A stretch of 64,000 nt of DNA from Hymenobacter busanensis (GTDB taxonomy: Bacteria > Bacteroidota > Bacteroidia > Cytophagales > Hymenobacteraceae), in the NCBI RefSeq assembly GCF_008727865.1, contig NZ_VTWU01000001.1:62001-126000 (forward strand), in the 5' to 3' direction. This document shows, piece after piece, positions 1 through 64,000 of this stretch. Within the stretch, counting starts at the first letter, position 1, and every line of letters begins with the position of its first letter. Position numbers and translations under genes: made by a program. A model generated the notes under the pieces. The model was not told the origin of the DNA. It saw nothing but the letters and a program-made list of their open reading frames with translations, and made no database searches.

Positions 1-1
1 G

Positions 2-2068
2 GAGCTGTTCGACAGCCACGTCGATTCGCTGGCGCTGTCGTTGTCGCGGTTTTTCGGCGACCGATCGGTGCAGGAATACCGGCGCAAGCTGGTGAATGCC
101 TACCACGCCAAGCCCCAAGTGCGCTACCTGCGGCTGAACTCGCGGCAAATCAACTTCCAGGAGAAAAAGCTGCTGGCTACCTGGCCCATCTTCCGCTCGG
201 GCAAAAACAAGGGCGGCGTCATTTTCGAGAAAGTCGACAAGCGGTTCCGGCCCTTTGGCGGGCTGGCGCAGCGCACCATCGGCTTCGTGAACGAAGAAGC
301 CCACGGCGCGGGCCTGGAGTTCACCTTCAACAAAGAGCTGGCCGGCAAAAACGGCGAGGCCCTGTTTGAGCGCCTGCCCGGCGGCCTGAAACCGGTGTAC
401 GACGGCTCGGAGGTAAAGCCCCTGGCCGGCTACGACGTGCAAACCACGCTCGACATCAACCTGCAGGACGTGGCCGAAAACGCCCTGCTGCGCAGCCTCG
501 TGGACAACAACGCGCAGTACGGCACCGTGATTTTGATGGAGGTGAAAACCGGCGAAATCAAGGCCGTGGCCAACCTGGGCAAAGTAGCCGACGGCGAGTA
601 CCGCGAAGATTACAACTACGCCATTGCCGACCAGGGCCGCACCGAGCCGGGCTCCACCTTTAAGCTGGCTTCGATGATGGCGTTGTTTGAGGACAACCCC
701 GAACTCGACCTGACCGACACCGTGAATACCGGCCGCTCGGGCTCGATGAAGATTGCCGGCGCCGTGAAAACCGACTCGCACCCCTACGGCCGCATCACGG
801 TGCAGCAGGTGTTCGAGAAGTCGTCGAACATCGGCGTGGCCAAGCTCGTGAACGACCATTTCAACGCTGAGCCCTCCAAATACACCGACTACCTCAAGAA
901 GTTTGGCCTGCACCAGCCGCTGGGTTTCCAGATGACCGGTGAGGCCAAGCCCTACGTGAAAGACCCCCAGGACCGCTCGTGGAGCCGCACCTCGCTCAGC
1001 ACCATGAGCATCGGCTACGAGCTGAAGCTGGCCCCGCTGCAGACGCTGGCGTTCTACAACGCCGTGGCCAACGGCGGCGTGAAGGTGCAGCCGATGATTG
1101 TGAAGGAAATCAAGCAGGCCGACCAAGTGCTGGAGCGCTTCGAAACCAAGGTGCTCAACCCTAAAATCTGCTCCGACGCGACGCTGGCCAAGGTGCGCGC
1201 CATGATGGAAGGCGTGGTGGAGCACGGTACCGCCCGCGGCATCCGCACGCCCGACTACTCCATTGCAGGCAAAACCGGCACGGCCTGGAAGTTCAAAAAC
1301 GGCCGCTACACCAAAACCTACTCGACCTCGTTCTGCGGCTATTTCCCCGCCGACAAGCCCAAGTACTCGTGCATCGTAGTTGTCGACTCGCCCCGCAGCG
1401 GCCGCATCTACGGCGCCGACGTGGCCGCGCCGGTGTTCCGCGAGGTGGCCGACAAAGCCATGGCCCGCGACCAGGCCAGCCAGCGGCCCTTGCTGGCCCG
1501 TGCCCCCAAGCGCAAGGCCCTGGTGCCCGCTGCCCACGCCGGTTTGCAGGATGAACTGCTGCTGGTGTGCAGCCGCCTGGGCGTGAGCAACCACCCCGCC
1601 AGCGTCGGTTCCGAAGACTGGGTGCGCGCCGACACCCAAGGCCAGTCGGTGAAGTGGCAGCCCGTGGCCGACCGTCGCGGCCGCATGCCCAACGTGGCTG
1701 GCCTCACCCGCCGCGACGCCCTGTTTCTGCTCGAAAACCGCGGGTTGCGCGTGCGCACCATCGGCACGGGGCGCGTGAGCCGGCAGTCGGTGCCCACGGG
1801 CATGCCCTTGCAACGCGGCGCCGTGGTCATGCTCGAACTCACCGACCCGACCATCGTGGCCAAGGCGCCGGTGCCGGTGCTGCCCTACGCGCCGCCCAAA
1901 CCCACCGTGGCACCCGAGCCGACGGTAATTCCCGAGCCGGTGTCGCCGACGGGCCAGCCCATTGCGCGGCCCGAGGATGCTCAGCTGTTTCCGGGCCAGA
2001 AGCCGGCCCGACCGAAATCGGCCGCCGTACAGCCGGCCCCGAAATCCAAGGCCAGCCGCCGCGCCTAG
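2..2068 (+). CDS. ftsI: Penicillin-binding protein 2/3 with PASTA domain (5' partial)
   Basis: This is a septal peptidoglycan transpeptidase that cross-links stem peptides in the periplasm during division. The frame is open to the left edge, so the N-terminal membrane anchor lies outside the window. Counting from the first internal Met at base 41, the three penicillin-binding motifs are in order: STFK with nucleophile S205, SSN at 261-263, and KTG at 411-413. A dimerisation domain precedes them. Residues about 548-602 form one PASTA-like domain (starting RMPNVAGLTRRDA), and a Pro/Ala/Lys-rich tail follows. The gene is the first visible member of the dcw cluster, 29 bases before murE. The missing start and the PASTA tail are the unusual points. 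The family call is very secure. Confidence 0.95.
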   Translation, partial: ELFDSHVDSLALSLSRFFGDRSVQEYRRKLVNAYHAKPQVRYLRLNSRQINFQEKKLLATWPIFRSGKNKGGVIFEKVDKRFRPFGGLAQRTIGFVNEEAHGAGLEFTFNKELAGKNGEALFERLPGGLKPVYDGSEVKPLAGYDVQTTLDINLQDVAENALLRSLVDNNAQYGTVILMEVKTGEIKAVANLGKVADGEYREDYNYAIADQGRTEPGSTFKLASMMALFEDNPELDLTDTVNTGRSGSMKIAGAVKTDSHPYGRITVQQVFEKSSNIGVAKLVNDHFNAEPSKYTDYLKKFGLHQPLGFQMTGEAKPYVKDPQDRSWSRTSLSTMSIGYELKLAPLQTLAFYNAVANGGVKVQPMIVKEIKQADQVLERFETKVLNPKICSDATLAKVRAMMEGVVEHGTARGIRTPDYSIAGKTGTAWKFKNGRYTKTYSTSFCGYFPADKPKYSCIVVVDSPRSGRIYGADVAAPVFREVADKAMARDQASQRPLLARAPKRKALVPAAHAGLQDELLLVCSRLGVSNHPASVGSEDWVRADTQGQSVKWQPVADRRGRMPNVAGLTRRDALFLLENRGLRVRTIGTGRVSRQSVPTGMPLQRGAVVMLELTDPTIVAKAPVPVLPYAPPKPTVAPEPTVIPEPVSPTGQPIARPEDAQLFPGQKPARPKSAAVQPAPKSKASRRA

Positions 2069-2097
2069 TTTCTCCTTTCTGACTTTCTCGCTTTTTC

Positions 2098-3597
2098 GTG
2101 CCCTTGACCTCCTCGCCACAACCTGCCCCCGCGCACCGCCTCCCCGAATTGCTGGCCGCCGTAACCGTGCTGGCCCAGCAAGGCCCCGCCGATGTCGCCA
2201 TCAGCGGGCTGACGCTTGATTCGCGGCAGGCCGCGGCTGGCACGGTGTTTTTCGCCCTGCGCGGCGTGCAGGCCGATGGGCACCAGTTCATTCCGAAAGC
2301 CGTAGCGCAGGGCGCCGCCGTGGTGGTGTGCGAAGAGCCGCCGTTTGAGCTGGCCGAGGGCGTGACCTATATCCAGGTGAAAGACAGTGCCGAGGCCATG
2401 GGCCATATCGCGGCCGCCTTCTACGGCTACCCCTCGAAGCAGCTGCAGCTGGTGGGGGTGACGGGTACCAACGGCAAAACCACCGTGGCCACGCTGCTGC
2501 ACAAGCTTTTCACCGAGCGGGGCTACAAGTGCGGCCTGCTCTCGACGGTGCAAAACCAGATCGGCAACGAGGTGGTGCCGGCCACGCACACCACGCCCGA
2601 CGCCATCCGGCTCAACGAGCTGCTGGCGCGCATGGTGGCGCAGCGCTGCACGCACGCCTTTATGGAGGTCAGCTCGCACGCTGTGGCCCAGCACCGTGTC
2701 ACGGGTTTGCAGTTTGCGGGCGGCATCTTCACCAACCTCACCCACGACCACCTCGACTACCACGGCACCTTCGACAACTACCTGAAAGCCAAAAAGGGCT
2801 TTTTCGATATGCTGCCGAAGGCCGCCTTTGCCCTCACCAACGCCGACGACAAGCGTGGCGCGGTGATGCTGCAAAACTCCAAGGCCCGCAAAGCCACCTA
2901 CTCGATGCGCGGCCAGGCCACTGTGCGCGGCCGCCTCGTGGAAAACGCCGTGGAAGGCTTGCTGCTCGAAGTCGACGGGCGCGAGGTGCAGTTTCGCCTC
3001 ATCGGGGTGTTCAACGCCTACAACCTGCTGGCCGTGTACGGCGCCGCCACGCTGCTGGGCGAAGACCCCGAAGAGACGCTAACCGTGCTGTCGGGGCTGA
3101 CCTCGGCGCCGGGCCGCTTCGAGCCGATTGTGTCGCCGCGCAAGCGCGTGACCGGCATCGTGGACTACGCCCACACGCCCGACGCGCTGGAAAACGTGCT
3201 GCAAACCATTGCCGACATCCGCCGGCCCGAGCAGAACGTGATTACCGTGGTGGGCTGCGGCGGCAACCGCGACGCGGCCAAGCGCCCCGTCATGGCCGAG
3301 CTGGCCGCCCGCTTGTCTGACCGCGCCGTGCTGACCTCTGACAACCCACGCTTCGAAGACCCCAACGAGATTCTGCGCCAGATGCAGGCCGGCGTGCGCC
3401 CCACCGACGCGGGCAAAAGCCTGATGATTCCCGACCGCCGCGAGGCCATCAAAACCGCCTGCGCCCTGGCCCGCCCCGGCGACATTGTGCTAGTAGCCGG
3501 CAAAGGCCACGAAGCCTACCAAGAAATCGAGGGGCAGCGCACGCCCTTCGACGACAAGGAAGTACTAAAGGAAGCTTTTGAGCTGCTGAGTCTATGA
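2098..3597 (+). CDS. murE: UDP-MurNAc-tripeptide synthetase MurE
   Basis: MurE adds the third amino acid to UDP-MurNAc-L-Ala-D-Glu in the cytoplasm. The 499-residue product has the Mur-ligase ATP loop GTNGKTT at residues 123-129. It also has DNPR at 415-418, the motif that in characterised MurE enzymes marks meso-diaminopimelate rather than lysine as substrate. This predicts A1-gamma type, DAP-containing peptidoglycan. The start is GTG; no in-frame ATG lies near the expected N-terminus, and the domain needs nearly the full length. The upstream gap of 29 bases is T-rich with no obvious Shine-Dalgarno. It lies between ftsI and mraY, the usual dcw order. Confidence 0.96.
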   Translation: MPLTSSPQPAPAHRLPELLAAVTVLAQQGPADVAISGLTLDSRQAAAGTVFFALRGVQADGHQFIPKAVAQGAAVVVCEEPPFELAEGVTYIQVKDSAEAMGHIAAAFYGYPSKQLQLVGVTGTNGKTTVATLLHKLFTERGYKCGLLSTVQNQIGNEVVPATHTTPDAIRLNELLARMVAQRCTHAFMEVSSHAVAQHRVTGLQFAGGIFTNLTHDHLDYHGTFDNYLKAKKGFFDMLPKAAFALTNADDKRGAVMLQNSKARKATYSMRGQATVRGRLVENAVEGLLLEVDGREVQFRLIGVFNAYNLLAVYGAATLLGEDPEETLTVLSGLTSAPGRFEPIVSPRKRVTGIVDYAHTPDALENVLQTIADIRRPEQNVITVVGCGGNRDAAKRPVMAELAARLSDRAVLTSDNPRFEDPNEILRQMQAGVRPTDAGKSLMIPDRREAIKTACALARPGDIVLVAGKGHEAYQEIEGQRTPFDDKEVLKEAFELLSL

Positions 3598-3615
3598 GTA
3601 AGCAGATACCAGCCC

Positions 3616-3702
3616 GTCATGCTGAGCCCCGCGAAGCATCTCTACCGCTTCGCCAGATGGAATTTACTATCAGCAAAGATGCTTCGACAAGCTCAGCATG
3701 AC
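3616..3702. repeat. Dispersed palindromic repeat, family A copy 1
   Basis: Two arms of 26 bases face each other across 35 bases. The left arm (3616-3641) runs GTCATGCTGAGC, four variable bases, then CGAAGCATCT. The right arm (3677-3702) is its inverse, with different bases at the variable positions. The same plan recurs at 6410-6511. It fills most of the murE-mraY gap and could fold as a long RNA hairpin. A 61-codon reading frame over it is not a gene. Confidence 0.8.
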
Positions 3703-3738
3703 ACGACTTATTTAACCCAAGACAGAAGAAACACAACG

Positions 3739-3769
3739 TTTGACCTGAGCCCAAAAAGCCGAAACTTTG
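3739..3769 (+). promoter_or_regulatory. Candidate Bacteroidota-type promoter for mraY
   Basis: TTTG at 3739-3742, then 19 bases, then AAACTTTG at 3762-3769. This fits the -33 TTTG / -7 TAnnTTTG pattern with one mismatch. Transcription would start about 25-30 bases before the mraY ATG, giving the cluster an internal promoter just after repeat A1. Confidence 0.5.
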
Positions 3770-3803
3770 CGGCTTGCAACGCACTGAACCGGCCGCCTGA
3801 CTG

Positions 3804-5024
3804 ATGCTGTATTACCTCTTTGATTTTTTGCACCGCCACTACAATGTGCCCGGCACCGGGGTGTTTCAGTACACCTCGTTTCGGGCCGCCATGGCCGTGG
3901 TTACGTCGCTCATTATTGCCCAGCTGTTTGGCAAACGGCTGATTGCCATTTTGCAGCGCAAGCAAATCGGGGAAGGCATCCGCGACCTGGGCCTGCAAGG
4001 GCAGATGGAAAAGAAGGGCACGCCGACGATGGGCGGCCTCATCATTCTGCTGGCCATTCTGGTGCCCACGCTGCTCTTCGCCAAGCTCGACAACACCTAC
4101 ATTATCCTGATGATCCTCTCTACGGTGTGGCTGGGGCTCATCGGCTTTGTCGATGACTACATCAAGGTGGTGAAGAAGGACAAGGAAGGCTTGGCCGGAC
4201 GCTTCAAGATGCTGGGCCAGCTGGGCCTGGGCCTGACGGTGGGCTGGGTGTTGTTTTTCAGCCACGACGTGACGGTGCGCCAGTACCTGCTGCCCAACGG
4301 CCAGTTTTCGGCCGTCGACGCCAGCAAGGTGTACCAGGACGTGAAGCTGATGATTACCACCATTCCGTTCGCCAAAAACAACGAGCTGAATTACGGCGAC
4401 CTGTTTGCCACCGCCGGCGACTTTTTCAACGAGTACTACGCCTTCTTCTACATTCCCATCGTGATTTTCATCATCACGGCGGTATCAAACGGGGCCAACA
4501 TCACCGACGGCCTCGACGGGCTGGCGGCCGGTACCTCGGCCATCATCGGCATCACGCTGGCCATTTTCGCCTTCGTATCGGGCAATGCCGTGCTGGCCGA
4601 CTACCTCGACATCATGTTCATTCCGAACGTGGGCGAGCTGGTGATTTTCTGCACCGCGTTTGTGGGAGCCTGCGTGGGCTTTCTGTGGTACAATAGTTAC
4701 CCGGCGCAGGTGTTCATGGGCGACACCGGCTCGTTGGCCATCGGCGGTATCATTGCGGTGCTTTCGCTCATCGTGCGAAAGGAATTGCTGATTCCGGTGC
4801 TTTGCGGCGTGTTTCTGATCGAGAACCTGTCGGTGATTGTGCAGGTGAGCTACTTCAAGTACACCCGCAAAAAGTACGGCGAAGGGCGCCGCCTGCTGCG
4901 CATGTCGCCGCTGCACCACCACTACCAGAAGCTGGGCTACCACGAGTCCAAAATCGTGTCGCGGTTCTGGATTGTGGGCATCATGCTGGCCGTCATCACC
5001 CTCGTCACCCTCAAGCTGCGCTAA
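3804..5024 (+). CDS. mraY: Phospho-N-acetylmuramoyl-pentapeptide transferase MraY
   Basis: MraY moves phospho-MurNAc-pentapeptide onto undecaprenyl phosphate at the inner membrane, making lipid I. The 406-residue protein has about ten hydrophobic segments. The catalytic signatures are present: the Asp pair D117-D118 in [13 protein letters not shown]232 and the following [12 protein letters not shown] with D235, and the histidine-rich loop [13 protein letters not shown] near the C-terminus. The protein is longer than the 360-residue E. coli enzyme because of an extra loop around residues 165-200, which is typical of Bacteroidota MraY. A probable promoter lies upstream, and murD starts 3 bases after the stop. 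Confidence 0.97.
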
Positions 5025-5027
5025 GTC

Positions 5028-6419
5028 ATGAAATCAGCGGAAGGCAAAAAACTGGTGGTGCTGGGCGCCGGCGAAAGCGGGGTAGGAGCGGCGTTGCTGG
5101 CCAAGGCCAAGGGCTACGAGGTGCTCGTATCCGACGGCGGCACGCTCAAGCCCATCTACAAAGAGAAGCTGGAAAAAGCCGGCATTCGGTTCGAAGAACG
5201 CACGCACTCGATGGCCGATATTCTGGCCGCCGACGAGGTGGTGAAAAGCCCCGGCATTCCTGAAAAAGCCGAGGTGATGCAGGCCATTCGGGCCCAGGGC
5301 ATTCCGGTCATTTCCGAAATCGACCTGGCCAGCCGCTACACCAAGGCGCAGAGCATTGCCATTACCGGCACCAACGGCAAGACCACGACCACGCTGCTCA
5401 CCTACCACCTGCTGAAGGAAGCGGGCTTCAACGTCGGCCTGGCCGGCAACGTGGGCTACTCCTTTGCCGAGCAGGTGCTGGCCGACGAGCACGACTGGTA
5501 CGTGCTGGAATTAAGCTCGTTCCAACTCGACGACACCCACGACTACACGCCTACCGTGGCGGTGCTGCTCAACATCACGCCCGACCACCTCGACCGTTAC
5601 CACTACTCACTGGAAGAGTACGCCCAGGCCAAGCTGCGCATCACCCGCAACCTCGACAGCAGTTGCTACTTCATCTACAACGCCGACGACGAGGTCATCC
5701 AGCGCGAGTACCAATCGGTGTTTGTCGATACCAACGACCTGCCCTTTAGCCTGCACCAGCGCCCCGACGTGCGCTCTGCCGCTCTCTACCGTTCCGAAAC
5801 CCAGCTTCGCCTTGATATTCCGCAGCTGCTGGACGAGCCCGAGCAGGTGAACATCAGCAACTCGCCGCTCATCGGCCAGCACAACCGCCAGAACTTGGCC
5901 GCTGCCATCCTGGCCGCCCGCGTGGCGGGTGTGTCGGTGGCCCAGATTGAGGCCGCGCTGCCCACGTTCCAAAACGCCGACCACCGCCTGCAGCCCGTGG
6001 GCGACATCGGCGGCGTGCGCTTTATTAATGACTCCAAGGCCACCAACGTGGAAGCTGCCTGGTACGCCCTCGACGGCGTGAAGGCGCCCATCGTGTGGAT
6101 TGCCGGCGGCACCGACAAGGGCAACGACTACACCTCCCTGCAGCCGCTGGCCGAACGCAAGGTCAAAGCACTCATATGCCTCGGCGTGGATAACGCCAAG
6201 CTGCGCGCCGCCTTCGCCGAGAAGGTGCCGCACTTGGAGGAAACGCAATCGGTGGTAGAAGCCGTGCGCCGCGCCCACGAGCTAGCCGCGCCCGGCGACG
6301 TGGTGCTGCTCTCGCCCGCCTGCGCCTCCTTCGACTTGTTCAAGAACTACGAAGACCGCGGCCGGCAATTTGCGGCGGCGGTAAGGGAGTTGGCGCAGGA
6401 AAAAAGCCCGTCATCCTGA
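5028..6419 (+). CDS. murD: UDP-N-acetylmuramoyl-L-alanine--D-glutamate ligase MurD
   Basis: MurD adds D-glutamate to UDP-MurNAc-L-Ala in the cytoplasm. The 463-residue product begins with a Rossmann-like UDP-binding domain (KKLVVLGAGESGVG), then the central ATP domain with GTNGKTTTT, and ends with the C-terminal ligase domain (FINDSKATNVEA, LLSPACASFD). The ATG is 3 bases after the mraY stop. The last codons and the TGA stop lie inside the left arm of palindromic repeat A2, so the repeat has supplied the extreme C-terminus (Pro-Ser-Ser). Function is secure. Confidence 0.96.
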   Translation: MKSAEGKKLVVLGAGESGVGAALLAKAKGYEVLVSDGGTLKPIYKEKLEKAGIRFEERTHSMADILAADEVVKSPGIPEKAEVMQAIRAQGIPVISEIDLASRYTKAQSIAITGTNGKTTTTLLTYHLLKEAGFNVGLAGNVGYSFAEQVLADEHDWYVLELSSFQLDDTHDYTPTVAVLLNITPDHLDRYHYSLEEYAQAKLRITRNLDSSCYFIYNADDEVIQREYQSVFVDTNDLPFSLHQRPDVRSAALYRSETQLRLDIPQLLDEPEQVNISNSPLIGQHNRQNLAAAILAARVAGVSVAQIEAALPTFQNADHRLQPVGDIGGVRFINDSKATNVEAAWYALDGVKAPIVWIAGGTDKGNDYTSLQPLAERKVKALICLGVDNAKLRAAFAEKVPHLEETQSVVEAVRRAHELAAPGDVVLLSPACASFDLFKNYEDRGRQFAAAVRELAQEKSPSS

Positions 6420-6511
6420 GCGGAATGCGAAGGACCTTCTCCACGCAGAATAACTCGCGCAAGTCAAAAACCAGACGTGATAAGGTCCTTCGGCTAGCGC
6501 CTCAGGATGAC
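6410..6511. repeat. Dispersed palindromic repeat, family A copy 2
   Basis: The left arm (6410-6438) has GTCATCCTGAG then CGAAGGACCTT. The right arm (6482-6511) has AAGGTCCTTCG then CTCAGGATGAC, its inverse. Relative to copy A1 the paired bases have changed on both sides (GC to CC, CATCT to GACCTT), so the hairpin is kept while the sequence drifts. The repeat covers the end of murD and the murD-ftsW gap. Confidence 0.85.
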
Positions 6512-6548
6512 AAGGAAGAATCAACGCAATCAGCATAATCAACGCATC

Positions 6549-7727
6549 ATGGAACCCGTCAAAAACTGGCTGCGGCAGAACCTGAAAGGGGACCCAGTGC
6601 TCTGGGCCATCGTGCTGATCTTCTCGTTTATTTCCATTGCGGTGGTGTATTCGGCCACGGGTACGCTGGCCTACAAGAAGATGGGCGGCAACACCGAGTA
6701 CTTCCTCATCAAGCACACCGGCCTGATTTTCGTAGGCTTGTTCTTCGCCTGGCTGGCCCACCGCATCGACTACCGGCATTACTCGCGCCTGTCGCTCTAC
6801 GCGCTGCTGATTTCGGTGCCGCTGCTGATTTTCACCTACTTCATGGGGTCGAACATCAACGAGGCCTCGCGCTGGCTCACCATTCCGGTAATCAACCAGA
6901 CGTTCCAGCCCTCCGACTTGGCCAAGCTGGCCTTGATTTCGCATTTGGCCAGCATGCTCAGCCGGCGGCAGCAGTACATCGAGAACTTCAAAACCACGCT
7001 GCTGCCCGTACTGCTGTGGGTGGGCGTTATCTGCGGCATCATCGTGCTGTCGAATGCCTCCACGGCGCTGCTGCTGTTCTTCACCTGCCTGCTGCTGATG
7101 TTTATCGGCCGCGTGCCCATGAAGTACATCCTGCTCACCATCGTCATTGGCGTGACGCTGGGCGGGGCGGCCCTCACCCTGGGGCAGCGCTGGGGTACGT
7201 TCCAGAAACGCATCGAGGCCTTCTCCGACAAGTCGAAGCCCCTGCCTTTTCAGCTCGAGCATTCCATGATTGCCATTGCCGGCGGCGGCCCCATCGGCAA
7301 AGGGCCCGGCAACAGCACCGAGCGCAACATTCTGCCCCACCCGTACTCCGACTTTATCTACGCCATCATCATCGAAGAATACGGCATGGCCGGCGGCGTA
7401 GCGGTGCTGTTTCTGTACCTGGCATTTCTCTACCGCGGCCTGCTCACAGTTATCCGAAGCTACGGGGCTTTTGGCGGCCTGCTCTCGGCGGGCCTGTGCT
7501 TTAGCTTGGTGCTGCAGGCCATGGTCAACATGGGCGTAGCCGTAGGCCTCGGCCCGATTACTGGTCTGCCGCTGCCGCTGCTGAGCATGGGCGGCACCTC
7601 ACTCATTTTCACCGGCATCAGCATCGGCATCATCCTGAGCGTGAGCCGCGGCGAGCGGGAAATCCGCCCGATGGCCGGTGAGCCCGACGACGAGCCGCGC
7701 ATTCCCAAGCAAGCCGCCTACGCTTAA
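6549..7727 (+). CDS. ftsW: Lipid II polymerase / cell division protein FtsW
   Basis: FtsW is a SEDS-family glycosyltransferase that polymerises lipid II at the septum together with the class B PBP FtsI. The product has 392 residues with about ten membrane segments. The SEDS signatures are visible: a loop starting FMGSNINEASRWLTI, GKGPGNSTERNILPHPYSDFIYAI, and GLPLPLLSMGGTS near the end. I chose ATG 6549 (MEPVKNWLRQ). An upstream in-frame ATG at 6507 falls inside the right arm of repeat A2 and would add 14 polar, repeat-derived residues. Confidence 0.95.
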   Translation: MEPVKNWLRQNLKGDPVLWAIVLIFSFISIAVVYSATGTLAYKKMGGNTEYFLIKHTGLIFVGLFFAWLAHRIDYRHYSRLSLYALLISVPLLIFTYFMGSNINEASRWLTIPVINQTFQPSDLAKLALISHLASMLSRRQQYIENFKTTLLPVLLWVGVICGIIVLSNASTALLLFFTCLLLMFIGRVPMKYILLTIVIGVTLGGAALTLGQRWGTFQKRIEAFSDKSKPLPFQLEHSMIAIAGGGPIGKGPGNSTERNILPHPYSDFIYAIIIEEYGMAGGVAVLFLYLAFLYRGLLTVIRSYGAFGGLLSAGLCFSLVLQAMVNMGVAVGLGPITGLPLPLLSMGGTSLIFTGISIGIILSVSRGEREIRPMAGEPDDEPRIPKQAAYA

Positions 7728-7802
7728 AGCCTGTCGACTAGCTCAGGGCCTTCAGTGCCAACCTTAGCGCCCTTTGCGGGCTGAAAACTCAGAACAAGTA
7801 AA

Positions 7803-8957
7803 ATGCCCGACCAGGCCCACCATATCGAGCCAAACCCCAATGCTTCCTGCCGCGTTGTCATCAGCGGCGGGGGTACGGGCGGGCATATTTTCCCGGCCGT
7901 GGCCATTGCCAACGAGCTGCGCCGCCGGCAGCCCACGGCCGATATCCTGTTTGTAGGCGCCAACGGCCGTATGGAAATGACGCGCGTGCCCGAAGCCGGC
8001 TATCGCATTGTAGGCCTGAACATATCGGGCCTGCAGCGGCGCCTCACGCCTGAAAACCTGCTGTTCCCGCTGAAGGTGTTTCGCTCGGTGCGCAAAGCCG
8101 GTGAGCTGCTCGAAACTTTCCGGCCCGATGCCGTGGTGGGCGTGGGCGGCTACGCCTCGGCCCCGGTGCTGCTGGCCGCCACCTCGCGCGCCATTCCGGC
8201 CCTCATTCAGGAACAGAACTCCTACGCCGGCCTCGTCAACAAGCTGCTGGCGCGGCGCGTGGACCGGGTGTGCGTGGCCTACGAAGGCATGGAGAAGTTC
8301 TTCCCCGCCGACAAGCTCACCCTCACCGGCAACCCCGTGCGGGCCGAAATTGCCGGCGGCGACCGGGCTGAAGCCCTGCAGTTCTTCGGCCTCGACCCCA
8401 ACCGCCCGGTGTTGCTGGTCGTGGGCGGCAGCCTCGGCGCCCGCACGCTCAACCAAGCCACGGCTGCCGCGCTGCCGCGCCTCAAGGCCGCCGGCGTGCA
8501 GCTACTCTGGCAAACCGGCAAACTCTATTTCCCCACCGCCGAGCAGCAGGCCGCCGATTACAAGGACGCGAATCTGCACGCGCTGGAGTTCATCATGCGC
8601 ATGGACCTCGCCTACGCCGCCGCCGACGTGGGAATCAGCCGCGCCGGGGCTTTGTCGGTGTCGGAGTTGTGCCTGACGGGCAAACCCTGCGTGCTGGTGC
8701 CTTCGCCCAACGTGGCCGAAGACCACCAGACCAAAAACGCGCTGGCCCTGTCCACGCGCGGCGCCGCCCTGCAAGTATCGGATGCCGATGCCCCGCAGCA
8801 GCTCTACGACGTGGCCCTGACCTTGCTGGCCGACAAGCCCCGGCAACAGCAGCTGCAGCAGAATATCCGCCCTCTGGCCCGCCCCGACGCTACCCGCGAC
8901 ATCGTCGACCAGCTCGAACACCTCATTCAACGCCGCCAAGCGGCTTCGGCCCGATGA
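7803..8957 (+). CDS. murG: Lipid II synthase MurG
   Basis: MurG is the GT-B glycosyltransferase that transfers GlcNAc from UDP-GlcNAc to lipid I on the cytoplasmic face of the membrane. The 384-residue product has the N-terminal G-loop GGGTGGHIFPA (residues 22-32), the second loop GGSLGAR, and the C-terminal nucleotide-binding stretch SRAGALSVSELCL followed by VPSPNVAEDHQTKNA. About 14 residues precede the conserved core. A 75-base gap separates it from ftsW, and the stop overlaps the murC start by 4 bases (ATGA), suggesting coupled translation. Confidence 0.96.
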   Translation: MPDQAHHIEPNPNASCRVVISGGGTGGHIFPAVAIANELRRRQPTADILFVGANGRMEMTRVPEAGYRIVGLNISGLQRRLTPENLLFPLKVFRSVRKAGELLETFRPDAVVGVGGYASAPVLLAATSRAIPALIQEQNSYAGLVNKLLARRVDRVCVAYEGMEKFFPADKLTLTGNPVRAEIAGGDRAEALQFFGLDPNRPVLLVVGGSLGARTLNQATAAALPRLKAAGVQLLWQTGKLYFPTAEQQAADYKDANLHALEFIMRMDLAYAAADVGISRAGALSVSELCLTGKPCVLVPSPNVAEDHQTKNALALSTRGAALQVSDADAPQQLYDVALTLLADKPRQQQLQQNIRPLARPDATRDIVDQLEHLIQRRQAASAR

Positions 8958-10414
8958 ACCCGGTAGCGCAGTTTCCCTACGTGTACTTCCTCGGCATCGG
9001 CGGCATCGGCATGTCGGCGCTGGCCCGCTGGTTCCGGGCCAACGGCCACCAAGTGTGGGGCTACGACAAAACCCGCACCCCGCTCACCGAGAAGCTGGAA
9101 GCCGAAGGCATTCGGGTGCACTACGACGACGCGCCCGAGCAGATTGCCGCCGAGGTGCGCGCCAACAAAGGCCAGACCTTGGTCGTGCTCACGCCTGCCA
9201 TTCCGAAAGACCACAAAGAATGGGCCTGGCTGAAGGAGCAGGGCTACGACATTCGTAAGCGCAGCCAGGTGCTGGGCTTGCTCACGGCCGGCCGCCGCAC
9301 GGTGGCCGTAGCCGGTACCCACGGCAAAACCACCACCAGCAGCATGGTGGCGCACCTGCTGCACCACGCGGGCGTGCCCGCCGGCGCGTTCCTGGGCGGC
9401 ATTTCAGTAAATCTATGCTCGAACATGCTCCTGCCTCCGACGCAGGAAGAGCTGGCAACTGGCAACTCGCACCTGACAACGGATCAAGTGCCCATCGTGG
9501 TCGAAGCCGACGAGTACGACCGCAGCTTCCTCACGCTGCACCCCGACGTGGCCATCGTCACCAGCACCGACGCCGACCACCTCGACATCTACGGCGAGCA
9601 GTCGGCGCTGGTGGAGTCGTTCCGGCAGTTCGTGAGCCAGATCCGGCCCGGCGGCACGCTGCTGCTCAACCACACCGCCGACCCCAGCGTGGCCGACGCG
9701 GTGCAGCCCGGCGTGCGCGTCATTCACTACGGCCTCACACCCGAGCAGGGCGCCGAGCTGCACGCTTCGGCGCTGAAACCCGCCGGCCATCAGTTTCACT
9801 TCACGCTGCACGGTCCGCAAGGCACGGTGCCGGGTTTGCAGCTGGCCGTACCGGGCTTCCACAACGTGGAAAACATGCTGGCCGCCGCCTGCGCCGCCCA
9901 GCTCGTGGGTTTGCCCACCAATAAGCTGGCTGAGGCCGTGGCCGCCTACCGAGGGGTGAAGCGCCGCTTCGAGTTTGTGGAGACCAAGGGGCACGACCAC
10001 GCCTACCTCGACGACTACGCCCACCACCCGCGCGAAATTGAGGCGTTTCTACGCTCGGTGCGGGCCTTGTACCCCGGCAAGCGGCTGCGCGTCGTTTTTC
10101 AGCCGCACCTCTACACCCGCACCCGCGACTTCGTGGCCGGTTTTGCCCAGAGCCTGAGCCTGGCCGACGAAGTTTTTTTACTCGACATCTACCCGGCCCG
10201 CGAATTGCCCATCGACGGCGTTTCGTCGGAACTCATTCTGCATCAGCTCACGGCCCCGCGCACGGCGTTGCTCAGCAAAACCGAGGTGCTGGAAGCGGCC
10301 GCGGCCGACGACAACTTCGACGTGCTGGCCACCGTAGGGGCCGGTGACATCGACCAGCTCGTGCCGGAATTGAAAAAAATCTTGCACCGGAAGTGGTATG
10401 GCGCTGAAGCGTAA
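8954..10414 (+). CDS. murC: UDP-N-acetylmuramate--L-alanine ligase MurC
   Basis: MurC attaches L-Ala to UDP-MurNAc, the first cytoplasmic peptide step. The 486-residue product begins with YFLGIGGIGMSALA, carries the ATP loop GTHGKTTTS, then VVEADEYDRSF, and has the C-terminal DDYAHHPREI motif. ATG 8954 is chosen because it overlaps murG by ATGA and gives the standard N-terminus. The reading frame is open further upstream but only inside murG. Residues about 163-177 form a polar insertion whose DNA (near 9449-9482) resembles a tandem intergenic repeat. The 3' end overlaps ftsQ by 17 bases. Confidence 0.95.
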   Translation: MNPVAQFPYVYFLGIGGIGMSALARWFRANGHQVWGYDKTRTPLTEKLEAEGIRVHYDDAPEQIAAEVRANKGQTLVVLTPAIPKDHKEWAWLKEQGYDIRKRSQVLGLLTAGRRTVAVAGTHGKTTTSSMVAHLLHHAGVPAGAFLGGISVNLCSNMLLPPTQEELATGNSHLTTDQVPIVVEADEYDRSFLTLHPDVAIVTSTDADHLDIYGEQSALVESFRQFVSQIRPGGTLLLNHTADPSVADAVQPGVRVIHYGLTPEQGAELHASALKPAGHQFHFTLHGPQGTVPGLQLAVPGFHNVENMLAAACAAQLVGLPTNKLAEAVAAYRGVKRRFEFVETKGHDHAYLDDYAHHPREIEAFLRSVRALYPGKRLRVVFQPHLYTRTRDFVAGFAQSLSLADEVFLLDIYPARELPIDGVSSELILHQLTAPRTALLSKTEVLEAAAADDNFDVLATVGAGDIDQLVPELKKILHRKWYGAEA

Positions 10415-11162
10415 AGCAAAAAATGTACTTTTCATTGTCGGAAGCCTTTTGCTGCTATCCGGCTTGTCGGTGTTTGCCGCCGTGCGGCAGGCGCAGCGCC
10501 CGGTGGGCCGCGTCATCGTCACCATCGACAACGAATTCAACAACTTTTTCATCAGCGAACAGCAAGTGACCAGCCTGCTCACGCGCAACGGCAACCAGCG
10601 TCTTGAAGGCGCCCACCCGCAGGACCTCGACCTGCGGACGCTGGAGCAGCGGCTCAAAACCCACCCGTTTGTGCGCGACGCCCAGGTGTACCGCGACTTG
10701 GCCGGCAATCTGCACGCCGACGTGCGCCAGAACCGCCCCATTGCCCGCCTCACCCACGCCGATGCCCGCCAAGACGAGTACCTCGACGCCGATGGGCAAG
10801 CCCTGCCGCTCTCGGCCCTGTACTCGGCCCGCGTGGTGCCGATGGCAAAATTAAACGGACAGCCCTTGGCCGCTTCGTTTTTTCAGGACTCCACCGGCCG
10901 CCGGTATTTGGAATTTCTGCGCTATATCGACGAGCACCCTTTTTGGCGGGCGCAGGTAGCCGAAGTATTTATTTCGGCTAACGGAAAATTAATTTTCACG
11001 CAGCAAGTCGGCGACCAACGAGTTGAATTTGGATTTCCTGAGAATATTTCGGAGAAATTTGCGAAACTCATGGTATTTTACCGCCAAATTCCGCCAGCAT
11101 TGGGATGGGACACGTACCATCGCGTTAATGTGGAATTTCAGAACCAGATAATTTGCGAATAA
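10398..11162 (+). CDS. ftsQ: Cell division protein FtsQ/DivIB
   Basis: FtsQ is a bitopic division protein that links early and late divisome components in the periplasm. The 254-residue product has a short basic cytoplasmic start (MALKRKAKN), one membrane helix at about residues 10-30, and a periplasmic POTRA-like domain and beta region. Sequence conservation in this family is low, so the call rests on size, topology, the LRTLEQRLKTHPFVRDAQVYRD stretch typical of the POTRA end, and position between murC and ftsA. The last third is clearly AT-richer than its neighbours. The start overlaps murC. Confidence 0.88.
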   Translation: MALKRKAKNVLFIVGSLLLLSGLSVFAAVRQAQRPVGRVIVTIDNEFNNFFISEQQVTSLLTRNGNQRLEGAHPQDLDLRTLEQRLKTHPFVRDAQVYRDLAGNLHADVRQNRPIARLTHADARQDEYLDADGQALPLSALYSARVVPMAKLNGQPLAASFFQDSTGRRYLEFLRYIDEHPFWRAQVAEVFISANGKLIFTQQVGDQRVEFGFPENISEKFAKLMVFYRQIPPALGWDTYHRVNVEFQNQIICE

Positions 11163-11256
11163 CGGTGCCGTTTAAATCAATTGATTTTCCGGCCTTTTTG
11201 CCTGCAACCCCCACCACTACGCACACACCGCATTACCCCGCCAGCCTCAACCTACC

Positions 11257-12618
11257 ATGCAGCAAGATAAGATTGTAGTCGGCCTCGACATTGGTACCAC
11301 CAAAATTTGCGCCTTGGTGGGCCGCAAAAATGAGTTTGGCAAACTCGAAATACTGGGCATGGGCAAAGCCGTGTCCGAAGGCGTAGTGCGCGGTATTGTG
11401 TCGAATATCGACAAGACCGTGGATGCCATTAAACGCGCCATCCGCCAGGCCGAAGAACAGTCCGGGATTAATATCGGCATTGTCAATGTGGGCATTGCCG
11501 GACAGCATATTAAGTCGTTGCAACACAACGGCTCGATTACCCGCGCCTCGGCCGACAGCGAAATCACGCAGGACGACGTGAGCCGCCTCACCAACGATAT
11601 GTACCGGCTGGTGACCCCGCCCGGCTCCGAAATCATCCACGTAATGCCCCAAGACTATAAGGTGGATTACGAGGAAGGCATTATGGATCCGGTGGGCATG
11701 TCGGGCGTGCGCTTGGAGGGCAATTTCCACATCATCACCGCCCAAAGTACGGCCATCAACAACATTCACAAGTGCGTGACCAAGGCCGGGCTGGAAATCG
11801 ACAACCTGATTCTGGAGCCGCTGGCCTCGAGCATGTCGGTGCTGAGCGACGAGGAAAAGGAAGCCGGCGTGGCCCTGATTGACATCGGCGGCGGCACCAC
11901 CGACCTGGCCATTTTCAAGGACGGCATTATTCGTCACGCGGCGGTGCTGCCCTTCGGCGGCAACATCATTACCTCCGACATCAAGCAGGGCTGCCTGGTG
12001 ATGCAGAACCAGGCCGAGCAACTCAAGACCAAGTTCGGCAAGGCCATTGCCGAGGAAGCTTCCGAATACGAAATCGTGAGCATCCCGGGCCTGCGCGACC
12101 GTGCGCCCAAGGAAATCAGCCTGAAAAACCTGGCCTACATCATCGAGGCCCGCATGGAGGAAATCCTGGAGCTGGTATACGCCGAGATTCAGCGCACGGG
12201 CCACGACAAGAGCCTGGCCGCCGGCATCGTGCTGACGGGCGGCGGGGCGCAGCTTCAGAACCTGGTGCAGCTCACCGAGTACATCATGGGCATGGACACG
12301 CGCATCGGCTACCCCAACGAACACTTGGGCAAGTCGCGCATCGAGGCTGTAAAGTCGCCAATGTACGCCACCACGGTGGGCCTGGTGCTGGCCGGTTACC
12401 GCTCGCTCGATGAGCGCGGCATGCGCCAGCACTACGACGAACAACCGGCCGTGCGCGCCAACGAAGCCTCGGCTCGGCCGCAAACCACCGCCGGCCCGGC
12501 CGCTCAACAGCAGCCGGCGCAACCCAAGAAGCCCTCGGCAGCCGGCAATTTCTTCCGCGACATCCTGACGCGCACAAAAGGCCTGCTCATTGACGATTTC
12601 GACGACAAACAGTACTAG
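11257..12618 (+). CDS. ftsA: Cell division protein FtsA
   Basis: FtsA is an actin-fold ATPase that tethers FtsZ filaments to the membrane. The 453-residue product opens with the phosphate-1 motif VGLDIGTTKICALVG and later has ALIDIGGGTTDLAIF and the adenosine-binding VLTGGGAQL. The 1C domain lies between. The C-terminus has a Gln/Ala/Pro-rich linker, then a short region starting NFFRDILTRTKGLLIDDF that could be the membrane-targeting amphipathic helix. A 94-base gap separates it from ftsQ, with no clear promoter. A family B repeat follows before ftsZ. Confidence 0.95.
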   Translation: MQQDKIVVGLDIGTTKICALVGRKNEFGKLEILGMGKAVSEGVVRGIVSNIDKTVDAIKRAIRQAEEQSGINIGIVNVGIAGQHIKSLQHNGSITRASADSEITQDDVSRLTNDMYRLVTPPGSEIIHVMPQDYKVDYEEGIMDPVGMSGVRLEGNFHIITAQSTAINNIHKCVTKAGLEIDNLILEPLASSMSVLSDEEKEAGVALIDIGGGTTDLAIFKDGIIRHAAVLPFGGNIITSDIKQGCLVMQNQAEQLKTKFGKAIAEEASEYEIVSIPGLRDRAPKEISLKNLAYIIEARMEEILELVYAEIQRTGHDKSLAAGIVLTGGGAQLQNLVQLTEYIMGMDTRIGYPNEHLGKSRIEAVKSPMYATTVGLVLAGYRSLDERGMRQHYDEQPAVRANEASARPQTTAGPAAQQQPAQPKKPSAAGNFFRDILTRTKGLLIDDFDDKQY

Positions 12619-12621
12619 GCA

Positions 12622-12733
12622 AGCTGTTAGCTTTTAGCTATACGCCTTTTGTTTCGGAACTTAGCGAAACGAACGGCCGGTAGCTAGAAGCCAGCAAAAC
12701 AAGCTAACCGCTAACAGCCAACAGCTAACAGCT
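12622..12733. repeat. Dispersed inverted repeat, family B copy 1
   Basis: The ftsA-ftsZ gap is almost filled by a pattern of AGCTGTTAGC and AGCTT-like words on the left (from 12622) and GCTAACAGCT words on the right (to 12733). The outer 10 bases pair perfectly. The same vocabulary is seen at 21674-21761 between sdhA and sdhB. It ends 7 bases before the ftsZ ATG and should fold in the mRNA. Confidence 0.7.
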
Positions 12734-12740
12734 CGACCCC

Positions 12741-14294
12741 ATGGATTTCAAATTCGATATTACGCCCCAAGGCAAGTCCATCATCAAGGTGATTGGCGTG
12801 GGCGGCGGCGGCTCCAACGCCGTGAACCACATGTTCGCCCAAGGCATCAAGGACGTGGAGTTCATCATCTGCAACACCGACAAGCAGGCGCTGCAAAGCA
12901 GTACCGTGCCCAACCGGCTGCAGATCGGCGTGGACCTCACCGAAGGCCTCGGTGCGGGCGCTAACCCCGAACGGGGCAAGCAGGCCGCCATTGAGAGCCG
13001 CGAGCAGATTCGTGAGCTGCTCAGCAACGGCACCAAAATGGTGTTCATCACCGCCGGCATGGGCGGGGGCACGGGCACCGGGGCCGCGCCGGTTATTGCC
13101 AAAGTGGCCAAGGAGCTGGGCATCCTGACGGTAGGCATAGTGACGGCGCCGTTCATGTTTGAGGGCCGCCGCAAGCGTCAGCAGGCCGAGCAGGGCATTC
13201 GGGACCTGAGCGAGAACTGCGACACCGTGCTGGTTATCCTCAACGACAAGCTGCGCGAGATGTACGGCAACCTGCCCATCCGCTCGGCTTTCGCCAAGGC
13301 CGACAACGTGCTGAGCACCGCCGCCAAGTCCATTGCCGAAATCATTACCGTGACGGCTGACGTGAACGTGGACTTTGAAGACGTGAAAACCGTCATGAAG
13401 GACTCGGGCGCCGCCGTGATGGGCTCGGCCATTACCGAAGGCGAAAGCCGCGCCCGCCGCGCCGCCGAAGAGTCGTTGGCCTCGCCGCTGCTCAACAACA
13501 CCGACATTCACGGCGCGCAGAAAATCCTGCTCTCCATCATGTCGGGCGACCAGGCCGAGCTGGAAATGGACGAACTCACGGAAATCACGGAGTACATCCA
13601 GGACAAAGCCGGTCAGGATGCCGAGGTGATTTTCGGCCACGGCATCGACCCCACGCTGGGCCAGAGCATTCGTGTGACGGTTATTGCCACCGGCTTCGCC
13701 CACGAAGGTCACAGCATCACCCAGCCCTTCATGCTGAAGGACTCGGAACCCGAAGCTGCGCCCGCAGTAACGGCCGACCCGCAAATCAACCTGTTCGACA
13801 AGGACCGCCAGGATGCCGCTCGCCCGGTGGTAGCCGGGCCGGTTGTAAGCACGCCCGTTGCTTCGGTAGAATACCCGCCCGTGGTAGCTGGCCCGGTGGT
13901 AACGCCCACGGCCGAAGCGCCTAAAGTGACTTACGAACTGGACCAGTCGGCTTCGCCCTACGTGCCACCGGTGGTATTCCCGGCTTCGGCCGCACCCGAG
14001 CCGCTGGTGGTGCAGCAAGCGCCCACGGCTCCGGCCGCGCCAGCAGCTCCGGCCCAGTCGCGCCAAGCGCTGGACGCCCGCGCCGAAGAGCGTCGCCGCC
14101 GCCTGATGGAGCTGAGCAACGGCCTCTCCAACGACGCAGTGAAGGAACAGCTGGAAGTGCCGGCTTACCTGCGCCGCCAAGTGAAGCTGGAGAACGTACA
14201 GCCGTCGTCGGAGCGCAACATCTCGCGCTTCAACTTGTCGGATGACAACGAACTGCTCGGCGACAACCGCTTCCTGCACGACAACGTGGACTAG
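12741..14294 (+). CDS. ftsZ: Cell division GTPase FtsZ
   Basis: FtsZ is the tubulin homologue that forms the Z ring. The 517-residue product has the GTPase domain at about residues 1-310, with GVGGGGSNAVNHM at the start, the tubulin signature GGGTGTG at 108-114, and an NxxFAxxD-type T7 region (RSAFAKADNVLS). The C-terminal 180 residues are a long Val/Pro/Ala-rich disordered linker followed by a basic segment (AEERRRRLMELSN) and an acidic tail. The linker is far longer than in E. coli (383 residues total), as in other Bacteroidota. A strong hairpin follows the stop. Confidence 0.97.
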   Translation: MDFKFDITPQGKSIIKVIGVGGGGSNAVNHMFAQGIKDVEFIICNTDKQALQSSTVPNRLQIGVDLTEGLGAGANPERGKQAAIESREQIRELLSNGTKMVFITAGMGGGTGTGAAPVIAKVAKELGILTVGIVTAPFMFEGRRKRQQAEQGIRDLSENCDTVLVILNDKLREMYGNLPIRSAFAKADNVLSTAAKSIAEIITVTADVNVDFEDVKTVMKDSGAAVMGSAITEGESRARRAAEESLASPLLNNTDIHGAQKILLSIMSGDQAELEMDELTEITEYIQDKAGQDAEVIFGHGIDPTLGQSIRVTVIATGFAHEGHSITQPFMLKDSEPEAAPAVTADPQINLFDKDRQDAARPVVAGPVVSTPVASVEYPPVVAGPVVTPTAEAPKVTYELDQSASPYVPPVVFPASAAPEPLVVQQAPTAPAAPAAPAQSRQALDARAEERRRRLMELSNGLSNDAVKEQLEVPAYLRRQVKLENVQPSSERNISRFNLSDDNELLGDNRFLHDNVD

Positions 14295-14315
14295 ATAAAC
14301 CACTTATCAAACCTT

Positions 14316-14359
14316 CAACGGCGCCCTGGATTTCATTCTGGGGCGCCGTTGGTTTTTCT
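14316..14359 (+). terminator. Rho-independent terminator after ftsZ
   Basis: A perfect 11-base stem (CAACGGCGCCC, 14316-14326, with its inverse at 14341-14351), 14-base loop, followed by a T-rich run. It closes the dcw cluster. Confidence 0.85.
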
Positions 14360-15489
14360 TATAAGTTGTCGATGGTAGGTTTAGGCCCCAACACTCGGTC
14401 AAGGGGCCGCTCAATAAGGTAATAAACGCCTACAGCCAGCAACTGCAGCAACACAAACTGCACCGGCAACAGACTGTGGTTGAGCAGGGAAGATACAGCG
14501 CGCTGTGCCACGCCCATGTGCAGCAGAAAGAAGGCGTAGGAGCTAAGCCCCAGTACCTGTAGCGGGCGTGAGGCAAGCAACGTGCGCAACCACGAGTGTT
14601 CCGTGAGCAGCCCGGCCAACAGAGCGGCTACTGCGAAGGGCAGTATCAGATTGTGGAGGGCCGCTCCCAGTGGGTGTTCGTGGCCAACCGGGTTGGAGAG
14701 GGCCGCCAGTGCAACCAATAACACCCCAAAACCTACGACGCCTCCGCAAGTCAGCCAGGGGAAGCGCCGCCGAGGAGCTACCGAAACATGGGAAGCCAGC
14801 CGCTGCCGGTACCACCGGGCCACCTGCCAGCCGACGACGAAATCGAGGATGCGGCCAAACGGCGTGGCGTGCCACATCAGGCCGTAGCTCTGCATGAAAC
14901 CGTGCCAAGCATGGCCGGCGCTTAACCATGCCAGCAGAACCCCCACTGCCCACAGCAGCGGTACCAGCCACCAAGCTGAAAACCGCTTGACCGCCAGCAG
15001 CGGCACCAGTAAATAGAACCCCGCTTCTGTTGTCAGCGACCAGCCTTGCGACACGCCGCTGAGCAGATATTCTTCGAAAAAGCCGCGCAGCAGCGTGAGG
15101 TTCAGCAGCAAGGCCAGCCAATCGAGCTGATGAGAACTGAAGGCTGCTACGCCGAAAGTGAGTAGGGTTACGAGCCAGTACAGCGGCAGGATACGGACGG
15201 CTCGGCTACGTAAATAGCGGCCTATGGTGCCGGGGGCCGAGAAACCGGACTGGTAGCGCAACCCCAGCAACAGCCCGCTCAGCACAAAAAACACCGTGAC
15301 GCCGGTGTACCATTCGCGCACGAAGGCATGGAGCCAGTGTGTGGCCCCGGCTGGCGCGAACGGGTTGAAATGAAAACCGAAAATCAGCCAAGCCGCCACG
15401 GCCCTCAGTCCGGTGAGGGCCGGCTGGTAACTTGTGGCTACTGGTGGTCGAGCGTCGGTAGGGGTGAGAGGCGATGCGGCGGAATGCAC
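14359..15489 (-). CDS. Acyltransferase family 3 (OafA-like) membrane protein
   Basis: This is probably an integral membrane O-acyltransferase that modifies a cell-surface polysaccharide or lipid; the acceptor cannot be told from sequence. The 376-residue product has about ten hydrophobic helices. It carries the family's early motif PALTGLRAVAAWLIFGFHF with its His, and the next-helix pattern WYTGVTVFFVLSGLLLGLRY. I chose GTG 15489, 22 bases after the preceding stop. The longer frame begins at TTG 15579 inside the upstream cytochrome gene and would add 30 uncharacteristic residues. It follows the cytochrome operon on the same strand, though a functional link is not evident. Confidence 0.85.
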   Translation of the reverse strand: MHSAASPLTPTDARPPVATSYQPALTGLRAVAAWLIFGFHFNPFAPAGATHWLHAFVREWYTGVTVFFVLSGLLLGLRYQSGFSAPGTIGRYLRSRAVRILPLYWLVTLLTFGVAAFSSHQLDWLALLLNLTLLRGFFEEYLLSGVSQGWSLTTEAGFYLLVPLLAVKRFSAWWLVPLLWAVGVLLAWLSAGHAWHGFMQSYGLMWHATPFGRILDFVVGWQVARWYRQRLASHVSVAPRRRFPWLTCGGVVGFGVLLVALAALSNPVGHEHPLGAALHNLILPFAVAALLAGLLTEHSWLRTLLASRPLQVLGLSSYAFFLLHMGVAQRAVSSLLNHSLLPVQFVLLQLLAVGVYYLIERPLDRVLGPKPTIDNL

Positions 15490-15511
15490 GCGCCGAAGAT
15501 ACTGCGTCGGC

Positions 15512-16648
15512 TTAGTTTGGGGCAGCGAACCGCGGGTCCTTGATGAACGTGGAATCGGTGAGGGTGTGCAGGAAAGCAACCAGCTGCCGCTTCTCGTCGG
15601 CCGTCAGATCCATGCGGCCGGTGCGGGAATTGTTGGAACTGAAGGCGAGCGACACATGCAGATTAGGGCTTTGCAACTGCACATGGTCGCTGTAGTGGTC
15701 GAGCACCTGCATCAAGGTCTGGAAACGGCCGTCGTGCATGTAGGGCGCCGTAAGGGCCACGTTGCGCAGCGTGGGAGCCTTGAAGGCGCCCATATCGACG
15801 GCTGCACCCGTGATGCCGCCGCGGCCAGGGTCGGCAAAGGTCATGTCGAGGCCGTTGTTGAAGAACTGGCCGGCGGGCGAAGTGAACGTGACAGGCGTAT
15901 GACAGTGAAAGCACTCGGCCCCGCGGATGCCGGGCACGGCGTGGCTGTTGAACAAGGTCAGCCCCTGAAATTCATCGGTGCCCGGCAGAATGGCGGTTTT
16001 GTCGCCGGCCGCGTACCGGTCGTAGCGCGAATTGCCCGAAATGAGAGTACGCTCGAACTGCGCCAGCGCCTTGAGGACGTTGTCTTCGGTGATTTTCGAC
16101 GAGCCGAAAGCCTTGCGAAACATCGGCGGATACTTGGCAATACCCTGCAGCTTGCGTACGCTCTCGATCAAGGGCTGGTGCATTTCCACCGGGTTTTCGA
16201 GTGGAATGCGGGCTTGCTGCTCCAAGCTGGTGCCGGCGCCGTCCCAAGTCAGGTTGGTCTCCCACACCACGTTGGCCAAGCTCATGGTGTTGCGCCGGTG
16301 CGGCGCGCCGCCATCGGCGCCAATGGCGTGGGCCAGCCCGTCGGTAAAGGCCTTGCTCTGCTGGTGGCAGGAGCCGCACGACTGGGTGCCGTTGCCGGAA
16401 AGCTGCTTTTCGTAGAACAGGTGCCGCCCCAGTTCCACGCCTTCCACCGTCAGCGGATTGTTGGGCGTGTTCGGAAAAGCCGGAAACAGTTTGTGGGGTG
16501 CCACCAGCGCATAGGGCGTAGGGGCAGGGGCTGGGCCTTCGGCGTCTCCTGGCACTACTACATCTTTATCGGGCTGGCAGGCGGCCGTCAGCAGCAGACC
16601 AACAGCAAGCGAGCAGACTCCAACGCGCACACGGCGAGAACGAAACAC
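15512..16648 (-). CDS. Diheme cytochrome c peroxidase / MauG-like lipoprotein (second copy)
   Basis: This is a periplasmic, lipid-anchored diheme protein of the bacterial CcpA/MauG superfamily. The start at GTG 16648 gives a basic n-region, a hydrophobic stretch and a lipobox ending LTAAC. Two haem-binding motifs are present: CGSCH and CFHCH. The conserved ends APTLRNVALTAPYMHDGRF and FLHTLTD are also present. The product of 378 residues is close to the family length. It is a paralogue of the gene at 17783-18838, with a predicted barrel gene between them. It may act in the same copper-linked oxidation as MbnH, or be a hydrogen peroxide reductase; sequence alone does not decide. A longer GTG start at 16708 is possible. 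Confidence 0.88.
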   Translation of the reverse strand: MFRSRRVRVGVCSLAVGLLLTAACQPDKDVVVPGDAEGPAPAPTPYALVAPHKLFPAFPNTPNNPLTVEGVELGRHLFYEKQLSGNGTQSCGSCHQQSKAFTDGLAHAIGADGGAPHRRNTMSLANVVWETNLTWDGAGTSLEQQARIPLENPVEMHQPLIESVRKLQGIAKYPPMFRKAFGSSKITEDNVLKALAQFERTLISGNSRYDRYAAGDKTAILPGTDEFQGLTLFNSHAVPGIRGAECFHCHTPVTFTSPAGQFFNNGLDMTFADPGRGGITGAAVDMGAFKAPTLRNVALTAPYMHDGRFQTLMQVLDHYSDHVQLQSPNLHVSLAFSSNNSRTGRMDLTADEKRQLVAFLHTLTDSTFIKDPRFAAPN

Positions 16649-16745
16649 GGGCGGCAGCAGGGTAAAGGTGGGTGGAATGGCCTCGAAGATAAGCAGTTCA
16701 GGAGCCACAACAAGGAGTTGCGGCCGGCGGTTCGGTGCAGCCGGC

Positions 16746-17738
16746 TTACTTCAGCAAATACTTCTGCTGCCGAAAGCTGTAGCCGAGGGCCAACACCAAA
16801 CGGCCGGCACTGGCGGGGTGGTCGGTGGCGGCGGTGTACACGGGCAGCTGCGCGCTGGCGTTCAGGCTCAGGTTTTTGTAATACACGTCGAGGCCCGGCC
16901 CGAGCAGGGCATTGTGCATGGCGTGTTCCCCGGTCAGCTCCCCTTCGAAGGTTTCGCCTTTGGTTTTCTCGTAGAACAGCTGCGCCGACGGGTACACCTG
17001 CCAGTCGCCCTTCAGTGGGAGGCGGTAAAACAAGTTGGCAAACGCCGCGCCGCTGGGCGCCAGGCCCTGCTGGTAGCGGTTGCGGTTGCTGCGGCGGTAA
17101 CTCGCGTTCAGGCTCAACCCCAGGTTGCGGTAGCTGCCGATGTAATTGGCGTACACAAACCCGTCGGTGGTGCCCGAGCCGGGCTGCGTCAGCTCGGCGT
17201 AGCGGCGGCCGCGGGCGTTGCGGCGGTTGTTGTCGCCGGTGGGCAGCTTGGCGCCGCCGCCCACAATCAGCCGGCTCTGAATGCCCGCGGTTTCGATCTG
17301 GCGAATGAGGTGGTAGCCAGCAAACACGGTCACGTCGCCCACGCCCGAGAGGGTGAGCTGCCGGCCGTTGCTTTGCACAGTGTTCATCACGTAAGGCACG
17401 AAGGCATTGACCTCCAAGCGCTGCGCCAGGAAGTATTTGCCCCGCAATTCCACTACCCGGTAGGCCTCAAAATCGGTGGGGTCGCCCTTGTGGGAGTGTT
17501 CGTAGTTGTCGTCGGCATTGCGCTGCTTGGGAAATAAGGGCCGAGTGTCGTCGGGAAAAAAGCGCGGCTGCTGGCCTAGGTTGCGGTAGCCGTCGAACAC
17601 GCGGTAGCGGTGCATCAGGGCCACGCTGCTTTGGTTGTCGTAGGGCGTAATGCCCATGAAACAGCCGCAAATGTCGCAGGCCCGCGCGGCCGGAGCGGCC
17701 AGCAGCAAGGCCGCGGTCAGGAAAAGAACGAAACGCAT
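16746..17738 (-). CDS. Predicted outer-membrane beta-barrel protein with CDICGC N-terminus
   Basis: The 330-residue product starts with a clear Sec signal peptide (MRFVLFLTAALLLAAPAARA) and the mature protein begins CDICGCFMGITPYDNQ. The rest alternates polar and aromatic residues in a pattern typical of a transmembrane barrel, including DVTVFAGYHLI and RLVLALGYSF at the end. The Cys-rich mature N-terminus could bind a metal. It lies between two diheme cytochrome genes and downstream of the MbnP-like gene, so a role as the outer-membrane partner of that system is likely. No exact function is known to me. ATG 17738 is preferred over 17780 because it gives the signal peptide. Confidence 0.75.
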   Translation of the reverse strand: MRFVLFLTAALLLAAPAARACDICGCFMGITPYDNQSSVALMHRYRVFDGYRNLGQQPRFFPDDTRPLFPKQRNADDNYEHSHKGDPTDFEAYRVVELRGKYFLAQRLEVNAFVPYVMNTVQSNGRQLTLSGVGDVTVFAGYHLIRQIETAGIQSRLIVGGGAKLPTGDNNRRNARGRRYAELTQPGSGTTDGFVYANYIGSYRNLGLSLNASYRRSNRNRYQQGLAPSGAAFANLFYRLPLKGDWQVYPSAQLFYEKTKGETFEGELTGEHAMHNALLGPGLDVYYKNLSLNASAQLPVYTAATDHPASAGRLVLALGYSFRQQKYLLK

Positions 17739-17782
17739 GGAATGCAAGTCGGAAACGCGGCCTAGGTAGGCGCAAGGCAAGT

Positions 17783-18838
17783 TTATTGCCGCTCGGCCAG
17801 GCGTTTGTCGTTGATAAAATCGTGGTCGGTCAGCGTCAGCAGGAAAGCCTGAATGTCGGCCTGCTCCTGCGCCGTGAGCGGAATACCCAGGCGGCCGCCG
17901 GGCTGGCGCAGTTGCGCGTCGAGGGTAGGCGAATCCTGCACGCCGTGGTCGTAGTGGGCCAGCACCTCGGCAAGGGTCTGGAAACGGCCGTCGTGCATAT
18001 AGGGCGCCGTAAGGGCCACGTTGCGCAGGCTCGGAACCTTGAACAATCCACGCTCGGCGGGCCGGCCCGTAATGTGCACCCGACCCGAATCGGCCGCGAA
18101 CGTGCGGTTCAGGCCGTTGTTGCGGTAGGTTTCGTCGGTAAACAAGTCGGTGGCGTGGCAGCCGCTACAGCGCTGGCGTACCAGGGCCAGCCCGCGCAAT
18201 TCATCCGTGGTGAGGGTGCCGCCGGCTTCGCCGCGGGCATAGTGGTCGTAGCGGGAGTTGGCCGACGTGAGAGCCGCTGTGAACTGCGCCAGGGCCCGCA
18301 AAAACTGCTGCGCGTTGATGGGGCCTTCGCCGTACACGGCCGCAAACCGCTGCCGGTAACCGGCGTCGGCGTTGAGCTTGCGCAGCACGTTTTCCAGCGT
18401 TTCGTCCATCTCCAACGGGTTGTTGATGGGCGCCAGCGGAATTATTTCGAGGTTTGAGACGCCCCCGTCCCACATAAAACTGCGGCCCCAGCGCAGGTTC
18501 TGCAGCGCCGGCGCGTTGCGGGTGCCCAGGCGCCCGTCGATGCCGTGGCTCAGGGTGTGCCCGGCGTGAGCAAAAGCCGCAAATTGTTGGTGGCACGAGC
18601 CGCACGACACCGATCCGTCACGCGAAAGGCGCGCGTCGTAGAACAGCTGGCGGCCGAGGGCAAACGAGGCGGGCGTGGTGGCTATCGGCGGCGTGTACAC
18701 CGGCGCAGGGAAGTTGCCCGGCACCACCGTGCCGGGCACTTCCTCGTCGGCCGGCCGCACGTCGCGGTCGGGGTGGCAAGCAGCCGAAAGCAGGGCCGCA
18801 AGCGCAACCGCCAGCCAGCCCGTAGCCTTGCGTATCAT
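17783..18838 (-). CDS. MbnH-like diheme cytochrome c peroxidase-family lipoprotein
   Basis: This is a diheme enzyme of the CcpA/MauG superfamily. The start at ATG 18838 gives a lipoprotein signal with lipobox LSAAC. Haem motifs CGSCH and CSGCH are present, along with SFMWDGGVSNLE and PSLRNVALTAPYMHDGRF. It lies 13 bases after the MbnP-like gene. In the characterised MbnP/MbnH pair, MbnH oxidises a tryptophan of MbnP to kynurenine to create a copper site, so the same reaction is the best guess here. The call as MbnH rests on this pairing, and a plain peroxidase is the alternative. Length is 351 residues. Confidence 0.8.
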   Translation of the reverse strand: MIRKATGWLAVALAALLSAACHPDRDVRPADEEVPGTVVPGNFPAPVYTPPIATTPASFALGRQLFYDARLSRDGSVSCGSCHQQFAAFAHAGHTLSHGIDGRLGTRNAPALQNLRWGRSFMWDGGVSNLEIIPLAPINNPLEMDETLENVLRKLNADAGYRQRFAAVYGEGPINAQQFLRALAQFTAALTSANSRYDHYARGEAGGTLTTDELRGLALVRQRCSGCHATDLFTDETYRNNGLNRTFAADSGRVHITGRPAERGLFKVPSLRNVALTAPYMHDGRFQTLAEVLAHYDHGVQDSPTLDAQLRQPGGRLGIPLTAQEQADIQAFLLTLTDHDFINDKRLAERQ

Positions 18839-18851
18839 GGCCGTACCGGGT

Positions 18852-19649
18852 TTAGTCGGCATGGATGTGGTCGATGCGGAACATGCCCGCCGCGTAGTTC
18901 TGCGAAATCTTCACCGAGTTGGGGTCGGAGCTGTGGCCGGTACCCGCCAGGGTGGCAAACCGCACGGTGTTCGGACCGGCAAACATCTTGTTCAGATCAG
19001 CCTTCAAGTGCACCTGGGGCGTCACGGTGCCGCGTACTTTCAGCGCGGTGCTGGCCGGCAGGGACGGCGACACGGTTTGCACCGTGTTGTTGGGCTTGCG
19101 GAAACCGCCGATGTGGAACTGCAAGGGGCCGCCGTTGGGCAGGTTGCCGGGGTTGGCGGCCTGCGGCGAGCTGCCTTCCATTTTCAGGAAGATGTAGCCC
19201 GAGCTCCAGCTCCAGTACATGTCGTTGTTTTGCGCCAGAGCGCCGGTTTGGGCCCCGCTCACGTTTCGGGTGCTGTCGACGCCGATGGTGAACGTAAGCT
19301 GGGTGTAGTCGCCGGTCGGCACGTCTTTCAGCGTGAAGCTGTGCGTATTTTCCTCGGCTTGCTTCACCAAGTGGTAGCTCTCGGGCTCGGCCCAGGTGGT
19401 GCCGTTGCTTTTGGTGAGCTTCACGTTGGAAATAAAGTAGTTGAACTTGGAAACCTTGAACTGGTCGCCGGCTTCGGTGGTGTAGTAGGTGGAGGCGTTC
19501 AGGGTAAGCGCCTGATTGCCCACTACGTTTTCAAATTCCAGGTCAACCGAGCCGGTGGCGGGTTGGTCTTCATCGTCGTCGCAGGAAGCAAAGAGCAGCG
19601 ACGCGGTAGCCAGGGAGAAAAGCAGGGTAGTAAGCTTCGGAAATTTCAT
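18852..19649 (-). CDS. MbnP-like copper-binding lipoprotein
   Basis: The 265-residue product has a lipoprotein signal (MKFPKLTTLLFSLATASLLFASC, broken here by its lipobox Cys at residue 23) followed by an acidic stretch. The mature part matches the MbnP pattern as I know it: GSVDLEFENVVG, FKVSKFNYFISNVKL, then MYWSWSSGYIFLKMEG with W146 and W148, and FHIGG later. In studied members a Trp becomes kynurenine and helps bind copper. W146 or W148 are candidates here. It is the second gene of the operon and lies directly before the MbnH-like gene. ATG 19649 is chosen; the frame is open further upstream but lacks a signal there. Confidence 0.82.
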   Translation of the reverse strand: MKFPKLTTLLFSLATASLLFASCDDDEDQPATGSVDLEFENVVGNQALTLNASTYYTTEAGDQFKVSKFNYFISNVKLTKSNGTTWAEPESYHLVKQAEENTHSFTLKDVPTGDYTQLTFTIGVDSTRNVSGAQTGALAQNNDMYWSWSSGYIFLKMEGSSPQAANPGNLPNGGPLQFHIGGFRKPNNTVQTVSPSLPASTALKVRGTVTPQVHLKADLNKMFAGPNTVRFATLAGTGHSSDPNSVKISQNYAAGMFRIDHIHAD

Positions 19650-19767
19650 CAACGGAAAACGGTTTCGGGTGGGAAGAACGGGCAGCGCCGCCACACCAAG
19701 CTGTACCCGGGAGCAAGCAAGAGGCGGTGCTGCCGCAGCCGTAACCAACGGCTGGCTGGTGCGCGGT

Positions 19768-20148
19768 TCAGGCCCTAACCAGTGGCGGATGAAATACACC
19801 CGGCGTCGGCCGCGACGGGCAGTCGGCTGGCTCAAACCCGGCAAAAAGCAGCGGCGTTGGCCGCAGAACGAGGCCCGCCGGCACCGCGGGGCGGGCAACT
19901 GGCACAACGTCGTACTTGATCTTGGCAAAGCCAGCGGCCGGTGTTTTGCCGGTGCCCTCGGTAGCTTTGCGGAGCTGCTTGCGCAAGTGGCACTTGCCGT
20001 TGCAGTGCATCTGAGGCCGCGCTTTGTTGATGCAAAACAGCTGCGTGACGCGCTCCTTGTGCACTTGGTAGTCCAAGACCATGACCTCCCGGCTGAACGT
20101 TTGCAGCAGGATGAGCACGGAAAGGAAACAAGCCAGCAGGCGTTGCAC
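19768..20148 (-). CDS. Small Cys/His-rich secreted or anchored protein (CNGKC motif)
   Basis: The 126-residue product starts at GTG 20148 with a hydrophobic segment (MQRLLACFLSVLILLQTFS), then YQVHKERVTQLFCINK and MHCNGKCHLRKQLRK. The potential metal ligands are C39, M47, H48, C49, C53 and H54. Small proteins with this pattern are familiar to me next to metal-handling genes of Bacteroidota, but I know no assigned function. It is the first gene of the MbnP operon, behind a perfect -7 box. The last 60 residues are low in recognisable pattern. The gene is probably real because of the motif and promoter; the role in copper binding is inference. Confidence 0.65.
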   Translation of the reverse strand: MQRLLACFLSVLILLQTFSREVMVLDYQVHKERVTQLFCINKARPQMHCNGKCHLRKQLRKATEGTGKTPAAGFAKIKYDVVPVARPAVPAGLVLRPTPLLFAGFEPADCPSRPTPGVFHPPLVRA

Positions 20149-20176
20149 GGCAGAAGGGGCCAGGGTGGGTGGTATT

Positions 20177-20184
20177 CAAAGATA
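20177..20184 (-). promoter_or_regulatory. -7 box of the copper operon promoter
   Basis: On the - strand TATCTTTG matches TAnnTTTG exactly, ending 29 bases before the GTG start at 20148. A clear TTTG at the expected -33 place is not seen, so the operon may need an activator or the -33 site is degenerate. Confidence 0.5.
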
Positions 20185-20238
20185 CAGCGGCAGCCCAGAA
20201 TTCATTCCGCCGAACCCGCGGAAGAGGGCAAAACGGGC

Positions 20239-20766
20239 CTAGAACCGCAACAACAACTCGGCCTGTTCGCGCAGTAGTTGCAGGTACAGCGGGTGCGTCA
20301 GCTGCCCGTCGTCGGTCAGGTGTTGGTCGATGAAGGGCAGGCGCACGCGCTGGGGCAGCACGGCCGTGCCGAGGTACATAAGCACGTCGGTGAGGTGGCT
20401 GAGGGCCAGCAAGCCGCCCTGCCCACCCGACGACAACCCTACCAGCGCCGCCTTTTTGCCCCGAATGCCGCCGGGGTAGGGCAGCCCGTCGATAAAGGCC
20501 TTGAGCGCGCCGGGAAACGAGCAGTTGTACTCGGGCACGATGAACACCAACTTGTCGGCGTCGCTGGCTTGCTGGGCGAGGTGGTTGAAGCCGGTGTGCA
20601 GGCCCGCGTTGTCGTAAAGCGCCGTGGTCAGAAAATCGGCGGGCAGCTCCACCAAATCCAGAATCTGGTGGGGCGCGGCGTACTCGCGCAGCAGCGCGGC
20701 GTAGAGGTTGGCCACGCGCCGGGCGCGGGAGTGGGGCCGGTTGGTACCGGCAACGATGGTTATCAT
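20239..20766 (-). CDS. NADPH-dependent FMN reductase-like flavoprotein
   Basis: This is a flavodoxin-fold oxidoreductase of the NADPH-dependent FMN reductase family, cytoplasmic. The 175-residue product begins MITIVAGTNRPHSRARRVA, which holds the FMN phosphate loop, then VFIVPEYNCSFPGALKAFID with the conserved PEYN, then KKAALVGLSSGGQGG. ATG 20766 gives the standard start directly at the first strand; the longer frame to 20820 runs through repeat-like sequence. It lies between the copper operon and sdhB on the same strand. The physiological acceptor (flavin, azo dye or quinone) cannot be told. Confidence 0.88.
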   Translation of the reverse strand: MITIVAGTNRPHSRARRVANLYAALLREYAAPHQILDLVELPADFLTTALYDNAGLHTGFNHLAQQASDADKLVFIVPEYNCSFPGALKAFIDGLPYPGGIRGKKAALVGLSSGGQGGLLALSHLTDVLMYLGTAVLPQRVRLPFIDQHLTDDGQLTHPLYLQLLREQAELLLRF

Positions 20767-20822
20767 CGGAAGGAGCTGGAAGTCAGAAGCTGGCAGACGG
20801 GAACGGAGCGCAGAAAGCAAAA

Positions 20823-20848
20823 AGGCGAAACGGGGTGCCGTTTCGCCT
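20823..20848 (-). terminator. Terminator after sdhB
   Basis: A perfect 11-base stem (AGGCGAAACGG and its inverse) with a 4-base loop. On the - strand it is followed by TTTTT, as expected for termination of the sdhCAB transcript. Confidence 0.8.
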
Positions 20849-20880
20849 ATTCGGAATCCTGATGGGATAACCGCCCAGCC

Positions 20881-21666
20881 TTACGCCAGGTTATTCGAGG
20901 TAGCCTTGGCAGCCAGGAATTCGCGGTTCAGAATGGCAATGTTTTCCAGCGAAATGCCCACCGGGCACTCGGCCGCGCACGAGCCGATATTGGTGCAGGC
21001 ACCAAAGCCCTCCTTGTCCATCTGGGCCACCATGTTTTCCACGCGGGTTTTGCGCTCTACCTGGCCTTGCGGCAGCAGGGCCAGCTGGCTCACCTTGGCC
21101 GACACGAACAGCATGGCCGAGGCGTTTTTGCACGAGGCCACGCAGGCGCCGCAGCCAATGCAGGTAGCGGCGTCGAAGGCGCGGTCGGCAATCGACTTGG
21201 GCACCGGAATTTCATTGGCGTCGGGCACACCACCGGTGTTCACGCTCACGTAGCCACCGGCCTGAATGATACGGTCAAAGGCCGAGCGGTCCACGCTCAG
21301 GTCGCGGTTGACGGGGAAAGCCGCGGCGCGCCAGGGTTCCACCACAATCGTGTCGCCGTCCTTGAACTTGCGCATGTGCAGCTGGCAGGTGGTGGTGCCG
21401 GGCTCGGGGCCGTGCGCGCGGCCGTTGATGTAGAGGTTGCACGAGCCACAGATGCCTTCGCGGCAGTCGTGGTCGAAGGCTACGGGGTCTTCGCCTTTGT
21501 GCAGCAAGTCCTCGTTGAGCACGTCCAGCATCTCCAAGAAGGACATGTCGGGCGAGATATTCTTTACCTGGTAATCTACCAATTGACCATCGGCCGTGCG
21601 GTTGCGTTGCCGCCACACTTTCAGCGTCAGGTCCATGGGTTTGGCGTTGGGGTTACTTCCGGCCAT
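20881..21666 (-). CDS. sdhB: Succinate dehydrogenase/fumarate reductase iron-sulfur subunit
   Basis: This subunit carries electrons from the flavin subunit to the membrane quinone site. The 261-residue product has the [2Fe-2S] ferredoxin domain with [15 protein letters not shown], then two further Cys clusters: [11 protein letters not shown] for the [4Fe-4S] centre and [14 protein letters not shown] for the [3Fe-4S] centre. The start MAGSNPNAK at 21666 follows the repeat between sdhA and sdhB. The reading frame stays open far upstream but that part is antisense to nothing useful and overlaps sdhA. The order sdhC-sdhA-sdhB matches the Bacteroidota three-subunit type. Confidence 0.96.
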
Positions 21667-21673
21667 ATATTTG

Positions 21674-21761
21674 GGCTGTTGGCTTTTAGCTGTTGGCTGC
21701 CGGCTTTTTTCCGTCGATGAGTAGGCGAAGAGCCAACAGTCAACGGCTACAAGCCAGCAGC
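21674..21761. repeat. Dispersed inverted repeat, family B copy 2
   Basis: The gap between sdhA and sdhB holds GGCTGTTGGC and AGCTGTTGGC words on the left and GAGCCAACAGTC and AAGCCAGCAGC words on the right. The two sides are roughly inverse. It shares its word set and intra-operon position with the ftsA-ftsZ repeat at 12622-12733. Confidence 0.65.
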
Positions 21762-21767
21762 GAAAGT

Positions 21768-23702
<1,935 letters not shown>

Positions 23703-23721
23703 AAGGTGCAAACTGGTTAGG

Positions 23722-24396
23722 TTACTTGAGGAAGAAGAAGTACAGCGGCATGGCGGCGAAGCCGGCGCACACGATGATGGAGAAGGCGTAGCCGAAGTAC
23801 GTAATGAACGGGGTGTACTTGCGGTGCGTCAGGCCCAGCGTTTGGAAGGCGCTCTTGAAGCCGTGAATGAGGTGGTAGGCCAGGGCAACCTGCGCCAGCA
23901 CGTACAAGAGCACGTACCACCACTGCTTGAAAGAGCTGGCTACCAGCGTGTAGAGGTCGTCGTTGCTGTTGATATCCGGGTCCAGGTCGCCGAAGCGGGC
24001 CCGGTAAAAGAAGTTGTAGAGGTGCACCAGCAGGAAGATGAGAATGATGGTGCCCAGCAACCCCATGTTGCGCGACTGCCACGGGCTGTTCTGGCCGATG
24101 TTGTCTACCTTATACCCCTGCGGACCCCGGGCGGCTTTGTTGCGGCCCGTCAGCGCAATGGCCTCGTAGATGTGAAACACAAATCCCGCCAGCAGCACAA
24201 ACTCGATGGTGCGGATGACGGGATTGGTGCCCATGAAGTGGGAGTAGATATTAAAAGCGACGCCGCCGTCGTTCTTAAATAACTGGAGGTTACCGATCAG
24301 GTGAATCACCAGAAACGAACACAAAAACAAGCCCGTGATGGACATAATGATTTTGCGGCCGATGCTACTGGAAAGCGCGTTACTAAGCCAACTCAT
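23722..24396 (-). CDS. sdhC: Succinate dehydrogenase cytochrome b subunit
   Basis: This is the membrane anchor that binds haem b and quinone and attaches SdhAB to the inner membrane. The 224-residue product has five hydrophobic helices. The first begins [26 protein letters not shown], with the haem-ligand-type His, and later ones contain [14 protein letters not shown] and [15 protein letters not shown], which place His residues for two haems. The single five-helix anchor is the diheme type B form seen in Bacteroidota. It is the first gene of the operon and has a well-formed promoter upstream. Confidence 0.93.
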
Positions 24397-24436
24397 AGGG
24401 GAACGGAAGGGTGAAAGAAAGGTCGATTGCAGTGGT

Positions 24437-24467
24437 CAAAGGTACGGGCCGGTCGGCAACGAAACAA
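24437..24467 (-). promoter_or_regulatory. Promoter of sdhCAB
   Basis: On the - strand TTG (24467-24465), 20 bases, then TACCTTTG (24444-24437), an exact TAnnTTTG. The -7 box ends 40 bases before the sdhC ATG. It overlaps the upstream frame extension of the divergent gene, which argues that the latter starts at 24615. Confidence 0.65.
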
Positions 24468-24614
24468 TTACGCTCAAAACGCCTTTCTTGGACTGAACCA
24501 GCCCGGTCTGCTTGTCGTTACAGCACACAGACCAAGTACCCAACCCACTGTATTGGGTTTTTGTTAGGTTGCCTTTCGATTCTTCTCTCAGCAGCTTCTA
24601 ATCGGCTTACGCGT

Positions 24615-27518
24615 ATGCTGTCTTCTTTACTTCGCCGCCCAACCGGGCCAGGGCTGTGGCCGTGGCTGCTGATGGGCCTTTGGCTGTGGCTGGCTCCCGA
24701 TGTTGCCCAAGCCACCCACATTCGCGCCGGCGACATTCAGGCCAAGAGCGACACCACCTTGCCGGTGGCCAACCGCAACTCCCGTCGGGTCTTCTTCCGG
24801 ATGACCCTGTATATGGACCCGACGTCGCAGGCCACCATTCAGGAAACGGACCAAACCATTTATTTCGGCGACGGTACCAAGGCCGAGGTCCGCTTCAGCC
24901 GGGAGGCCGATTTGCTGGGTTTTGTGAACGTGCGGCGGCGCACGTACTTCTTCGAGCACATTTATAATGCACCCGGTACCTACGACGTGAGTTGCGTGGG
25001 TGAGAACCGCTTCAGCGGGGTAAAGAACATGGCGCGCCCCGACCAGCAGACGTTCTACATCTACTCGAAAGTCACCATCGACCCGTTGCTGGGCGTCAAC
25101 CGTTCGCCGGTGCTCAGTGCGCCGGCAATTGACCTGGCGGCCATCCAGCAGGTATTCCTGCACAACCCCGCTGCTTCCGACGCCGACGGCGACTCGTTGG
25201 CCTTCAAGCTGCGCGTGTGCCAGCAGGCCCGCGGTTCGGTGGAGCAAATCAACAACACGGCCCCCATCAACACGCCCGTGCCCCGGCCGTGCGACGGCTA
25301 CGAATACCCCAACAGCCAAAGCCCCTCGGTGTCGCCGGGCGGCGTGCAAGTCGCTTACGCGGGTCCGCCAGTGCCCACCGTGGGCGGGCCGGCTACGTTC
25401 GACATCGACGTGCGCACCGGTCAGCTGGTGTGGAACTCCCCCAGCACCGTAGGCGACTACAACGTGGCGTTTGTGGTGGAGGAGTGGCGGCGCCGGGCCA
25501 ACGGCACCCGGTTTCTGATAGGGGAGGTGCTGCGCGACATGCAGATAACCGTGAAAGCCACCGCCAACCTGCGGCCCACGGTGCTCGTGCCGCTGGACAC
25601 CTGCGTGGTGGCCGGCGACGTGGTGATTGGGAAAATCCGCGCTACCGACCCCAACAACGACTACATTCGGCTGCAGGCCTTTGGGGGAATGCTGCCGCCG
25701 GCTACGTTCCGCAAAATCCGGAGCCAGAACCGCCGCGGCAGTGCCCTGGGCGAGTTCCGCTGGACTACTTCCTGCACCGATGTTGCCTCGGAGCCCAAGC
25801 TGGTGCTCTTCAAAGCCGAAGACTCTACCGGTACCGGCCAGAGCCAGGTGCCGCTCATCGACGAGCGGGTGTGGCGCATTACGGTAGTAGGCCCGCCGCC
25901 GAAGAACGTACGCGCCCAGCGCAGCGGCAACAACGTGCGGTTGACTTGGGACCTATATGGGTGTCAGCTAAACCCCAATGTGACGCTGCACATTTACCGC
26001 AAAGAAGGCCCGTCCACGTTTAACCCCGGGCCGTGCGACACGGGCATTCCGGCTTCATCGGGGTACGTGCGAATCTATTCAATTCGGGGCGACTCCCTGT
26101 CGTACCTCGACAAGCGTGGCGGGCTGGGTATGGAGCGCGGCAAAACGTATTGTTACCGCATCTACGCCGAGTTTCCGCGGCCGGCTGGCGGGGCCAGCAT
26201 CGCATCGGCGGAAGCATGCGTAGCGTTTGACGGCCGCCCCGCTGTGCTGCGCAATGTGACTGTAGACCGCACCGACGCCGCCAATGGGCAGATTACCGTG
26301 CGTTGGACTACGCCCCGGCCTGGTACCGGCAGCAGCTTCAACGCGCCGCTGGGCTACAAGCTGGAGCGGGCGCAGCAAACCGCGCCTACCTCTTTCCGTA
26401 CGGTGCGGGTATTGAGTAACCTGACCGATACTGTACTGGTAGACTCGGGCCTCAATACCCTTGACAATACCTATACCTACCGGCTGACTTTTTTCAACAA
26501 AGCAACGCCGCAAACACTTGGCTCCGACACAACTACCATCCGGGAGGTGGCGCAGCCGGCATCCAGTGTGCGGCTGCGTGGCCAGCCGGATGCAACGGCC
26601 CTCGGCAATGTATTGACGTGGACGCACAACGTGCCGTGGGACAACTCGTTGAGCCCGGCCACTATTTTCCGGCGCGACGCTGCCGGCAACTTCGTAAGCC
26701 TAGCCACAGCACCCAATACCAGAACGGGTGGCACCTACACCGACCGCGCCATTCAAGCCGGGCAAACTTACTGCTACTACGTGAGTACCTTGGGCGGCTA
26801 CAACCAGCCCACGCTGCCCGATAACCTGGTGAACCTGAGCCAGGAACTGTGCGTGCAACCCTCGCCGTGCACGCCGGTGCTGGCGGTGAAAGTCACCAAC
26901 TGCGACAGTCTCAACGCCAAGCTGTTCAACCTGGGCAACATCCCGCCCGGCACGCGCTACACCAACTTCCTGAGCTGGAAGCTGAACCCGAACAGCCCGC
27001 CCGGCTGCAACACCACGGTGGCCTACTACCGCATCTTCGCCCAAAACGAGCCCGAGGGCCCGTTTGTCCTCATCGACTCGACCCAGCAAACGAGCTACGC
27101 CAACGGCAACCTGGCCTCGGCAGCCCGCTGCTATCAAGTGCAGGCGGTGAGTGTGAACGGCCAGCGCAGCCCGCTGAGTAATGTGGCCTGCAACGACAAC
27201 TGCCCGCTGTTCCTGCTGCCCAACATCTTTACCCCGAACGGCGACGGGACCAACGACAAGTTCATGCCCAAAGTGGCTAGCCCGGTGCAGCGCGCCAACG
27301 TGCAGATTTTCAACCGCTGGGGCGTGCGCGTATACGAAGGCCAGGCCAATCCCGCTACCCTCATCCTCTGGGACGGTGGCGGCGTGAAAGGCGGCGAAGG
27401 GCTGGATAGCGGCTCCCGCGTGTCGGATGGTCTCTACTACTACCTGATCGAAGTGGATTTTGCCGACCTGGCCAAAACCCACAAAACCTTCAAAGGCTGG
27501 GTGGAAGTAACCCGGTAG
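24615..27518 (+). CDS. Large secreted protein with fibronectin III-like repeats and T9SS type B sorting domain
   Basis: The 967-residue product has a signal peptide with a long hydrophobic core (WPWLLMGLWLWLAP) and a mature start ATHIRAGDI, a beginning I recognise from many Bacteroidota surface proteins. The middle has repeated beta-sandwich units with fibronectin III-like words (VRLTWDLYGC, QITVRWTTP, VLTWTHNVPWD). The C-terminus holds the gliding-motility-associated (CHU_C) sorting domain: LPNIFTPNGDGTNDKF, VQIFNRWGVRVYEG and GLYYYLIEV. It is therefore exported through the outer membrane by the type IX system and stays cell-surface or is released. I chose ATG 24615, since the earlier 24411 start overlaps the sdh promoter and spoils the signal peptide. 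Confidence 0.88.
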   Translation: MLSSLLRRPTGPGLWPWLLMGLWLWLAPDVAQATHIRAGDIQAKSDTTLPVANRNSRRVFFRMTLYMDPTSQATIQETDQTIYFGDGTKAEVRFSREADLLGFVNVRRRTYFFEHIYNAPGTYDVSCVGENRFSGVKNMARPDQQTFYIYSKVTIDPLLGVNRSPVLSAPAIDLAAIQQVFLHNPAASDADGDSLAFKLRVCQQARGSVEQINNTAPINTPVPRPCDGYEYPNSQSPSVSPGGVQVAYAGPPVPTVGGPATFDIDVRTGQLVWNSPSTVGDYNVAFVVEEWRRRANGTRFLIGEVLRDMQITVKATANLRPTVLVPLDTCVVAGDVVIGKIRATDPNNDYIRLQAFGGMLPPATFRKIRSQNRRGSALGEFRWTTSCTDVASEPKLVLFKAEDSTGTGQSQVPLIDERVWRITVVGPPPKNVRAQRSGNNVRLTWDLYGCQLNPNVTLHIYRKEGPSTFNPGPCDTGIPASSGYVRIYSIRGDSLSYLDKRGGLGMERGKTYCYRIYAEFPRPAGGASIASAEACVAFDGRPAVLRNVTVDRTDAANGQITVRWTTPRPGTGSSFNAPLGYKLERAQQTAPTSFRTVRVLSNLTDTVLVDSGLNTLDNTYTYRLTFFNKATPQTLGSDTTTIREVAQPASSVRLRGQPDATALGNVLTWTHNVPWDNSLSPATIFRRDAAGNFVSLATAPNTRTGGTYTDRAIQAGQTYCYYVSTLGGYNQPTLPDNLVNLSQELCVQPSPCTPVLAVKVTNCDSLNAKLFNLGNIPPGTRYTNFLSWKLNPNSPPGCNTTVAYYRIFAQNEPEGPFVLIDSTQQTSYANGNLASAARCYQVQAVSVNGQRSPLSNVACNDNCPLFLLPNIFTPNGDGTNDKFMPKVASPVQRANVQIFNRWGVRVYEGQANPATLILWDGGGVKGGEGLDSGSRVSDGLYYYLIEVDFADLAKTHKTFKGWVEVTR

Positions 27519-27543
27519 AATTATTGGTCAAGGAACCGGTCGG

Positions 27544-27577
27544 AACGGCTGCCCTAGCAGGGCGGCCGTTTCTGTTT
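27544..27577 (+). terminator. Terminator after the type B surface protein
   Basis: An 11-base stem (AACGGCTGCCC with GGGCGGCCGTT, one T-G pair), 5-base loop, then TCTGTTT. It lies 26 bases after the stop. Confidence 0.65.
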
Positions 27578-27726
27578 ACCGGTAAAATCAACTGCAGAAG
27601 GACTGCCCACGTACCCTGGGACCGGGCTATTTCCGCTGATTTCCGCACCTTGCGCCTGTTTGGCGCCGTCGGTTCAGTGCGAAGCGGCGGCGCTACGTTC
27701 CCTGTCAATCCCCTCACTACTACCCC

Positions 27727-28611
27727 ATGAAAGCCGTCATTTTCCCCGGCCAAGGCAGTCAGTTTCCCGGCATGGGCCGCGAGCTGTACCAGCAACACCC
27801 CGAAGCCCAACGCCTGATGGTGCAAGCCAACGACATCCTGGGTTTCTCGCTCACCGACATCATGTTCTCGGGCTCCGACGAAGACCTGCGCCGCACCGAC
27901 GTCACCCAGCCCGCCATTTTCCTGCATTCTGTGGCGCTGTTCAGCACCCTGCCCGACCTGCGCCCCGATATGGTGGCCGGTCATTCGCTCGGTGAGTTTT
28001 CGGCCCTGGTAGCGGCCGGCGTGCTGCAGTTCGACGACGCCCTGCGCCTCGTGGCGCAGCGGGCCCAGGCCATGCAGGCCGCCTGCCAGGAGCAGCCCGG
28101 TACCATGGCCGCCATCCTCGGTCTCGACGACGCCACGGTAGAGCGTATTTGCCAGGAAATTACCCAGCAAGGCAATGTGGTGGTGGCCGCCAACTACAAC
28201 TGCCCCGGCCAACTCGTTATCAGCGGTTCGCAAGCGGGCATCGAGCAAGCCTGCGAAGCCCTGAAAGCCGCCGGGGCCAAGCGGGCCCTGCCGCTGCCGG
28301 TAGGCGGCGCCTTCCACTCGCCGCTGATGCAGTCGGCCGAGGCGGCGCTGGCCCAGGCCATTGAGCGCACCACCTTCAGCCCCGGCCGCTGCCCGGTGTA
28401 CCAAAACGTGGACGCCGCCCCCCACACCAACCCCGACGAGATTCGCCAGAACCTGGTGCGCCAACTCACGGCCCCGGTCCGGTGGACGCAGAGCGTGCAG
28501 CGCATGGCTCAGGACGGCGCAACGGAGTTTGTAGAGTGCGGCCCCGGCAAAGTGTTGCAAGGGTTGGTGAAAAAGATTGCTCCGCAGGCTGCCGCGGCTT
28601 CGGCCGTGTAG
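27727..28611 (+). CDS. fabD: Malonyl-CoA--ACP transacylase FabD
   Basis: FabD loads malonate onto acyl carrier protein for fatty acid synthesis in the cytoplasm. The 294-residue product begins MKAVIFPGQGSQFPGMGRELY and has the nucleophile motif GHSLG at residues 85-89 with S87. The later GAFHSPLM carries the catalytic His. Its length is typical. It stands alone, with terminators on both sides, and is the housekeeping gene next to the proposed immune module. Confidence 0.96.
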   Translation: MKAVIFPGQGSQFPGMGRELYQQHPEAQRLMVQANDILGFSLTDIMFSGSDEDLRRTDVTQPAIFLHSVALFSTLPDLRPDMVAGHSLGEFSALVAAGVLQFDDALRLVAQRAQAMQAACQEQPGTMAAILGLDDATVERICQEITQQGNVVVAANYNCPGQLVISGSQAGIEQACEALKAAGAKRALPLPVGGAFHSPLMQSAEAALAQAIERTTFSPGRCPVYQNVDAAPHTNPDEIRQNLVRQLTAPVRWTQSVQRMAQDGATEFVECGPGKVLQGLVKKIAPQAAAASAV

Positions 28612-28673
28612 CCTCAGACACAGCTACTGGAACGGCAGCCAACCTGGAGCCGTTGGGCGAGCCTGTGCATTTC

Positions 28674-28715
28674 AAGCCGGTGGTTTCCTTTGCTGGAGGC
28701 CGCCGGCTTTTTGCG
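28674..28715 (+). terminator. Terminator after fabD
   Basis: A 10-base stem (AAGCCGGTGG, 28674-28683, with CCGCCGGCTT, 28700-28709, one T-G pair) and a T run. It separates fabD from the downstream TIR promoter. Confidence 0.7.
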
Positions 28716-28726
28716 TTTTAGCCGCA

Positions 28727-28758
28727 TTGCAGATAACTCGGATGGAAGAGTATATTTG
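28727..28758 (+). promoter_or_regulatory. Promoter of the TIR-nSTAND operon
   Basis: TTG (28727-28729), 21 bases, then TATATTTG (28751-28758), an exact TAnnTTTG. The first ATG is 67 bases downstream of the box, leaving a leader of about 60 bases. Confidence 0.6.
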
Positions 28759-28825
28759 ATAGTTGGCCCCGGGAGTTTAGCCGGGGCTGCGTCGTGGCCG
28801 CACTCGCCCTAAACCCCGCTTCTAT

Positions 28826-30406
28826 ATGCCTGCAATTCTACCCGGTTACGAGTACGACATATTTATCAGCTACCGGCACAACGACAACCTGTTTGATGGG
28901 TGGGTAACGGAGTTCGTGAACCGCCTTCAGGAAGAGCTGGCAGCCACCCTAAAAGACCGCCTGAGCATTTACTTCGACCGCAACCTGAAAGACGGTTTGG
29001 GCGACACGCACCACGTGGACGAAAGCCTGCGCCACCGCGTAAAAGCCCTCATTCTCATACCGCTGATTTCGCAGACGTACTGCGACACCGAGCGGTATTC
29101 GTGGAAACACGAGTTTCTGCCGTTCAAGCAGCAGGCCAGTACCGATGCCCTGGGCATGTACCTGCGGCTGCCGAGCGGCAACATGGGTTGTCGGATTCTG
29201 CCGCTGCGCATCCATCAGATTGACGCCGAAGACGTGCAACTGCTGGAGCAGGAGTTGAACGGGCACCTGCGCAGCATCGATTTCATCTACGAAGGACTCG
29301 GCGTAAACCGCCCGCTGCGCCTGAAAGACGACGAATTGCCGACCCCCGGACAGACGCTGTACCGCAACCAGATCAACAAGGTGGCCAACGCCATCAAGGA
29401 GTTGATTGCCGGTATCAAGCAGGCGCATAATGCAGCCGTACCGGCCGCTCCGGTGTTTACGCGCTCGGCAACGCCCACGCCGTCGTTCACGGCCCCGCCC
29501 TCCGTAGCTACCCCCGCCGCTGATGCGCCGTTGGTTTTTCTGCCCTGGACGGCAAAGGAATTGAATGCGAAACGCGAAGAGCTGGCCTTGATTTGCACCA
29601 AAGCCGGCCTCAAGGTGACGCCCTCAACCGACTGTCCGCTCGACGAAGACGAGTTTCGGGCGCGTACCCGGGAGGCTTTGGCCGCGGCCACTTGTGCCGT
29701 GCACATTCTGGGCAGCGACTTCGGCCGCCGTTTCGAGGACAACGAAGACCAATCGTTTCCCCAATATGCTTACGACCAAGCCTGCCTGTTGGCCGACGCA
29801 CAGCCGGGATTCAAGCAGTTCGTGTGGTTTTGCCCCACCGAAGGCATGGCGCTACGGGCTGCACAGGAGGAACTGATCGGCCGGATTCGGAACGAATTGA
29901 CCGAAAACCGCACGTTTTCGAGCGTGCCCACCGCCATGCAGTTTGTGGAAGATCTGCGCAGTCAGTTGCAGCTGGTGCCGCCCGCTCCCTTAACCATCGA
30001 CAAAGACACGGACATCTTTTTTGTGTACAACCAGCAGGACCTGGAAGAAGCCACGGCCATTACCGACCGGCTCAGCGAGGAATTTCCGCTGGAGCTGCTC
30101 ACCATCGAGCCCGATAGTGAGGACCTCTACAAGAACATTACTGTCGATACCATTCCGCGCAGCAAGCTGGCGGTGGTGTATTTCAAATACAGCGCCGACT
30201 GGGCCCTGCCCTTTGTGAAGCAGGTATGGCGCCTGGTGGGCGGGGCGGCTTCCACCACGCCTATTTTGCTGCTGGGCGAAGACGACCCCGCCATGAACCG
30301 CATGCGGGTGTTTAAGGCGCCGCGCGTTACCTCGTCGGTGTTGGCGCACCAGCGCATCAGCGAAGAAATTCGCCGGGTGTATCTCCAACTTCAGAACCTC
30401 AATTAA
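28826..30406 (+). CDS. TIR-domain protein with two further TIR/DUF4062-like domains
   Basis: The 526-residue cytoplasmic protein begins with a TIR domain (about residues 8-190): YDIFISYRHNDN, the segment IYFDRNLKDGLGD, ILIPLISQTY and SWKHEF. Glu96 in SWKHEF is placed like the catalytic Glu of TIR NADases. A second domain, about 230-390, starts LVFLPWTAKELNAKREEL and looks like the DUF4062/TIR-like fold; a third, about 395-525, starts DIFFVYNQQDLEEA. The linker (about 195-230) is Ala/Pro/Thr-rich. The next gene, an nSTAND ATPase, starts on the last base of this stop codon (TAATG), so translation is coupled. I infer an effector or signal-producing enzyme controlled by the ATPase. Whether E96 is active is not known. 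Confidence 0.82.
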   Translation: MPAILPGYEYDIFISYRHNDNLFDGWVTEFVNRLQEELAATLKDRLSIYFDRNLKDGLGDTHHVDESLRHRVKALILIPLISQTYCDTERYSWKHEFLPFKQQASTDALGMYLRLPSGNMGCRILPLRIHQIDAEDVQLLEQELNGHLRSIDFIYEGLGVNRPLRLKDDELPTPGQTLYRNQINKVANAIKELIAGIKQAHNAAVPAAPVFTRSATPTPSFTAPPSVATPAADAPLVFLPWTAKELNAKREELALICTKAGLKVTPSTDCPLDEDEFRARTREALAAATCAVHILGSDFGRRFEDNEDQSFPQYAYDQACLLADAQPGFKQFVWFCPTEGMALRAAQEELIGRIRNELTENRTFSSVPTAMQFVEDLRSQLQLVPPAPLTIDKDTDIFFVYNQQDLEEATAITDRLSEEFPLELLTIEPDSEDLYKNITVDTIPRSKLAVVYFKYSADWALPFVKQVWRLVGGAASTTPILLLGEDDPAMNRMRVFKAPRVTSSVLAHQRISEEIRRVYLQLQNLN

Positions 30407-33400
30407 TGAGCACGTCTGCTGCTGGCTGGTCGCCGACGGGAACGGCGACGGGAGTGGATGCGCCCGTATGCCCATACACCGGCTTGCGCACGTTCACCGA
30501 GGACGAGGCCATCTACTTCCGGGGGCGCGAAAGCCACATCGAGCGGTGCATCGAAGCGCTGGCCGACCAGCATTTCATCATGATTACGGGCGCCTCCGGC
30601 GACGGGAAGTCCTCGTTGGTGTTTGCCGGGGTGCTGCCCGAAATCCGGGCCGGCTTCTTTCGCTCGAAGTACAGCAACTGGACCGTTTGCACGTTTCGAC
30701 CCGAGCGCAACCCGTTGCATCAGATGGCCCGCGCGGTAGCCGAAGGCCTGCAGCTCGGCAGCAGCGTGGAGGCCGTCGAAACCGAGTTGGGGCAGGGTTT
30801 TTCCTCGCTGGTTCAGCTCTACCAGAACTCGGCACTGTGCCCGCCCGAAGCAGCTGCCGACGAGCACCTGACGGATGCGGAAAAACGGCGGCGACGGGTA
30901 GAATCGGCCAACCTGCTGGTGGTGGTCGATCAGTTTGAGGAGTTTTTCACCAACGCCGAAAACTACGACGGCGATACGCCCAACCTCGGTGCTCAAACCG
31001 TGGTAAACCTGCTGCTGGAAACCGCGCGTCTGGCCCGGGAGCAGAAGCTGCCGATCTACATCGTGTGCACCATGCGCTCCGACTACATCGGGCAGTGCGC
31101 CGATTTCCGCGGCTTGGTCGAGTTGATAGGAGAGAGTCAGTACTTCGTGCCCCGGCTGTTGCGCCACGAGTTTGTGGAAGTCATCAAGGAGCCGGCGCTG
31201 CTGAGCGGCAACCGCATTGCCGACCGCTTGGTGCAGCGCCTCGTGAACGACAACCGCGACGGGCGCGACCAGCTGCCGGTGCTGCAGCACGCCCTCTACC
31301 AAATCTGGCTGGCGGCCGATAGCGGGCGGGAGGAAATGGACCTGCTCCATTACGCCATGGTGGGGGGCATGCCGGGGAAAGAGCTGCCCTGGCGGCAGGA
31401 GCCGCGGTTCAAAGAGTGGCGCAATACGTTGTCGGTGCAGCAGCAGCAATTTTTGCTGGCCGAGCCGTCGCTGCACAACGTGCTCGACGCACACGCCAAC
31501 CAACTGTACGCCTCGGCCGGGACGGAGTACAACGCCCGCTTCGCGCCGCCGTTGCCGGAAGGGGTAGCGCAGCACATCATCGAGCAAACGTTTCGGTGCC
31601 TGACCAAGGTAGATGCCAGCCGGGTGGTTCGCAACCGCATGACGGGGGCTGAAATCACGGCCATTATCAACGACCCGGCTATTACCTGGCCCGTGGTGTG
31701 CCGGGTGCTCATCCCATTTCGCCGGCCCGGCAACACCTTTATTTCGCCCTTCATTGCCGAGGGCGGAGACGAGACGGAGTGCCTGCCCGAAGAAACCGTA
31801 CTCGACATTACGCACGAAAGCCTCATTCGCAACTGGAACCTGCTCAAGCAGTGGGCCCGCGAAGAAGCCGAGGACGTAACGACCGTACACGACTTAGCCG
31901 CCCAGGCCCAGCGCTGGCACACCAACGGCGAAGCCACGGGCTTTCTGCTGCCCATTGGGCCGTACACGTATTTTGCGCAGTGGTTTGAGCGGAAGCGGCC
32001 CAATGCCAAGTGGCTCGCCTACTACGTGGAAGGCAGCGCCGATACCGAACGGCGCGAAGACAAGGCGGCCGCGAAATTCAACGTGCTGCACCGGTTCCTG
32101 GAAACCAGCCGCCGCAACATGCGCGCCTCGCTGCTTATTGCCCGCTACGGTGCCGGCCGGCTAGCGGCGGCGGCGGCGGCCGTGGTGGGGCTGGTATGCG
32201 GCCTGTATGTATACCAGCAGTGGCGCGTCCGGCAAGCCGACTACGTTGCCTATTCGGTCGTGACCGACCGGTTGCCGGCACTGCACTCGTCGTACGTCGA
32301 CGTATCGACCAAGGCCGATATGCTGATCAACACGCACCGGTTGCGCAACGACATCTACACACCGTGGCTTCAACTTCCGGATACGGCCCGGTATGGATTT
32401 TCGCAACTGCTAAACAACCTCGCCAACGATACGCTGGCGCTGGATATCGAGCTGCAAATGTTCGCCAATGTCCGGACGGTCGATTATGCCCAGGTGCCCC
32501 GGCAAAACCCGCTGGCACTCCCGGTTTTGCTTGATATCGACCAGCGCATAGCCCAAACCCAGGTATTCGACAGCGCCAGCATCGGCAAGCCGGTATCGGA
32601 GCGCCAACGGCGCATTGCGTTTCTGGCGGCGCGCTACGTCATGGCGTGCGCTTTTTATTTGAACAACACCGAAGACCTCGTGGTGCGCAAAACCCGCGCG
32701 CGGTACCTGAAGCTGTTGCATCGGTATTTGCAGCAGGAACTGGCCCAGGTGCCCCAGCTAGCACCGCGAGCCGCAGAGCTCATGTACTGCATTCGGGTGC
32801 TGTTGTCGCAAGGGAAATTTACCCGGCAGGAACTGTTTTTCCTGGACAAGCTGAACCCATACGTGGCTGCCAACCGCCCGTATTTCAACCATTTCTTCCC
32901 TAGCAAGGACCTCGTTTACCAGGACAATAGCAAAATTCAGCATGCGGGTGGGTACTTGGTATATGCCGGCATTGCAACCGCCTTGCATCAGGAGTCCAAT
33001 CTGCTGAGGTCGTTGGATTCGGTGCGGGTGCACAGTACGCCTGGCGCCTACGCCAACAGTGGCAACAGCGTGTTGCCACTGCTCATCAAGCACGGGGCAC
33101 TCACGGAGGCCAACGTTCTTCCGGTCCTGAAAAAATGTGCCGCCGCCACGCAGTCGCCTCTGGCTCTTTCTTATTCCGTACTGGTGTACCACTTGCTAAG
33201 CACGCGGCCTACCGAATTGGTGTTGCAGCCGCTGACCTCGGCAAGCAGGGGCCGTATGCCGGCTGATATCAACGCGGACTTGGCTAGCTTCAGCATCGGC
33301 CCGACCGAGCGCGAGAAAACCTGGCGGGTATTGGCCGCCACGAAAAACCGTATTGCCGCCGAACCCGGTTTCTTGGGCGAAGACAACAAGATCAGTGCTA

Positions 33401-34647
33401 CTGCTACCCAGAGCTTTGCCGATGCCTTCTTTTACAAGATGCGCGGTATTTATCTGCAGCGTTTCCTGCGGGAGCAGGAAGCCAGCACCGAAGCATTTCG
33501 CCAGTTCAGCGGCCACTTCGCCAATTTCAATGCGGCGGGCGGCGACGCCTTGACCGTTAATGGCCTACCGTGGTCGTTGATGGGCACTTACGGCGGAATC
33601 TGGTTTGGCTCTTCGGACGAGCAGGACGCAACAGATTTTTTGTTAAGCCTGAACCAGCCGTACACCGCGTCGTACAGCTCGTTTCTGATTACGGATTTTA
33701 CCCCTTTTTTCACCTACCTGCTCGGCTACGCAGCTACGCAGCCCCAGGGCGGGAAAAACTTGGTAGAACACTTGGAGCGTGCAGCCTACGCCGATGCCGC
33801 CCTGCCTTTTGCAAAGTCGTTCGAACGCCACCCGGAATTGAAGTTTGATGCTTACGCGCGTGACACGCGCTACGCGCCTAACGCAACCTGGCTGCTGCAA
33901 CTTAACGCCCGTCATAGCTCGTCGGCCGCGGCGGCCAAGCGTACCGAGTTTTTGCGCTACGTAATAGAATGCCGGCTCAACCTGACGCCTTTGCTGGGCG
34001 CCCAGGTGAAACAATACGTGGTGCCTACGGCCCGAAAGCTTTTGGCCGCAGGGCCCAGTGAATACCAGACCGCATTGGAAGTCGGATTGATTGATTTGGC
34101 CGTGGAACTGGTGTTGCACAACCGCATAACCGAGGCCATGTACTTGGTCAATTCGCTGCCCGGTAAACTCAAAACCATGGCTAGCATTCGGGTGGGCGAG
34201 CAAATGGCCCTGCAGCAAAACACCGAGCAGGCGGAGCTACTAGCGCCTTTCGTGCGCCGATACGACGCTCAGGTCAGGCAAGATCCGCGGCTAGGTGCTC
34301 CCAACGCCGTGATGGTGCTGAGCTGGCTGGGCAATGTGCTGCCCGAGCAAAAACTAGCGGCCCGAAGCGCCGACGCCGCCAACTTTATTGTGAAAGAGGG
34401 CTTCGAACGGGTTATGACCGATGGCGTGCGACGAACCTTAGTGGGGCAGGTGCTGGCCGATGAGCCGTGGCGAGCATGGAAAGCGGTTCCTGCTTTTCTG
34501 GCCGAAGACCGCATGCAACGGTATTGCAACAGCATTCTGCAAGCAGTGGCTACCGAGAACCAAAGAAGACCATACTACTCGGGCTGGAAGGAGTACGACG
34601 AAAACGGCTTGCTGGCTCCGCGCTATTATATCGGCAATCTTCAGTAG
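30406..34647 (+). CDS. nSTAND-type ATPase with membrane segment and large unknown C-terminal region
   Basis: The 1413-residue product opens with CPYTGLRTFTEDEAIYFRGRES, a typical start of nSTAND1 modules. It has the Walker A loop GASGDGKSS at residues 62-70 and Walker B LLVVVDQFEE with D175. The winged-helix end of the module includes THESLIRNWNLLKQW near residue 470. One hydrophobic helix lies at about 587-607 (Ala-rich, then VVGLVCGLYVY). The following 800 residues are mostly helical and match no repeat family that I can name (no clear WD40 or TPR). STAND proteins sense a trigger with the C-terminal part and oligomerise. The overlap with the TIR gene makes it the likely sensor of a two-gene immune operon. 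Confidence 0.85.
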   Translation: MSTSAAGWSPTGTATGVDAPVCPYTGLRTFTEDEAIYFRGRESHIERCIEALADQHFIMITGASGDGKSSLVFAGVLPEIRAGFFRSKYSNWTVCTFRPERNPLHQMARAVAEGLQLGSSVEAVETELGQGFSSLVQLYQNSALCPPEAAADEHLTDAEKRRRRVESANLLVVVDQFEEFFTNAENYDGDTPNLGAQTVVNLLLETARLAREQKLPIYIVCTMRSDYIGQCADFRGLVELIGESQYFVPRLLRHEFVEVIKEPALLSGNRIADRLVQRLVNDNRDGRDQLPVLQHALYQIWLAADSGREEMDLLHYAMVGGMPGKELPWRQEPRFKEWRNTLSVQQQQFLLAEPSLHNVLDAHANQLYASAGTEYNARFAPPLPEGVAQHIIEQTFRCLTKVDASRVVRNRMTGAEITAIINDPAITWPVVCRVLIPFRRPGNTFISPFIAEGGDETECLPEETVLDITHESLIRNWNLLKQWAREEAEDVTTVHDLAAQAQRWHTNGEATGFLLPIGPYTYFAQWFERKRPNAKWLAYYVEGSADTERREDKAAAKFNVLHRFLETSRRNMRASLLIARYGAGRLAAAAAAVVGLVCGLYVYQQWRVRQADYVAYSVVTDRLPALHSSYVDVSTKADMLINTHRLRNDIYTPWLQLPDTARYGFSQLLNNLANDTLALDIELQMFANVRTVDYAQVPRQNPLALPVLLDIDQRIAQTQVFDSASIGKPVSERQRRIAFLAARYVMACAFYLNNTEDLVVRKTRARYLKLLHRYLQQELAQVPQLAPRAAELMYCIRVLLSQGKFTRQELFFLDKLNPYVAANRPYFNHFFPSKDLVYQDNSKIQHAGGYLVYAGIATALHQESNLLRSLDSVRVHSTPGAYANSGNSVLPLLIKHGALTEANVLPVLKKCAAATQSPLALSYSVLVYHLLSTRPTELVLQPLTSASRGRMPADINADLASFSIGPTEREKTWRVLAATKNRIAAEPGFLGEDNKISATATQSFADAFFYKMRGIYLQRFLREQEASTEAFRQFSGHFANFNAAGGDALTVNGLPWSLMGTYGGIWFGSSDEQDATDFLLSLNQPYTASYSSFLITDFTPFFTYLLGYAATQPQGGKNLVEHLERAAYADAALPFAKSFERHPELKFDAYARDTRYAPNATWLLQLNARHSSSAAAAKRTEFLRYVIECRLNLTPLLGAQVKQYVVPTARKLLAAGPSEYQTALEVGLIDLAVELVLHNRITEAMYLVNSLPGKLKTMASIRVGEQMALQQNTEQAELLAPFVRRYDAQVRQDPRLGAPNAVMVLSWLGNVLPEQKLAARSADAANFIVKEGFERVMTDGVRRTLVGQVLADEPWRAWKAVPAFLAEDRMQRYCNSILQAVATENQRRPYYSGWKEYDENGLLAPRYYIGNLQ

Positions 34648-35577
34648 CTAGCTCAGCCGCTGGGTTTCCCAGTCCTGCGTCTGCGACAACAAAATGCGCT
34701 CTACCTCTTGCACGTGGCTTTGTAGGGTGGTGCCGTTGTCCAGAACGGTAGGGTTGGGCAGCAAAACGCTCAGTTGGTGTTCCATGCGCTGGTAGCGGTT
34801 GAGCAAATATTCCACGTTCTCGACTTCAATGTAGGCTTTGAACAAGCCGATAATTGAAATGAGAATGACGAACAGGTTGAACTCGCTCAGCGTTTCGGCC
34901 AGCACCGGCGTAGCAATATGGGGGTAAAGAATAGCCACCGCTCGGCCTATGGCCCACGCTATAGCCAGCAGCAGCAGCACAACAACAAGCTGCTTGTGGC
35001 GGCGCAGGCGCTGGGCTAGCCGCCGGGTCCGGCTGGCGAAATAGCGGTGCTGCTCAATCACGCGGTTGGTATGGTAGAGCTGGGCTTGCTGCGCCAGCGG
35101 CAGTTGCACAAACTTTGCTTTGTCGGAGGTCAGCGAGTCTTGGCCAACTGCGTCCACAAACCCGGCCGCCACATCGTCGGTGGTTAGCTGCTGCTGAAAG
35201 CGTTGCCATTGCGCCTCGGTATAGCCCGTGTCGCCGCTGGCCGGGGCCACATCGAAGAGGTAAAACCACGCCTCGCTTTTCACCCGTTCGGCCTTGGCCC
35301 GCAGGCGCGTCCAGTACCCGAAGCGGGACTTGTGCTGGATGTGGTAGAATATCTCATAGAGCGCGCCCACCACGCTGATGAGGATGACGAAGAGCTTAAC
35401 CCACTTGTGCCATTCCGGGCGAAACAGCAAGGGACTTACTTCTTTCAGCTCGGCCAGCACCCCGATAATGCCCAGTACCAGCAGCGACCGTACGTACGAG
35501 CCGCGCCATGTGCGTTGGGCATTGTTGGCGGCTTGGTCCAGCACGGCGTACAGGGGAACGTGTTGCTCCGGAGACAT
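34648..35577 (-). CDS. SLATT-like membrane protein with two pairs of transmembrane helices
   Basis: The 309-residue product has hydrophobic helices at about 29-44, 59-80, 197-217 and 234-252. After the first pair comes YWTRLRAKAERVKSEAWFYLF, which resembles the helix following the two membrane segments in SLATT (SMODS/SLOG-associated two-TM) proteins. The second pair is followed by an amphipathic helix (NVEYLLNRYQRMEHQL). SLATT proteins are predicted pore-forming effectors of nucleotide-based immune systems. It lies 10 bases after the SLOG-like gene, so both form one operon. Its stop codon touches the stop of the convergent nSTAND gene. The fold call is by pattern only; a DUF4231-type label would be equivalent. 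Confidence 0.7.
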   Translation of the reverse strand: MSPEQHVPLYAVLDQAANNAQRTWRGSYVRSLLVLGIIGVLAELKEVSPLLFRPEWHKWVKLFVILISVVGALYEIFYHIQHKSRFGYWTRLRAKAERVKSEAWFYLFDVAPASGDTGYTEAQWQRFQQQLTTDDVAAGFVDAVGQDSLTSDKAKFVQLPLAQQAQLYHTNRVIEQHRYFASRTRRLAQRLRRHKQLVVVLLLLAIAWAIGRAVAILYPHIATPVLAETLSEFNLFVILISIIGLFKAYIEVENVEYLLNRYQRMEHQLSVLLPNPTVLDNGTTLQSHVQEVERILLSQTQDWETQRLS

Positions 35578-35586
35578 GCGTATCTA

Positions 35587-36162
35587 TTAGGCCGTGAGGG
35601 TTGGACTAAGGTTGAGAACCGGAATGTGCTCCTGGTGCAACAGATCCAGAAATTGAGTGCTTCCGCCGGGCAGCGAAGCCTGATCTTCCTGCACAAATAC
35701 CAGCGCCTGCACCAGCGCATGGTCAGCCGCCGCTACCAGCCGGGCATGATCGAGCATGGCGTGGTTGCACTGCTCAAACTGGTCATCGGCGGGGTTGTAG
35801 TAGGCCTCCGACGTAAAGCACACCTGTGCGGCGTAAGCCAATGCAGCGTGCAACAGGCTTTCCCAAGGGGTACGGTCGGCGTCGGACTTCAGGTACGAAA
35901 CCGATTCGGCAATGAAATCGGGCAGGCGGAAAGGTAGAAAAACATGCAGCGGAATGCCTTTGCTCATGCACGCTTGCGCAAACAACAAGTCGCTGCCCGC
36001 CGCCAGGCTGCACACCCCGGCCCGAATAGGCTCCGTTGCCTGGAGGTCGTCGAGGGTGCTCGACAGGCGCTCCAGTACGACAGGCACCAACTCGGGGGGG
36101 AAGCGTGGCGTGGCACGGCCGAGCCAGTCCAACCGATGGCCGGTGAATAACAAGACTGACAT
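35587..36162 (-). CDS. SLOG-like Rossmann-fold protein
   Basis: The 191-residue product begins MSVLLFTGHRLDWLG and continues AGVCSLAAGSDLLFAQACMS and IPLHVFLPF. This order, a GHR-type first loop, then AGSD followed by an Ala-rich helix, then a strand with FLPF, is the SLOG (SMF/LOG) pattern that binds nucleotide-like ligands. The best-known example is the SLOG domain of Thoeris ThsA, which senses a cyclic ADP-ribose isomer made by a TIR protein. Here a TIR gene lies nearby and a membrane effector gene follows 10 bases on, so ligand sensing is the best guess. ATG 36162 is preferred; 36198 would add 12 residues. Confidence 0.68.
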   Translation of the reverse strand: MSVLLFTGHRLDWLGRATPRFPPELVPVVLERLSSTLDDLQATEPIRAGVCSLAAGSDLLFAQACMSKGIPLHVFLPFRLPDFIAESVSYLKSDADRTPWESLLHAALAYAAQVCFTSEAYYNPADDQFEQCNHAMLDHARLVAAADHALVQALVFVQEDQASLPGGSTQFLDLLHQEHIPVLNLSPTLTA

Positions 36163-36274
36163 GAACGGGAGGACGTGCTGTAAAAAATAGGGCGGCAATG
36201 GACCCTGCGAAATAACAACTTAAATAAGTCTGGGCAATTCGTATTGGACATTGCGAGCTGGCCAACAAGCCCTG

Positions 36275-36769
36275 CTACAGATCCCCCAGCCACGGCTCCA
36301 CCGGCAACGTATCGGGGCAGTTGGCCAGCAACTGTTGCACTGATTGGTTTAACGTCGGGTGCATTACGTTCGGCGCCAAATCGGCGAGGGGCACCAGGGC
36401 AAAGCGGCGGTTGGGTAGGCGCGGGTGCGGCAGCACAAGGCGCGGCTGGTCCAGCACCACCTCGTCGTAGAGCAGGATATCCACGTCGAGGGTGCGCGGG
36501 CCCCACAGTTCCTCCCGTTCGCGGCCCGCTTCCTGCTCTACTTGCTGGCAGGCGCCGAGCAGGGCCTCTGGCGAAAGGGCCGTGCTGAACTGCACGGCTT
36601 GGTTGAGAAACGCGGGCTGCGCCTCGAAGCCCCAAGCGGCGGTTTCGTACACCGACGACACGGCCACGATTTTGCCGGCCTGTTCGGCCAGGGCCACCAA
36701 GGCGCGGTGCAGCGTAGCCACTCGGTCGCCGAGGTTGGAGCCCAGTAATAGGTAGGCCGTGTGGTTCAT
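36275..36769 (-). CDS. folK: 6-hydroxymethyl-7,8-dihydropterin pyrophosphokinase FolK
   Basis: FolK transfers pyrophosphate from ATP to 6-hydroxymethyl-dihydropterin in folate synthesis. The 164-residue product starts MNHTAYLLLGSNLGDR and contains FLNQAVQFST and the signature LWGPRTLDVDILLYD, followed by LVLPHPRLPNRRFALVPL. All are diagnostic. The start is 1 base from the stop of the upstream hydrolase gene, so the two are co-transcribed. The SLOG-like gene begins 112 bases further on the same strand. Confidence 0.96.
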   Translation of the reverse strand: MNHTAYLLLGSNLGDRVATLHRALVALAEQAGKIVAVSSVYETAAWGFEAQPAFLNQAVQFSTALSPEALLGACQQVEQEAGREREELWGPRTLDVDILLYDEVVLDQPRLVLPHPRLPNRRFALVPLADLAPNVMHPTLNQSVQQLLANCPDTLPVEPWLGDL

Positions 36770-36770
36770 G

Positions 36771-37646
36771 CTAGACTATACGGTCGAAAAAAGCCAAAGT
36801 GTCGTCGGCCACGGTTTGGGCCAGGGGGGGCAGCGCGGTATCGGGCCACGGGTGCGCGCCCCCAAACATATGGCCGGCGCCCGGCAAAATGCGCAGCTCG
36901 GTATCGGGTTTCAGCTCCCGAAACAGCTGGGCCTTTTGCACCGGCAGGGTTTCGTCGTCGTCGCCGTGAATGACCAGCAGGGGCTGCCGGAGCTTGCGGC
37001 GCACCTTATGCGGGATGTCGAGGCGCAGGCGGTTGGCGTGGTAGTCTTCCACAATCTGGTAATAAAGCGGCAACTGCTGCTTGGTACGGGCATTTTCCAC
37101 GTGCCACACGCCGGTTTGCTGCCAGTGCTGCATCATTTCCTCGGGCCAGCCGGGGTTTACGTTGGTGATAGGCGCCCAAGCCGCCACGGCCTTCACGCGG
37201 GCGTCTTCGGCGGCCTTCAGGATGGCCAGGCCCCCGCCGCGGCTGTGGCCGACCAGAAACAAGCGCGACAAATCCATTTCGGAGGCCGGTACCGGCGTGG
37301 CATTGGGCTGGTGCAGGGCATCAAGCAGGCAGCCGATGTCGTCGAGCTCGATGCTGAAGTTGTTGCGGCCGAACGCGTCGAGGTCTTCCAAGTCGCCGGT
37401 GCCGCCCACCACCACGCCGTTGTGGGAGAGGTCGAGCTTCACAAACACGTAGCCCTGCCGGGCAAAGAAGTCGGCCAGCACATTGAAGTGGCCCCAGTCT
37501 TTGAAGCCCTTGAACCCGTGCACAAACACCACCACGGGCTTGGCTTGGCCGTTGGGCAGGAAGCGGGCATCGGCGGCAAAGGCGCGGGTATGGTGCGCGG
37601 GCGTCAGCAGGAAATCGAGGCGAGTAGGATCAGCGGAAGCAACCAT
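36771..37646 (-). CDS. Alpha/beta hydrolase
   Basis: The product of 291 residues is a serine hydrolase of the dienelactone hydrolase/prolyl oligopeptidase-like type. The oxyanion strand is VVVFVHGFKGFKDWGHF. The nucleophile elbow is GHSRGGG, and the later VIHGDDDETLP supplies the acid Asp. GAGHMFGG supplies the His. No signal peptide is seen, so it is cytoplasmic. The natural substrate is unknown. ATG 37646 gives a sensible start (MVASADPTRLDF); the TTG-like alternative 27 bases upstream adds nothing recognisable. It precedes folK by 1 base. Confidence 0.88.
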   Translation of the reverse strand: MVASADPTRLDFLLTPAHHTRAFAADARFLPNGQAKPVVVFVHGFKGFKDWGHFNVLADFFARQGYVFVKLDLSHNGVVVGGTGDLEDLDAFGRNNFSIELDDIGCLLDALHQPNATPVPASEMDLSRLFLVGHSRGGGLAILKAAEDARVKAVAAWAPITNVNPGWPEEMMQHWQQTGVWHVENARTKQQLPLYYQIVEDYHANRLRLDIPHKVRRKLRQPLLVIHGDDDETLPVQKAQLFRELKPDTELRILPGAGHMFGGAHPWPDTALPPLAQTVADDTLAFFDRIV

Positions 37647-37695
37647 ATGGGCAAGTGTAGGAGAGGCTGGCAAGTGGCGGAAGCAGTAGCTGTGG

Positions 37696-38568
37696 CTACA
37701 GAAAGCAATACGTAACTACAAACAACAGCAGCCGGTACACGTTGATGAGCAGCCAGAAAAAACCGATGCCCACGGCCAAACCACGCGCTGCGGCCGCGAG
37801 CTTGCCGCTGCCGTAGGTGCGCCGCAGCAGCGCCGCCGACCATACCGCAATGCTGAGCGTGATGATGCTGGTGGCCACCAGGTCGCGGTTGCCGAAACCC
37901 AGGGGATGCGAGGCAAAGCGGTTGATCAGCCAGATCAGGAGCGTGCCCGGCGGAATCATCACCAGCTCTACCAGCAGAATCTGGCTGATGAGGTGCGTCG
38001 CCGTGACGACGTGCTCCAGAAAATAGCGCCGCCGCCGCCAAAACAGGGCCGTCAGCAACACCGCCAATAGCGGAATGAAGGCGAAAATCAGCGTTTTCGA
38101 CAGCACGTTGGCCGAGGCGTTGAACTGCTCGGCCAGCTGCTCGACGGTGGTGCCGCGCCGCTCGGCCAGTCCCCGCATGCGCTCGGCCGCCCAGTTCCCG
38201 TACCAGTTGTCGACGTGGTAGCGCCAGGGCGTGTTAAAAATCTGCAGCTTCAGCCGGTGGGCCGCAAACACGAACACCACGTTGACGACCAGAAACAGCT
38301 GCAGCGGCTTGGGCCAGGGCACCCGCCGGCCCGCCAGCACGTCGGCCGTCATGCGGCCGGGGTGGCGCAGCAGGTCCCAGGCGCCCTTCACCACCTTAAA
38401 ATCGAAGTGCGTGGAGGTGTCCACGGCGTGCTCCAGGAAATGAGCAAGGGAATAGTCGTGGTGGTCGAGGCGCTTTTCGCCGCAGGCATGGCAGAAAGTG
38501 CCCTGGAGCGGCGTGTGGCAGGTAACGCACTGCGTGGTGGTTGCGGGCGGGGCAAGCGTGGCAGACAC
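37696..38568 (-). CDS. DUF3667-type membrane protein with N-terminal zinc ribbon
   Basis: The 290-residue product has a zinc-ribbon-like start, CVTCHTPLQGTFCHACGEKR, followed by HHDYSLAHFLEHAVDTSTHFDFKVVKGAWDLL split over the DUF3667 core (the RHPGRMTADVLAGRR stretch is typical). Four to five hydrophobic helices follow. The family is widespread in Bacteroidota and has no known function. The start codon appears to be GTG at 38568. It is divergent from the polyprenyl synthase gene. The stop lies 49 bases before the hydrolase start on the same strand. Confidence 0.82.
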   Translation of the reverse strand: MSATLAPPATTTQCVTCHTPLQGTFCHACGEKRLDHHDYSLAHFLEHAVDTSTHFDFKVVKGAWDLLRHPGRMTADVLAGRRVPWPKPLQLFLVVNVVFVFAAHRLKLQIFNTPWRYHVDNWYGNWAAERMRGLAERRGTTVEQLAEQFNASANVLSKTLIFAFIPLLAVLLTALFWRRRRYFLEHVVTATHLISQILLVELVMIPPGTLLIWLINRFASHPLGFGNRDLVATSIITLSIAVWSAALLRRTYGSGKLAAAARGLAVGIGFFWLLINVYRLLLFVVTYCFL

Positions 38569-38685
38569 GGCAGAAAGACGGTGGGTGAGAGCAGCGTAAA
38601 GCTAAAAGAATGTGGCCGCCGCCGAATCCCGTCCGAACAAAAACCGCCGCCGCGTGCGTATCATTGCGCCGCCCTTAGCCACCGC

Positions 38686-39675
38686 ATGAAGTTTTCGCTG
38701 GACGATATACAGGCCCCCATTGCGGCCGAGATGCAGGAATTCGAACAGAAATTCCGGCAGTCCATGCAAACGCGGGTGTTGCTGCTCGACAAAATCATGG
38801 GCTACATCATCAAGCGCAAAGGCAAGCAGCTGCGCCCGATGTTCGTGTTTCTGACGGCCCATACCGTGTCCACGAGCCCTGCCGGCCCATTGCCCGAGGC
38901 CACGTTTCGCGGCGCGGCCCTCATCGAGCTGCTGCACACGGCCACGCTCGTGCACGACGATGTGGTGGACGAGTCGAACTACCGCCGGGGCTTCTTTTCC
39001 ATCAACGCGCTCTGGAAAAACAAGATTGCCGTGCTCGTGGGCGACTATCTACTGTCCCGCGGGATGGCGCTGGCGCTGGAAAACGACGACTTTGAGCTGC
39101 TCAAAATCGTGAACAACGCCGTGCGCGAGCTGAGCGAAGGCGAGTTGCTGCAAATCGAAAAAGCCCGCCGCCTCGACATCACCGAGGACGTGTACTTCGA
39201 CATCATCCGCCAGAAAACGGCTTCGCTCATTGCCTCCTGCACGGCCGTGGGCGCCGCTTCGGCCGGCGCCGACAAGGCCACCGTGGAACGGGCCCGGCTC
39301 TTCGGCGAGAAAGTGGGCATGGCCTTCCAGATCAAGGACGACTTGTTCGACTTCGGCACCGACGAAATTGGCAAGCCCGTGGGCATCGACATCAAGGAAA
39401 AAAAGATGACGCTGCCCCTGATTTACGCCTTGAGCCAGGCGTCGTGGCTGAAAAAGCGCCGCATTATCTACAACGTGCAGAACAACGACGGCCGCGCCGA
39501 CCGCGTGCAGGCCGTCATCGAGTTTGTGAAGCAGTCGGGCGGGCTCGACTATGCCGTGCAGCGCATGAAGCAGTACCGCGACGAGGCCCTGGAAATCCTG
39601 CACACGTTTCCTGCTTCGCCCGCCCGCACCTCGCTCCAGCAGCTGATCGACTACACTATTGAGCGTGAAAAGTAG
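38686..39675 (+). CDS. Trans-type polyprenyl diphosphate synthase
   Basis: This enzyme condenses isopentenyl diphosphate with an allylic diphosphate, probably to give the side chain of menaquinone. The 329-residue product carries the first Asp-rich motif DDVVD at 91-95 and the second, DDLFD, at 218-222. KGKQLRPMFVF precedes the first. The chain length cannot be told from sequence, though octaprenyl or heptaprenyl products are usual in this group. ATG 38686 gives the standard N-terminus MKFSLDDIQAPI; the open frame further upstream is antisense to the divergent gene. Confidence 0.93.
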   Translation: MKFSLDDIQAPIAAEMQEFEQKFRQSMQTRVLLLDKIMGYIIKRKGKQLRPMFVFLTAHTVSTSPAGPLPEATFRGAALIELLHTATLVHDDVVDESNYRRGFFSINALWKNKIAVLVGDYLLSRGMALALENDDFELLKIVNNAVRELSEGELLQIEKARRLDITEDVYFDIIRQKTASLIASCTAVGAASAGADKATVERARLFGEKVGMAFQIKDDLFDFGTDEIGKPVGIDIKEKKMTLPLIYALSQASWLKKRRIIYNVQNNDGRADRVQAVIEFVKQSGGLDYAVQRMKQYRDEALEILHTFPASPARTSLQQLIDYTIEREK

Positions 39676-39852
39676 CAGAATCGCCCTGCTTTTATATTGC
39701 TGAATTATAGCTATTTGATTGGGTGAAAGGCGCCTCTGTGCGTTAGCGGGCAGCCGGCCATGCAACCGCGGCTTTGCGTGGTGTCTCGTACAAAGGAGGC
39801 CGGCCCGCCGGCGTGCTTTTCGCTGATTTCGTTCACGTAACCTTCGTTTGCT

Positions 39853-41094
39853 ATGAACCTTACGCTACTCCGCACCGCCACCGTGGCTGTGGCCAGCGCC
39901 GCGCTGCTCACGGCCTGCCACAAGGAAACCGCGGCGCCGGCCGAGGCCGACAACGCGCCCAACCTGCGGCCACTCACCACGCAGGAAACCAAGACCGTAG
40001 GCAGCGCCAACGACTTCGCGTTCCGCTCATTTGGCCGTATCCAGGCCGCCGCACCGGCCGACAACGTGTTCATCTCGCCGCTGAGCATTTCGGCCGCCCT
40101 CACCATGACATACAACGGCGCCGATGGTTCGACCAAAACCGCCATCCGCGAGACGTTGGGCTTTGCCCCGCTCACCGACGACGAAATCAACGAATCGTAC
40201 CAGAGTCTGGTGAGGCTGCTCTCGGGCATCGACCGCACGGTGACGTTTACCTCGGCCAACAGCCTCTGGCACAGCCAACGGTACCAACTGCAGGCGCCCT
40301 TCATCCAGAAAAACACCACCTACTTCGACGCGAAGGTGCAGGGCCTGAATTTTAGCGACGCAGCCGGTTCCTTGTCTGCCATCAACGGCTGGGTAGAGCA
40401 GAAAACCAACGGCAAGATCAAGGACTTGGTGAAGGAAGTGACGCCTTCGCACGTGCTGTTCCTGATCAACGCCATTTACTTCAAAGGCAGCTGGACTACG
40501 GGCTTCGACAAGCAGCTCACGCGCACGGCCAACTTCACGTTGCCCAGCGGCAGCTTCAAGCCGGTGGACATGATGCTGCTGCGCAACGGCCAGTACGCCT
40601 ACTACCAGGATGCCACCAAGCAAGTGGTGGACCTGCCCTACGGCAACCGCCAGTACAGCATGACGCTGGTGCTGCCCAAAGGCACTGCCACGGTGCAAGA
40701 CATAGCCCGCGACCTGAGCAGCCAAAACCTGAGCGCCTGGCTGGGCGCGGCCAGCACCAGCAGCCTCGATTTGTACCTGCCCAAGTTCCGGATGGAGTAC
40801 GAAATCAAGCTCAACGAAACCCTGAAGCAGTTGGGCATGGGCGTGGCCTTCACGGGCCAGGCCAATTTCAGCCGCATGCTGGTGGGGCAGGATAACCTGG
40901 CCATCAGCGAGGTGATGCACAAGTCGTTTGTGGACGTGGACGAAAGCGGCACGGAAGCCGCGGCGGCCACGTCGGTGGGCATCGTTACCACGTCGGTGCC
41001 GCCCAGCGTGCGTTTCGACCGGCCGTTCGTGTTTCTGATTCGCGAGAAGTCGTCCAACGCCATCCTGTTCATCGGCCAGCTCACCAATCCGTAA
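39853..41094 (+). CDS. Lipoprotein serpin family protein
   Basis: The 413-residue product has a lipoprotein signal peptide with lipobox LLTAC and a full serpin fold: NVFISPLSISAALTMTYNGA near the start, FLINAIYFKGSWTTGF in the middle, and the breach region. The reactive-centre hinge is VDESGTEAAAATSVG, with small residues as in inhibitory serpins. The C-terminus FDRPFVFLIREKSSNAILFIGQLTNP (split over strands) is canonical. It is thus probably an inhibitor of a serine or cysteine protease, on the cell surface or in the periplasm. The P1 residue lies in IVTTSVPPS but cannot be fixed. A strong bidirectional hairpin follows. Confidence 0.92.
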   Translation: MNLTLLRTATVAVASAALLTACHKETAAPAEADNAPNLRPLTTQETKTVGSANDFAFRSFGRIQAAAPADNVFISPLSISAALTMTYNGADGSTKTAIRETLGFAPLTDDEINESYQSLVRLLSGIDRTVTFTSANSLWHSQRYQLQAPFIQKNTTYFDAKVQGLNFSDAAGSLSAINGWVEQKTNGKIKDLVKEVTPSHVLFLINAIYFKGSWTTGFDKQLTRTANFTLPSGSFKPVDMMLLRNGQYAYYQDATKQVVDLPYGNRQYSMTLVLPKGTATVQDIARDLSSQNLSAWLGAASTSSLDLYLPKFRMEYEIKLNETLKQLGMGVAFTGQANFSRMLVGQDNLAISEVMHKSFVDVDESGTEAAAATSVGIVTTSVPPSVRFDRPFVFLIREKSSNAILFIGQLTNP

Positions 41095-41117
41095 GCCGAA
41101 TCCGTTGCGGGCAAATC

Positions 41118-41162
41118 AAACGCCCCGGCGCCGATCTGTTGCAGAACGGCGCCGGGGCGTTT
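41118..41162. terminator. Bidirectional terminator between the serpin and the small zinc-ribbon gene
   Basis: A perfect 16-base stem (41118-41133 with 41147-41162), 13-base loop, with A/T runs outside on both strands. The flanking genes converge here. Confidence 0.85.
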
Positions 41163-41186
41163 AGCGTGCTGGGGCTGGTCAGGCGG

Positions 41187-41501
41187 CTAGTGCTGCTCGG
41201 CGGGCGGCACCTGGTAGCTCACCTTGTCGGGCGCCACGTCCGACACGTCGAAGGTCACGCCGTCGAAGGTGCTCTTGATGGTAATTTCGTGCGTCATGTC
41301 GCAGCCCGGGCATTTGATTTCCTCGGTTTCGAACTGCCCATCGTCTTCGGTGGAATTGGCCAGGTGGTCGGCGGCCGGAATGCCGATGAGGTCGGTGAAT
41401 ACCTCCGTCTGGCACTTATTGCACTCAAACTTGAGGCCGACGGTGTGGCCCTGCAAGTCGGTGAGAGCGGCGGGCGAGTTGGGTTTCTGCTGAATCCACA
41501 T
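41187..41501 (-). CDS. Small protein with two CxxC pairs
   Basis: The 104-residue cytoplasmic protein starts at ATG 41501 (MWIQQKPNSPAALTDLQG). It has CNKCQTEV and, later, CPGCDMTHEI, which together could bind one zinc. It is acidic and ends with PPAEQH. I do not recognise a family. It lies tail-to-tail with the serpin gene and has a 200-base GC-rich gap to the P450 gene upstream, in which I see no other gene. Confidence 0.6.
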   Translation of the reverse strand: MWIQQKPNSPAALTDLQGHTVGLKFECNKCQTEVFTDLIGIPAADHLANSTEDDGQFETEEIKCPGCDMTHEITIKSTFDGVTFDVSDVAPDKVSYQVPPAEQH

Positions 41502-41701
41502 ACGGGAGCGGGGTTTGGTTGGGAAGAAAGAACGCGGCGAACAAGCCGGCCTGCGGCGAAGCTGCGGGCCGTGTACGGGCATACGCACGGCGCCGCGAAA
41601 AGGGTAGCGCCCCGGGCCTTCGGCCGCTGTTCTCGGGGCGCAGCCGTTGGCGGCGTGCCGGGCATGAAGTACTTTCAAGGCCGGTATTACCGCATTTTGC
41701 T

Positions 41702-43096
41702 ATGTCTGCTGCTTCGCCCGCTATTACTCCGTTGCCGCGCGTGCCACGCCTGGTTTCGTTTCGCAACTCCGTCGCCCTGGCCGGCAACCCCATCCCGGTT
41801 ATGAACGCCTACCTCGATGCGTACGGCGACACGGTGAGCCTGTATCTGGGCGGCGTGCGGCCCATGCTGCTCACCCGCGACCCGGGCCTGATGCAGCACA
41901 TCCTGCAGAGAAACCACCGCAACTACCCCAAGTCGGAGTTGTCGCACGGCATTGCGCGCTACCTCGGCCAGGGCCTGCTCACCTCCGAGGGCAGCTACTG
42001 GCTGCAGCAGCGCCGTCTCATTCAGCCCGGCTTCCACCGCCAGCGCCTCGCGGCCCTCACCGATTTGATGCTGGGCGTCATCGAGGAAAGCCTAGAGCCG
42101 CTGGCCGCGCAGGCGGCCCGGCAGGGCGGCAGCGTGACAGTGGAAGTGCACGAGCTGATGACGGCCACTGCGTTTCGCATCATGGCCCGCTCGGTGTTCA
42201 GCACCAGCATGAGCGAGGCCGAGCTGCAGCGCCTGGCCGAGCTGCTGACGCTCAATCAGGCGTTTTACGTGCGCACTGTGCGCCAGCCCTACCTGCGCCC
42301 CTGGCTGCAGCTGAGCGGCCAATACCGCCACCACGACCGGCTGGCCACCGAAATGCGCGGCCTCGTGCGGCACTATATTCAGCAGCGCCAACAAGCCCAG
42401 GCCGCCGGCGCCCCCGCGCCCAACGACCTGCTGCAAATGCTGCTCGACGCCCGCTACGAAGACACCGGGGAGCCCATGACCGAGGAGCAGGTGCTCGACG
42501 AAGCCGCCATTTTGCTGGTGGCCGGCCACGAAACTTCCGCCAACGCCCTGTCTTGGCTGTGGTACCTGCTGGCCCGCCACCCCGCCGAAGCCGCCCGCGT
42601 GCGCGCCGAGCTGCAGGCCGTGCTCGGCGACCGAAGCCCCGGCTTTGCCGACTTGCCCGCGCTGCCCTACTCGATGCAGGTGCTGCAGGAAACCCTGCGC
42701 CTGTACCCGCCCGCCTGGATTATGGACCGCGTGGCCCAGCACGACGACGACTACAACGGTCTGCCGCTGCCCAAAGGCACCCTGATTTCCGCCTACGTGT
42801 ACGGGGCCCACCACTTGCCCCGGCTTTGGGAGGAGCCCGAAGCTTTCCGGCCGGCGCGCTTCGGCAAAGACAACCCGCGCGAGCAACCCGCCTACGCCTA
42901 TCTGCCCTTCGGCGGTGGGCCGCGCCAGTGCATCGGCAACCAGTTTGCCCTCACCGAAATGCAACTGGTGCTCCTCGAAACCCTGCGCCGCTTCGACGTG
43001 GAACTGCTCGACGACGCGCATCCCGGCCTGCGGCCGCTCATCACCCTGCGCCCGCGCAACCCCATTCGGCTGCGGTTTCGGCTGCTCCGTGGGTAG
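41702..43096 (+). CDS. Cytochrome P450
   Basis: This is a cytoplasmic haem monooxygenase. The 464-residue product has all landmarks: the I-helix AGHETSAN, the ExxR motif in ETLRLYPPAW, and the haem loop FGGGPRQCIGNQ with axial ligand C410. There is no membrane anchor and no fused reductase, so it needs separate redox partners that are not in this window. The pattern resembles CYP102-like or other fatty-acid or terpene hydroxylases, but substrate cannot be told. ATG 41702 is preferred, as the upstream extension is GC-rich and unlike P450. A near-consensus -7 box ends 2 bases before it. Confidence 0.93.
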   Translation: MSAASPAITPLPRVPRLVSFRNSVALAGNPIPVMNAYLDAYGDTVSLYLGGVRPMLLTRDPGLMQHILQRNHRNYPKSELSHGIARYLGQGLLTSEGSYWLQQRRLIQPGFHRQRLAALTDLMLGVIEESLEPLAAQAARQGGSVTVEVHELMTATAFRIMARSVFSTSMSEAELQRLAELLTLNQAFYVRTVRQPYLRPWLQLSGQYRHHDRLATEMRGLVRHYIQQRQQAQAAGAPAPNDLLQMLLDARYEDTGEPMTEEQVLDEAAILLVAGHETSANALSWLWYLLARHPAEAARVRAELQAVLGDRSPGFADLPALPYSMQVLQETLRLYPPAWIMDRVAQHDDDYNGLPLPKGTLISAYVYGAHHLPRLWEEPEAFRPARFGKDNPREQPAYAYLPFGGGPRQCIGNQFALTEMQLVLLETLRRFDVELLDDAHPGLRPLITLRPRNPIRLRFRLLRG

Positions 43097-43125
43097 GGGG
43101 TATTACACTGCCTGTGCCACAGGTG

Positions 43126-43158
43126 TTTGCAGCGAAGCCCCTGAAACTCGCACCTTTG
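43126..43158 (+). promoter_or_regulatory. Candidate promoter of the hybrid histidine kinase
   Basis: TTTG (43126-43129), 21 bases, then CACCTTTG (43151-43158), one mismatch to TAnnTTTG. The ATG lies 62 bases after the box. Confidence 0.45.
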
Positions 43159-43220
43159 TGGTGGCCGCGCTTCGGGCATGCCACCGAGGCCGCCATTCTG
43201 CTGCCCTTCGTTGCCATTGC

Positions 43221-45149
43221 ATGACCATCCCTTCCACCACCGGGCCCCTGCCGCAGTCGTTGCCCGCGGCCCACGCCGAAATAGAGGCCTTGCGCACCGC
43301 CTTAGCCGAGCAGCTGGCTTTGGCCCGCATTCCAACGCAGAACCCCAACCCGGTTTACCGCTTAGGTCCTAACGAGCAGCGGCTGTTTGCCAATCCGGCG
43401 GCCGAAAAGCTGGCCGCCGAACTCCGCCCCGCCGATCTGGCGGCCGGTCGGGCGCAGGCGTTTGGGTGGGCCATGGAAGCCCTGACCACCGGCGAAAACA
43501 TGCAGCGCCAGTTGCAGGTGGGCGAACGGTTTTTTGCGGCGCACATCGTGCCGTTTCCGGCCGAGCAGTACGTGAACATGTACCTGACGGAGCAAACGGC
43601 CCTGGTAGTAGCACAGCGGGAGCAAGCAGCCCAACAGACCTTTACCCAACAGGTGCTCGATGCAGTGCCGGTGCTGGTGTACGTGCGCGATGCGGCCGGC
43701 AACTACGTGTTTCAGAATGCCACCACCCGGCAGCTGGGCGAGCAACTCGCCACCAGCACCCCCACGCCCGAAGTAGCCGCGCAGCAAGCCCAGCAATTGG
43801 CGCACTACGATGCCGTGGATGCGCAGGTGCTGGCCAGCGGCCGGCAGCTGGTGGTGGAAGACGAAATGACCTTGCCCACCGGCGAAACCCGCTGCCTGCA
43901 CACCATCAAGCAGCCCCTGCACTGGGGCAACGGTGCCGCGCACGTGCTGGGCGTGAGTGCCGACGTGACGGACCTGAAGCGCGCTACGGAAGCCGCCACC
44001 GCAGCCGCGAAGGCCCGGGAGAACTTCTTGTCTAACATGAGCCACGAAATTCGCACGCCCCTCAACGGCGTGCTGGGCATGGCCGGGCAACTCGCCAAAA
44101 CGCCTCTGAATGCCCGGCAGCAGGAACTACTGAGCATCATTCGCACCTCGGGCCAGCACTTGCTGGGCGTCATCAACGACGTGCTCGACATGGCCAAAAT
44201 CACCTCCGGCAAGCTGGAACTGGCCCACGAGCCCTTCGACGTGTGCGAAATGCTCTTTCAGGCCGCGCAGCCGCTTTTTGTGCAGGCGCAGGAAAAAGGC
44301 ATTGAGGTCGAGGCAATTCGCTTGCACGAGTCGTGCCCGAACCCGCGCGTGCTGGGCGACGCGCACCGGCTTAGCCAGATCATCCTCAACCTGTTTTCCA
44401 ACGCCATTAAGTTCACGCCCCCGGGCGGGCACATTACGGCGGGCGGCTATCAGGTGGCCGAAACGGCTGACTCGCTTACCGTGGAATTCCGCTTCAGCGA
44501 CACCGGCGTGGGCATTGCACCCGAGAAGCTGGAACGCATCTTCGAGAGCTTTACCCAAGCCTACGCCGACACTTCGCGGCATTTCGGCGGTACCGGCCTG
44601 GGCCTCACCATCAGCCGGGCCCTGGTGGAGCGCATGGGCGGCACGCTGACGGTGGAAAGTGAGCTTGGCAAGGGCAGTACCTTCGCCTTTCGCCTGACGC
44701 TGCCCCGCGCCGCCGACGAGCCGTCGGTGGTGGCCGCTGCCTCCGCCTACGACACAGGCGTGCTGCGCGGCAAGCGGCTGCTGCTGGTGGAAGACAACGA
44801 AATCAACCGCTTGGTAGCGCGCCTGCTGCTCGAAGACTGGGGCGTGTCGCTCGACGAGGCCGAAGACGGTGCCACGGGCATTGCGCGCGCCGTCGAAACC
44901 GACTACGACGTGATTCTGATGGACATTCAGATGCCGGGCATGAACGGCCTGGAAGCCACGGCCGCCATTCGGGCCTTGCCCAACCCCGCGCGGGCCGCCG
45001 TGCCCATTCTGGCCCTCACGGCCAACGTGTTTCAAAGCGACACCGACCAGTACCTGGCCGCCGGCATGAACGACTGCGTGGGCAAACCGTTTGATGAAGC
45101 CGAGCTATTCAGCAAACTGGCCGCGTTGGTAATGAAGAACGAGCAGTGA
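43221..45149 (+). CDS. Hybrid sensor histidine kinase / response regulator
   Basis: The 642-residue product is cytoplasmic, with no clear membrane helix. Residues about 30-130 form a degenerate PAS-like region, and 140-260 a PAS domain (VLDAVPVLVYVRDAAGNYVFQN). The HisKA helix has H275 in MSHEIRTPLNGVLGM. The HATPase domain has NLFSNAIKFTPPGG, DTGVGIAP and GGTGLGLTISRALVERMGG. The C-terminal receiver has D568 in ILMDIQMPGMNGLEA. There is no output domain, so phosphate is probably relayed to a separate protein. The 5' start MTIPSTTGPLPQ was chosen; the open frame continues upstream into the P450 end. Confidence 0.92.
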   Translation: MTIPSTTGPLPQSLPAAHAEIEALRTALAEQLALARIPTQNPNPVYRLGPNEQRLFANPAAEKLAAELRPADLAAGRAQAFGWAMEALTTGENMQRQLQVGERFFAAHIVPFPAEQYVNMYLTEQTALVVAQREQAAQQTFTQQVLDAVPVLVYVRDAAGNYVFQNATTRQLGEQLATSTPTPEVAAQQAQQLAHYDAVDAQVLASGRQLVVEDEMTLPTGETRCLHTIKQPLHWGNGAAHVLGVSADVTDLKRATEAATAAAKARENFLSNMSHEIRTPLNGVLGMAGQLAKTPLNARQQELLSIIRTSGQHLLGVINDVLDMAKITSGKLELAHEPFDVCEMLFQAAQPLFVQAQEKGIEVEAIRLHESCPNPRVLGDAHRLSQIILNLFSNAIKFTPPGGHITAGGYQVAETADSLTVEFRFSDTGVGIAPEKLERIFESFTQAYADTSRHFGGTGLGLTISRALVERMGGTLTVESELGKGSTFAFRLTLPRAADEPSVVAAASAYDTGVLRGKRLLLVEDNEINRLVARLLLEDWGVSLDEAEDGATGIARAVETDYDVILMDIQMPGMNGLEATAAIRALPNPARAAVPILALTANVFQSDTDQYLAAGMNDCVGKPFDEAELFSKLAALVMKNEQ

Positions 45150-45197
45150 GGAATTGGTGCAACCGTGCCGTTAGCCCGGCCTAGCCATTCCTCACTG
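45144..45197. repeat. Inverted repeat formed by two convergent gene ends
   Basis: CAGTGAGGAAT (45144-45154) and its inverse (45187-45197) overlap the stop codons of the hybrid kinase and the metallo-hydrolase, which lie tail-to-tail. It may serve as a bidirectional terminator, though T runs are weak. Confidence 0.5.
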
Positions 45198-46316
45198 CCA
45201 CCAATGAGTCTGGGGCAAGGGGCTGCCGTTTAGCGTAACGGGCTGGCCGAGCAAGGGCGTGGCAATGGGCAGCTGGCGTTGCGTAGCGGCCGCCACGGCG
45301 CGTTGCACAGGGTCGTTCCAGGCGTGGTTGGCTTCGGTGAAGGCGCCCCAGTGCACGGGCAGCATCACGCGGGCCCGCACGTCGTGGGCGGCCTGCACCG
45401 ACTGCTCGGGCATCATGTGAATCTGCGCCCAATCGGCGTCGTATTGCCCGCATTCCACCAGCGCCAGGTCGAAGGGGCCGTGCTGCCGGCCAATGGCCTG
45501 GAAGTGCGGCCCGTAGCCACCGTCGCCGCTGTAAAACACCCGCTGCGTGGCCGACTTAATAACCCAAGACGACCACGAGGTGGAATTGCGGTTGGTGAGG
45601 CCGCGGCCCGAAAAATGTCGGGCCGGCGTGCTCACAATGGTTAGCCCCGGCACCTGCACCGAGTCGTTCCAATCCAGCTCCTGCACCCGCTCGGGCGCCA
45701 CGCCCCAGGCCAGCAGGTGCGCGCCCACGCCCAGCGGCACATAGAAATGCGCAGTTTTGTCTTTCAGCCGCCGAATGGTCTGGTAGTCGAGGTGGTCGTA
45801 GTGGTCGTGCGAAATCAGCACCGCGTCGATGGGCGGCAGCTGCTCGGCCGTAATGGCCAGCTGCGGGTTGTAGCGGTTGGGCGTCACCCACGACAGCGGA
45901 CCCATGTCGACGCTCAGCATGGGGTCGAATAGAATGTTGCGGCCGGCTATTTCCACCAGGCTGGCCGAGTGCCCGAACCACGTCACGCGGAGCGCCCCGG
46001 CGGGTTTGTGCACAATAGCGAGCGAATCGAGCGGCTGCATGGGCAGCGGGCCGGGCGGGTTGCGGTTGGGCGCCTTGCCGAACAGGAACTTCCACATCAC
46101 AGCGGCCGTGCCGCGCCCGGTCATCACCTCGGTGGGCAGCAGGTTCTGAAATTCACCGTCGTGGTAGTGGCCCGATTTGGCGTAGGCCGCCCGTTGGGCT
46201 TTGGTGGGCTTGCCGCCCAGCTCGGGGCTGAGGTTGGCAAATGCGACGCCCGCCAGCAGCAGAAAAACAACCAGGCTGGCGGCCAGCCGCCCAAGGAGTC
46301 GGAGGGGTTTGCGCAT
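45192..46316 (-). CDS. Metallo-beta-lactamase-fold hydrolase (NAPE-PLD/UlaG-like)
   Basis: The 374-residue product has an N-terminal hydrophobic helix (VVFLLLAGVAF), so it is anchored or secreted. The di-zinc motif SHDHYDHLD is at the centre, with FSGDGGYGPHF and PVHWGAF supplying later ligands. VTWFGHSASLVEI begins the fold. This arrangement is that of the NAPE-PLD/UlaG-like group that hydrolyses phosphodiester or lactone bonds. The substrate is unknown. ATG 46316 gives a basic start (MRKPLRLLGR) before the hydrophobic helix. Confidence 0.88.
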   Translation of the reverse strand: MRKPLRLLGRLAASLVVFLLLAGVAFANLSPELGGKPTKAQRAAYAKSGHYHDGEFQNLLPTEVMTGRGTAAVMWKFLFGKAPNRNPPGPLPMQPLDSLAIVHKPAGALRVTWFGHSASLVEIAGRNILFDPMLSVDMGPLSWVTPNRYNPQLAITAEQLPPIDAVLISHDHYDHLDYQTIRRLKDKTAHFYVPLGVGAHLLAWGVAPERVQELDWNDSVQVPGLTIVSTPARHFSGRGLTNRNSTSWSSWVIKSATQRVFYSGDGGYGPHFQAIGRQHGPFDLALVECGQYDADWAQIHMMPEQSVQAAHDVRARVMLPVHWGAFTEANHAWNDPVQRAVAAATQRQLPIATPLLGQPVTLNGSPLPQTHWWQ

Positions 46317-46496
46317 ACGTGAGGTAATGCCGGCCTGCGGTGCCGAAGTGTACGGCAAGGTAGTCGGGAGAGTGCGACAAATACTTTATTTCGGGGCGCG
46401 TGGTGTGGGCCAGTTCCGTTCCCCCTGCCTGTTTGCTTGGGCAGGGGAAACGGAACCGGCCAACGCCGAAATCGGCCGCCGGCTCGCCCTTTTTTC

Positions 46497-46504
46497 TAGT
46501 TTTG
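46497..46504 (+). promoter_or_regulatory. -7 box abutting the GNAT start
   Basis: TAGTTTTG, an exact TAnnTTTG, ends 4 bases before the ATG at 46509. A transcript from it would be leaderless or nearly so. No TTTG is seen at the -33 position. Confidence 0.4.
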
Positions 46505-46508
46505 CCGC

Positions 46509-47072
46509 ATGCAGCTGCTCAACCTCCTCGACGCGCCGACGCTAACGGTGCCCCAACTCGAAACGCCGGACCTGATTCTGCGCGGCCCGCGCATCGACGA
46601 CCTGCCCGAGGCCGTGGCCATGCACCAGGAACCGGATTTTTACCGCTTCCTGGGCGGCAAGCCCCATTCCGAAGAAGACGTGTGGCGCCGCATGCTCTCC
46701 CACACGGGGCACTGGGCCATGTTGGGCTACGGCTCGTGGGCAATCGAGGAAAAAGCCACCGGCCGTTTTGTGGGCACCGTGGGCTTCTTCGACGTGCAAC
46801 GCGACCTGACGCCCTCCATCAAGGGCGTGCCCGAAGCCGGCTGGGTGCTGGCGCCCCGCCTGCACGGCCGCGGCTACGCCAGCCAGGCCCTGACGGCCGC
46901 CCACACCTGGGCCGACGAACATCTGCCCACGCCGCGCACCGTCTGCATCATCGACCCCGATAACGCGGCGTCGCTGCGCCTGGCCCACAAGTTTGGCTAC
47001 CGCGAATTCGCCCGCTCGCCCTACCACGAGGCCGACATCGTGCTGCTGGAACGGGTTCGGTCCGAGCAGTAG
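46509..47072 (+). CDS. GNAT family N-acetyltransferase (RimJ/RimL type)
   Basis: This is a cytoplasmic acetyl-CoA-dependent acetyltransferase. The 187-residue product has the RimJ/RimL pattern: an N-terminal strand TPDLILRGPRIDDL, WAIEEKATGRFVGTVGFFD, the acetyl-CoA loop GWVLAPRLHGRGYASQAL, and the end strand DPDNAASLRLAHKFGYREF. The substrate may be a protein N-terminus or a small amine; sequence does not tell. The start is very near a -7 box. A strong bidirectional hairpin follows. Confidence 0.9.
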   Translation: MQLLNLLDAPTLTVPQLETPDLILRGPRIDDLPEAVAMHQEPDFYRFLGGKPHSEEDVWRRMLSHTGHWAMLGYGSWAIEEKATGRFVGTVGFFDVQRDLTPSIKGVPEAGWVLAPRLHGRGYASQALTAAHTWADEHLPTPRTVCIIDPDNAASLRLAHKFGYREFARSPYHEADIVLLERVRSEQ

Positions 47073-47090
47073 GCGCACTGCCGGCTCAAC

Positions 47091-47126
47091 ACAAAGGCCC
47101 GCTCCGAAATGGAAGCGGGCCTTTGT
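47091..47126. terminator. Bidirectional terminator between GNAT and TlpA-like genes
   Basis: A perfect 13-base stem (ACAAAGGCCCGCT with its inverse) around a 10-base loop, between two converging genes. Confidence 0.8.
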
Positions 47127-47171
47127 GGTATCGAATACTGCCAGCGTACGAAGGCGCGGCGGCCGAAGAGC

Positions 47172-48512
47172 TTATTTCTCGGCCAGCAGCTGGTCGATGG
47201 TCTTGTTGAATTCGGCCTTTTCCTGCTCGTAGTACTGCCCCGTGCCCGGCCCCGAGAAACCGGTGTGCACCTTGCGCACCACGCCCTTCTTGTCGAGGAA
47301 AATGGTGGTGGGGAAAGCCTGGAAGCCTTTCAGCTGTGGCAGCGACGCCGATACGGAATCTTTGTTCGACACGCCGGCCACGGCCACGTCGTAGCCGATG
47401 TTCATCCGCTCACGCATCTTGCGCAGCTTGGGCGCGGCCACCGCATAGTCGCTGCTGCGCTCGTAGCCCAGGCCGATGATTTCCACGCCGCGCTGCTTGT
47501 TCTGCTCGTACCACGGCGCCAGGAAGTTGGTTTCGTCCATGCAGTTCGGGCACCACGAGCCCAGGATTTGCAGCACCACCACTTTGCCCTTGTACTTGGG
47601 GTCGGTGGGGGAGATGCTGCCGCCTTCGTAGATGTTCGGGAACTTGAACGTGAGGCGCTGCTGGCCCGCTTTCATGCCGGCCAGGGAGTTGGCATCGGGC
47701 AACTTGGCGTTCGGGTTGAGCGTGGCGGTCCAGGTTTCGTGGCCCGACTTGCCGCTGTAAAAGTCGCCGGCAATGCGGTTGATGTTGCCGGGCTCGGCCA
47801 GCTTGCCGTCGAACAGAAAGCCGTGGCTGCCGTCAAACGTCGACAGCATGACGTGTTCCCCGTCGGCCTTGGTTACCAGATTGCCGGCGAGGAAACGGTA
47901 GTCGCCGGTGCTGGTCAGGAACGTGCCGCTCAGGCGGGTGGGATTGACGGTGTCCTGGGTGATGATGCCCACGGCCGGGTAGGTAGTGCCTTCGCTGTCG
48001 CGGAATTCGGTGCGGAAGGTTGCGCCACGCTTCATGTCCCCAAATACCGACGCGTTTTTGGCCGCACCCGGAAACAGGTCTATGTTGTCGGTTGCCTTAC
48101 TGGCTGCAAACGCTACCCGGTACGGGTCCTTGGTATCGTATTTCACCCACGAGCCTTTCAGCTTGTTGGCCCCATCGGCCCGCACCACCAGCGCCGCGTC
48201 GAACACGCCCAGCCGGATGGTGGTAGAGTCGCCGGCCGTGGTGATTTCGTCTAGCTTCAGGCGCTCGGTGCCGTTGCGCAAAGTCACGGTAGGCTTGCCC
48301 CCGTCGGTGGCTACGTCAAACAAAAACGGAATTTCCTGGCCTTGCGCCTGCAGCACGCCGCGCCAGGTGCCAGCCGATAGGGGCAAGGCCGCGGTTTGCT
48401 CGGTGCCGCTGGTAGTCGAAGTTTTATCGGTGCCGGAGTTGCAGGCGCTCAGGGCCGTAGCCAGCACGGCCGCACCGGCCAGCAGGCGCGCAGAAACGAA
48501 ACGAGAAGTCAT
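47172..48512 (-). CDS. TlpA-like thioredoxin lipoprotein with N-terminal extension
   Basis: The 446-residue product has a lipoprotein signal ending ALSAC. The first 270 residues form a beta-rich region without a recognised domain name to me. The C-terminal 170 residues are a TlpA/ResA thioredoxin domain with the active site GSWCPNCMDE and a cis-Pro region FQAFPTTIFLD. Such proteins reduce or exchange disulfides in the periplasm, often during cytochrome c maturation. ATG 48512 is preferred to 48524. It converges with the GNAT gene. Confidence 0.88.
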   Translation of the reverse strand: MTSRFVSARLLAGAAVLATALSACNSGTDKTSTTSGTEQTAALPLSAGTWRGVLQAQGQEIPFLFDVATDGGKPTVTLRNGTERLKLDEITTAGDSTTIRLGVFDAALVVRADGANKLKGSWVKYDTKDPYRVAFAASKATDNIDLFPGAAKNASVFGDMKRGATFRTEFRDSEGTTYPAVGIITQDTVNPTRLSGTFLTSTGDYRFLAGNLVTKADGEHVMLSTFDGSHGFLFDGKLAEPGNINRIAGDFYSGKSGHETWTATLNPNAKLPDANSLAGMKAGQQRLTFKFPNIYEGGSISPTDPKYKGKVVVLQILGSWCPNCMDETNFLAPWYEQNKQRGVEIIGLGYERSSDYAVAAPKLRKMRERMNIGYDVAVAGVSNKDSVSASLPQLKGFQAFPTTIFLDKKGVVRKVHTGFSGPGTGQYYEQEKAEFNKTIDQLLAEK

Positions 48513-48612
48513 GGGTTTATACAAAAGAAGAAGGCGCGTAGCCCAAACAAACTACAGGTGCCGGCCAAACGTGCCAGCCAAACCCGCGTAGAACCAAGCG
48601 GCGAATATAAAG

Positions 48613-48643
48613 TTTGTCCGCCGTGCGGTGCGGGCTATATTTG
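48613..48643 (+). promoter_or_regulatory. Promoter of the aconitase gene
   Basis: TTTG (48613-48616), 19 bases, then TATATTTG (48636-48643), both exact. It is the best match to the phylum consensus in this window. The leader is about 55 bases. Confidence 0.7.
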
Positions 48644-48706
48644 CGCGCCGCCTTCGGAAGCCTCTTCCAAGGCTTGTTTTTGTCACCTCATTCCCGCTGA
48701 TATCCT

Positions 48707-51004
48707 ATGGCGTTCGACCTGGACATGATCCGGACCGTGTACAACGGTCTGGGCGAGCGAGTAGAGGCAGCCCGCCGCGCGGTGGGTCGGCCCCTCACGC
48801 TGACTGAAAAAATCCTCTACGCCCACCTCTACAACGGCGCGCCGACGCAAAGCTTCGAGCGCGGCGTGTCCTACGTTGATTTCGCCCCCGACCGCGTGGC
48901 GATGCAGGACGCCACCGCCCAGATGGCGCTGCTGCAGTTCATGCAGGCCGGCCGCGACAAAACCGCCGTGCCCTCCACCGTGCACTGCGACCACCTCATT
49001 CAGGCCAAAGAAGGCGCCGAAGAGGATTTGGCCATTGCCAATGCCGAGAACAAGGAAGTGTACGACTTCCTGGCCTCCGTTTCCAATAAATACGGCATCG
49101 GCTTCTGGAAGCCCGGCGCCGGTATCATTCACCAGGTGGTGCTCGAAAACTACGCCTTCCCGGGCGGCATGATGATCGGCACCGACTCGCACACGCCCAA
49201 CGCAGGCGGTTTGGGCATGCTGGCCATCGGCGTCGGCGGCGCCGATGCCGTGGACGTAATGGCGGGCATGGCCTGGGAGCTGAAATTCCCGAAAGTCATT
49301 GGTGTGAAGCTCACCGGCAAGCTCTCGGGCTGGGCCTCGCCGAAAGACGTTATCCTGAAAGTAGCCGGCATTCTGACGGTGAAAGGCGGCACCGGGGCCA
49401 TCGTCGAGTACTTCGGCGAAGGGGCCGAGAACATGTCGTGCACCGGCAAAGCCACCATCTGCAACATGGGCGCCGAAATCGGGGCTACCACCTCGGTTTT
49501 CGCTTTCGACCAGTCGATGGTGACCTACCTGAGCGGCACCGGTCGCCAGGAAATTGCCGAGGCCGCTGCCGCCGTGGCCCAACACCTGCGCGCCGACGAC
49601 GAAGTATTTGCCGACCCCGGCAAGTTCTACGATCAGCTCATCGAAATCAACCTTTCCGAGCTGGAGCCGCACGTAAACGGCCCCTTCACTCCGGACGCCG
49701 CTTGGCCGATTTCGCAGTTCGCCGCCGCCGTGCGCGAGCATGGCTGGCCCGAGAAGCTGGAAGTAGGCCTGATCGGCTCGTGCACCAACTCCAGCTACGA
49801 AGACATTACCCGCGCCGCCAGCATTGCCGAGCAAGCCGTAACCAAAGGCCTGACCGTTAATGCCGAATTCACCGTAACGCCCGGCTCGGAGCTGGTGCGC
49901 TACACCGTGCAGCGCGACGGGTTGCTCGACACCTTCGCTCAGATGGGCGGCGTGGTGCTGGCCAACGCCTGCGGCCCGTGCATCGGCCAGTGGGCCCGCC
50001 ACACCGACGACCCCAAGCGCAAGAACTCCATCATCACGAGCTTCAACCGCAACTTTGCCAAGCGCAACGACGGCAACCCGAACACCCACGCCTTCGTGGC
50101 CTCGCCCGAAATCGTAACGGCCTTTGCCATTGCCGGCGACCTGACCTTCAACCCGCTGAAGGACACGCTCACCAACAAAAACGGCGAAGCCGTGATGCTC
50201 GACGAGCCTCATGGCCTCGAAATGCCCCCGCAGGGCTACGCCGTGGAAGATGCCGGCTACCAGGCACCCGCCGAAGACAGCTCGGCCGTGCAGGTAATCG
50301 TGGACCCGAACTCCGACCGCCTCGAGCTGCTCGAGCCCTTCAAGCCCTGGGAAGGCACCGACCTGCTGGGTCTGCGCCTGCTCATCAAGGCCCAGGGCAA
50401 GTGCACCACCGACCACATTTCGATGGCCGGCCCGTGGCTGAAATACCGTGGGCACTTGGACAACATCTCCAACAACATGCTCATCGGCGCCATCAACTGC
50501 TTCAACGGCGAGGCCAACAAGGTGCGTGACTTTGTGGCGCAGGGCGAGTCCTACAACTCGGTGCCGCAGGTAGCGCGCAACTACAAGTCGATGGGCATCG
50601 GCACGGTGGTCGTGGGCGACGAGAACTACGGCGAAGGCTCCTCGCGGGAGCACGCCGCCATGGAGCCGCGCCACCTGGGCGTGCGCGCCATCATTGTGAA
50701 GTCGTTTGCCCGTATTCACGAGACCAACCTAAAAAAGCAGGGCATGCTGGGCCTCACCTTCGCCAACAAGGCCGACTACGACCTGATTGAGGAAGGCGAC
50801 ACCATCGACATCCTCGGCCTGACGGAGTTTGCCCCCGGCAAGCCCTTGCAAGCCCGCCTGCACCACGCCGACGGCGACACCGACCTGATCTACCTCAACC
50901 ACACCTACAACGAAGGCCAGATTGAGTGGTTCAAAGCCGGTTCGGCCCTGAACCTGATTCGCCTGCAGCAGCAGACGGACGCCAGCATGATGTCGCAGAA
51001 GTAA
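48707..51004 (+). CDS. acn: Aconitate hydratase
   Basis: Aconitase interconverts citrate and isocitrate in the TCA cycle. The 765-residue product has the [4Fe-4S] ligands in [10 protein letters not shown] and [10 protein letters not shown], the early [12 protein letters not shown]-like stretch ([11 protein letters not shown]), [15 protein letters not shown], and the swivel-domain motif [17 protein letters not shown]. Length and motifs fit the mitochondrial-type aconitase family rather than the 890-residue AcnA. A textbook promoter precedes it and a strong terminator follows. It stands alone. Confidence 0.96.
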
Positions 51005-51026
51005 TTCGACGCTTCGGCTGAACAGC

Positions 51027-51065
51027 AAACCGGCCGCTTTCCGAGAGGGAAGCGGCCGGTTTTTG
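51027..51065 (+). terminator. Terminator after aconitase
   Basis: A near-perfect 15-base stem (AAACCGGCCGCTT with its inverse, one bulged T) followed by TTTTTG. Confidence 0.85.
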
Positions 51066-51135
51066 TTTGGTTAGCAATTTTTTATGGAATGGTGTATCCC
51101 TATGCATCATGATTGAAAACCTTTCTCTGCAGGAT

Positions 51136-52041
51136 ATGAATAAATATTACTTGTTGACTATTATGTATTTGATTGTGCTTGCACATGTAAGTCAAGCGCA
51201 AGGAGTTATTAACGGGGTTGTGTTAGATAAATCAGGTAAAACTTCGGTACCCGGCGCAACCATCTTGATTAAAGGCACTGCTATAGGATGTTCTTCTAAT
51301 AACGAGGGAGTATTTCAGCTATTAATACCGAGTGATACAGCCACATTAGTTGTAACTTCAGTTGGGTATGAACGTCGTGAACTTCGTACAAAGGCCGGAG
51401 ATACTTTAATAGTGTCGCTGAAAACGGAGTGCATAGTTGACTTCTTTTATACTCGTTATATAGGTGTAAACTATTACGGAGGTGCGCTTAACTCACCAAT
51501 AGGTGGTACTGTTAGCATATTTTATCCGCATTTACTCAGGTACATGAATTTCATGCCCGCTTTTCGGATTGAAGGAGGTTTGCAAAAGGGCGTGAACAGA
51601 AACAGACAAACTGTAATTAAATTCGATGCTGATGAGATATTCGCTGTTTGTGACTATAATATCGCTTTGAACTTCGTTTACAATAACATTGAGCTTAAAA
51701 AACAGAATTGGGGTTTTATTAGTAATAAAGCATATGCAAGAATATATGGATTTCCCTTACAAAGGACTTATTTAGTGCTTGGAGGTGGCCATGCTCGATT
51801 TGTGGATAAAGAGTCCAAAAGAAGTGAATACGGCATTTGTGTTGGGCTAAAAAAGAATATTGGGACTTTTAGCAAATACTTGTTCTCATTCAACGCTAGC
51901 TCTATTCGGTGGGAGTCTTGCTGGCAAATCCAAGCGGGCATAGAGCGTGAATTTAAGAAGGCAGTAACGTCAATAGAGTTTAATAAGGTTAGTAACTATA
52001 GCGAGGTTAATTTGAAAGTTGGTTACTTGTTTTCTTATTAG
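51136..52041 (+). CDS. AT-rich secreted protein with carboxypeptidase-regulatory-like domain
   Basis: The 301-residue product has a signal peptide (MNKYYLLTIMYLIVLAHVSQAQ). The mature start GVINGVVLDKSGKTSVPGATILIKG and TSVGYERRELRTKAGDT match the CarbopepD_reg_2 beta-sandwich that often precedes outer-membrane barrels. The remainder has aromatic, alternating strands ending in a terminal aromatic (YLFSY), as in a small outer-membrane barrel. Function is unknown. Base composition is clearly AT-rich compared with the rest of the window, and codon use differs, so recent acquisition is likely. ATG 51136 gives the signal peptide; ATG 51109 is an alternative. Confidence 0.75.
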   Translation: MNKYYLLTIMYLIVLAHVSQAQGVINGVVLDKSGKTSVPGATILIKGTAIGCSSNNEGVFQLLIPSDTATLVVTSVGYERRELRTKAGDTLIVSLKTECIVDFFYTRYIGVNYYGGALNSPIGGTVSIFYPHLLRYMNFMPAFRIEGGLQKGVNRNRQTVIKFDADEIFAVCDYNIALNFVYNNIELKKQNWGFISNKAYARIYGFPLQRTYLVLGGGHARFVDKESKRSEYGICVGLKKNIGTFSKYLFSFNASSIRWESCWQIQAGIEREFKKAVTSIEFNKVSNYSEVNLKVGYLFSY

Positions 52042-52105
52042 TCATTCAGTTGTTTATAAGTGAATATTAGTAGTATGTAAATTAAATCATGCTTATTATT
52101 GATGT

Positions 52106-53089
52106 ATGGCATTGCTCACCGTTTCAGAAATAAGTTTCCAAGAGTCCGGTATTTTCGGCCTGAACAACATCAGCTTCACCCAGCAGCAATTCCAGAAACT
52201 GGCCATTGCGGGCGAGACCGGTGCGGGCAAAAGCACGCTGCTACAAATCATTGCCGGGCTGGTGTCGCCCAGCACCGGCCAGGTGCGCTTCGAGGGCCAG
52301 TTGGTGGAAGACCCGCACGAAAAGCTGATTCCCGGCCATGCGGGCATTGCCTACCTCTCGCAGCAGTTTGAGTTGGCCAAGTTTCTGCGCGTGGAGCAAG
52401 TGCTGCGCTACGCCGACAAGCTGCCAGCCGGCCAGGCCGATGAGCTGTACGAACTGTGCCAGATCGACCATTTGCTCCAGCGCAAAACCAACCAGCTTTC
52501 GGGTGGCGAGCGGCAGCGCATTGCGCTGGCCCGGCTGCTGCTCACCTCGCCGCGCCTGCTGCTGCTCGACGAGCCGTTTTCCAACCTCGACTCGGCCCAC
52601 AAACGGACGCTGAAGGCCGTCATCGGCAACGTGAGCGACCAGCTGGGCATTACGTGCATCCTCATTTCGCACGACCCACTCGACACGCTGTCCTGGGCCG
52701 AAGAAATTCTGGTACTACAGGCCGGCGAGATTGTGCAGCGCGGCACGCCCGAGCAGGTCTACCGCCAGCCGGTAAACGAATACGTGGCTGCGCTTTTCGG
52801 AGACTATAACCTGTTGAAGGGCAGCGCGGCCAACGCTCTGGCCACCGCCGTGAATTTGCAGGCAGGAAACAAAAAGCTGCTGATCAGGCCGGAGAGCTTG
52901 CAGATTGGGCCTGCAGCAAGTGCCGGGCTGGTGGGGCGGGTGAAAAAGGCCACGTTCTTCGGGAGCTATTTTGAGCTGGAAATTCTGGTGGGCCGAAGCC
53001 GCATCAGGGTCCGGACGAATGAGCGGGGCATTGCCGAGGGCGCGGCGGTTGGGCTATACGTGGCCGCCGATGACATTCGCGCTTTGTAA
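52106..53089 (+). CDS. ABC transporter ATP-binding protein (no permease nearby)
   Basis: This is a cytoplasmic ATPase subunit. The 327-residue product has Walker A GETGAGKST, the Q-loop SQQFELAKFL, the signature LSGGERQRIALARLLL, and Walker B LLLLDEPFSNLD followed by the H-loop ISHDPLD. The C-terminal 90 residues form an OB-like extension (LLIRPESLQIGP) similar to the TOBE domain of polyamine, iron(III) or sulfate importers (CysA/PotA/FbpC type). No permease or binding-protein gene is adjacent, so its partner is elsewhere. Confidence 0.9.
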   Translation: MALLTVSEISFQESGIFGLNNISFTQQQFQKLAIAGETGAGKSTLLQIIAGLVSPSTGQVRFEGQLVEDPHEKLIPGHAGIAYLSQQFELAKFLRVEQVLRYADKLPAGQADELYELCQIDHLLQRKTNQLSGGERQRIALARLLLTSPRLLLLDEPFSNLDSAHKRTLKAVIGNVSDQLGITCILISHDPLDTLSWAEEILVLQAGEIVQRGTPEQVYRQPVNEYVAALFGDYNLLKGSAANALATAVNLQAGNKKLLIRPESLQIGPAASAGLVGRVKKATFFGSYFELEILVGRSRIRVRTNERGIAEGAAVGLYVAADDIRAL

Positions 53090-53181
53090 GGCAGCAGTTT
53101 TTCAACCCCAATGCCGCCTGGGCGTATGGCAAAAGGAGCGTCGGCATTGCGGCGCTACTTTTTCCTGACCGCAACCCCATC

Positions 53182-53433
53182 ATGGCCACCAACCCAACAA
53201 CCAACAGCACCCCCAACGAAGCCGACGAGGCCAACAGCCAGCGTGCTACCCACCCTCAGGCGCCCGACAGCCCGGCGTCCAATGGCGCTACCCCTGCCGC
53301 CACCCAAGGCCACATGGGTGACGGCACCGGCCAGCGCGGCGGCTACGGCAACAGCGACCAAACCAACGGCATGGAAGGCAGCGACGAACCTACCTCCAAT
53401 GCCGAAAGTACAGCCGACCCTTTGGCAGAGTAA
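53182..53433 (+). CDS. Small low-complexity (disordered) protein
   Basis: The 83-residue product is rich in Asn, Thr, Ala, Gly and Ser, with Asp/Glu scattered. It has no hydrophobic core and no Trp or Cys, so it should be disordered. It lies between the ABC gene and a strong bidirectional hairpin. I do not recognise a family. The composition and a clean terminator after it make translation plausible but unproven. Confidence 0.5.
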   Translation: MATNPTTNSTPNEADEANSQRATHPQAPDSPASNGATPAATQGHMGDGTGQRGGYGNSDQTNGMEGSDEPTSNAESTADPLAE

Positions 53434-53452
53434 AACGCATACTACCCCAAGT

Positions 53453-53486
53453 AAAAGCCCCTTTACCAGTTGGTGAAGGGGCTTTT
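53453..53486. terminator. Bidirectional terminator
   Basis: A 15-base stem (AAAAGCCCCTTTACC with its inverse, one T-G pair) and a 4-base loop, with A/T tracts on both sides. It lies between converging small genes. Confidence 0.85.
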
Positions 53487-53506
53487 GCTTGGTATTTTGT
53501 AACAGC

Positions 53507-53920
53507 CTACAACGTGGCTACCTGCTCGTTTCGGCTTTCGCGCGGCTTCTGCACGAGGTAGTAATAGGCAAGGACCAAAATGCCCGCGACAAAAGGCACA
53601 AGGGACAAATGCTTCCCGGTGACGCCGGGCGCCACCAACACCTCGTCGAAGTGGAAAAACTCGCTGATCATCCAGTAGGAGTTGGCCGAAATCCAGAGCA
53701 CGATGGCCAGGTTGTGAGCCAACTCGGAAACCAGATGCCGCGTGCGCCACGCAATAACCATGGCAATGGCCAGCGTAGGCACAATCATGGTGAGGCCCAA
53801 CGGACGCCACACCATGCACCAACTCACGTCTTTGAGCAACCAGAACACGATGTGCAGGTTTTCCATGCGGCGGTAGGAGGCTGGAATGGCGTAGGTGGGC
53901 TCGTCGGCGGTCGGTTGCAT
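53507..53920 (-). CDS. Small integral membrane protein
   Basis: The 137-residue product has about four hydrophobic helices: FWLLKDVSWCMVW, GLTMIVPTLAIAMVIAW, NLAIVLWISANSYWMI and LVPFVAGILVLAYYYLV. The Trp-rich first helix and SANSYWMISEFFHF are conserved-looking features. It has no recognised domain; it may be a Bacteroidota-specific membrane protein. ATG 53920 is preferred over an upstream start. It converges with the 83-residue protein gene. Confidence 0.65.
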   Translation of the reverse strand: MQPTADEPTYAIPASYRRMENLHIVFWLLKDVSWCMVWRPLGLTMIVPTLAIAMVIAWRTRHLVSELAHNLAIVLWISANSYWMISEFFHFDEVLVAPGVTGKHLSLVPFVAGILVLAYYYLVQKPRESRNEQVATL

Positions 53921-53976
53921 GGGGCAAAAACGTAGGGCGGCCAAATGTAAGGCGGCGTGCGTTACTTGCCGCCCCT

Positions 53977-54534
53977 ATGCCCACCATCTTCACCCACGCC
54001 GTTGTGGCCGCCGGCTTTGGCCGCGCTTTTGTGCGCAGTGCACAGCCCGCCCGCTTCTGGTGGCTCACCGCGCTGTGCGCCATCCTGCCCGATTTCGACG
54101 CCGTTACGTTTCGGCTGGGCATTCCCTACGCCAGCATGTGGGGGCACCGCGGCATCACGCATTCGGTGGTGTTTGCGCTGGTAGTGGGGCTGGTGCTGGG
54201 CTATGGCCTGGGCCCACGCACTGCCCGCGCCAGAGGTTGGTCGAAGGGCGCTACGGCGGCGTGGTTTGCGCTGGCTACCGCGTCGCACCCGCTGCTCGAC
54301 ATGCTGACCGATGGCGGCTTGGGCGTGGCTCTGTGGGCGCCGTTCAGTGGCGAGCGGTATTTTTGGCCGTGGCGGCCGGTGCGGGTGTCGCCGGTGGGCG
54401 GCGGGTTCTTTTCGGCCCGCGGGGTGGCTACGCTGCTGAGCGAATTGAAGTGGCTGTGGCTACCTGCGCTGATGGCACTTAGTGCCGCCTCACTGCGGCG
54501 GCGTGGCAAGACCGTGCGGCATCCTGAAGTCTGA
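53977..54534 (+). CDS. YdjM-like membrane-bound metal-dependent hydrolase
   Basis: The 185-residue product begins MPTIFTHAVVAAGFGRAF, then ILPDFDAVTFRLGI, GHRGITHSVVFAL and ASHPLLDMLTDGG. The His and Asp residues in these four motifs are the metal-ligand pattern of the LexA-regulated YdjM/DUF457 family. Four or so hydrophobic helices are present. Family members are predicted membrane hydrolases, though the reaction is not established. It is divergent from the small membrane protein gene. Confidence 0.85.
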   Translation: MPTIFTHAVVAAGFGRAFVRSAQPARFWWLTALCAILPDFDAVTFRLGIPYASMWGHRGITHSVVFALVVGLVLGYGLGPRTARARGWSKGATAAWFALATASHPLLDMLTDGGLGVALWAPFSGERYFWPWRPVRVSPVGGGFFSARGVATLLSELKWLWLPALMALSAASLRRRGKTVRHPEV

Positions 54535-54560
54535 GTGCTAGCCGTTTTGGGAAAAGAAAA

Positions 54561-54580
54561 CGGCCGCTGGAGGGCGGCCG
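54561..54580 (-). terminator. Terminator of the 85-residue gene
   Basis: A 7-base GC stem (CGGCCGC with GCGGCCG), 6-base loop, followed on the - strand by TTTTCTTTT. Confidence 0.6.
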
Positions 54581-54601
54581 GACGGTGAGGAAAAAAGCGG
54601 G

Positions 54602-54859
54602 CTAGTTCAGCCACAATTCCACCACATGCTCGAAGCGTCGGGCGGCAAACGCGCCGTACGGCCGCTCCGCGTAAAAGCCCAACACGTGTACTTGCGGCTC
54701 GCCGGTGCGGGCGTTACGCTTGTACTCAATGGGGTAAACACGGCCGCTTTCGGGCCAATCACCGATGTGGTCGGCGGGGCGTCGGCTGGCATCAATGCAG
54801 CGCGCGTACTGCTGGACAGGGAGTGACACGGGTAGTGAGGTCTTCTTTGTTCTACGCAT
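54602..54859 (-). CDS. Small basic hypothetical protein
   Basis: The 85-residue product starts at ATG 54859 (MRRTKKTSLPVSLPV) and contains GRVYPIEYKRNARTGEPQVHVLGFYAERPYG split around a Tyr-rich core. It ends ELWLN. I do not recognise it. The -7-like box TATTTTTG lies 3 bases before the ATG, and a terminator hairpin follows the stop, which together support a real gene. It is divergent from umuD. Confidence 0.5.
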   Translation of the reverse strand: MRRTKKTSLPVSLPVQQYARCIDASRRPADHIGDWPESGRVYPIEYKRNARTGEPQVHVLGFYAERPYGAFAARRFEHVVELWLN

Positions 54860-54875
54860 ATCCAAAAATAAGAAT

Positions 54876-54887
54876 ATTTGATCAAAT
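54876..54887. promoter_or_regulatory. Perfect 12-base palindrome between the small gene and umuD
   Basis: ATTTGATCAAAT is its own complement. It lies in an AT-rich divergent spacer and could be an operator for either gene. Confidence 0.35.
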
Positions 54888-54974
54888 CTAAAAATGTTAG
54901 GTAGGAAAAATTTGAGCATTTACTCGGTAATGGCGCCTGTGGATAGGATTAAAAATATATTAATTCGATTTAGT

Positions 54975-54994
54975 AGCGTAAAAAGTTCTACGCT
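54975..54994. promoter_or_regulatory. Inverted repeat upstream of umuD (outer)
   Basis: AGCGTA, 8 bases, TACGCT: a perfect 6-base inverted repeat, 95 bases before the umuD start. Candidate regulator site. Confidence 0.35.
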
Positions 54995-55027
54995 CTGGAA
55001 CTAATCCAACCTGCGTTGAAAACCTGA

Positions 55028-55044
55028 TACTAAAAAAATTAGTA
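55028..55044. promoter_or_regulatory. Inverted repeat upstream of umuD (inner)
   Basis: TACTAA, five A, TTAGTA: a perfect 6-base inverted repeat 45 bases before the umuD start. Its place suits an operator for a damage-response repressor. No consensus is known to me for this group. Confidence 0.4.
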
Positions 55045-55088
55045 AATAGCAGCGTTGGTTGCCGCATTGGTGTGGGCCAGCCTGCTTC

Positions 55089-55571
55089 ATGACGTCCATT
55101 ACGCCTTTTTCCGTTGCTGTTGATTGGGCCGGCTTCACGCTGCCCTTGTTTGCCTGTCCGGTGCCGGCCGGCTTCCCGTCGCCGGCCGATGATTTCCCGG
55201 ACGCCCCGCTGAACCTGTACGAACTGCTATTCGCGCACCCGGCTTCCACCTTTCTGGCCCGCGTCAGCGGCGACTCGATGGTGGGCGTGGGCATTCGCTC
55301 GGGCGACATCGTGGCCGTCGACCGCAGCCTGCAAGCGGGGGAGGGCAGCATTGTAGTGGCGCTGATCGAAGACGAGCAAACCCTGAAGTGCCTGCGCTAC
55401 CGCAACGGCCGGCCCTGGCTCGATGCCGCCAATGAGCGGTACGCGCCCATTGCCGTGGCCGAGGGCGGCCTGCATCTGTGGGGCGTGGTGACGCACGTTA
55501 TTCATTCGTTTCAGGGAGCAAAACCTAAAACGTCGCCGGCGGTCCGGAAGCCTGTTGCCCGCCGCCCATGA
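55089..55571 (+). CDS. umuD: UmuD-like S24 peptidase
   Basis: UmuD is processed during the SOS response and its shortened form joins UmuC to make an error-prone polymerase. The 160-residue product has the LexA-type cleavage site A27-G28 in [13 protein letters not shown], the nucleophile S63 in SGDSM, and the general base K100 in [13 protein letters not shown]. All catalytic residues are intact. ATG 55089 is chosen; a longer frame to 55059 adds ten residues. The stop overlaps the umuC ATG by 4 bases (ATGA), so translation is coupled. Inverted repeats upstream may be operator sites. Confidence 0.92.
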
Positions 55572-56866
55572 TTGCGCTGGTCGACTGCAACAACTTTTAC
55601 GTGTCGTGCCAGCGGGTATTTGAGCCGCGCCTGAATGGCCAGCCGGTGGTAGTGCTCAGCAACAACGACGGCTGCCTCATTGCGCGCTCCGACGAAGCCA
55701 AAGCCTTGGGTTTCAAGATGGGCGAGCCGTACCATTTGGCACGACCGGCGCTGCAGCAGCACGGGGTGCGGGTGTTTTCGTCGAACTACGCGTTGTACGG
55801 CGACATGAGCCGGCGCGTGCTGCGGGTGCTCGGCGACTGGGTGCCCGAAGTAGACGTGTATTCCATCGACGAAGCCTTTCTGAACCTAGACGGCACGCAG
55901 TTTCTGCGCCGCGGGCAAAGCCTGAGTCAATACGGCTCCGATATCCGGGCGGCGGTGCTGCAGCACGTCGGCATTCCGACCTGCGTGGGCGTGGCCCCGA
56001 CCAAAACCCTGGCCAAGCTCGCCAACCGCCTCACCAACCGCCGCACCGGGCACAACGTTGTGACGCTGGAAACCGATGCCCAGCGCCAAGCCGCGCTGGC
56101 TGCTACGCCCATTGAGCAGGTGTGGGGCATCGGCCGCAGATACGGCAAGAAGCTGCTGGAAATGGGCCTAGTAACAGCGGCCGACCTAACCGCCATGCCC
56201 GAAGGCTGGGTGCGCCGCCATCTGGGCGGCGTGGTAGGTGTGCGCCTGTGGCAGGAGTTGCACGGCCAGCCCTGCCTCGATTTCGACCCCGCCGCACTGG
56301 AAGACGAGGAACGACCCGCCCGCCGCCACAGCGTGGCGCACACCCGCTCGTTTGGTCGGCCGCAGCGCGACCCAGCGGTGTTGGGCGAAGCCGTAGCCTC
56401 TTTTGTGGCCCGCGCCGCTGAAAAGCTGCGCCGCCACGGCCTAAGCGCGCAGGTACTCACGGTGCTGCTGGGCACCGATAGGCAGGCGCCCCAGCCGCAT
56501 ACCTTCACCGCCGTAGCCACGCTGCCCGCCGCCACCCACGATACCGGCGAGCTGACACGGGCGGCCCTGGAACGGCTGCGTCGGCTACTGCGGCCGGGCA
56601 CGGCATACCACCGCGCCGGCGTGATGCTGAGTGGCCTGGAGCCGATGGGCCAGACCCAGCTCGGCTTGTTCACCCAAACGCCTGAGCAACTACAGCGCAG
56701 CCAGCAACTCATGACTCGCCTCGATGCCTTGAACCAACGTTTTGGGCAATCAACGGTGCGCTATGCCGCCGCCGGTTTGCAGGAACAAAAGTGGGAGGGA
56801 AGGCACAATTTTCGCTCCCCGGCCTACACTACCGACTGGCAGAACCTCTGGCAAGTGTGTGCATGA
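55568..56866 (+). CDS. umuC: Y-family DNA polymerase V catalytic subunit UmuC
   Basis: UmuC copies damaged DNA with low fidelity. The 432-residue product begins [20 protein letters not shown] with the metal ligand D6, has [13 protein letters not shown] with the catalytic DE pair, and [16 protein letters not shown]. The little-finger domain and a C-terminal DUF4113-like stretch ([20 protein letters not shown]) follow. The length fits UmuC (422 in E. coli). It overlaps umuD by 4 bases. Confidence 0.95.
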
Positions 56867-56889
56867 TGCTGCTGGGCGTTTTCCTTGAA

Positions 56890-59712
56890 CTATAGCTGCA
56901 GTGCGAGTTTCTGGGTGCCGATACTGCCAGTAGCACCCTCCATCTGCAGTACGTAGAGGCCGTTGGCCACGCCTCGTACATCCAACTCCATTGCGGGTGC
57001 GGTTCCCGCCCACGACCATGTTCTGACGGTGCGGCCGGCCAAATCGAGCAGGCGCAGTTGCATCGGGGCAGCTCCGGTTGTCGGCGCGGTGACCCGCACG
57101 AACGCGCTGGCCGGGTTGGGGTATACCTGCCAACCCGCGGCCTGTGCGGTAGCCGCCCGGTTCGGCAGCACCTGCAGGTAGCGAATCTGAGCAGCATCGG
57201 CGGCCGCCTGAAGCTGCGCCAGCGTGGGGGCAGCCAGCACGGCAAACGCCACCGTTACCGAGTCGTTGGGCGCCAGCCGCTTTAGGGCCGCGCCCACCAC
57301 GTGCGACACATCCGAGCCGGCGGTGCCACCAGCGGTGCGCTGGCGGGTGCCGGAGCTTAGGGTAAGGAATTTCTCGGCCGTTGAAAAACCGTCGCGTAAG
57401 GCCACAGGTGCGGTTACGAGAGCGTTGTTTTCGAGGGCGTAGTAGCTAGCAGCCAAGGCCGGGCGCTGAATCAGCTTCACGCCCGTGTAGAGCGAGGGCC
57501 GCAGCACGTCGTACACGTAGCCCAGGGCGCGCACGGAGTCCCAGGCGGCTACGTTGCGGCCGGCTTCGGCGGGCACGTCCCAATCCATGAAAAGGCCGGC
57601 GTGCAAAGGCTTCAATGTGTCGGGCGTGAGGTTGCGCAGGGTGTACTCCACAATGGCGTAGTCGCGGTCGGCGGCTGGGGCAGCCCAGGCCAGGGCGCGT
57701 TGCCGCACGCGCACGCCAATGCCGCGGTTGCGGCTCAGGCTGGGCAAGGAATCCTGGAACGTGCCGCGGGCCTGCTGCGCATTGCCCACGGAGGGCAGAA
57801 ACCGAATGGGTTGCTGGCTGAAGAAGTCCTGATCGGAGCGGGAGTTGGGCGTGCCGCGCAGGCGGTCGGCCACGTGGGTGGCGTTGGTGGCTACCAGCAG
57901 GCCGCCTTCGCTCAGCAGCGGCGGCGAGTTGCGGTAGCTCACGCTACGGCCGATGTCGGCGTTCAAGCCTTCGTAGCCGAGGTTGCCGCGGCTGGTTACG
58001 GTCAGGTGCAGGTCGTTGGCCGTCAGCACCACGTAGTCGGGGTTCAGCTCCAGCACCACGTATTGGTCGTCCTGAAAGCCGTTGGGCGCGGTGAAGCGGC
58101 AGCGCAAAACGCCCCGGGCGTTGGGTGCGGCCGTGCCGGATACGCTCAGTTGCAGAGGCACCGAGGCGGTGGCATTGGTCGCCAGATTGCCCACCGTAGC
58201 GGGGCTACCGCCGGCCACCACCAGCTCCGGCGTGAGCGAGGTAACCGTCAGCATCAGGCCCTGCACGGGTTGCAGCAGGTTTTGCACCGTGAGCGTGAGG
58301 GTGGCCGAGCTGGCGGGCACCAACTGGGCCACGCTCAGTTGGCTGCGTACCGACACGGCCTGCGCGGTGGGTGCTAGCGCCAAGGCGCGCTTGATGTTCA
58401 GGCGGCCGGTGCCGAGGCGGCCCAGGTAGGCCGCGTTGCCGGGCACGCTGTAAATGTCGTCGGTGGTTTGGCGCAGCAGCGCCGCCACCTGCGCGCCCGA
58501 GAGCTGCGGGTATTTGCTACGCACCAGCCCGGCGGCGGCCGCCACAATGGGCGCCGCAAACGACGAGCCGCCGACAGCCGCGTAGGAACTGTCGTTGTTG
58601 AAGGTGGTGGTCAGAATCTGCTGGCCGGGCGCCGAGAGGTCGACGTGGTAGCTGTAGGTGTTGCTGGCGCCTTTGGCGTCGTTGGGTTCCAAGGCCGCCA
58701 CCGATACCACGTTGTCATAGGAGGCGGGGTAGAAATCCAGCTCGGCGTTGGTGTTGCCAGCGGCCACCACCACCACCGCGTCGCGGTTGATGGCGGCGTA
58801 GCTCACGGCATCCTGCTCGAACTGCGACTTGCCGCCCACGCCGCCCCACGAGGCGTTGATGATGCGGCAACCGTGGTCGGCGGCGTACACGATGCCCTCG
58901 AAGCCGCCAAATGCGCCGCCCGGTGTGGTGGCGTAAATCTTAATGGGCAGGTAGCGGCAGTTGAAACCCACGCCCGCAATGCCTTTGCCGTTGTCGGGGC
59001 GGGCCGAGGTACAGCCGGCCACCAGCACGCCGTGGCCGTTGGAGCCGCCGCTTGCCGTGGTGGGGTTGTTGTCGTTGTCGCCGGTGTCCCAGCCGCGGAA
59101 GTTGTCGACGAAGCCGTCGTTGTCGTCGTCGAGGCCGTTGATGGGGTCGGCGTAGTTGCGCTTTTCCTGGCCGCGCAGTTCCTGGTGCGTAAAGCGCGTA
59201 CCGGTGTCGGTGATGCCGATAACCACCGACGAATCACCTTTGCTGATGTCCCAGCCGGCGTAGGCGCGTACGCTTTTCAGGTAAAACTGCCCGCCGGCTA
59301 CGGTCGAGTCGGCGGCGGGGTCGTTGGGCTGGTACAGCGGCTGACGTTGATAGAGCGGCTCCACGTACTCCACGGCGCCGGTGCCCAGCAGCGTTTGGCG
59401 CACTTTGCCGAAGGCTGCTTCGGCGGGGTAGCTGAACCGATAGATGGTGCGCAGCTCCACGCTGCCCGGCTTTTCGGGCGAGGGCGGCACGGCGCGCGGA
59501 AACTTCTGCTGCAAGCCGGTGGCTTGCACTTGGTTCAGCGCGGCCTCCAGCTGCCTGATATTAGCGCCTGGTTTGAGCTTGAACACCGCCGCGCCGGGCA
59601 GGGTGGGCGAGGGGGCATCGAGGGTAGCCGTGAGCGGCTGCTGGGCCTGGGCCACGGGCAAGGCCGACAACCAACCGCAGGTCGCAACTAGCAGAGGTAG
59701 AAACTGTTTCAT
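56890..59712 (-). CDS. Secreted S8 subtilase with T9SS type A sorting domain
   Basis: The 940-residue product has a signal peptide (ending PVAQAQ), a propeptide-like region to about residue 135, and the subtilisin catalytic domain: D169 in ITDTGTRF, H227 in NGHGVLVAG, the oxyanion Asn N320 in AAGN, and S384 in GGSSFAAP. An insertion at 194-206 (LDDDNDGFVDNF) looks like a calcium loop. Beta-sandwich domains follow. The last 80 residues are a type A sorting domain (WQVYPNPASAFVRV, GLYVLQMEG). The enzyme is therefore exported through the outer membrane by the type IX system. It converges with nothing; umuC ends 23 bases away. Confidence 0.92.
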   Translation of the reverse strand: MKQFLPLLVATCGWLSALPVAQAQQPLTATLDAPSPTLPGAAVFKLKPGANIRQLEAALNQVQATGLQQKFPRAVPPSPEKPGSVELRTIYRFSYPAEAAFGKVRQTLLGTGAVEYVEPLYQRQPLYQPNDPAADSTVAGGQFYLKSVRAYAGWDISKGDSSVVIGITDTGTRFTHQELRGQEKRNYADPINGLDDDNDGFVDNFRGWDTGDNDNNPTTASGGSNGHGVLVAGCTSARPDNGKGIAGVGFNCRYLPIKIYATTPGGAFGGFEGIVYAADHGCRIINASWGGVGGKSQFEQDAVSYAAINRDAVVVVAAGNTNAELDFYPASYDNVVSVAALEPNDAKGASNTYSYHVDLSAPGQQILTTTFNNDSSYAAVGGSSFAAPIVAAAAGLVRSKYPQLSGAQVAALLRQTTDDIYSVPGNAAYLGRLGTGRLNIKRALALAPTAQAVSVRSQLSVAQLVPASSATLTLTVQNLLQPVQGLMLTVTSLTPELVVAGGSPATVGNLATNATASVPLQLSVSGTAAPNARGVLRCRFTAPNGFQDDQYVVLELNPDYVVLTANDLHLTVTSRGNLGYEGLNADIGRSVSYRNSPPLLSEGGLLVATNATHVADRLRGTPNSRSDQDFFSQQPIRFLPSVGNAQQARGTFQDSLPSLSRNRGIGVRVRQRALAWAAPAADRDYAIVEYTLRNLTPDTLKPLHAGLFMDWDVPAEAGRNVAAWDSVRALGYVYDVLRPSLYTGVKLIQRPALAASYYALENNALVTAPVALRDGFSTAEKFLTLSSGTRQRTAGGTAGSDVSHVVGAALKRLAPNDSVTVAFAVLAAPTLAQLQAAADAAQIRYLQVLPNRAATAQAAGWQVYPNPASAFVRVTAPTTGAAPMQLRLLDLAGRTVRTWSWAGTAPAMELDVRGVANGLYVLQMEGATGSIGTQKLALQL

Positions 59713-59836
59713 CGATACAAATGATGTGATAGGACCGGTCGAGCCTAACTACGTAAATTTAGCCGCCCGGCCGCACTCGGGCCGCATCTTTTCGACCAAC
59801 ATTCCCCAATATCCCCTCAACTTCCAACTCCGCGGT

Positions 59837-61513
59837 ATGACCGACACCACCCAGAAGCACCAAGCCACCCTGGACCAAGCCGTACAGGCCCTGCACGGCC
59901 GCACGTTCTTCGCGCATTACCCCGAAAATCCGTCGCCCGATGTATACGGAGCCGACGCCGACGCCCAAGGCCGCGCCGCTTACGACGCCCGCCGCAACCA
60001 GCCCTTTGCCGAACTGCAGCAAGGCGCGCCCGAAGCCTGGGCCGGCCAGGAAGACTCGCCCTACGAGCAGCAGCCGCTGGGCATCACCTACCCGTTCTAC
60101 GCGCCCGAAACCCTGGTGCGCAATGCCCAAGAGGCTTTCGGCCCGTGGCGCAAGCTCAAGCCTGCCGACCGCGCCGCCATCCTCATCGAGGCGCTGGAAG
60201 GCATGAAGACGCGCTTCTTCGAAATTGCCCACGCCACCATGCACACCACCGGGCAAGCATACATGATGTCGTTCCAGGCGTCGGGCCCGCACGCCGCCGA
60301 CCGCGCCCTGGAGGCCGTGGCGGCTGGTTACGAGGAGCAGACGCGCTTCCCCGAAACCACGCAGTGGGACAAGCCGATGGGCAAATACACCATCAGCCTC
60401 AACAAAAGCTGGCGGGCCGTGCCCAAGGGTGTGGCCCTGGTAATCGGCTGCGCCACGTTTCCCACCTGGAACACCGTGCCCGGCATGTTTGCCTCGCTCG
60501 TAACGGGCAACCCCGTTATCATCAAGCCGCACCCCAAGGCCGTGCTGCCCATTGCCATTGTGGTGGCCGAAGTGCAGAAAGTGCTGGTGGCCCACGGCCT
60601 GCCCGCTACCATCTGCCAATTGGGCGTCGACGCCAACGACCGGCTCATCACGAAGGAGCTGGCCGAAAACCCGTCCGTGAAGCTCATCGACTACACCGGC
60701 GGCACCGAGTTCGGCAACTACATTGAGAGCCTGCAAAGCCAGGGGAAAGTGGTCTTCACCGAGAAAACCGGCGTCAACTCGGTCATTCTCGACTCCTGCG
60801 ACGACCTCGACAAGGTCGTGCAGAACCTCGCGTTTTCCGTCAGCCTGTACTCGGGCCAGATGTGCACCGCGCCGCAAAACTTCTTCATTCCCGAGCAGGG
60901 CGTGAAAGTGGCCGGCACGCTGGTGCCCTACGAGGAAGTGGTGCAGAAGCTGGCCGGTGCCGTGCAGGGCTTGGCTACCAACCCCAAAGCCGCGCCGCAC
61001 GTGCTGGGCGCCATCCAGAACCCGGCCACGCAGCAGCGCGTAGCCGATATGGCCGGCCGCGGCCACCGCAACGCGCTGGCTCACGGCACGGTAGACAACC
61101 CGCAGTACCAGAACGCGCGCACCTGCTCGCCCTCGTTATACGAGCTGGACGCCACCCAGAAGGAGCACTTCAGCCAGGAATTGTTCGGTCCCATCATGCT
61201 GGCCATCAAGACCAAAGACACGCACGAGAGCATCCGGCTGGCGGCCGAGCTGGCGCGGGAGCACGGCGCCATTAGCTGCGCGGCCTACACCACCGACGAG
61301 CAGATCAAGGAGGAAATCAAGGACGAAATGAGCCTGGCGGGCACCGCCGTGAGCTTCAACCTGACGGGCGGCATCTACGTGAACCAGAACGCCGCCTTCT
61401 CCGACTTCCACGTGACCGGCGGCAACCCGGCCGGCAACGCATCGTTCACCAACCCCGAGTTTGTGCTAAAGCGCTTTACCTGGGTGGGCTTCCGCGAACC
61501 GGTAGCTGGCTAA
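59837..61513 (+). CDS. paaN: PaaN-type aldehyde dehydrogenase
   Basis: The 558-residue product has an N-terminal PaaN-like segment (LHGRTFFAHYPENPSP) and an aldehyde dehydrogenase core with KTGVNSVILDSCDDL and the catalytic Cys in SGQMCTAPQNFF, plus GNPVIIKPHPKAVLP for the cofactor. It ends FTNPEFVLKRFTWVGFREP. PaaN names a ring-cleavage-product oxidising enzyme of phenylacetate degradation, but the other paa genes are not in the window. ATG 59837 gives the typical start MTDTTQKHQATLDQAV. A hairpin terminator follows. Confidence 0.88.
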   Translation: MTDTTQKHQATLDQAVQALHGRTFFAHYPENPSPDVYGADADAQGRAAYDARRNQPFAELQQGAPEAWAGQEDSPYEQQPLGITYPFYAPETLVRNAQEAFGPWRKLKPADRAAILIEALEGMKTRFFEIAHATMHTTGQAYMMSFQASGPHAADRALEAVAAGYEEQTRFPETTQWDKPMGKYTISLNKSWRAVPKGVALVIGCATFPTWNTVPGMFASLVTGNPVIIKPHPKAVLPIAIVVAEVQKVLVAHGLPATICQLGVDANDRLITKELAENPSVKLIDYTGGTEFGNYIESLQSQGKVVFTEKTGVNSVILDSCDDLDKVVQNLAFSVSLYSGQMCTAPQNFFIPEQGVKVAGTLVPYEEVVQKLAGAVQGLATNPKAAPHVLGAIQNPATQQRVADMAGRGHRNALAHGTVDNPQYQNARTCSPSLYELDATQKEHFSQELFGPIMLAIKTKDTHESIRLAAELAREHGAISCAAYTTDEQIKEEIKDEMSLAGTAVSFNLTGGIYVNQNAAFSDFHVTGGNPAGNASFTNPEFVLKRFTWVGFREPVAG

Positions 61514-61531
61514 GCAACAAGCCGCCCCACA

Positions 61532-61567
61532 AAAAAGCCCCGCTGGATTCTTCCGGCGGGGCTTTTT
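61532..61567. terminator. Bidirectional terminator after paaN
   Basis: A 12-base stem (AAAAAGCCCCGC with its inverse), with A and T runs. It lies between paaN and the convergent lipoprotein gene. Confidence 0.8.
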
Positions 61568-61584
61568 CGTTTGCAACGTTCAGG

Positions 61585-61860
61585 CTAGTAGCCCTTGGGC
61601 TTGGTGTATTTGTATTTCTTGGGCGCCTTCACCGTCTGAAATTTGTAGGGGTTGTTCGTCTGGTCAGACAAGCCAAAACCCAGCGTGCCGTTTTTCTTTT
61701 CGCGGTCTTCCTTGAAGCGGGACCGGTCGTTCTGGCGCTGCGGCGCCCGGGTTTTCACCGTGCCGTAGCTGCTCTTGGGGTTCTGAAAAGTGGTTTCGTC
61801 GCGTGAACAGGCTCCGCAGGCTACCAAAGCGGCAAACGAGAGCAGTAGGGCTATTTTCAT
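61585..61860 (-). CDS. Small lipoprotein
   Basis: The 91-residue product has a short signal peptide (MKIALLLSFAALVACGAC) with two possible lipobox Cys residues. The mature part is basic and polar and contains YKFQTVKAPKKYKYTKPKGY. I do not recognise a family. Similar small basic lipoproteins are common in Hymenobacter-like genomes, from memory only. The open frame continues upstream of ATG 61860, but that extension lacks a signal. The gap to the LytTR gene (61861-62033) holds nothing I can identify. Confidence 0.65.
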   Translation of the reverse strand: MKIALLLSFAALVACGACSRDETTFQNPKSSYGTVKTRAPQRQNDRSRFKEDREKKNGTLGFGLSDQTNNPYKFQTVKAPKKYKYTKPKGY

Positions 61861-62033
61861 GGCGAAGTTGAGAGTTAAGAAGTACTGGCAGCGGTGAGTG
61901 GTGGGAGGAAATACAGCCCTGTTTCCAGAGCCGCAACCGGCTGCTACGGTGTATACTGCGTTCAGCAGTAAAATGATACAAAGCCGCAAGGATGCAGGCG
62001 GCTGTGCCCACCCGCAGGGCTCAGTAATTCTTC

Positions 62034-62771
62034 TTATAAACTCAGGGCCTCGCGGAAGCGGATGGACTGCTGGCGCGATACTTCCACTTCCTGACCGCCG
62101 CGCAGTCTGATTTTGAGGGTGTTGCTAAACCACGGCTCCACGCTTTCAATCCACTTGAGGTTGATGATCTGCTGACGGTTGGCGCGAAAAAACACCTTCG
62201 GGTCGAGGCGGGCTTCGAGGTGCTGCAGGCTGCGGGTGATGAGCGGGCGCACGTCGTGAAAATGCACACGGGTGTAGTTGTCGGCCACTTCCAGCAGCTT
62301 CACGTCGGCGAGGCGCACAAACCAGCACCGCTCGCCGTCTTTCACAAACACCTGGTCGGTTTCGCGCAGCAGCTCGCGGGCGGCAGGTGGTTCGGCGGTT
62401 TCGGGTTCCGCTTCGGCCACCAGGGCCATGCGGGCTTTGGCCAGGGCGGCGGCCAGGCGCTGCTCGTCCACGGGCTTGAGCAGGTAGTCGAGGGCATTTA
62501 CCTCGAAGGCCTGTACTGCATACTGGTCGAAGGCGGTGGTGAAGATGACCTGCGGAACGGCGCCGTCGAGGCCGGCCAGCAGCTCGAAACCCGAGCGGCC
62601 CGGCATGTGAATGTCGAGCAGCAACACGTCGGGCTGCAGCTCGCCGATGCGCTGCTGGGCTTCGTCGGCGTGGGCGGCTTCGCCCACCACGGTTGCATCG
62701 GGGTGGCGCTGGAGCAGGCGGCGCAGTTCCTGGCGGGCCAGCCGGGAGTCGTCAACGAGGAGAATGTTCAT
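62034..62771 (-). CDS. LytTR-family response regulator
   Basis: The 245-residue product has a receiver domain (1-120) with MNILLVDDSRLARQE, phospho-acceptor D53 in LLLDIHMPGRSG, and KPVDEQRL. The C-terminal LytTR DNA-binding domain (about 140-240) contains VADNYTRVHF and FRANRQQIINLKWI. It overlaps the kinase gene upstream by ATGA, so the two form a two-component pair. Targets are unknown. Confidence 0.94.
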   Translation of the reverse strand: MNILLVDDSRLARQELRRLLQRHPDATVVGEAAHADEAQQRIGELQPDVLLLDIHMPGRSGFELLAGLDGAVPQVIFTTAFDQYAVQAFEVNALDYLLKPVDEQRLAAALAKARMALVAEAEPETAEPPAARELLRETDQVFVKDGERCWFVRLADVKLLEVADNYTRVHFHDVRPLITRSLQHLEARLDPKVFFRANRQQIINLKWIESVEPWFSNTLKIRLRGGQEVEVSRQQSIRFREALSL

Positions 62772-63889
62772 GAGGTGGCGTAAGGAAAGGTAGGCGCTGG
62801 CGCAACCGGCGTGCCCTGCAAAGGAATGCGCACCTGGGCGGCTACGGTGTCGGGCTGGGCCTGCTCCAGACGCAGTTCGGCCCGCTCGCCGAAGAGCAGC
62901 CGCAGCCGTTCGCGCACGTTGTGCACGCCGGTACCGGTGCCGTCGGGCTTGGGGTGGCCGGTGGGAGCAAGTTGGCCGGTGTTTTCGACGCGAAGCTGCA
63001 ACTCGGCGCCCGTGCAGCAAGCCTGGATGTGCAGCTCGCCGCCCGCTGGGCGCGAGGACAAGCCGTGTTTGATGGCGTTTTCCACGAGTACCTGCACCAG
63101 CATGGGCGGCACCTGCACCGCGAGGCAGTCGGCGGGCACGTCGATGGTGTAGCGCAGGCGTTCTTCGAGCTGCAACGACTCGAGCTGGAGGTAGTCGCGC
63201 ACCACGGCCAACTCGCGGCCCAGCGGCACCTGCTCGGTGCGGTTCAGCTGAATGGCGTAGCGCAGCAGCTCCGACAGGTGGGAGAGCATGTCGCGGGCGC
63301 GGTCGGGGTCTTCGCCGATGAGGCTGCGGATGTTGTTGAGCCCGTTGAAGAGAAAGTGCGGGTTGATCTGGGCCTTGAGCGTCTGCATCTCGGCCTCGCG
63401 CACGGCCGCCGTCAGCTTCCATTTGTCGATTTCGACCTGCCGGTACCGCTCCAGGTAGTGCTGCCCAAAATAGAGCAGCGACCAAAGCCACATCACAAAC
63501 TCCACGTTGATGGCGTAGCCGATGAACTGCATCCAGTGAAACGGCTGCGGCGGCGTGCCACTGACGCGCAACGACAGCGCCGACAACGTGCCGATGATAA
63601 CCTGACTGAGTGCCGCTACCACCGTGTGGGCAATCAGCAGGCGCCAAAACAGCGCCCCCACCGGCAAACTCAGCCAGTCGTGGCGCTTGGCGTAGTTGCG
63701 CAGCAAGTGGCTCAGCCCAAGCAGCGTAATGGCTACATAGAATTCCACGAGCAGAATAAATGGCTGAAACTTGCGGCTGAAGGCCACAATCAGCACCAGC
63801 CCCAGCAAGCCGTAAAGCGCCCAGCCCAGGGACTGGAGCAGCCAGTAGAGGCGTCGGCGGCGGGGCGTAGCAAAGGAAGTAGAGGCCAT
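62768..63889 (-). CDS. LytS-like sensor histidine kinase
   Basis: The 373-residue product has four to six membrane helices in the first 150 residues, then the His_kinase domain of the LytS/YehU group: QINPHFLFNGLNNIRSL with H178 as phospho-acceptor, MLVQVLVENAIKHGLS for the N-box, and TGTGVHNVRERLRLLFG for the G-box. ATG 63889 is chosen; a TTG at 63898 is also possible but less likely. It is followed by its LytTR partner with a 4-base overlap. Confidence 0.93.
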   Translation of the reverse strand: MASTSFATPRRRRLYWLLQSLGWALYGLLGLVLIVAFSRKFQPFILLVEFYVAITLLGLSHLLRNYAKRHDWLSLPVGALFWRLLIAHTVVAALSQVIIGTLSALSLRVSGTPPQPFHWMQFIGYAINVEFVMWLWSLLYFGQHYLERYRQVEIDKWKLTAAVREAEMQTLKAQINPHFLFNGLNNIRSLIGEDPDRARDMLSHLSELLRYAIQLNRTEQVPLGRELAVVRDYLQLESLQLEERLRYTIDVPADCLAVQVPPMLVQVLVENAIKHGLSSRPAGGELHIQACCTGAELQLRVENTGQLAPTGHPKPDGTGTGVHNVRERLRLLFGERAELRLEQAQPDTVAAQVRIPLQGTPVAPAPTFPYATS

Positions 63890-64000
63890 GAGCGGCAAAA
63901 TACAGCGGGAAAAGCAACGGGCGCGGCGCCGGACCGCCGCAAGCCCCCGCTCGACCGACGACGACGCGGGGGCTGCAAAGCGAAGCGCGACTTAGCTCTG

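What the first reader, a model, noticed from the sequence alone, without database searches (positions are those of the whole stretch)
15512..20184. MbnP/MbnH-like copper operon with a second diheme enzyme and a barrel
Seen: five genes in a row on one strand (Cys/His-rich protein, MbnP-like, diheme, CDICGC barrel, second diheme). Known: MbnH converts a Trp of MbnP to kynurenine to form a copper site. A second diheme paralogue and a Cys-rich barrel are additions that I do not know from the described pairs. Inference: a copper storage or export system in the cell envelope, with two oxidation steps.
Basis: partly seen in the sequence, partly recalled or inferred. Interest (0 to 1): 0.65.

Follow-up and report, generated by a model that had tools for sequence, protein, structure and literature searches.

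The report
Bacteroidota copper operon with membrane channel
Five neighbouring genes of a Hymenobacter-like bacterium encode a probable copper-binding lipoprotein, two heme enzymes that probably modify it, an outer-membrane channel and a small cysteine protein; four of the five recur together in many members of the phylum Bacteroidota and look like one copper-handling machine.

Summary
The five genes are real. The MbnP-like protein is an MbnP: Pfam 207 bits (cut-off 27), predicted fold Z 17.5 to solved MbnP 7l6g, and Met144, Trp146, Trp148, His179 kept. Both dihemes are MauG/MbnH-like, with both CxxCH motifs, the inter-heme Trp and the Tyr ligand. The second is no recent copy: it belongs to a separate clade and stands at 8 of 9 MbnP-diheme loci seen in the window's family. 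The 'barrel' is a predicted outer-membrane channel (Z 24 to COG4313, 22 to FapF) with an N-terminal CDICGC.

CYS-MbnP-diheme-barrel recurs in Bacteroidota: 41 of 43 strong barrel hits in a 395-genome draw have an MbnP within 6 kb, though many MbnPs have no barrel. Barrel-linked MbnPs carry extra His (H214 and a C-terminal HxH) in 104 of 112 cases, unlinked ones in 7 of 55. At 14 of 16 further CYS loci picked by eye, a TonB-receptor-like gene follows. This leans towards copper uptake and hand-over, not storage or export.

'Two oxidation steps' has no support beyond two intact-looking enzymes. There is no experiment on copper or kynurenine. Verdict: new variant of the MbnP/MbnH kind, with a channel module attached.

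The parts
20177..20184 (-). TATCTTTG, fits the Bacteroidota -7 box TAnnTTTG (consensus recalled), 28 bases upstream of the first gene; weak
   Evidence: 14 matches in the window against 15.9 expected, so only its position speaks for it; no clear -33 box seen by eye
19768..20148 (-). CYS: 126-aa small protein, N-terminal hydrophobic stretch, C39, C49-N-G51-K-C53, C-terminal P121-P122
   Evidence: C39, C49, C53, P121, P122 kept in 43 of 43 sequences (window included), G51 in 98%; no Pfam or NCBIfam match up to E 1
18852..19649 (-). MbnP lipoprotein, 265 aa: lipobox Cys23 followed by DDDED; Cu(I)-site residues M144, W146 (predicted Trp to kynurenine), W148, H179; extra His H214, H261, H263
   Evidence: PF20243 E 3.2e-61; profile match to 7l6g; model pLDDT 89.3, Z 17.5 to 7l6g
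17783..18838 (-). Diheme 1, MbnH/MauG-like lipoprotein: CxxCH at 79-83 and 224-228, W123, Tyr296 predicted heme ligand
   Evidence: PF03150 E 1.9e-52; TIGR04039 220.7 bits, under its cut-off of 362.85; nearest solved chain 6e1c; residues
16746..17738 (-). Barrel: signal peptide, C20-D-I-C23-G-C25 (numbering without the first Met), then a predicted outer-membrane channel
   Evidence: model pLDDT 82.3, residues 14-25 under 50; Foldseek and VIA Z 24.0 to 4rl8 COG4313 channel, 22.1 to FapF 5o65; no Pfam match in the query, and in 29 members scanned only three families matched, by one member each
15512..16708 (-). Diheme 2, MbnH/MauG-like lipoprotein: CxxCH at 111-115 and 266-270, W155, Tyr339, clade-specific insert with H256, R262, G263 before the second CxxCH; likely start GTG at 16648
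   Evidence: PF03150 E 2e-57; TIGR04039 300.3 bits, under cut-off; nearest solved chain 6e1c; separate clade, insert

Best explanation
A copper capture and hand-over system of the outer membrane. Shown by computation: the gene set, families, predicted folds, conserved residues and co-occurrence. Inferred: diheme 1 (MbnH-like) turns W146 of the lipoprotein MbnP into kynurenine, which completes a Cu(I) site with H179 and M144, as in solved MbnP. MbnP sits on the outer membrane, perhaps on the outer face, and presents copper to the channel. The extra His of MbnP (H214, H261, H263) form a second, exchange-type site used when the channel is there. The CDICGC at the channel's N-terminus and the three Cys of the small anchored CYS protein relay Cu(I) into the periplasm, where SCO1-type proteins can use it. 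Diheme 2 does the same kind of protein oxidation on MbnP, or is a back-up or alternative diheme; that part is least certain.
For: MbnP family, fold and the Met/Trp/His site; WxW at 146/148 in 171 of 172 MbnPs, His at 179 in 160 of 172. Both dihemes keep hemes, Trp and Tyr ligand. Barrel is a COG4313/FapF-type channel by model. In a 395-genome phylum draw 41 of 43 barrel hits with E under 1e-30 have an MbnP within 6 kb on the same strand. Extra His (H214 plus an HxH in the last 25 residues): barrel-linked 104 of 112, unlinked 7 of 55; closest-pair contrasts on the best tree, support ignored, about 11.5 for and 0 against. HxH without H214: 0 of 172. CYS upstream in 47 of 50 barrel-linked against 16 of 45 unlinked MbnPs of the unnamed set. 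At 16 CYS loci picked by eye, a TonB-receptor-like gene follows in 14 (5 of the 14 checked by HMM), one nearest to TIGR01778 'TonB-copper'. SCO1/SenC-like genes are the commonest adjacent cluster, 17 of 234 distinct adjacent genes (one representative checked). Export-signal-like residues after the lipid Cys: MbnP 24 of 147, dihemes 4 of 137, other ORFs 4 of 229, after the published signal (PMC5080379, passages).
Against: No copper, kynurenine, localisation or expression data. Direction of flow is inferred from neighbours; the TIGR01778 hit is far below its cut-off (129.8 of 472.45). With well-supported branches only, the His/barrel association is 6 contrasts and median p 0.125. Eight barrel-linked MbnPs lack the extra His (six of one distant group, L117, L119), 7 unlinked ones have it, and 4 barrels next to an HxH-MbnP lack the CGC. 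Many MbnPs occur without a barrel: 107 against 53 of 148 order genomes. No coordinates are given, so that H214, H261 and H263 lie together is not shown. 123 of 147 MbnPs do not match the export-signal pattern used. A Deinococcus MbnP gene sits with CopC/CopD, which fits other roles.
Confidence: 0.5

Rival explanations
1. Copper detoxification or export: MbnP binds excess Cu(I) in the envelope and the channel lets it out; CYS is a periplasmic Cu buffer.
For: The channel resembles barrels without a TonB plug; the Cys motifs suit Cu(I) sequestration (inference); in Deinococcus an MbnP gene and a cytochrome-c peroxidase gene are near CopC and CopD.
Against: At 14 of 16 chosen CYS loci a TonB-receptor-like gene, of an importing kind, follows. 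The 8 representatives of recurrent adjacent clusters that I scanned held no efflux family, but the other clusters and 107 singletons were not scanned. The functional analogue CorA is copper-repressed and proposed for acquisition (PMC3912023, passages).
Confidence: 0.25
2. Two-step maturation: diheme 1 and diheme 2 oxidise different residues (for example W146 and W148, or Trp then Met) of the same MbnP.
For: Both enzymes look intact and belong to different clades; in 6 of the 8 family genomes with an MbnP there is one MbnP, with two dihemes beside it; the own genome has two TIGR04039-type dihemes, both here.
Against: Both Trp are kept in 171 of 172 MbnPs, also where one diheme is seen; a DH2-type enzyme is the only diheme seen beside MbnP in L115 and L118 (L118's contig is short); a second locus of the family (L113) has one diheme.
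Confidence: 0.2
3. The channel's substrate is not copper but a ligand (chelator) or a protein; the Cys at its N-terminus form a disulfide or anchor only.
For: FapF is a polypeptide transporter (PDB titles); related barrels with CC or CxC N-termini occur without MbnP, one beside DUF3179; CYS and barrel stand together without an MbnP beside them in L157, L159, L164, although the genomes of the first two have an MbnP elsewhere.
Against: The tight tie of the strong barrel hits to MbnP and to its extra His.
Confidence: 0.2

Closest known systems
MbnP/MbnH pair (Methylosinus trichosporium MbnP 7l6g; di-heme enzyme 6e1c, taken from recall to be its MbnH)
   Same: MbnP fold and Met, Trp-x-Trp, His site; MauG-type diheme with Tyr ligand; adjacent genes
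   Different: Lipoproteins; no four-Cys motif (one Cys in the window MbnP); extra His; CYS and channel genes; second diheme; no MbnB homologue found in the genome
MopE/SACCP and CorA/CorB of methanotrophs
   Same: Kynurenine Cu(I) site, gene next to a diheme peroxidase gene; surface location (PMC3912023, PMC3621798, passages)
   Different: A 2013 paper finds MbnP not markedly similar in sequence to them; two His instead of His and Met; no channel gene in the passages read
COG4313 channel (4rl8) and FapF (5o65)
   Same: Predicted fold, Z 24.0 and 22.1
   Different: Identity 16%; CDICGC N-terminus; linked to MbnP
TonB-dependent copper receptor loci (TIGR01778)
   Same: CYS-type gene upstream of an outer-membrane barrel gene (L281; the receptor is below the family cut-off)
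   Different: Here the barrel is a small channel, not a TonB receptor, and MbnP and dihemes are added

Membership tests
MbnP (Pfam PF20243) | Score over the curated cut-off (27 bits) | tested here: met
   207 bits, E 3.2e-61
MbnP (Pfam PF20243) | Fold of solved MbnP 7l6g | tested here: met
   predicted model: Foldseek E 9.9e-10; VIA Z 17.5, rmsd 3.0, 215 residues
MbnP (Pfam PF20243) | WxW with flanking Met and a His aligned to 7l6g (ligand set recalled from the 2021 MbnP paper, not held) | tested here: met
   M144, W146, W148, H179 align
MbnP (Pfam PF20243) | First Trp converted to kynurenine; one Cu(I) bound | not testable with these tools
   needs mass spectrometry and metal analysis
TIGR04052 MbnP_like_WxW equivalog | Score over its cut-off (140) | tested here: not met
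   58 bits: a relative, not a member of that equivalog
TIGR04052 MbnP_like_WxW equivalog | Four-Cys motif (name of 7l6g in the PDB) | tested here: not met
   only C23, the lipid Cys, in the translation
CCP_MauG superfamily (PF03150) | Score over cut-off (25.6) and two CxxCH | tested here: met
   178.3 and 194.5 bits; CxxCH twice in each
MbnH (TIGR04039) | Score over its cut-off (362.85) | tested here: not met
   220.7 and 300.3 bits; still the best-scoring NCBIfam model for both
MbnH (TIGR04039) | Tyr as axial ligand of the second heme in place of Met | tested here: met
   Y296 and Y339 align with a Tyr of 6e1c; the ligand role itself is recalled
MauG (TIGR03791) | Score over cut-off (443.85) | tested here: not met
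   178.1 and 206.8 bits
COG4313 / FapF outer-membrane channels | Barrel fold | tested here: met
   Z 24.0 and 22.1 on a predicted model
COG4313 / FapF outer-membrane channels | Sequence membership | tested here: inconclusive
   no Pfam match for the window barrel; COG models not on hand
Methanobactin operon | MbnB homologue (PF05114) in the genome | tested here: not met
   0 matches in the own genome
MopE/CorA kynurenine copper proteins | Sequence or fold homology | not tested
   a 2013 paper calls MbnP not markedly similar to them (PMC3621798, passages)

The most novel reading that the evidence does not exclude
A phylum-wide metal-transfer machine in which a heme enzyme writes a copper site into a surface lipoprotein by oxidising a Trp, and that lipoprotein feeds Cu(I) through a dedicated, Cys-gated outer-membrane channel without TonB; MbnP has a second His site that is kept only together with the channel, and the small CYS protein is a general copper-relay partner of outer-membrane barrels.
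Probability: 0.3. Interest if true: 0.8.

Novelty: new variant of a known kind. Interest (0 to 1): 0.6.

Why it matters
How Bacteroidota move copper across the outer membrane is, as far as I recall, little understood. If the reading holds, kynurenine copper sites are part of a common Bacteroidota operon with its own channel. The role of MbnP then becomes testable in cultured genera such as Pedobacter and Chitinophaga, where the four-gene unit is present.

Tried and rejected
Diheme 2 as a recent tandem copy of diheme 1: rejected, because the two lie in separate starred sets of 8 and 65 rows. Diheme 2 as the partner of the orphan second MbnP: weak, because 6 of 8 family genomes with MbnP have one MbnP and two dihemes beside it. 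Methanobactin operon: rejected. Barrel as a Pfam family: no match in the query. Barrel by sequence in the PDB: one antibody light chain, E 0.0047, taken as chance. MbnP by single-sequence search in the PDB: nothing up to E 1; found only with a profile. 'The third Cys of the barrel decides the MbnP His': first seen as 42 of 42 with CGC against 0 of 8, then weakened by 4 of 71 named operons with HxH but without CGC. Surface export signal: enriched in MbnP but in a minority (the 'other' ORFs there include unreal ones). CYS family by HMM: 1 of 28 members matched one NCBIfam model, QH_gamma, E 0.0043; HYC_CC_PP, thought of from memory, was not matched. TonB-copper model in the own genome: 4 weak matches, none over the cut-off, best 44.9 bits, not followed.

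Papers: searches for MbnP, MbnH, metallo-mystery, kynurenine/diheme/Bacteroidetes and methanobactin/MauG showed no paper on this operon in the rows listed; the lists were capped at 20, 15 and 20 rows of 55, 122 and 860 papers. PMC3621798, PMC3912023 and PMC5080379 were seen as passages only. The library lacks most subscription papers, so 'not found described' is limited to it. The 2021 MbnP paper and a 2019 MbnH paper are recalled only (not held).

Distances between H214, H261 and H263 could not be measured: no coordinates are handed out.
Full report
What is there. Five genes follow each other on the - strand. They lie between an acyltransferase ORF (14359-15579, PF01757) and an NADPH-dependent FMN reductase gene (20239-20820, PF03358). 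The window's family (code f1) is taken to be Hymenobacteraceae: contig 3 of same-family genome G087 has the length of a plasmid of Hymenobacter sp. BRD128 (67,092 bases) and carries a barrel at the same place.

MbnP. The 265-aa lipoprotein (18852-19649) scores 207 bits with PF20243. It does not reach the TIGR04052 equivalog cut-off (58 of 140 bits). A profile of 35 relatives finds one solved chain up to E 10, 7l6g (E 6.5e-05), and aligns M144, W146, W148 and H179 with Met, Trp, Trp and His of it. The AlphaFold2 model (pLDDT 89.3) matches 7l6g with Foldseek E 9.9e-10 and VIA Z 17.5 over 215 residues. In 172 distinct MbnPs, 146 and 148 are Trp in 171, position 179 is His in 160 and position 144 is Met in 166 of that alignment (the motif MxWxW is in 158). 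From recall of the 2021 paper, the solved site uses His, Met, a solvent and the kynurenine of the first Trp; that paper is not held.

Dihemes. Both belong to PF03150, and the nearest solved chain is 6e1c, a 'di-heme enzyme'. TIGR04039 (MbnH family) is the best NCBIfam model for both but neither reaches its cut-off. Both keep two CxxCH, the Trp next to DG and the Tyr that takes the place of a ligand Met (ligand roles recalled from MauG). In a quick tree of 96 dihemes (SH-aLRT only) the first falls in a starred set of 65. The second falls in a starred set of 8, all second dihemes of the window's family, and, with support 88, with single or first dihemes of L115, L117, L118 and L120. All 12 of these share an insert before the second CxxCH with a His in 12 of 12, absent from the 65. 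Nine MbnP-diheme loci of the family were seen. Eight have the second diheme, with a barrel (window, L062, L068, L073, L074) or without (L099, L108, L109); the ninth, L113, a second locus of G074, has one diheme. In L062 and L074 an opposite-strand gene intervenes. A TIGR04039 search of the own genome finds these two dihemes and no other.

Barrel. It has no Pfam or NCBIfam match. The model (pLDDT 82.3, low at residues 14-25) is a beta-barrel whose best solved matches are FapF and the COG4313 channel, Z 24.0 for 4rl8 and 22.1 for 5o65. C20, C23, G24 and C25 are kept in 97-100% of 32 order-level sequences.

CYS. Three Cys, a Gly between two of them and a C-terminal Pro-Pro are kept in 98-100% of 43 sequences. 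It is found in 93 of 148 genomes of the order, more than the barrel (53 of 148) and less than MbnP (107 of 148). So many MbnPs have no barrel.

Co-occurrence. Sixty order-level stretches were read, most by MbnP rank and the last dozen or so picked by hand, some for a barrel hit. In the phylum draw of 395 genomes the barrel profile hits 108 genomes and MbnP 97 (many of the barrel hits are weak). Of the 61 best barrel rows given to the script, all 43 with E under 1e-30 lie in genomes with an MbnP and 41 lie within 6 kb of it on the same strand; of the 18 rows between 3e-30 and 2e-19 none does. Ten of those 18 were read: nine have CC or CxC N-termini and one, L164, has CDFC and a CYS gene before it. 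Barrel-linked MbnPs have CYS upstream in 47 of 50 and an adjacent diheme in 49 of 50 in the unnamed set, and in 66 and 70 of 71 in the named set; unlinked MbnPs of the unnamed set have CYS upstream in 16 of 45. CYS and barrel also stand together without MbnP beside them in L157, L159 and L164.

Extra His. I scored H at position 214 together with an HxH in the last 25 residues (H261, H263 in the window). Linked MbnPs have both in 104 of 112 cases, unlinked ones in 7 of 55; 5 were not scored because the contig ends. The 8 linked ones without them are 6 operons of one starred distant group plus L117 and L119. HxH never occurs without H214 (112 both, 9 H214 only, 51 neither). For HxH alone in the named set: 71 of 71 linked and 4 of 17 unlinked. 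In tandem operons (L200, L207, L208, L218, L268; Pedobacter, Gynurincola, Chitinophaga) the MbnP next to the barrel has HxH and the other has not. The traits change at least 21 and 17 times on the tree. With starred branches only there are 6 independent contrasts, same way in 3.9, opposite 0.0, median p 0.125. With all branches of the best tree, paired greedily by my own script, about 11.5 same, 0 opposite, 8 no difference, median p 0.0005, maximum 0.012; this ignores branch support. So the association is strong and repeated, but not proven beyond shared descent by the strict test.

Context and direction. Sixteen further CYS loci were picked by eye: in 14 a TonB-receptor-like gene follows on the same strand (11 directly or after a second CYS, 3 after one other gene), and in 2 a barrel and an MbnP follow. 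Five of the 14 receptors were checked by HMM, the rest by look. In L281 the receptor's best NCBIfam model is the TonB-dependent copper receptor TIGR01778 (129.8 bits, cut-off 472.45), with a YtkA-like gene between. Next to the MbnP operons the commonest cluster of adjacent genes is SCO1/SenC (17 of 234 distinct adjacent genes; one representative checked). Other recurrent clusters are two without Pfam family (15 and 11), DUF2911, AraC regulators, TonB receptors and PepSY_TM proteins. CorA, a functional analogue with a kynurenine copper site, is copper-repressed, on the surface, and proposed for acquisition (PMC3912023, passages). Together these lean towards import; none is direct, and an MbnP gene near CopC/CopD in Deinococcus allows other roles.

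Mechanism and its weak steps. Supported by homology: Trp to kynurenine in MbnP by a diheme, Cu(I) site. Inferred: second His site, exchange with the channel's Cys and with CYS, import, role of diheme 2. The published Bacteroidota export signal is K-(D/E)2 or Q-A-(D/E)2 in one species and SDDDD or SDDFE in two others (PMC5080379, passages); the window MbnP has C-D-D-D-E-D, while the dihemes have C-H-P-D-R-D and C-Q-P-D-K-D. Enrichment over all MbnPs is clear but in a minority, 24 of 147.

Novelty. The pair is known (TIGR04039/TIGR04052, PMC3621798). The channel, the CYS protein and the barrel-linked His were not found described in the searches listed under Tried and rejected. I rate it a new variant of a known kind.

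Noticed in passing
own genome G000:C3:955846-956412 (L002, L114): A second, orphan MbnP with no diheme, barrel or CYS hit in the 15-kb stretch read; keeps WxW, H214 and HxH but has Asp at the place of H179.
   Followed up: partly
L088:3847-4716, L093:2715-3581, L094:4477-5265, L076:5725-6657, and the first MbnP of L200, L207, L208, L218, L268: MbnP subclass with Glu at the place of H179 (9 of 172), none barrel-linked by my rule; in 8 sequences the Met lies between the two Trp (WMW): possibly a differently built copper site.
   Followed up: partly
L272-L287: CYS-type small proteins encoded upstream of TonB-receptor-like genes, with PepSY_TM, BNR_2 or YtkA-like neighbours: maybe a general partner of metal-handling outer-membrane barrels.
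   Followed up: partly
L165:6278-7243, L170:5843-6802 and others: Related barrels with CC or CxC N-termini, no MbnP beside them; the next gene is DUF3179 in L165 (Pfam) and by look in L170.
   Followed up: partly
L159:6354-6797: Lipoprotein-like ORF with HAHIH directly after a CYS-barrel pair that has no MbnP beside it: a possible MbnP substitute.
   Followed up: no
L269 (plasmid NZ_CP053910.1, 61654-62580): Lone barrel, 70% identical, on a Hymenobacter plasmid beside a recombinase gene, no MbnP match on that plasmid; the same genome's chromosomal MbnP operon (L109) lacks the barrel.
   Followed up: partly
L270 (Deinococcus radiodurans plasmid): MbnP and cytochrome-c peroxidase genes, then one hypothetical gene, CopC and CopD.
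   Followed up: no
L090:3960-4364 and 14 in its cluster: Small secreted-looking protein (FHxVMSQTFHP) without Pfam family adjacent to or inside many of these operons.
   Followed up: no
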